DNA of 16,880 bases from Bacteroidales bacterium (GTDB taxonomy: Bacteria > Bacteroidota > Bacteroidia > Bacteroidales > UBA3824): assembly GCA_017543645.1 (NCBI GenBank), contig JAFYFR010000070.1, positions 1-16,880 of the forward strand, in the 5' to 3' direction. Position numbers and translations under genes: made by a program. Shown here piece by piece: positions 1-16,880 of this stretch. The notes beneath the pieces were generated by a model, which saw nothing but the letters and a program-made list of their open reading frames with translations, was not told the origin of the DNA and searched no databases. How positions within the stretch are numbered: position 1 is the stretch's first letter; every line of letters begins with the position of its first letter.

Positions 1-698
1 GGCTTGCTCACCCACAGAGTTTTGTCGGTGGAAGTGTCAATGGCCACAATGTAGGCATTCTGTCCGCCATCGAAACCATCAAGTCCCGAAATACTGAAAT
101 ATAATATTCCATCCTTCACCACAGCCCACATTACCGACTGACGGTCGATTTCGGAGCCGCGGTTTTTGGGCGGAAATGTCATATTAGATGTGTTGTAGAC
201 CTTTTTTACCTCTTTCGACGGGTCAACGAGCATAATCAAATGCGGATCTCTACCACGTTGCGAGATGTCTTTTTCAGATTTTCCCCACGGAAGCGGCTCG
301 GTTTTAGGCGCACGTCCGTAGATAGCCACAGGATAGTCGCCATCGTAGAAAACATCGTTGAGAGTCCAATCTCCGCTGTAAAACTCTGGCACAATATCAG
401 GAATGTGGTAATCCTTATCGTCCCAACCGAGAGTGGGATGTCCGATGATGTTGCCGAGTTTGAGTCCTGGCAGAGCGAGCGATTCGTAATCGTCCAAAGA
501 TTTTGAAAACGAGGTTTTTGCAAGGGTTACGGTCTTGCTTTTGCCAGCGGGAGCGGTGGCGAGAGTCTGCCCGTCGAAATTGGCAATCTCCACGGCGGAG
601 ATAGTGGTTTGATGTTCTACGCCGTTGAGCGTGTAGTTTTGCGCCTGAGCGCAAACTGTTGCCGCCATCAAAACGGCTGAGATTAATAGTTTTTTCAT
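1..698 (-). CDS. Exported PQQ/BamB-like protein, N-terminal part only
   Basis: Reading frame on the minus strand that opens with ATG at 698 and runs off the left edge, so only the first 232 residues are present. Residues 1-20 are a clear signal peptide (MKKLLISAVLMAATVCAQAQ) without a convincing lipobox, so a periplasmic or surface protein cleaved by signal peptidase I is expected. The rest is rich in short beta-strand segments such as 'VVKDGILYFSISGLDG' and 'AYIVAIDTSTDKTLWVSKP'; the last resembles the blade motif of PQQ-type propellers (BamB-like). The family call is inferred from that motif only, because the remaining blades lie outside the window. It is transcribed away from the NYN locus from its own promoter at 734-766. 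Function unknown; confidence is high that it is a gene, moderate for the fold. Confidence 0.8.
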   Translation of the reverse strand, partial: MKKLLISAVLMAATVCAQAQNYTLNGVEHQTTISAVEIANFDGQTLATAPAGKSKTVTLAKTSFSKSLDDYESLALPGLKLGNIIGHPTLGWDDKDYHIPDIVPEFYSGDWTLNDVFYDGDYPVAIYGRAPKTEPLPWGKSEKDISQRGRDPHLIMLVDPSKEVKKVYNTSNMTFPPKNRGSEIDRQSVMWAVVKDGILYFSISGLDGFDGGQNAYIVAIDTSTDKTLWVSK

Positions 699-733
699 TG
701 GTGTAAAGTTTTAAATTAATAATTACTGGATAG

Positions 734-766
734 CAAAGATAAGGAGAAAAATTTAAAAAAAACAAA
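734..766 (-). promoter_or_regulatory. Bacteroidetes-type promoter of the PQQ/BamB-like gene
   Basis: On the minus strand a perfect -7 box TATCTTTG (734-741) is preceded by TTTG (763-766) with a 21-nt spacer. It lies 36 nt upstream of the ATG at 698 and is back to back with the promoter of the RNA/NYN locus. Confidence 0.75.
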
Positions 767-770
767 AAAA

Positions 771-803
771 TTGCTGCCGTTTTGAAAAATATGTGTATAT
801 TTG
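771..803 (+). promoter_or_regulatory. Bacteroidetes-type promoter of the leader RNA / NYN locus
   Basis: The -7 box TATATTTG (796-803) matches TAnnTTTG, and TTG at 771-773 gives a 22-nt spacer. Transcription would begin near 810, just ahead of a strongly structured stretch, and about 97 nt before the NYN start codon. Confidence 0.7.
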
Positions 804-809
804 CAAACA

Positions 810-902
810 CGATTACGCTCTTGGCAAAGCACATCCGAAAGCGTACAACTAACAGCCGCTTATTCTTGATAATGGATGTGCCTACCCACGAGCATTTTTT
901 TT
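810..902 (+). ncRNA. Predicted structured small RNA or leader with terminator-like end
   Basis: Three nested stems can be drawn by eye. P1 is GCTCTTGG (817-824) with CCACGAGC (886-893), one mismatch. P2 is GCACATCC (829-836) with GGATGTGC (874-881), 8 perfect pairs. P3 is AAGCG (839-843) with CGCTT (857-861), closing a 13-nt loop. Two symmetric 4-nt strands (825-828 and 882-885) separate P1 from P2. Directly after P1 comes one A and then eight T's (895-902), the look of an intrinsic terminator. With the promoter at 771-803 this gives an RNA of about 93 nt. The NYN ATG at 907 follows the T run by only 4 nt, so the element is either a separate small RNA or an attenuator/riboswitch-like leader controlling that gene. 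I do not recognise it as a known Rfam class; it lacks the hammerhead core, the SRP tetraloop motif and 6S features. Confidence 0.55.
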
Positions 903-906
903 GATT

Positions 907-1598
907 ATGAATAAAAGAAACGATAATACTTTGCCGCCAGTTAAAATTGCGGTTCTGATTGACGGAGGCTTCTTCGTCAAACGGTTTAATGCATTATACA
1001 ACAAAAACCATACTATGGATGGTGCAACAGTTGCCGATTACCTATACACAATGGCTCTCAAACACGTTGGTAGCAATAATGTCCTGTACAGAATCTTCTA
1101 TTACGATTGTACTCCTCTCGCCAAAAAGGCTCATAATCCTTTAGCAAAACACAAGAATATAAATTTCGCACAGAACTTTTAGACGCACTTAAAAGGAAAA
1201 GAAAAGTGGCTTTGCGAATCGGAACATTAAAAGACAATCATAATTGGATGATTCATCCTGGACGTGTTAAGGACCTTCTATCAGGAAGAATAACCGTATC
1301 AGACATCAAAGAAGACGATGTTTATCTTGCGATTCAACAAAAAGGTATAGATATGAAAATCGGTGTTGACATTGCCACCCTTGCATTAAAAAGATTTGTA
1401 GATACAATTGTTTTGTTTTCAGGTGATTCTGATTTTGTTCCGGCTGCTAAACTTGCTCGCCGCGAAGGAATTGATTTTATTCTCGACCCGATGCAAGCCA
1501 ACGTAGAACCTCAACTATTTGAACACGTGGATGGTATCGCTTCAAAAAGCCCGTTTACCAAAACATCACTCGTAGCCAAATGCAAATCTGATTCTTAG
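907..1598 (+). pseudogene. NYN domain (LabA/DUF88-like) protein, frameshifted
   Basis: Two consecutive frames together encode one LabA-like NYN protein, a PIN-like RNase fold. The first (907-1182) carries the N-terminal strand with the catalytic-type Asp in 'VLIDGGFF' and a conserved 'YRIFYYDC' region. The second frame is open from about 1143 to 1598 and carries 'KVALRIG', 'QKGIDMKIGVDIATLA' and the acidic 'SGDSDFVPAAKLARREG' motif. The shift falls near 1137-1149 ('CCTTTAGCAAAAC'). After it the -1 frame reads straight into SKTQEYKFRTELL, so one base is missing or a slightly larger deletion occurred; homologues as I remember them have several more residues here. An A_AAA slip at 1146-1149 could in principle restore the frame, but the full slippery heptamer is absent. 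ATG at 907 is preferred over the TTG at 901, which sits in the T tract. Most likely a decaying gene or an assembly error. Confidence 0.75.
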
Positions 1599-1636
1599 TA
1601 TTTCGCAGATACAAATAGTAATTTAGAATAATTAGC

Positions 1637-1676
1637 AATATCAAAATGCATTTATTATGCGGCTGTATTTGATATT
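1637..1676. repeat. Inverted repeat between convergent genes
   Basis: AATATCAAA (1637-1645) pairs perfectly with TTTGATATT (1668-1676), and GCAT (1648-1651) with ATGC (1657-1660) inside it. It lies between the convergent NYN and DUF2442 genes and could act as a weak bidirectional terminator, although it has no long T run. Confidence 0.4.
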
Positions 1677-1715
1677 TATCATCAAAATATGTTGTGCAAT
1701 AATTCGAACAAAAAC

Positions 1716-2117
1716 TTATCCCTCCGCCGTCAAGGCTTTAACAATTTTTCCAAATCGTTCGGCAGAAGGTTTCTTGATTCCGTAAATATATTTCTGTAAC
1801 AGAGTTTTTTGAATTCCGGCACGAGAGGCAACAGTGTTTAAATCAACACCGGGATGTTGATTTATAATCAATGCCGTATCGTTATCATAATCAGGTTCTT
1901 CGGTTGCATAAAAACTATCAATAGAAATATCCTCATCAATATCAGGCCAATGAATATCGTCGGCATAAAGACCAATCTCGAAGCGCAAACGCTGAGCCTC
2001 CGATGCATCCATCAACAACGGAAACGCCTCCAACGGACGGCTTAAAACATTGTCTTTATCTGTTTTAATATAAATCCGTCCGGCTGCAAACCACACTTTT
2101 ATAATATGTTCGGTCAT
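1716..2117 (-). CDS. DUF2442 domain protein with C-terminal helix-turn-helix
   Basis: 133 residues. The N-terminal half (about 5-75) matches the DUF2442 pattern: a strand-rich start 'VWFAAGRIYIKT', then 'PLEAFPLLMDASEAQRLRFE', ending with the hallmark 'IHWPDIDEDISIDSFY'. The C-terminal part (about 85-130) looks like an XRE-type helix-turn-helix: 'GVDLNTVASRAGIQKTLLQKYI' followed by 'GIKKPSAERFGKIVKAL'. DUF2442 genes are often found next to DUF4160 genes in antitoxin-like pairs; here the upstream partner is instead a PD-(D/E)XK-like protein whose stop codon lies 6 nt before this start, so the two are almost certainly co-transcribed. A DNA-binding, self-regulating antitoxin-type role is an inference from this arrangement. 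No signal peptide or membrane segment. Confidence 0.8.
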   Translation of the reverse strand: MTEHIIKVWFAAGRIYIKTDKDNVLSRPLEAFPLLMDASEAQRLRFEIGLYADDIHWPDIDEDISIDSFYATEEPDYDNDTALIINQHPGVDLNTVASRAGIQKTLLQKYIYGIKKPSAERFGKIVKALTAEG

Positions 2118-2123
2118 TCGATA

Positions 2124-2576
2124 CTACATCAAAACCTGTTTAAATACAAACCGAACTCCTAATGATTCTATAATATCTTGGACCTCTTTAAGTGTTGCTG
2201 TATATTCTGACGGTGTACCCACAACAAGAACAATCAAATTATCTTTGTAACACCTCCTAGAATAATAAACAGCTTGTCCTATCATACGTTCATAAGAACT
2301 ACTATTACCCAAAATTTGCTTTGCAAGTTTAAGTTCAATACCACAACATTTACTATCAAATAAGTCTAAATCACATTTCAAACCAAAATAACCACCAACA
2401 CTATGCTGACGATGAACATTAGTATTGCCGTACTCTTCTCTTAATTGTTTTGCAATATAATATTCCACCTCGTCTTCTGCCTTACCATAATATTGATGTT
2501 TTTTGATAACCAATTTCTCGTGTATAAAAGAAATGATATCGTCAATAGACGGTATTGATTGCGGATTATCCTCCAT
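2124..2576 (-). CDS. PD-(D/E)XK nuclease-like small protein
   Basis: 150 residues, first gene of the pair with the DUF2442-HTH protein. The order of elements suits a restriction-endonuclease-like fold: a charged helix 'EDEVEYYIAKQLREEYG' (about 35-50), then strands with an acidic residue in 'KCDLDLF', then 'GIELKLAK' giving the E-x-K element, then a helix with a Gln in 'MIGQAVYYSR'. A final strand 'LIVLVVGTP' completes a compact alpha/beta core. The spacing Asp...Glu-x-Lys is what is expected of PD-(D/E)XK enzymes, but I assign the fold by eye and do not recognise a named family. It starts at ATG 2576 and has a good promoter at 2607-2636. A nuclease or nuclease-derived toxin role is an inference; an inactive binding domain is also possible. 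Confidence 0.75.
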   Translation of the reverse strand: MEDNPQSIPSIDDIISFIHEKLVIKKHQYYGKAEDEVEYYIAKQLREEYGNTNVHRQHSVGGYFGLKCDLDLFDSKCCGIELKLAKQILGNSSSYERMIGQAVYYSRRCYKDNLIVLVVGTPSEYTATLKEVQDIIESLGVRFVFKQVLM

Positions 2577-2606
2577 TGTCTTATTAATTTAAAAGATTCA
2601 TTTTGA

Positions 2607-2636
2607 CAAAGATAATAAAAATAATGAAATTAACAA
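2607..2636 (-). promoter_or_regulatory. Promoter of the PD-(D/E)XK / DUF2442 pair
   Basis: Minus-strand -7 TATCTTTG (2607-2614) with TTG (2634-2636) 19 nt upstream. It lies 31 nt before the ATG at 2576 and is divergent from the Panacea operon promoter. Confidence 0.7.
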
Positions 2637-2671
2637 TCAATACTAAATTAAAGTTTCAAAACAAAAAATAA

Positions 2672-2703
2672 TTTGCCATTTAAGTAAAAATAGATTATCT
2701 TTG
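2672..2703 (+). promoter_or_regulatory. Promoter of the Panacea toxin-antitoxin-like pair
   Basis: TTTG (2672-2675), a 20-nt spacer and -7 TATCTTTG (2696-2703) form a full-consensus Bacteroidetes promoter, 23 nt before the ATG at 2727. Confidence 0.75.
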
Positions 2704-2726
2704 TGTCATCATAAAAACATACAATT

Positions 2727-3308
2727 ATGAAGGATACAGCCAAAATAATTCAATCCCTTGCCTATATCGCTTGGAAGATAGACAAAAACGGTATGAACGA
2801 TATGAAAGCCTACAAATTGCTTTGGCTTGCCGACCGTTATCAGTTGCGGACGGCAGGCATAAGCGTTAGCGGTGACACATATTATGCTATGCCGCACGGA
2901 CTTGTACCTTCTGATGCAAAATGTATCCTCGAAGGTGAAAACACCAAATTGAACAACGATTACGATTATCAAAAAAAATACATAAAAACAATTGACAAAC
3001 ACCATTACGCAGTAATAGCAGAACCCGATACCGACCAATTTTCAGAATCAGATATTGCAGCATTAGATAAAGTTATTGCGACATTTGGCAATTTCAGTGC
3101 AAAAGACTTATCTGAACTTTCGCATAAATTTCCTGAATGGACTTATTATCAAGGTATGTTGGCCGATAAGGATTCCAAAAATTCGTATCGTGTAAACATT
3201 GATCACTTTTTTGAACCTTGTGATGAAAAATGCAACGGATTGTTTGAACAAAGCGCAGAACATCTTGCTCTTACCAAAGAATTATACCATCAATACAACC
3301 GAATCTAA
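2727..3308 (+). CDS. Panacea (SocA/DUF4065) domain antitoxin
   Basis: 193 residues. The Panacea domain covers roughly residues 8-130: the opening helix 'IIQSLAYIAWKI', then 'MNDMKAYKLLWLADRYQLR', 'GISVSGDTYYAMPHGLVPS' and a later helix 'SAKDLSELSHKFPEW'. The pattern 'KLLWLADR...G...GD.Y.AM.HGPVPS' is diagnostic for the SocA/DUF4065 family, which serves as a chaperone-like antitoxin partnered with many unrelated toxins in PanAT operons. Here the partner is the small gene starting 2 nt after this stop codon. The family match is seen in the sequence; the antitoxin role follows from family knowledge and gene order. Soluble, no signal peptide. The neighbouring accessory genes and the tRNA-like genes downstream suit a mobile defence or toxin-antitoxin region. 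Confidence 0.85.
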   Translation: MKDTAKIIQSLAYIAWKIDKNGMNDMKAYKLLWLADRYQLRTAGISVSGDTYYAMPHGLVPSDAKCILEGENTKLNNDYDYQKKYIKTIDKHHYAVIAEPDTDQFSESDIAALDKVIATFGNFSAKDLSELSHKFPEWTYYQGMLADKDSKNSYRVNIDHFFEPCDEKCNGLFEQSAEHLALTKELYHQYNRI

Positions 3309-3310
3309 CA

Positions 3311-3742
3311 ATGGAGTTACCGATTAATCTATATGGTGATGTCGTAACCGAAGGTGATTTATATTTTTTTGCTGCCGATTGTCCAATAGGTATTGCTGAT
3401 CATATTCATGTGTGTATCAAGCATAAAGATAGAATCCTGATGTTTACCGCTTGTTCTTCGCAAATTGACACAGCCATGCGATTAGCACAATTGAGAGGCT
3501 ATGACCTCAATATTTTTCCTGTTCTTGTACAAAACAACACCAACAAATTTCGTAAGCCGCACACTTATATTAATTGTAACAATGTTATCGAAATCACAAC
3601 AGCAGAATTTGGTGCACTCATAAATTCAGGAAAAATAAAACGTCTCGATGGCAAAATCAATGGTTCAGAATTACAACTGATTGCTAACGGAGTCAAAATA
3701 AGCCCCGATGTTCCGTTGAGAATCAAAAAAATGTTTATGTAA
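3311..3742 (+). CDS. Putative toxin partner of Panacea antitoxin, unrecognised family
   Basis: 143 residues, starting 2 nt after the Panacea stop, so translationally linked. I do not recognise the family. Visible features are a strand-rich N-terminus ('GDLYFFAADC', 'HIHVCIKHKDRILMFTACSS'), a middle helix 'QIDTAMRLAQLRGYD', a strand 'IFPVLVQNNTNKF', then a conserved-looking 'KPHTYINCNNVIEI' and a C-terminal helical tail. The early 'GDLYFF...HVCIK..D.I..FT' and later 'TYINCNNV' faintly recall the MazF/PemK SH3-like barrel, but the usual MazF 'RP' and catalytic residues are not evident, so this is only a suggestion. Toxin function is inferred from position after a Panacea gene. Cys residues are unusually frequent (three within about 30 residues near the N-terminus). 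No membrane segment. Confidence 0.75.
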   Translation: MELPINLYGDVVTEGDLYFFAADCPIGIADHIHVCIKHKDRILMFTACSSQIDTAMRLAQLRGYDLNIFPVLVQNNTNKFRKPHTYINCNNVIEITTAEFGALINSGKIKRLDGKINGSELQLIANGVKISPDVPLRIKKMFM

Positions 3743-3765
3743 TTATTCGTTATCAAAAAACATCG

Positions 3766-3838
3766 TGTGGGAAGCAAGATTCGAACTTGCGACTCCAACC
3801 TTAAGTAAGTTGCGCTCTTTCCCCTGAGCTATTCCCAC
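3766..3838 (-). tRNA. tRNA-like gene, anticodon-position CTT (Lys?), abnormal loop
   Basis: A 73-nt cloverleaf on the minus strand. The acceptor is GTGGGAA/TTCCCAC (7 perfect pairs), the D arm GCTC-AGGGGAAA-GAGC, the T arm GCAAG-TTCGAAT-CTTGC (perfect), and the discriminator is A; CCA is not encoded. The anticodon arm is CAACT/GGTTG with loop TACTTAA. Standard numbering puts CTT (Lys) at 34-36, but position 33 is A instead of the nearly universal U. It follows tRNA-like gene 3854-3980 after 15 nt and shares much of its acceptor and T arm, so the two look like diverged duplicates sharing one transcript. It may be a variant tRNA, a non-decoding tRNA-like RNA, or a decaying copy. Confidence 0.7.
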
Positions 3839-3853
3839 AAGGATAAAAAAAAG

Positions 3854-3980
3854 AGCGGGAAACAAGATTCGAACTCGTGTCTCCACACTTACTACTTATA
3901 TGATGCGTGTTTATCAAAATAAATAATAAGTGTGGGCTCTAACCATTGGCAGAAAAACTCTGCCACTAAGCTATTCCCGC
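3854..3980 (-). tRNA. Interrupted tRNA-Gly-like gene with extra hairpins
   Basis: Minus strand, 127 nt. The ends are those of a tRNA-Gly: acceptor GCGGGAA/TTCCCGC (7 pairs), T8-A9, GCTT-AGTGG opening of the D arm, T arm ACGAG-TTCGAAT-CTTGT and discriminator T; CCA is not encoded. The interior is abnormal. After AGTGG comes GGCAGA-GTTTT-TCTGCC-like hairpin sequence (3947-3963), then a second D-arm-like AGAGC (3936-3940), then a 53-nt hairpin (3883-3935) where an anticodon or variable arm should be. The string CTGCCAA (3946-3952), identical to a Gly GCC anticodon loop, is present but not flanked by a regular 5-bp stem. So either the anticodon arm is disrupted and a giant variable arm has been added, or the gene is a tRNA-derived non-decoding RNA. 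A promoter -7 box sits 12 nt upstream. Confidence 0.6.
3883..3935. repeat. 53-nt imperfect inverted repeat inside the tRNA-Gly-like gene
   Basis: Nine perfect terminal pairs, CCACACTTA (3883-3891) with TAAGTGTGG (3927-3935), continue as a mostly paired AT-rich stem with several G-U pairs to a loop near 3905-3912. It replaces the normal anticodon/variable region of the tRNA-like gene. Confidence 0.7.
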
Positions 3981-3991
3981 AGATTGGTGCG

Positions 3992-3999
3992 CAAAAATA
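3992..3999 (-). promoter_or_regulatory. -7 box upstream of the tRNA-like genes
   Basis: TATTTTTG on the minus strand fits TAnnTTTG and would start transcription about 5 nt before the 5' end of the tRNA-Gly-like gene. A well-spaced -33 element is not clear, so this is a partial match. Confidence 0.5.
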
Positions 4000-4082
4000 C
4001 ACATTTTTTGTTATTCCGCACTAAAAAAACAAAAAAAGTAATATCGCAGATTCAACCCGCAAGTGCAATATTAAAGAATCTA

Positions 4083-4991
4083 TTATTCCCTCAACCTCAA
4101 TTTTTCGGCTATCTGCTCTTCTACGTAGTGTTTATAATCTTGTGGTTCTATTTTGTCCACAATCTCTTGGATAAATGCCTCGATGAGAAGGTTTTGCGCG
4201 GTGGGTTCGGATATTCCACGGCTACGCATATAAAATAGTGCCTCCTTGTCTAACATGCCTGTGGTGCTGCCGTGCGAGCATTTCACGTCGTCGGCGTAAA
4301 TCTCCAACTGCGGTTTGCTGAGCGCGTGGGCGTTTTCAGAAAGCAATATGTTGTTGTTTACTTGGAAAGTTTCGGTTTTTTGCGAATCCTGAGCCACTTT
4401 TATCAGTCCGTAAAAGTCGCTTACGCCGTTGCCGTCCACCACAGCGCGGACTATCTGACGCGATGTGCTGCGCGGAACATTGTGATTGATAACAGATTTA
4501 AAACCAAACGATTCGCCTTGCCAAGGCATAAGGATAGCTGGCGAATCAAAGGTGGAGTTTTCGCCGTTGATATCTACATTGAGATTGGTATTGATTGATT
4601 TTCCGGTAATTACAGCGTTTGAAAACATCACATTGGTGTCGCTTCCAATTTTGAAACTGATGTTGTGGTTGACAGCGGAACCGCTTGTGCCGGCACAAAA
4701 AACATAAAGCGAAAGTTTGCTATTGTTGCCAATAACTATTTTGGTGTCAATGTCTTGGGTAATATCGTCGTCGTTGCCAAAAAGAATAATGTATATAAAC
4801 TCCGAATCGGAATTGTCGCCGAGAATAAGCGAGTTTTTGCGGCTGATGCTTTGTGCGGTTAGGCTGAGGAAAACGCGCCTCACACCGTCGTTGTTGCCGG
4901 CTGTAAAATTAAAATTATCGGGCGAAACCTGTGTTATCACGTGGTCTGAAAACCTGGCAAAGTCCGATTGTGTAAGTCCAAAATTCATCAT
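4083..4991 (-). CDS. sufD: SufD, Fe-S cluster assembly scaffold subunit
   Basis: About 302 residues. It belongs to the SufB/SufD beta-helix family that, with SufB and the ATPase SufC, builds and delivers iron-sulfur clusters in the cytoplasm. The family signature near the C-terminus is plain: 'KPQLEIYADDVKCSHGST' with the invariant Cys-Ser-His, then 'DKEALFYMRSRGI' and a helical tail. Repeated short strands with Asn and Asp fill the middle, as expected for a beta-helix, for example 'NSKLSLYVFCAG' and 'INTNLNVDINGENS'. The first in-frame codon is a TTG at 4997; I take ATG 4991 (4988 is the alternative, giving MNFG). It is the second gene of a sufC-sufD operon, separated from the sufC stop by only a few nt. 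It is shorter than many SufD proteins (about 400 or more residues) because the N-terminal region is reduced, as is usual in Bacteroidetes. Confidence 0.92.
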   Translation of the reverse strand: MMNFGLTQSDFARFSDHVITQVSPDNFNFTAGNNDGVRRVFLSLTAQSISRKNSLILGDNSDSEFIYIILFGNDDDITQDIDTKIVIGNNSKLSLYVFCAGTSGSAVNHNISFKIGSDTNVMFSNAVITGKSINTNLNVDINGENSTFDSPAILMPWQGESFGFKSVINHNVPRSTSRQIVRAVVDGNGVSDFYGLIKVAQDSQKTETFQVNNNILLSENAHALSKPQLEIYADDVKCSHGSTTGMLDKEALFYMRSRGISEPTAQNLLIEAFIQEIVDKIEPQDYKHYVEEQIAEKLRLRE

Positions 4992-4997
4992 AATCAA

Positions 4998-5759
4998 TTA
5001 TTTATATTGTTCGTCAGCCTGTTTTTTCAGCTCGTCGTAACCAGTTTTTTCAAGTTCGAGAGCAAGATTTTTGTCGCCGGTTTTGATAATGCGTCCGTTG
5101 TATAGCACGTGCACCACATCGGGAGTGATATAATCCAAAAGACGCTGATAATGAGTGATTATGATAAATGCGTTGTCAGAATTTTTCAACTTGTTTACGC
5201 CGTTTGCCACTATGCGGAGGGCGTCGATGTCGAGACCTGAGTCGGTTTCGTCCAAAACAGCCACTTTTGGATTGAGCACAGCCATCTGAAAAACTTCTAA
5301 TTTCTTTTTCTCACCGCCCGAAAATCCTTGGTTTACAGAGCGTCCGTCGAGTTTTTTGTCGAGCTCCACAAGTTCTTTCTTCTCTTTTATGAGTTTGAGA
5401 AATTCGGGAGCAGGCATAGGTTCAAGTCCGTGATAATGACGCTGTTCGTTAACTGCCGCTTTCATAAAGTTGTTGATGCTTACGCCGGGAATCTCCACGG
5501 GGTATTGGAAAGCGAGGAAAACACCCTCAGCGGCGCGTTCTTCGGGTTTGAGTTTTAGGAGGTCTTTGCCATCAAGCGTGATTTCGCCCTCGGTAACGGT
5601 GAAAAGTTCGTTGCCCGCAAGTACCGAAGCCAAAGTGCTTTTGCCCGAACCGTTGGGACCCATAATGGCGTAAACCTTGCCTTTCTCTATATTAAGATTA
5701 ATGCCTTTGAGAATCTCCTTCCCGTCGATTGAGGCACGTAAGTTTTTGATTTCTAACAT
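4998..5759 (-). CDS. sufC: SufC, Fe-S cluster assembly ATPase
   Basis: 253 residues from ATG 5759 (MLEIKNL). The upstream in-frame ATG at 5792 would add 11 residues unlike the family, and it overlaps the promoter. All ABC ATPase motifs are visible: Walker A 'GPNGSGKST', Q-loop 'AFQYPVEIPGV', signature 'FSGGEKKKLE', Walker B and D-loop 'VAVLDETDSGLDIDALR', and switch His in 'IIITHYQRLL'. 'QYP.EIPGV' and 'DETDSGLDIDAL' are specific to SufC. It energises the SufBCD scaffold. First gene of the operon with sufD; sufB is not adjacent, since the next gene on the other side (siaB-like) is divergent. Confidence 0.96.
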   Translation of the reverse strand: MLEIKNLRASIDGKEILKGINLNIEKGKVYAIMGPNGSGKSTLASVLAGNELFTVTEGEITLDGKDLLKLKPEERAAEGVFLAFQYPVEIPGVSINNFMKAAVNEQRHYHGLEPMPAPEFLKLIKEKKELVELDKKLDGRSVNQGFSGGEKKKLEVFQMAVLNPKVAVLDETDSGLDIDALRIVANGVNKLKNSDNAFIIITHYQRLLDYITPDVVHVLYNGRIIKTGDKNLALELEKTGYDELKKQADEQYK

Positions 5760-5789
5760 TTGTTTTGTCGTTGGTAAAATATTATGCCG

Positions 5790-5821
5790 CAAAGATAAGC
5801 ATTTTTATTTTTTTACACAAA
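5790..5821 (-). promoter_or_regulatory. Promoter of sufCD
   Basis: Minus-strand -7 TATCTTTG (5790-5797) and TTTG (5818-5821) with a 20-nt spacer, about 31 nt before the chosen sufC ATG. This rules out the longer sufC start at 5792. Confidence 0.75.
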
Positions 5822-5836
5822 AAATGTGTCTGCCTA

Positions 5837-5867
5837 TTGACATTGATTTTTTATTTCCCTACCTTTA
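5837..5867 (+). promoter_or_regulatory. Candidate promoter of the siaB-like/siaC operon
   Basis: TTG (5837-5839), a 20-nt spacer and TACCTTTA (5860-5867), which misses the consensus TAnnTTTG only at the last base. It leaves a leader of about 85 nt before ATG 5958. Confidence 0.4.
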
Positions 5868-5918
5868 TCGAAATTTTAAAAATTACAGTCCGTCCGTAGC
5901 AAATGGCACGGTAAATGC

Positions 5919-5938
5919 TGTAAAAAACGTGTTTTACA
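5919..5938 (+). repeat. Inverted repeat in the leader of the siaB-like gene
   Basis: TGTAAAA (5919-5925) and TTTTACA (5932-5938) are perfect reverse complements around 6 nt. They end 19 nt before the start codon, so they could be an operator or a leader hairpin. Confidence 0.4.
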
Positions 5939-5957
5939 TTATTATATCATTGAGCGA

Positions 5958-7070
5958 ATGACAGAGCGTGATTTTATATTGGAACTTATGCAGTCGACAG
6001 GCAATGAGGACTTGCATTACATATACAGGGGCGAGTTTACCCAGAGTTTGTCGCACCAGATATTGTCGCTTGCCGAAAAAAACATCGACAGGGATCATAT
6101 TTCGTCGAAAATCAAGAAGCGTGTGTTTCACATAATGGTAGAGAGTATCCAGAATATATCACGCCATCAGGACGCGCCCTACAATCCCGAGGAGACTGCA
6201 ATTTTTGCCATCCAGAAACAGAACGAGTATTATTACGTCACCACGGGCAACATTATAGAAAACAGCAAGACCGAGTCGCTCTGTGGAAAGCTCGACAAAA
6301 TCAACAACCTTGACCAGACAGAACTCGACGCATTTTACCGCGAGGTGCTGAGCAACGGACAGCTGTCGTCGAAAGGCGGCGCTGGTCTCGGTCTTATCGA
6401 GATGGCACGCAAGTCGGGCAACAAGTTGACCTATTCGCTCAAAAAGATTAGCGAGCTGATGTCGTATTTTTACCTTCACACCAGCATCAACACGCAGACA
6501 CTCGCGCAAGAATCCGAGCAGCTGCCAACTTCGGTTTTCTCGCTCAACTACATGACCAACCTGCACCAGTTTATCATAGAGAACAACGTGCTACTTATAT
6601 ACAGCACCGTGTTTGATCAGGACAGCCTTCTGAGCCTTATTTCGATAATGAAGAGCCGCAGCGACACGCCAAACTTTCGCAAAAAGACCATCAGCCTTAT
6701 GACCGAGATGCTCCAGAACATCATCCACCACGGAGATGTCAACATCGGCGGCATCAAAGGCAGCAAGGGAATTTTCTACATTTCGGAAAAAGAAGGATGC
6801 CACGAGCTGACCACCATCAACTATATTCCAAACACCTCTATCGACAAGCTCAAAGAAAAAATCGACTATGTGAACAACCTCACCGACGAACAGCGCGAGG
6901 AGTATTACAACGAGCGTCTGTTCGACTTCCGCATGATAACTACCAAGGAAGCTGGACTTGGCTTTATCGAGATGCGCATCAAGAGCAAGCATCCGTTGGA
7001 ATACACCTTTTATAATGTAGACACCGGATATTCTCTGTTTAAATACACTATCCGCTTAAACAACAATTAA
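5958..7070 (+). CDS. Tandem SiaB-family (DUF6272) protein kinase, two GHKL domains
   Basis: 370 residues made of two successive copies of a SiaB/DUF6272-type GHKL kinase fold (about 1-180 and 190-370). Each copy has an N-box helix: 'VESIQNISRHQD' (E62, Q65, N66, H70) and 'TEMLQNIIHHGD' (E250, Q253, N254, H257/258). Each has a glycine-rich G-box followed by the same family tail: 'KGGAGLGLIEMARKS' (139-153) and 'KEAGLGFIEMRIKS' (330-343), then 'L.Y.' and a final strand. SiaB proteins phosphorylate SiaC on Ser/Thr in the Pseudomonas SiaABCD pathway and are about 180-190 residues long, so this is a fused duplicate. The first G-box (GGAGLG) is fuller than the second (EAGLG), hinting at division of labour. 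The siaC-like gene follows after 9 nt. Soluble, cytoplasmic. ATG 5958 is the first and only sensible start. Confidence 0.85.
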   Translation: MTERDFILELMQSTGNEDLHYIYRGEFTQSLSHQILSLAEKNIDRDHISSKIKKRVFHIMVESIQNISRHQDAPYNPEETAIFAIQKQNEYYYVTTGNIIENSKTESLCGKLDKINNLDQTELDAFYREVLSNGQLSSKGGAGLGLIEMARKSGNKLTYSLKKISELMSYFYLHTSINTQTLAQESEQLPTSVFSLNYMTNLHQFIIENNVLLIYSTVFDQDSLLSLISIMKSRSDTPNFRKKTISLMTEMLQNIIHHGDVNIGGIKGSKGIFYISEKEGCHELTTINYIPNTSIDKLKEKIDYVNNLTDEQREEYYNERLFDFRMITTKEAGLGFIEMRIKSKHPLEYTFYNVDTGYSLFKYTIRLNNN

Positions 7071-7079
7071 CTAACTGTT

Positions 7080-7457
7080 ATGGATTCGCTGATAATCGAA
7101 AGTTCTGACGAAACCCCCTCGGTAACGCTTGACAAGCAGCGGGGGATTTTCCGCATAGCGGAAACGTCGTATCCAGAAGACTCAAAAAACTTCTATAAGC
7201 CTATACTGCAATGGCTTGAAAAATATTTTTCTGACCCGAACCCCGAAACCCTGTTCGAGTTCAACCTTTCGTATTACAACACATCGAGCGCGAAGATGAT
7301 AGCCAAGATACTCTCAATACTCGCCGACAACCGCTCCAAAAGCCGTATTTCAATAAAATGGTATTACGAGGCGGACGACACCGACCTTTTGAAATCGGGG
7401 CAGAGGTTTTCGCAGCTGAGCGGAATGGATTTTGAATATATCGAAACTCAGGAATAA
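7080..7457 (+). CDS. SiaC-family regulatory phosphoprotein (DUF1987)
   Basis: 125 residues, almost exactly the length of Pseudomonas SiaC. Family features are the strand-rich N-terminus with 'GIFRIAETSYPEDSKNFYKP', the following helix 'ILQWLEKYFSDP', and the core 'FEFNLSYYNTSSAKMIAKIL' split by its phospho-acceptor site. Thr68 in 'YYNTSSAK' lies at the position reported for the phosphothreonine of SiaC. In the known system SiaB phosphorylates and the PP2C phosphatase SiaA dephosphorylates this residue, and unphosphorylated SiaC activates the diguanylate cyclase SiaD. Here it is in an operon with a tandem SiaB-like kinase (9-nt gap), and a SpoIIE/PP2C sensor phosphatase lies 0.8 kb downstream; no GGDEF protein is in the window, so the effector is unknown. 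Confidence 0.88.
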   Translation: MDSLIIESSDETPSVTLDKQRGIFRIAETSYPEDSKNFYKPILQWLEKYFSDPNPETLFEFNLSYYNTSSAKMIAKILSILADNRSKSRISIKWYYEADDTDLLKSGQRFSQLSGMDFEYIETQE

Positions 7458-7460
7458 AAA

Positions 7461-7490
7461 AAGGCTGTCAAATCCTTGACAGCCTTTTTT
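7461..7490. terminator. Bidirectional intrinsic terminator between siaC-like gene and hsp20
   Basis: An 11-bp perfect stem, AAGGCTGTCAA (7461-7471) with TTGACAGCCTT (7476-7486), and a 4-nt loop. It has a T run on its right and an A run on its left, so it can stop transcription of both convergent genes. Confidence 0.9.
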
Positions 7491-7511
7491 ACTTAATCAT
7501 GAGACAAAACA

Positions 7512-7919
7512 CTATTTAATTTCAATAGATGTCTGGGTGTCTTGCGGCGCGGTCTTAGGCACTTTGATAGTGAGGATGCCTTGGTCGTACGCCGCCGAAA
7601 TTGCCGATGCGTCCACGCCCTGGGGCAGGGTAAACGAGCGGCGGAAACTGCCGAACGAGTATTCTCGGCGGTAGACATCCTGTTTCGACGTCTCTTCTGT
7701 CTTGGTCTCACGCTCTGCTTCAATCGTAAGCTCGTCGCGCAGGATATTCACTTTGAAATCTTTTTTCTCGTATCCCGGGGCGGCCATGTCGATTACAAAG
7801 TCGGTTTCGGTTTCGCTGATGTTTACAGGCGGAACATTGAAAGCTTTTTTGTTTTGAAAGAATGGATAAAACACTCCGTTGTCGAAGAGGTTATCCGAGT
7901 TGAATAATTTTTGCAACAT
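7512..7919 (-). CDS. Hsp20 / alpha-crystallin small heat-shock protein
   Basis: 135 residues from ATG 7919, which has a rare clear Shine-Dalgarno GGAGG (7925-7929) 5 nt upstream. In-frame upstream starts at 7955 (MKTHNF) and 8066 are less likely. The alpha-crystallin domain spans about residues 28-125: 'PPVNISETETDFVIDMAAPG' at its start, 'KKDFKVNILRDELTIEAER', then 'YRREYSFGSFRRSFTLP' and the closing 'AAYDQGILTIKVPK', followed by a short C-terminal extension with the I-x-I-type motif in 'TSIEIK'. It is an ATP-independent holdase that binds unfolding proteins in the cytoplasm. It stands between the siaC-like gene and the sensor phosphatase but on the opposite strand; whether it belongs to that pathway is unknown. 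Upstream lie TGTCA palindromes (8083-8128) that could regulate it. Confidence 0.93.
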   Translation of the reverse strand: MLQKLFNSDNLFDNGVFYPFFQNKKAFNVPPVNISETETDFVIDMAAPGYEKKDFKVNILRDELTIEAERETKTEETSKQDVYRREYSFGSFRRSFTLPQGVDASAISAAYDQGILTIKVPKTAPQDTQTSIEIK

Positions 7920-8082
7920 ATTTGCCTCCGTATTTAAAAAGTTATGTGTTTTCATTTTGTGTAATATTTTAATTTGTTCAACATTTAATCTCCGGCTCGC
8001 TTCCTTAGCGCATCGGGAAGTTCCGCCGTTCGTAAAGAGTATTTTCAAACTCAGTGCCAATACCAAAAAATGCCTATTTTTA

Positions 8083-8128
8083 TGTCAAAATGGCAGTTTT
8101 AGGACAATTTGACAATGTCAAAATGACA
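8083..8128. promoter_or_regulatory. Cluster of TGTCA/TGACA palindromes, candidate operator
   Basis: Three overlapping or adjacent dyads: TGTCA-AAA-TGGCA (8083-8095), TTTGACA-A-TGTCAAA (8108-8122) and TGTCA-AAA-TGACA (8116-8128). They lie in the 340-nt divergent intergenic region between hsp20 (start 7919) and the sensor phosphatase (start 8260). No consensus promoter for hsp20 is visible nearby, so an alternative sigma factor or a stress regulator is plausible. Apart from these dyads and the promoter boxes at 8201-8242 I see nothing coding in 7920-8259. Confidence 0.5.
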
Positions 8129-8200
8129 GTTAGTATAAATATTTATAATTTATTGGCAGTTGTGTAATGTTTTAATATGTCTAAAAAATTGAAGAATAAT

Positions 8201-8242
8201 TATATTTGTTACGTATAAAATAACTAATTTGTATTATATTTG
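8201..8242 (+). promoter_or_regulatory. Two -7 boxes ahead of the sensor phosphatase
   Basis: TATATTTG occurs twice, at 8201-8208 and 8235-8242, both perfect TAnnTTTG matches, 52 and 18 nt before ATG 8260. Neither has an ideal -33 element, so one or both may be used. Confidence 0.55.
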
Positions 8243-8259
8243 CGAAAGTTAGATATAGA

Positions 8260-11200
8260 ATGAATAACAAACTTAAAATAATATTACCGCTATTGCTTTT
8301 TGTGCTGGCCTTTACCGGCGGGTCGGCTCAGAGTGGATATAGGTTTTATAGTATTAACGAATCTAACGGTCTGAATAGCAATATTATAACATCCGTTACC
8401 GAAGATGGCGACGGATTTATATGGATAGGCACGCAGACAGGTCTTTCGCGCTACGATGGCAATTCGTTAGTGATGTTCAATGATTTGAGCGACTCGCTGA
8501 GTCTCGAAGGCAGCAGCGTGTCGGATCTCAAAGCCGATAAGAACGGCGACATTTGGATAGCTACTGACCATGGTGTGGCAAAATACAGCATCAAGCGTGA
8601 AAAAATGATGCTCTATTCTATACGTATAGGTGCAGATGATACGCCCATAAATAGTTATCTTGCTAAAAACCTGTATGTTACCTCCGATAATAAGATGCTT
8701 GTTTTTGCCGACAACGGAATGATGTTTTTGTTTAATGACGAAAAACAATTGTTTGAACCATACGCCTACGATTTTTTCACTCACCACACCATAAGGTTTT
8801 CGTTTGTCGACAACGACCAGACATTGTGGGCAATCGACAAAAACGCCACTTCTATATATCATGTCAACAATAACGGAATGATTATCGATTCGTTAGAGTG
8901 TGTCTCCAAAAGTTCGTTTCCTTTAGTAGAAACAGGCGCGTTTATCAATCATGGCGACGGTACGGTTTGGATTGGCTCATATACAGGTATTTACGAGATT
9001 AATTTGGCATCGCATAGCGTAACACAGCTAACCGAGCTTGGCGGAAAGCCTCTGCCGGTGTGCATCAAGACATTTTTTAAGCACCAGAACGGCGACATCT
9101 GGATTGGTACCAACGCCGAAGAGCTTTATGTTGTAAACCGCGAATCCAAGAGCGTGGAGATGATAGAGTCGGATCACAGCCAACGGTCGACACGTCAGCT
9201 CAATAGCGTAACAGTCAACACCATTTTCCAAGACAGCAACGGCATAATGTGGTTTGGCACATGGCACGGAGTTTCGTTTCTCGATCCTAACAATCCTATA
9301 AGGTTCGATGCTCTTAGCTATCCTGAAAACTCCTCTATTTTGATGCAAAACCAGATTTCGTCAATTTGCCAAGCTCCCGACGGAACATTGGCTATAGGCA
9401 GCGACGGCGGAGGCATTGTGTTTTGGGACGGCAAGAGCACCAAAAACTGCGGAGTGTATAACAACGCAGTGCCCCACAGCACCATGAAGAACTCCTCGGT
9501 GCTTGCCATGGCATACGACAAAGAAGGGAACCTCTGGTCGGGCGGATACAACAATCCGTTGCACAAGCTAAGTCCCGACCGCAAAACCGGCAAAGCTTTC
9601 AGTCTTGTAGGTAGTATCGACGGTATCACAAACGATTTTATTGTGGACATACTTTTTGACAAGCTTAACAGGATGTGGGTGCTTACCAACGGTGCGGGAC
9701 TTCTGATGTTTGATCCTAAGGCAGAGAAATTCACCCCCATAACCTGCGATTCGCGGCTTGTAGAACCATGCAGCCTTTACGGTACTTGCCTCTGCGCCGG
9801 ACCCGACACAACAATCTTGGTGGGTACTTATTCGGGTATGTTTGTCTACTATCCCGATAAGGATATTATAGAAAACTACACATTCAGTTACGGCAATCCT
9901 TACAGTATTTCGCACAATGTGGTCAACGACATAACATACGACCGCAACAACCGTATCTGGATTGCCACGCCCGCCGGACTCAACAAGTTTGACATTCAGA
10001 GGGGGATTTTTTCGCACGTGGGCGATAAGTCGGAGCTCAAAAACATGATTTGTACCAACGTGGTGCAAGACCAGACCTACGATCTTTGGATTACCACCAA
10101 CAAAGGAATTATTAAGTTTAATCCTGAGGTTAATGTGGTGTCGCGAATCTACGATACCGACGACGGTGTTCTGTCCAACAGTTTTGAGAAACATTCAGCT
10201 TTGATGACTCGCGATGGTAAAATATGGATAGGCACACACGACGGAGTGGTTTCGTTCCACAATGTTAATGTGCGTACCATCACCAACGTGCCCAAGCCCA
10301 TAATTACCAGCCTGTTGATAAGGTTCAACCAGATACACCCCGAGGCACAGGGTTCGCCGTTGTCGCAGTCGATTACCAGCACCGACGAGATTACGCTTTC
10401 GTGGAAGGATATAATATTTTCGTTTGAGTTCACCACTTTGGACTTTATTTACGGCAAGAACACAAAGTTTTTTTACAAGCTCGAAGGCTACAGCAACGAA
10501 TGGACAAACCTCGGCACACGTCGCGAGGTGGGATTCTCCAACCTCAGTCCGGGCAGGTACACATTGCGCCTGATAGCCGAAAATTCCGACCGTGTGCGCA
10601 GCGAGGAGTGCGTGTTGGTTATCAACATCCTGCCGCCGTGGTACAAGACCAAAACGGCTATCGCGGTGTTTGTGCTGCTGGGATTGCTTATGTTTTGGCT
10701 TGTGCATCAGCTAAGGACGAGGGGATTGCGCCGCCGTCAGAACGAGTTGGAGCAGATTGTGAAGAGCCGCACATCCGAACTCGTAAAGCTCAATTCCGTG
10801 CTTGAATCGCGCAACGAGGAGATGAAGCAGCAGAACGAGGAGATACAGTCGCAGCGCGACGAGCTTTTTGAAAAGAACAACGAACTTCACGCCAGCCGTG
10901 CTGAGATCCAAAATTCTTACCAGAGGCTTTTAGACCTCAGCGAGTTGGACAAAGAGATTTCTGGCTCTACCGATATTGCTACTATCCTGCTCAAAGTATA
11001 TAACAATCAGGTAGTTCCGATTGACGGTTGCGGCTTGTGCATTTGCAAGCTTTCGCAAAAGCTTAATGTCGTGGAGTTTTCGCCATATCTTCAGGACGGA
11101 CAGTCGTGGGATTTGCCCGACGAGAAACTTTTGGACCTTATTGACCCGCTCACACTCACCTGTTTTCAAAACAATCAGGAGGTGGTGGCAGATAATTCGT

Positions 11201-12252
11201 CCGACTACGAGGTTTCTCCGTTCCTTATGGAGATGGGCTACCGCACTTGCGTAAGGATTCCGCTGTGCAGAGGCAACGATGTGTCGGCTGTGATGATTAT
11301 CAACAGTCCAAAGGAAAACGCGTTTTCCAAAAACGACATAGCCATTTTCAAGGTGATAGCCTCTTACAGCGAGATAGTTATCGAAAAAGCCGACGCGTAT
11401 TCGCTCATCAAATCCAAAAACGTGGCTATCAACGGCAGCATAACATACGCCAAATCCATTCAGGAGTTGCTTTTGCATCAGATAGACGATTTCAGGCACT
11501 ATTTCAACGCCGACGTTATCTACCGTCCAAAGGATATTGTTTCGGGCGATTTTCTTTGGCAGCGCGTGGTAAAGGGCAAAAACGGTTTCATGGTGTTCTG
11601 CGCGGTGGTAGACTGCACAGGACATGGTGTCCCCGGAGCGTTTATGAGCCTTATAGCCAATCGTTTGCTGTCGGAAGCGGTTATCTACAAAAAGATTTAC
11701 GAGCCTAATGACATTCTTTCGCATATTTCGGAAATCACATCCTTGGTGCTTAAACAAAGCAACGGCGAAAACAAGGACGGCATGGATATGTCGCTCTGCC
11801 GTTTCGATGTGGATGCCGACGGCAATATGTACCAGTTTGTATATTCAGGAGCGAAGTGTCCGATACTTTTCCGTCGGAGCAACAGCAGCCACTGCCTTCT
11901 GATACCCGCCGACCGTATCTCCATTGCCGGAGGATCGCGCCGTTTTCTCGACGAAAGGCCGCAGTTTACACAACAGATATTCGAGATAGTGCCGGGCGAC
12001 ACTATATATATGTATAGCGACGGCATTATAGACCAGAGCAACCGCGAGCGCACAAGGTTCGGACGCAAACGGCTTGTCGAATGTCTTAACAACACTCAGG
12101 ATCTTAGCCCATCAATGCAGAAAGAAAAATTGGAACGCACCCTCGATGCCTATTCAGCCTATACCGAACAGCGCGACGACATTACACTGCTGATACTTCA
12201 GGTCAGGGAGAAGGTGGAGTGCCTCGACGAAGATGTTAATGCATACGCTTAG
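8260..12252 (+). CDS. Propeller-Y_Y_Y-GAF-SpoIIE membrane sensor phosphatase
   Basis: 1330 residues. Order: signal peptide (1-24, ending GGSAQS); about 14 two-component-regulator propeller blades (about 30-690), with repeated motifs such as 'GFIWIGTQTGLSRYDG', 'GDIWIATDHGVAKYS' and 'GKIWIGTHDGVVSFH'; a Y_Y_Y domain (about 707-794); one TM helix (about 797-819); a coiled coil (about 820-900); a GAF domain (about 900-1047); and a SpoIIE/PP2C phosphatase (about 1070-1320). Metal-binding PP2C motifs are intact: 'SGDF' (about 1095), 'DCTGHGVPGAFMS' (D1118), 'YSDGIID' (D1254) and 'RDDITLL' (D1306, D1307). The periplasmic half equals that of Bacteroides hybrid two-component sensors for polysaccharides, but no kinase, receiver or AraC domain is present. 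It would sense a ligand outside and dephosphorylate a Ser/Thr phosphoprotein inside; the nearby SiaC-like protein is the obvious candidate, by analogy with SiaA. That link is inferred. Confidence 0.93.
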   Translation: MNNKLKIILPLLLFVLAFTGGSAQSGYRFYSINESNGLNSNIITSVTEDGDGFIWIGTQTGLSRYDGNSLVMFNDLSDSLSLEGSSVSDLKADKNGDIWIATDHGVAKYSIKREKMMLYSIRIGADDTPINSYLAKNLYVTSDNKMLVFADNGMMFLFNDEKQLFEPYAYDFFTHHTIRFSFVDNDQTLWAIDKNATSIYHVNNNGMIIDSLECVSKSSFPLVETGAFINHGDGTVWIGSYTGIYEINLASHSVTQLTELGGKPLPVCIKTFFKHQNGDIWIGTNAEELYVVNRESKSVEMIESDHSQRSTRQLNSVTVNTIFQDSNGIMWFGTWHGVSFLDPNNPIRFDALSYPENSSILMQNQISSICQAPDGTLAIGSDGGGIVFWDGKSTKNCGVYNNAVPHSTMKNSSVLAMAYDKEGNLWSGGYNNPLHKLSPDRKTGKAFSLVGSIDGITNDFIVDILFDKLNRMWVLTNGAGLLMFDPKAEKFTPITCDSRLVEPCSLYGTCLCAGPDTTILVGTYSGMFVYYPDKDIIENYTFSYGNPYSISHNVVNDITYDRNNRIWIATPAGLNKFDIQRGIFSHVGDKSELKNMICTNVVQDQTYDLWITTNKGIIKFNPEVNVVSRIYDTDDGVLSNSFEKHSALMTRDGKIWIGTHDGVVSFHNVNVRTITNVPKPIITSLLIRFNQIHPEAQGSPLSQSITSTDEITLSWKDIIFSFEFTTLDFIYGKNTKFFYKLEGYSNEWTNLGTRREVGFSNLSPGRYTLRLIAENSDRVRSEECVLVINILPPWYKTKTAIAVFVLLGLLMFWLVHQLRTRGLRRRQNELEQIVKSRTSELVKLNSVLESRNEEMKQQNEEIQSQRDELFEKNNELHASRAEIQNSYQRLLDLSELDKEISGSTDIATILLKVYNNQVVPIDGCGLCICKLSQKLNVVEFSPYLQDGQSWDLPDEKLLDLIDPLTLTCFQNNQEVVADNSSDYEVSPFLMEMGYRTCVRIPLCRGNDVSAVMIINSPKENAFSKNDIAIFKVIASYSEIVIEKADAYSLIKSKNVAINGSITYAKSIQELLLHQIDDFRHYFNADVIYRPKDIVSGDFLWQRVVKGKNGFMVFCAVVDCTGHGVPGAFMSLIANRLLSEAVIYKKIYEPNDILSHISEITSLVLKQSNGENKDGMDMSLCRFDVDADGNMYQFVYSGAKCPILFRRSNSSHCLLIPADRISIAGGSRRFLDERPQFTQQIFEIVPGDTIYMYSDGIIDQSNRERTRFGRKRLVECLNNTQDLSPSMQKEKLERTLDAYSAYTEQRDDITLLILQVREKVECLDEDVNAYA

Positions 12253-13077
12253 TTAGAACCTCGCGCCCTTGATGTCGATGTCGGGAACGTAATGCCAGCG
12301 ACCGTCTTCAAAATAATATCCGTCGAAACTGCCGTCGGGTCCGCTGAATTTTGGGTCGCCGTTGTATTCTGACGGAACAGACAAGTGGTCGGCGACAAAC
12401 ATCTTCTGTTTCTTGTCGTATCTGAGGCTCATTACGGCGCGTTCGGTGAACTCGAAAATTAATCTTTCGCAGCTGCGGTTACGCTCGTTGACAAATTGTC
12501 CGCCGAAACGCATACCGCCTCCGTCTTCGAGGGAGATGCTTACCTGCTCAAGCACTTTGCGGTTGACAAAAAGGTCGCCGCCGTCCCATCCTGCAAGGGC
12601 GTATGTGTGGCTTTTTTTGCTGCCAACCTGTACTATGTCGTAATAGATAGCCCCGTACCAGTTGCCTGCTTGCATATCGGCATGGGCAGGGTCGGAAGTC
12701 TTGTCCGACAGATCGTAAAGCGTGGCAGTAAGTACATCTCCATGCACATTATATTCGGCAAGTCCGTAGTATTTGTAGTTGCCGTCGGAAAGCTGCAGTC
12801 CCCAAGTAAAAATTCTGAACAGCTTGTCGGGACTTGTCAACACCGACACAGGATTGATATTCTGGAATTGGTAATTCATGTGATCATCTTCGTACACTAA
12901 AGAGCAAAACGTATCGAAAGCCTTGTCTGCCAAAGCAATACGCAACGAATCGTTTTCGGCAGTGCGGGCTTCTTCTATCATCGACAGTGCGTTTTTAAGC
13001 TCTTCTTCGTTAATTAAATCCTGTGCAGATAAGGAAAGAGCTATAAATAAATGAATTAGCACAAATATTTTTTTCAT
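12253..13077 (-). CDS. Exported conserved protein of unknown function
   Basis: 274 residues with a signal peptide (MKKIFVLIHLFIALSLSAQ, cleavage after SAQ). The rest contains a helical segment (about 22-60) and then a beta-rich domain with recurring Gly/Asp/Trp/Tyr: 'IFTWGLQLSDGNYKYYG', 'NWYGAIYYDIVQ', 'YALAGWDGGDLFVNRKVLEQV', 'RLIFEFTERAVMSLRYDKK' and an ending 'SGPDGSFDGYYFEDGRWHYV'. I have seen this pattern in Bacteroidetes exported hypotheticals, but no function is known to me. Its stop codon abuts that of the sensor phosphatase (no spacer), with no terminator between these convergent genes. Start ATG 13077 follows directly from the signal peptide. Its promoter is not clear. Confidence 0.85.
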   Translation of the reverse strand: MKKIFVLIHLFIALSLSAQDLINEEELKNALSMIEEARTAENDSLRIALADKAFDTFCSLVYEDDHMNYQFQNINPVSVLTSPDKLFRIFTWGLQLSDGNYKYYGLAEYNVHGDVLTATLYDLSDKTSDPAHADMQAGNWYGAIYYDIVQVGSKKSHTYALAGWDGGDLFVNRKVLEQVSISLEDGGGMRFGGQFVNERNRSCERLIFEFTERAVMSLRYDKKQKMFVADHLSVPSEYNGDPKFSGPDGSFDGYYFEDGRWHYVPDIDIKGARF

Positions 13078-13120
13078 ATTTCTTTTTTTGTATGTTTAAC
13101 GTATAGCGTGGTAGAAATTA

Positions 13121-13151
13121 TTGCAAAATAAAGCAAAAAATTATAATTTTG
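13121..13151 (+). promoter_or_regulatory. Promoter of the LytTR regulator
   Basis: TTG (13121-13123), a 20-nt spacer and -7 TAATTTTG (13144-13151), 26 nt before ATG 13178. Confidence 0.7.
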
Positions 13152-13177
13152 TAAAAAACTTAAAACAAAATTGAGCC

Positions 13178-13912
13178 ATGAAACTAAAATGTATGGTCAT
13201 AGACGACGAGCCGCCGGCAGTGCGGCTTATGCAGAATTTTATTGAGCGCACTCAGAATCTCGAGTTTGTGGGCGGTTACACCGACAGCGTGGAGGCTATT
13301 CAAATAATTAAAGAAAACCCGCCCGACGTGCTTTTCCTCGACATTCAGATGCCCGACTTGGACGGAATGCAGCTGTCGAAAATGGTTCCGCCTGAAACAA
13401 AAATAGTGTTTTCAACGGCTTACAAGGAGTATGCTTTCGACAGTTACGACGTGAGCGCAATAGACTACCTGCTCAAGCCTGTCAGTTATGCCAAGTTTCT
13501 CAAGGCTGTGGAAAAATGTCAGGAGTGGTACGAACTGAAAAACGCTTCGCAATCAACGTCATCCGCACCCGTCCAGCCTGTCACAGCACAGAGTACCAAC
13601 ACGTTTTTTATCAAGAGCGAATCGTTGCTTGTACGTATCGACGCATCCGAAATACTCTATATTTGCGCCCTCAAAGATTATGTGCGCTTTGTGTTCGACA
13701 GCGGCCGCAAGCCCATTATCTCGCTTATGACCATGAAGAATGTGGAACAGATGTTGCCTGCCGACAAATTTATACGTGTAAGCCGTTCTTATATAGTGGC
13801 AATCAATAAGATACGTTCTGTGGATAAGAACAACTGCATATACATCGGCGACGAGGTAGTCCGCGTTACCGATGTATATAGCGAGCAGTTTAAAAAGTTT
13901 ATAGGCGTGTGA
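13178..13912 (+). CDS. LytTR-family response regulator, no kinase alongside
   Basis: 244 residues. The receiver domain (about 4-118) has the acidic pocket 'MVIDDEPPA' (D9, D10), phospho-acceptor Asp55 in 'LFLDIQMPDLDG', the Thr/Ser of 'IVFSTAYKEYAFDSYD' and the switch Lys in 'YLLKPVSY'. A Ser/Thr/Gln-rich linker (about 123-143) leads to a LytTR DNA-binding domain (about 145-242) with 'ILYICALKDYVRFVF', 'MTMKNVEQMLPADKFIRVSRSYIV' and 'INKIRSV'. These regulators usually pair with a YehU-type (5TM or LytS-like) histidine kinase; none is present, so it is an orphan within this window. Its targets cannot be told from sequence. It is divergent from the exported unknown protein (100-nt gap) and its last 14 nt overlap the S41 protease gene on the other strand. 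Confidence 0.95.
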   Translation: MKLKCMVIDDEPPAVRLMQNFIERTQNLEFVGGYTDSVEAIQIIKENPPDVLFLDIQMPDLDGMQLSKMVPPETKIVFSTAYKEYAFDSYDVSAIDYLLKPVSYAKFLKAVEKCQEWYELKNASQSTSSAPVQPVTAQSTNTFFIKSESLLVRIDASEILYICALKDYVRFVFDSGRKPIISLMTMKNVEQMLPADKFIRVSRSYIVAINKIRSVDKNNCIYIGDEVVRVTDVYSEQFKKFIGV

Positions 13913-15341
13913 AAGGGCGGTTGAAAGTCAGGTTCTGTTTGTAAAACGGTTTTGCCGATGTTCCGATAAAATCATTTTGAAACTTTGAGGCTGTTCTGGC
14001 GCGTTTGGCTATTGATGCCTTGCCGGTGATAAGCGAAATTGCCTGCGCAAACAGCGGGTCGTCTTCGCTGCCGAGAGGTGTGTCGTAATAGTCCTCAACT
14101 TGGAAGTCGGGAGTGAATCCGTTTTTGAAATTCATCTCGCCGTTGGCATTTTTGCAAAGCCCAACCACAAGGTAGAGAGCCCATTCGGAATAGCTGATAC
14201 CGTCGGGGTCGGTGCCTTTGTCGTCGATGTCGTTGAGCAGCAGGTTGGTGGTGTATTTTCCGTATGTTGGAGTGCCTATAATTACCACGTCCATGTAAGG
14301 TTTTAGACCAGAAATCAGCTCCTCGCTTGCCGATGCTGTCTGATACGAAGTAAGCACGTAGAGCTTGTTTAAGTTGAGATGAGCGTTTTCATGCGAAAAA
14401 TACGAGTTTAAGTCCTCGCCCTGCTTTTTCAAAGCTTGTGTGAGGCCGGCGTTGAGCTCTGTTTTTATAAAAAGGTTGCCTTCGTTGCCGGCAGGAACAA
14501 GCATCGACACCAATTTTTCGAGAGTGGAAACATATCCGCCGCCGTTGAACCTTAGGTCTAAAACAAGGTCGGTAATATGGTCGGCTTGGAATTTTTCGAT
14601 AGCCTCGGTGATGCCGTTTGTGCCTTCGTCGAAACTGTCGTAAAGGAAATAACCGATAGTGTGTCCGTTGATGTAATGTGTTGCAACTTGGAGCACAGGG
14701 TCGATATTCATGTTCTTTTTAGTTATTCGTGGCGATGTGTATTCGTCGCCGTAATACTCACGGTAGTTCCACATTCCGTTTGGCACAGATAGGGTAGAGT
14801 AGGAGAGCGTGTAGGAATCGAGGTTTAATAATGATTGGTAGTTATTCTTGTCGAGGGTCTGTCCGTTAACTTTTGTTATAACGTGTCCGCGTTTGATGCC
14901 GGCAGCCTCGGCGGGCGAATCTTTGTAGACATACTGCACGTAGGCAACAACTTTTTCTGGGTCTAAGCGGTCGGTCCCCAATACTAAATTGAGGCCGTCG
15001 GTAACATATTCGTTGTTAAAGTAGCTGTCGGTTTCGGTGTAGTTGTTCAGTATAGCGGAAAATCTGTCGTCGGTGTATTTGAATTTTTCAAACACATCGT
15101 TTGGAGTGTCGAATTTTGTGAGGTCGAGACGCGATGGAATGTTGTTGTTCCAATAGTAGTAGTAGTACATTGTTTCCCAAACAAATCGATGTATAGTGTA
15201 GTCTTTGTTGCGGGTGGTGGAGTTTGTATTGTGCCGTCCGTTGTTGTGGCGAGAATATTTGGTAACGGTGTCATCGTCTTCTTTGTTGCATCCGGCGATG
15301 CCGATTAGCATCAGCAGTAAAAATATAGTAACTCTTTTCAT
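13899..15341 (-). CDS. S41-family PDZ protease lipoprotein (C-terminal processing peptidase-like)
   Basis: 480 residues. The N-terminus is a lipoprotein signal with lipobox 'GIAGC' (Cys18) followed by acidic residues 'NKEDDD', which in Bacteroidetes often favours surface export. An N-terminal helical region (about 45-105) precedes a PDZ domain (about 105-170; 'DSPAEAAGIKRGHVITKVNG') and the S41 protease core with 'DLVLDLRFNGGGYVSTLE' (263-). The catalytic pair is intact: Ser337 in 'TASASEELI' and Lys362 in 'TYGKYT', 25 residues apart as in Prc/CtpA. It probably trims or degrades envelope proteins or imported peptides. Upstream of the start (15342-15461) no clear minus-strand promoter is visible. 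The gene overlaps the end of the LytTR gene by 14 nt, tail to tail. Confidence 0.93.
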   Translation of the reverse strand: MKRVTIFLLLMLIGIAGCNKEDDDTVTKYSRHNNGRHNTNSTTRNKDYTIHRFVWETMYYYYYWNNNIPSRLDLTKFDTPNDVFEKFKYTDDRFSAILNNYTETDSYFNNEYVTDGLNLVLGTDRLDPEKVVAYVQYVYKDSPAEAAGIKRGHVITKVNGQTLDKNNYQSLLNLDSYTLSYSTLSVPNGMWNYREYYGDEYTSPRITKKNMNIDPVLQVATHYINGHTIGYFLYDSFDEGTNGITEAIEKFQADHITDLVLDLRFNGGGYVSTLEKLVSMLVPAGNEGNLFIKTELNAGLTQALKKQGEDLNSYFSHENAHLNLNKLYVLTSYQTASASEELISGLKPYMDVVIIGTPTYGKYTTNLLLNDIDDKGTDPDGISYSEWALYLVVGLCKNANGEMNFKNGFTPDFQVEDYYDTPLGSEDDPLFAQAISLITGKASIAKRARTASKFQNDFIGTSAKPFYKQNLTFNRPFTRL

Positions 15342-15461
15342 TATAAAACCGAATTAAAATTAATATATGTTCACTTATACGACATTTTAGCCCATAATTT
15401 CCCCCAAAATGTCTTAAAAAAGTTAAATATATATAAAACAGAAGTTAAAAGGGCAACCTCA

Positions 15462-15493
15462 TTGTTTCAAAAGGAGTTTATTTTGTATATTTG
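15462..15493 (+). promoter_or_regulatory. Promoter of the LRR gene (and probably ispF)
   Basis: TTG (15462-15464), a 21-nt spacer and -7 TATATTTG (15486-15493). Transcription from about 15500 excludes the TTG at 15462 as a start codon and supports ATG 15525. Confidence 0.75.
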
Positions 15494-15524
15494 CATACTC
15501 AGAAAAACTAATTACGTACTAAAA

Positions 15525-16568
15525 ATGATTAAGAGACTTCTATTTATTGCGTTTGTGTTTACGGTTGCAGGCGCATACGCACAAAACGACGAATGGTTCG
15601 ATAAAAATGGCAATATTTTGCCTAAGTATTTAGACGACAATGGTTTGCTCTCAGACGAATACCTTGTCGATGCTTACGAATTTACCTCATTGGATGAGGC
15701 TCTCGCTAATCCGTTGAGGGTAATTAAGTTAAACCTCTCAGAACAGGATTTAGTCGAGTTCCCCTCCGAGATTGTACAATGCCACAATCTTCATATGCTC
15801 GATTTGGAATCCAACAAACTTACATCCATTTCGCCCGAAGTGGCTATGCTTAGCAATTTGCAATATCTTGTGCTCAACAACAATGAGTTAACCGAGATTC
15901 CCTTAGAAATTGCTTCGCTCAAAAACCTATTGATGCTCGACCTTTGTGCAAATCGTTTGAGCACTATTCCCAACGAAATTTGCGCTCTCGAAAATCTTAA
16001 AAACATTATCTTAGATGAAAACCAGATAGAATCGCTTCCTGATTCAATTGGCTCAATGGCAAAACTTTACAACCTTTCTGCCACTCACAATCGCATCAAA
16101 GAATTGCCCGCATCAATAGGGTCGCTCAAACTGCAAAGTCTCGACCTCTCCGACAATCTTATAACCACTCTGCCCGAAACATTCTGCAATTTGCAAACAA
16201 TGCAGATTTGCGACCTTCGCAACAATGCACTTGCCATCTTGCCCGCAAATATCTGCACTCTGAATCAATTGATGTTTCTCAATTTGAGCAACAATAATAT
16301 TACCACTCTTCCCGAAAACATTGGCAAAATGGCATTTATGAGGATGCTCGACCTTAGCAAAAACCAAATTTATGAGTTGCCGTCGTCGGTAGGTAAAATG
16401 TCTATGATTCAAGAACTTGATCTTTCGGACAATAATCTTAAAACCCTTCCCAAAACTATTGGCAAACTTACCTTTGTATCGAGCATTGTGCTCACTGGCA
16501 ACGACCTTTCGGCATCCGAAATTGAAAAAGCAAAAAAATTTCCAAATAATTCATCCATAACATTTTAA
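15525..16568 (+). CDS. Exported leucine-rich-repeat protein
   Basis: 347 residues from ATG 15525. The signal peptide is 'MIKRLLFIAFVFTVAGAYAQ'. A short N-terminal cap (about 21-65, acidic) is followed by about 12 repeats of mostly 23 residues with the pattern LxxLxLxxNxLxxLPxxIxxLxx, e.g. 'LHMLDLESNKLTSISPEV', 'LMFLNLSNNNITTLPENI' and 'IQELDLSDNNLKTLPKTI'. One repeat (about the sixth) is a residue short. Repeats of this 'LP' type (Shoc2/Ran-like and bacterial relatives) form curved binding surfaces; no catalytic or anchoring domain and no C-terminal sorting domain is present, so a periplasmic or secreted binding role is likely but the partner is unknown. ispF starts 3 nt after its stop, so they probably share a transcript despite no obvious functional link. 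Confidence 0.92.
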   Translation: MIKRLLFIAFVFTVAGAYAQNDEWFDKNGNILPKYLDDNGLLSDEYLVDAYEFTSLDEALANPLRVIKLNLSEQDLVEFPSEIVQCHNLHMLDLESNKLTSISPEVAMLSNLQYLVLNNNELTEIPLEIASLKNLLMLDLCANRLSTIPNEICALENLKNIILDENQIESLPDSIGSMAKLYNLSATHNRIKELPASIGSLKLQSLDLSDNLITTLPETFCNLQTMQICDLRNNALAILPANICTLNQLMFLNLSNNNITTLPENIGKMAFMRMLDLSKNQIYELPSSVGKMSMIQELDLSDNNLKTLPKTIGKLTFVSSIVLTGNDLSASEIEKAKKFPNNSSITF

Positions 16569-16571
16569 GCA

Positions 16572-16880
16572 ATGAAAATTCGTACAGGAATAGGATTCGA
16601 CGTACACCAGCTTGCCGACGGCATTCCGTTTTTTGTAGGCGGTATCAAAATAGAACACACCAAAGGCGCGGTAGGACATAGCGATGCCGACTGCCTTATC
16701 CACGCTATATGCGACGCTCTGCTCGGTGCTGCCAATATGCGCGACATTGGCTATCATTTTCCCGACACCGACCCGCAATACAAGGGCATAGATTCAAAAA
16801 TTCTTTTGCGCAAGACCTGCGAGATAATCCGCAACGCCGGATACTCCATATCCAATGTGGATAGCGTTATCTGCCTGCAA
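16572..16880 (+). CDS. ispF: IspF, 2-C-methyl-D-erythritol 2,4-cyclodiphosphate synthase, N-terminal part
   Basis: The first 103 residues; the gene runs off the right edge. Family motifs are clear: 'GIGFDVHQL' with zinc ligands Asp10 and His12, 'GHSDADCLIHAICDALLGA' with the third ligand His44, then 'DIGYHFPDTDPQYKGIDS'. The enzyme forms the cyclic diphosphate of the non-mevalonate isoprenoid pathway, with release of CMP. The intact enzyme is about 160 residues, so roughly a third is missing. ATG 16572 is the only start matching the family. It follows the LRR gene after 3 nt. Confidence 0.96.
   Translation, partial: MKIRTGIGFDVHQLADGIPFFVGGIKIEHTKGAVGHSDADCLIHAICDALLGAANMRDIGYHFPDTDPQYKGIDSKILLRKTCEIIRNAGYSISNVDSVICLQ

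Follow-up and report, generated by a model that had tools for sequence, protein, structure and literature searches.

A tandem SiaB-family kinase, its SiaC neighbor, and a propeller phosphatase in an almost GGDEF-free Bacteroidales setting

In the literature found, the Sia switch is a single Pseudomonas pathway that controls c-di-GMP and biofilm formation. What, then, does a Sia-type kinase–target pair act upon in Bacteroidales, where GGDEF enzymes are almost absent, and does the sensor phosphatase encoded next on the same strand belong to it? The question is raised by a stretch of 16,880 nucleotides of contig JAFYFR010000070.1 (assembly GCA_017543645.1), referred to in its entirety as the window. 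The locus is ordinary by family and unusual by wiring; its interest lies in the almost GGDEF-free setting and in a transporter operon of related genomes. Among the matches listed, no paper dealt with Sia genes of Bacteroidota or with proteins that combine a propeller and SpoIIE.

The kinase–target pair and its genomic setting

The features of the locus are as follows.

5958–7070, plus strand: tandem SiaB-family kinase of 370 residues (open reading frame with Pfam and NCBIfam models)
7080–7457, plus strand: SiaC-family phosphoprotein of 125 residues (PF09345), with the Thr68 codon at 7281–7283 in the motif YYNTSS
7457–7490, no strand assigned: hairpin with an A-tract and a T-tract in the siaC/hsp20 gap, a probable bidirectional terminator (−20.5 kcal/mol, z −7.3 in a folding scan)
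7512–8066, minus strand: Hsp20 small heat-shock protein, given as the longest open reading frame, its true start probably further in (open reading frame with Pfam model)
8260–12252, plus strand: transmembrane sensor phosphatase of 1330 residues (Pfam, hydropathy, PDB matches)
13178–13912, plus strand: response regulator with a LytTR DNA-binding domain (Pfam), a neighbor kept in three close relatives

The tandem siaB gene (siaB2) and siaC follow each other on the plus strand with a gap of nine bases. The hairpin, which is absent from the output of a simple terminator scan, and the opposite-strand, convergent hsp20 gene intervene between siaC and the phosphatase gene and indicate two transcription units. 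Thus, the phosphatase gene is the next plus-strand gene, yet it most likely lies outside the siaBC operon. Neither the hairpin nor hsp20 figures in the initial annotation; hsp20 is no part of the switch. The pattern TTTG-N17-23-TAnnTTTG, which we take to be the Bacteroides-type promoter, occurs four times in the window (0.81 expected), and the scan of the window gave no plus-strand match ahead of siaB or of the phosphatase gene. Among the window proteins scanned, no Sus-type gene product and, with Pfam and NCBIfam, no GGDEF protein was detected.

The 5958–7070 product matches PF19788 (DUF6272) in two stretches at 224 bits (cut-off 26.6) and the NCBIfam model SiaB_fam_kinase NF038262 at 219.8 bits (cut-off 85), so the two SiaB-like domains in tandem that had been proposed for it are borne out. 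The equivalog model of the biofilm regulation kinase SiaB (NF038264) gives 102 bits against a cut-off of 225; judged by these models, the protein is a member of the SiaB family and no orthologue of that kinase. The 7080–7457 product likewise belongs to its family by PF09345 (SiaC, DUF1987; 120.5 bits, cut-off 24.5), and it scores 75.9 bits, with a cut-off of 150, on the equivalog for the phosphoprotein SiaC of the biofilm pathway (NF038265). As had been claimed, the target threonine is kept at residue 68. The adjacency of siaB and siaC on one strand and Thr68 within Y-x-N-T-S-S are shared with SiaABCD of Pseudomonas aeruginosa, as is the presence of a SiaA-type PP2C domain nearby.

The proposed pairing of the SiaB kinase with SiaC is found again in recurrent bicistrons and in natural fusions. 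In the loci read, window included, 52 of the 75 tandem SiaB proteins have SiaC no more than 700 bp downstream on the same strand, and a further 13 are fused to SiaC in one chain. By the 700-bp rule, SiaC is neither adjacent nor fused in the other 10; these include L032, the first of two tandem genes ahead of a SiaC gene, L015, with SiaC 0.96 kb away, and L068, with SiaC on the opposite strand. A search with one SiaB–SiaC fusion retrieved 2493 proteins, and the best 120 of these all carry both domains. The model of one such fusion matches the SiaB and SiaC chains of 6kko (pTM 0.72, which does not fix their relative placement). The window SiaC used as a protein query found only three proteins. 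Judged from gene order and gene fusion, the pairing of the tandem SiaB with SiaC as kinase and target is well supported. Neighboring genes of tandem SiaB were also considered as effectors and set aside: in the fetched loci no clustered gene group occurs in more than seven, and several groups derive from the synteny of the window or from single-SiaB loci.

Three close genomes (G001, G002, and G003, in this order throughout) contain 17, 13, and 16 SiaC matches and 18, 17, and 16 SiaB-domain matches; counted by contig, SiaB genes number 12, 12, and 11, with 6, 5, and 5 tandem ones among them. They also hold 52, 38, and 47 SpoIIE matches, and no GGDEF match is found in any of the three. Both the many paralogous copies and the lack of SiaD or any other GGDEF protein set these relatives apart from SiaABCD. 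Across 198 genomes sampled from the order, 87 have SiaC and 148 have SpoIIE, and a GGDEF match is found in 6, of which 5 are over the cut-off; the SiaC and SpoIIE tallies for single genomes of this sample are lower bounds. SiaC and GGDEF are found together only in G069, one of the 87 SiaC genomes, whose GGDEF contig bears none of its 18 SiaC matches. Because GGDEF is rare altogether, the exclusion between SiaC and GGDEF is not significant (Fisher p 0.23, 198 genomes). The genomes come without completeness figures, which makes absences soft; a GGDEF protein missing from one metagenome-assembled genome could reflect incompleteness, an account that hardly suffices when 86 of 87 SiaC genomes lack it. 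The earlier suggestion of an effector other than a GGDEF protein agrees with these counts.

With a probability of about 0.6, we read the bicistron 5958–7457 as a Sia-type threonine partner switch with a non-cyclase effector, reset by pooled SpoIIE phosphatases. The tandem SiaB, a covalently joined kinase pseudo-dimer, would phosphorylate Thr68 of the neighboring SiaC, and the phosphorylation state of Thr68 would decide whether SiaC binds its effector, predicted to be something other than a diguanylate cyclase. SpoIIE-type phosphatases from the large genomic pool would reset SiaC; the propeller–GAF–PP2C protein 8260–12252, apparently transcribed separately, would be one candidate among them, as yet unproven.

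The propeller phosphatase and its link to the pair

Pfam divides the 8260–12252 product into Reg_prop (113 bits in five stretches), Y_Y_Y (41 bits; residues 729–790), GAF (26 bits; 937–1037), and SpoIIE/PP2C (84 bits; 1113–1315), with a probable coiled coil. The GAF domain, too, had gone unmentioned in the initial annotation. Hydropathy shows one stretch at about residues 796–820 besides an N-terminal one that resembles a signal peptide, and the propeller half matches the solved hybrid two-component sensors 4a2l and 3v9f. All this is in line with the transmembrane PP2C/SpoIIE protein with a periplasmic-type propeller sensor that had been described. The propeller region and Y_Y_Y are shared with the Bacteroides hybrid sensors, whereas a DNA-binding part is lacking and Pfam shows no HisKA, HATPase_c, or receiver in the chain; the output parts are instead GAF and PP2C. 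By analogy to known sensors, a glycan could be the signal. Relative to SiaABCD, the sensor parts (propeller and GAF) differ, and the phosphatase is apparently a separate transcription unit.

The Asp residues of the PP2C domain that align with those of the SiaA active site are kept, and we take them to be metal-binding. Switches of the RsbU/RsbW/RsbV and SpoIIE/SpoIIAB/SpoIIAA kind likewise employ a SpoIIE-type phosphatase, but there the resemblance is partial: the target here is SiaC (DUF1987), by Pfam outside the STAS family, and no sigma factor is present among the window proteins scanned.

It is quite conceivable, at somewhat less than even odds, that the adjacency is incidental, the phosphatase acting on something else, for example a different SiaC paralogue or a STAS protein of the anti-anti-sigma type, while a different SpoIIE protein resets the window pair. 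The sheer size of the repertoire, 38–52 SpoIIE and 13–17 SiaC matches per close genome, argues for this. So does precedent: Bacillus PPM phosphatases are described as reaching their STAS substrates via docking loops whose evolution can be separate from that of the kinase interface (PMC11418112). The SpoIIE genes seen in these genomes mostly lie away from Sia genes and may have other substrates, a point against the preferred reading as well. Moreover, among the loci read, only the window and its three closest relatives (L001–L003, from metagenome-assembled genomes of yak rumen, reticulum, and omasum) have a propeller PP2C gene beside tandem siaBC. For this phosphatase, the original view of the three genes as one unit mostly does not hold up: the co-occurrence is absent from G058, the source of the next orthologue, which encodes both orthologues (34–36% identity over the full length) on separate contigs, the tandem SiaB on contig 3 and the PP2C protein on contig 124. 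In G058, there is no propeller phosphatase in the 19 kb around the tandem SiaB gene and no Sia gene in the 17 kb read around the PP2C gene, which lies 2.9 kb from a contig end.

Against an incidental neighborhood stands a general association of SpoIIE with Sia genes. Of 70 tandem loci (68 of 82 places, plus L079 and L080), 14 have a SpoIIE gene at a distance of up to 3 kb, where genome density predicts 6.5 with a standard deviation of 2.4; at 8 kb the figures are 18 and 10.4. The enrichment of about twofold is rough, since it uses candidate counts over rounded genome sizes and includes related loci, and one of the 14 is L091, the window's own orthologue. SpoIIE–SiaB gene pairs also occur elsewhere. 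Among 44 regions chosen by likeness to the window phosphatase (L092–L135), there are four (L093, L094, L107, and L122) in which a gene for a single SiaB lies next to a propeller phosphatase gene on the same strand; by the tree they represent two or three lines of descent, and none of the four contains SiaC. Among 20 regions chosen for other SpoIIE proteins (L136–L155), SiaB is next to the SpoIIE gene in three (L136, L140, and L141), L147 has SiaC and SiaB downstream of its SpoIIE gene, and L154 has a Sia cluster 3.7 kb away. Propeller phosphatases are thus wired to SiaB in places.

It is unlikely, though worth weighing, that 8260–12252 is the dedicated SiaA of the window SiaB and SiaC, feeding one periplasmic signal into a three-part switch. 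The roughly twofold enrichment and the four SiaB–propeller neighborhoods speak for it, as does the solved structure closest to its phosphatase domain: the sole relative at E ≤0.001 is SiaA-PP2C (6k4e, E 1.3e−19). Nevertheless, the score on the SiaA equivalog NF038263 is 122 bits, with a cut-off of 700, and many SpoIIE proteins match this model in each of the 12 genomes searched, many of them above 122 bits. Since matches occur in all of these and also in 12 of 14 control genomes, the model score was discarded as proof of partnership. SiaA Phe612, a docking residue by simulation (PMC7647112), was likewise dropped as a specificity marker because its column does not discriminate: all 19 of the canonical SiaA-like domains from Bacteroidales have Lys or Arg there, and the window clade has Thr (three) or Ala (one).

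Gene order speaks on both sides of the dedicated pairing. The order siaB2–siaC–hsp20–PP2C–12253 protein–LytTR–S41–LRR–ispF is kept throughout in the window and L001–L003, while upstream of siaB there is sufC in the window and other genes in L003. However, this synteny runs past the phosphatase gene through five further genes to ispF, so the siaBC/PP2C neighborhood alone is non-specific and says little; the strong hairpin and hsp20 in between also count against a single unit. Of the orthogroup's ten tandem SiaB proteins, those of the window clade (4/4) and of L014 are encoded no more than 3 kb from a SpoIIE gene, which in L014 is of the TPR type. There is none within that distance in the stretches read of L012, L013, L015, L016, and L019, some of which end early upstream at contig ends; in L012, a SpoIIE gene lacking a propeller match lies 6.6 kb away. 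Furthermore, when 46 propeller phosphatases are placed in a tree, L092, L111, and L112 come closest to the window protein, and the stretches read around these three contain no Sia gene. By its position, the window phosphatase is a possible, unproven partner of the window siaBC pair.

The two halves of the kinase

The N half of the tandem kinase (about residues 1–180) has the G-box GGAGLG at 140 and its C half (about 190–370) KEAGLG at 330; an E/Q/N box is present in both (VESIQN at 61, TEMLQN at 249). The match to P. aeruginosa SiaB amounts to 58 bits for the N half and 18 bits for the C half. Across both halves of 76 tandem sequences and 16 single SiaB domains, each of the three residues of the Glu-x-x-Gln-Asn box is 96–100% conserved. 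In the ATP-lid G-box, N halves preserve GG(A), as single domains mostly do; it is lost from most C halves, which retain GLG, and without the GG, the C half may not bind ATP. For Pseudomonas SiaB, Glu61 is given as the predicted catalytic residue (PMC7647112). Aligned to it, with an assumed shift of one residue in numbering, are Glu62 and Glu250, both invariant in an alignment of 98 rows.

For the AlphaFold model of the tandem pair (pTM 0.83), Foldseek and VIA-align both put SiaB of 6kko first; SpoIIAB and RsbW are weaker matches to the SiaB fold. Pseudomonas SiaB is described as dimer-forming (PMC7278518); the doubling within one asymmetric polypeptide both recalls this dimer and distinguishes the protein from its Pseudomonas counterpart. 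We interpret the tandem SiaB as a fused, asymmetric dimer, and the N half would be its working site. That the protein is mainly a SiaC-holding pseudokinase or anti-factor and no active kinase, as the incomplete G-box of most C halves (its GG not among the invariant columns of the 98 rows) might suggest, is improbable, since Glu62, Gln65, Asn66, Asn98, and GGAGLG of the N half are invariant in the same alignment, as in most single SiaB domains.

An ABC transporter gene at the position of siaD

For the kind of effector, the canonical operon of relatives offers a candidate. In G001, the gene after siaC encodes an ABC protein of 1171 residues with ABC_tran and ABC2_membrane; its best NCBIfam match is the ABCG-type TIGR00955 (253 bits, below the cut-off), and ABCG1 and ABCG2 match it over both parts. 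An FHA domain suspected by eye found no Pfam match. TerB matches over the cut-off in L024 (31.6 bits) and below it in L073 (13.1 bits). Relatives at E ≤1e−80 occur in 84 of the 198 genomes: 79 genomes have both SiaC and the ABC gene, 8 have SiaC alone, and 5 the ABC gene alone (Fisher p 3e−39, uncorrected for kinship).

Counted among 150 SiaC and 150 ABC places listed, SiaC is followed by the ABC gene on one strand, 22–372 bp apart, at no fewer than 41 places in 41 genomes, and the two genes converge, 42–671 bp apart, at no fewer than 29 places in 29 genomes. Twenty loci of each kind were read. SpoIIE–SiaB–SiaC–ABC run in one direction in 19 of the 20 same-strand loci, including L175 with a second SiaB and L160 with the ABC gene in two frames; the remaining one (L159) is SiaB–SiaC–ABC, and the roughly 4 kb that precede its SiaB gene show no SpoIIE match. 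In all 20 convergent loci, SiaB–SiaC faces the ABC gene. An ABC transporter gene thus occupies the place of SiaD in the canonical operon; beside the window's own siaBC pair there is none.

In Pseudomonas, unphosphorylated SiaC is reported to bind the stalk of SiaD, and the authors of that work propose for DUF1987 proteins a modulating role toward adjacent proteins (PMC8457831). SiaC may bind the ABC transporter. An ABCG-like transporter, as in the SiaA–SiaB–SiaC–ABC operons of related genomes, would be the candidate replacement for SiaD and, for the entire system, the most probable type of output. A broader scenario can be put forward tentatively: the Bacteroidales Sia switch may have exchanged a diguanylate cyclase for an ABCG-like transporter, whose gene lies behind or opposite siaC and which is gated by SiaA-dephosphorylated SiaC. 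Window-like lineages would have added stand-alone, asymmetric tandem-SiaB/SiaC modules and dozens of sensor phosphatases, giving a c-di-GMP-free, many-to-many phosphorylation network.

A switch known from one pathway has here been retained, in many copies, in genomes with hardly any GGDEF enzymes, and it comes with a fused kinase dimer, with kinase–target fusions, and with an ABC transporter gene that recurs where the cyclase would be expected. If the proposed reading is true, it would provide a function for two widespread Bacteroidales domain families and a natural case for studying how about fifteen parallel kinase–target pairs avoid cross-talk.

Other genes of the window

Three further features lie in the window outside the Sia genes.

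901-1598: two ORFs in differing frames, with a NYN domain in the second
2727-3742: SocA-like protein with a Panacea antitoxin domain, closely followed by a 143-aa protein
13178-13912: LytTR response regulator, adjoining the propeller phosphatase region

The first pair reads like a single gene broken in two. The 143-aa protein has no Pfam match, and together with its Panacea-domain neighbor it could form a toxin–antitoxin pair. In the window and in its closest relatives (L001-L003) alike, the propeller phosphatase region has this LytTR regulator as a neighbor; no histidine kinase was found among the window proteins scanned.

Sia gene arrangements in related loci

Single-chain SiaB-SiaB-SiaC fusions of 499-533 aa occur in L026, L039, L040, L047, L056, L058, L059, L067, L070, and L087-L090, the last of which (L090) carries Lys at the Thr68 position. 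In L093, L094, L107, and L122, a propeller-SpoIIE phosphatase gene adjoins a single SiaB, and SiaC was not found in the stretch read.

Association with an ABC transporter gene

Across the sample of 198 Bacteroidales genomes, a SiaA-SiaB-SiaC-ABC transporter operon is repeatedly present among the matches listed (L073 and L156-L175, with L159 showing no SpoIIE match over the 4 kb upstream of its SiaB). A second layout, in which SiaB-SiaC is convergent with the ABC transporter gene, is also repeated among the matches listed (L176-L195).
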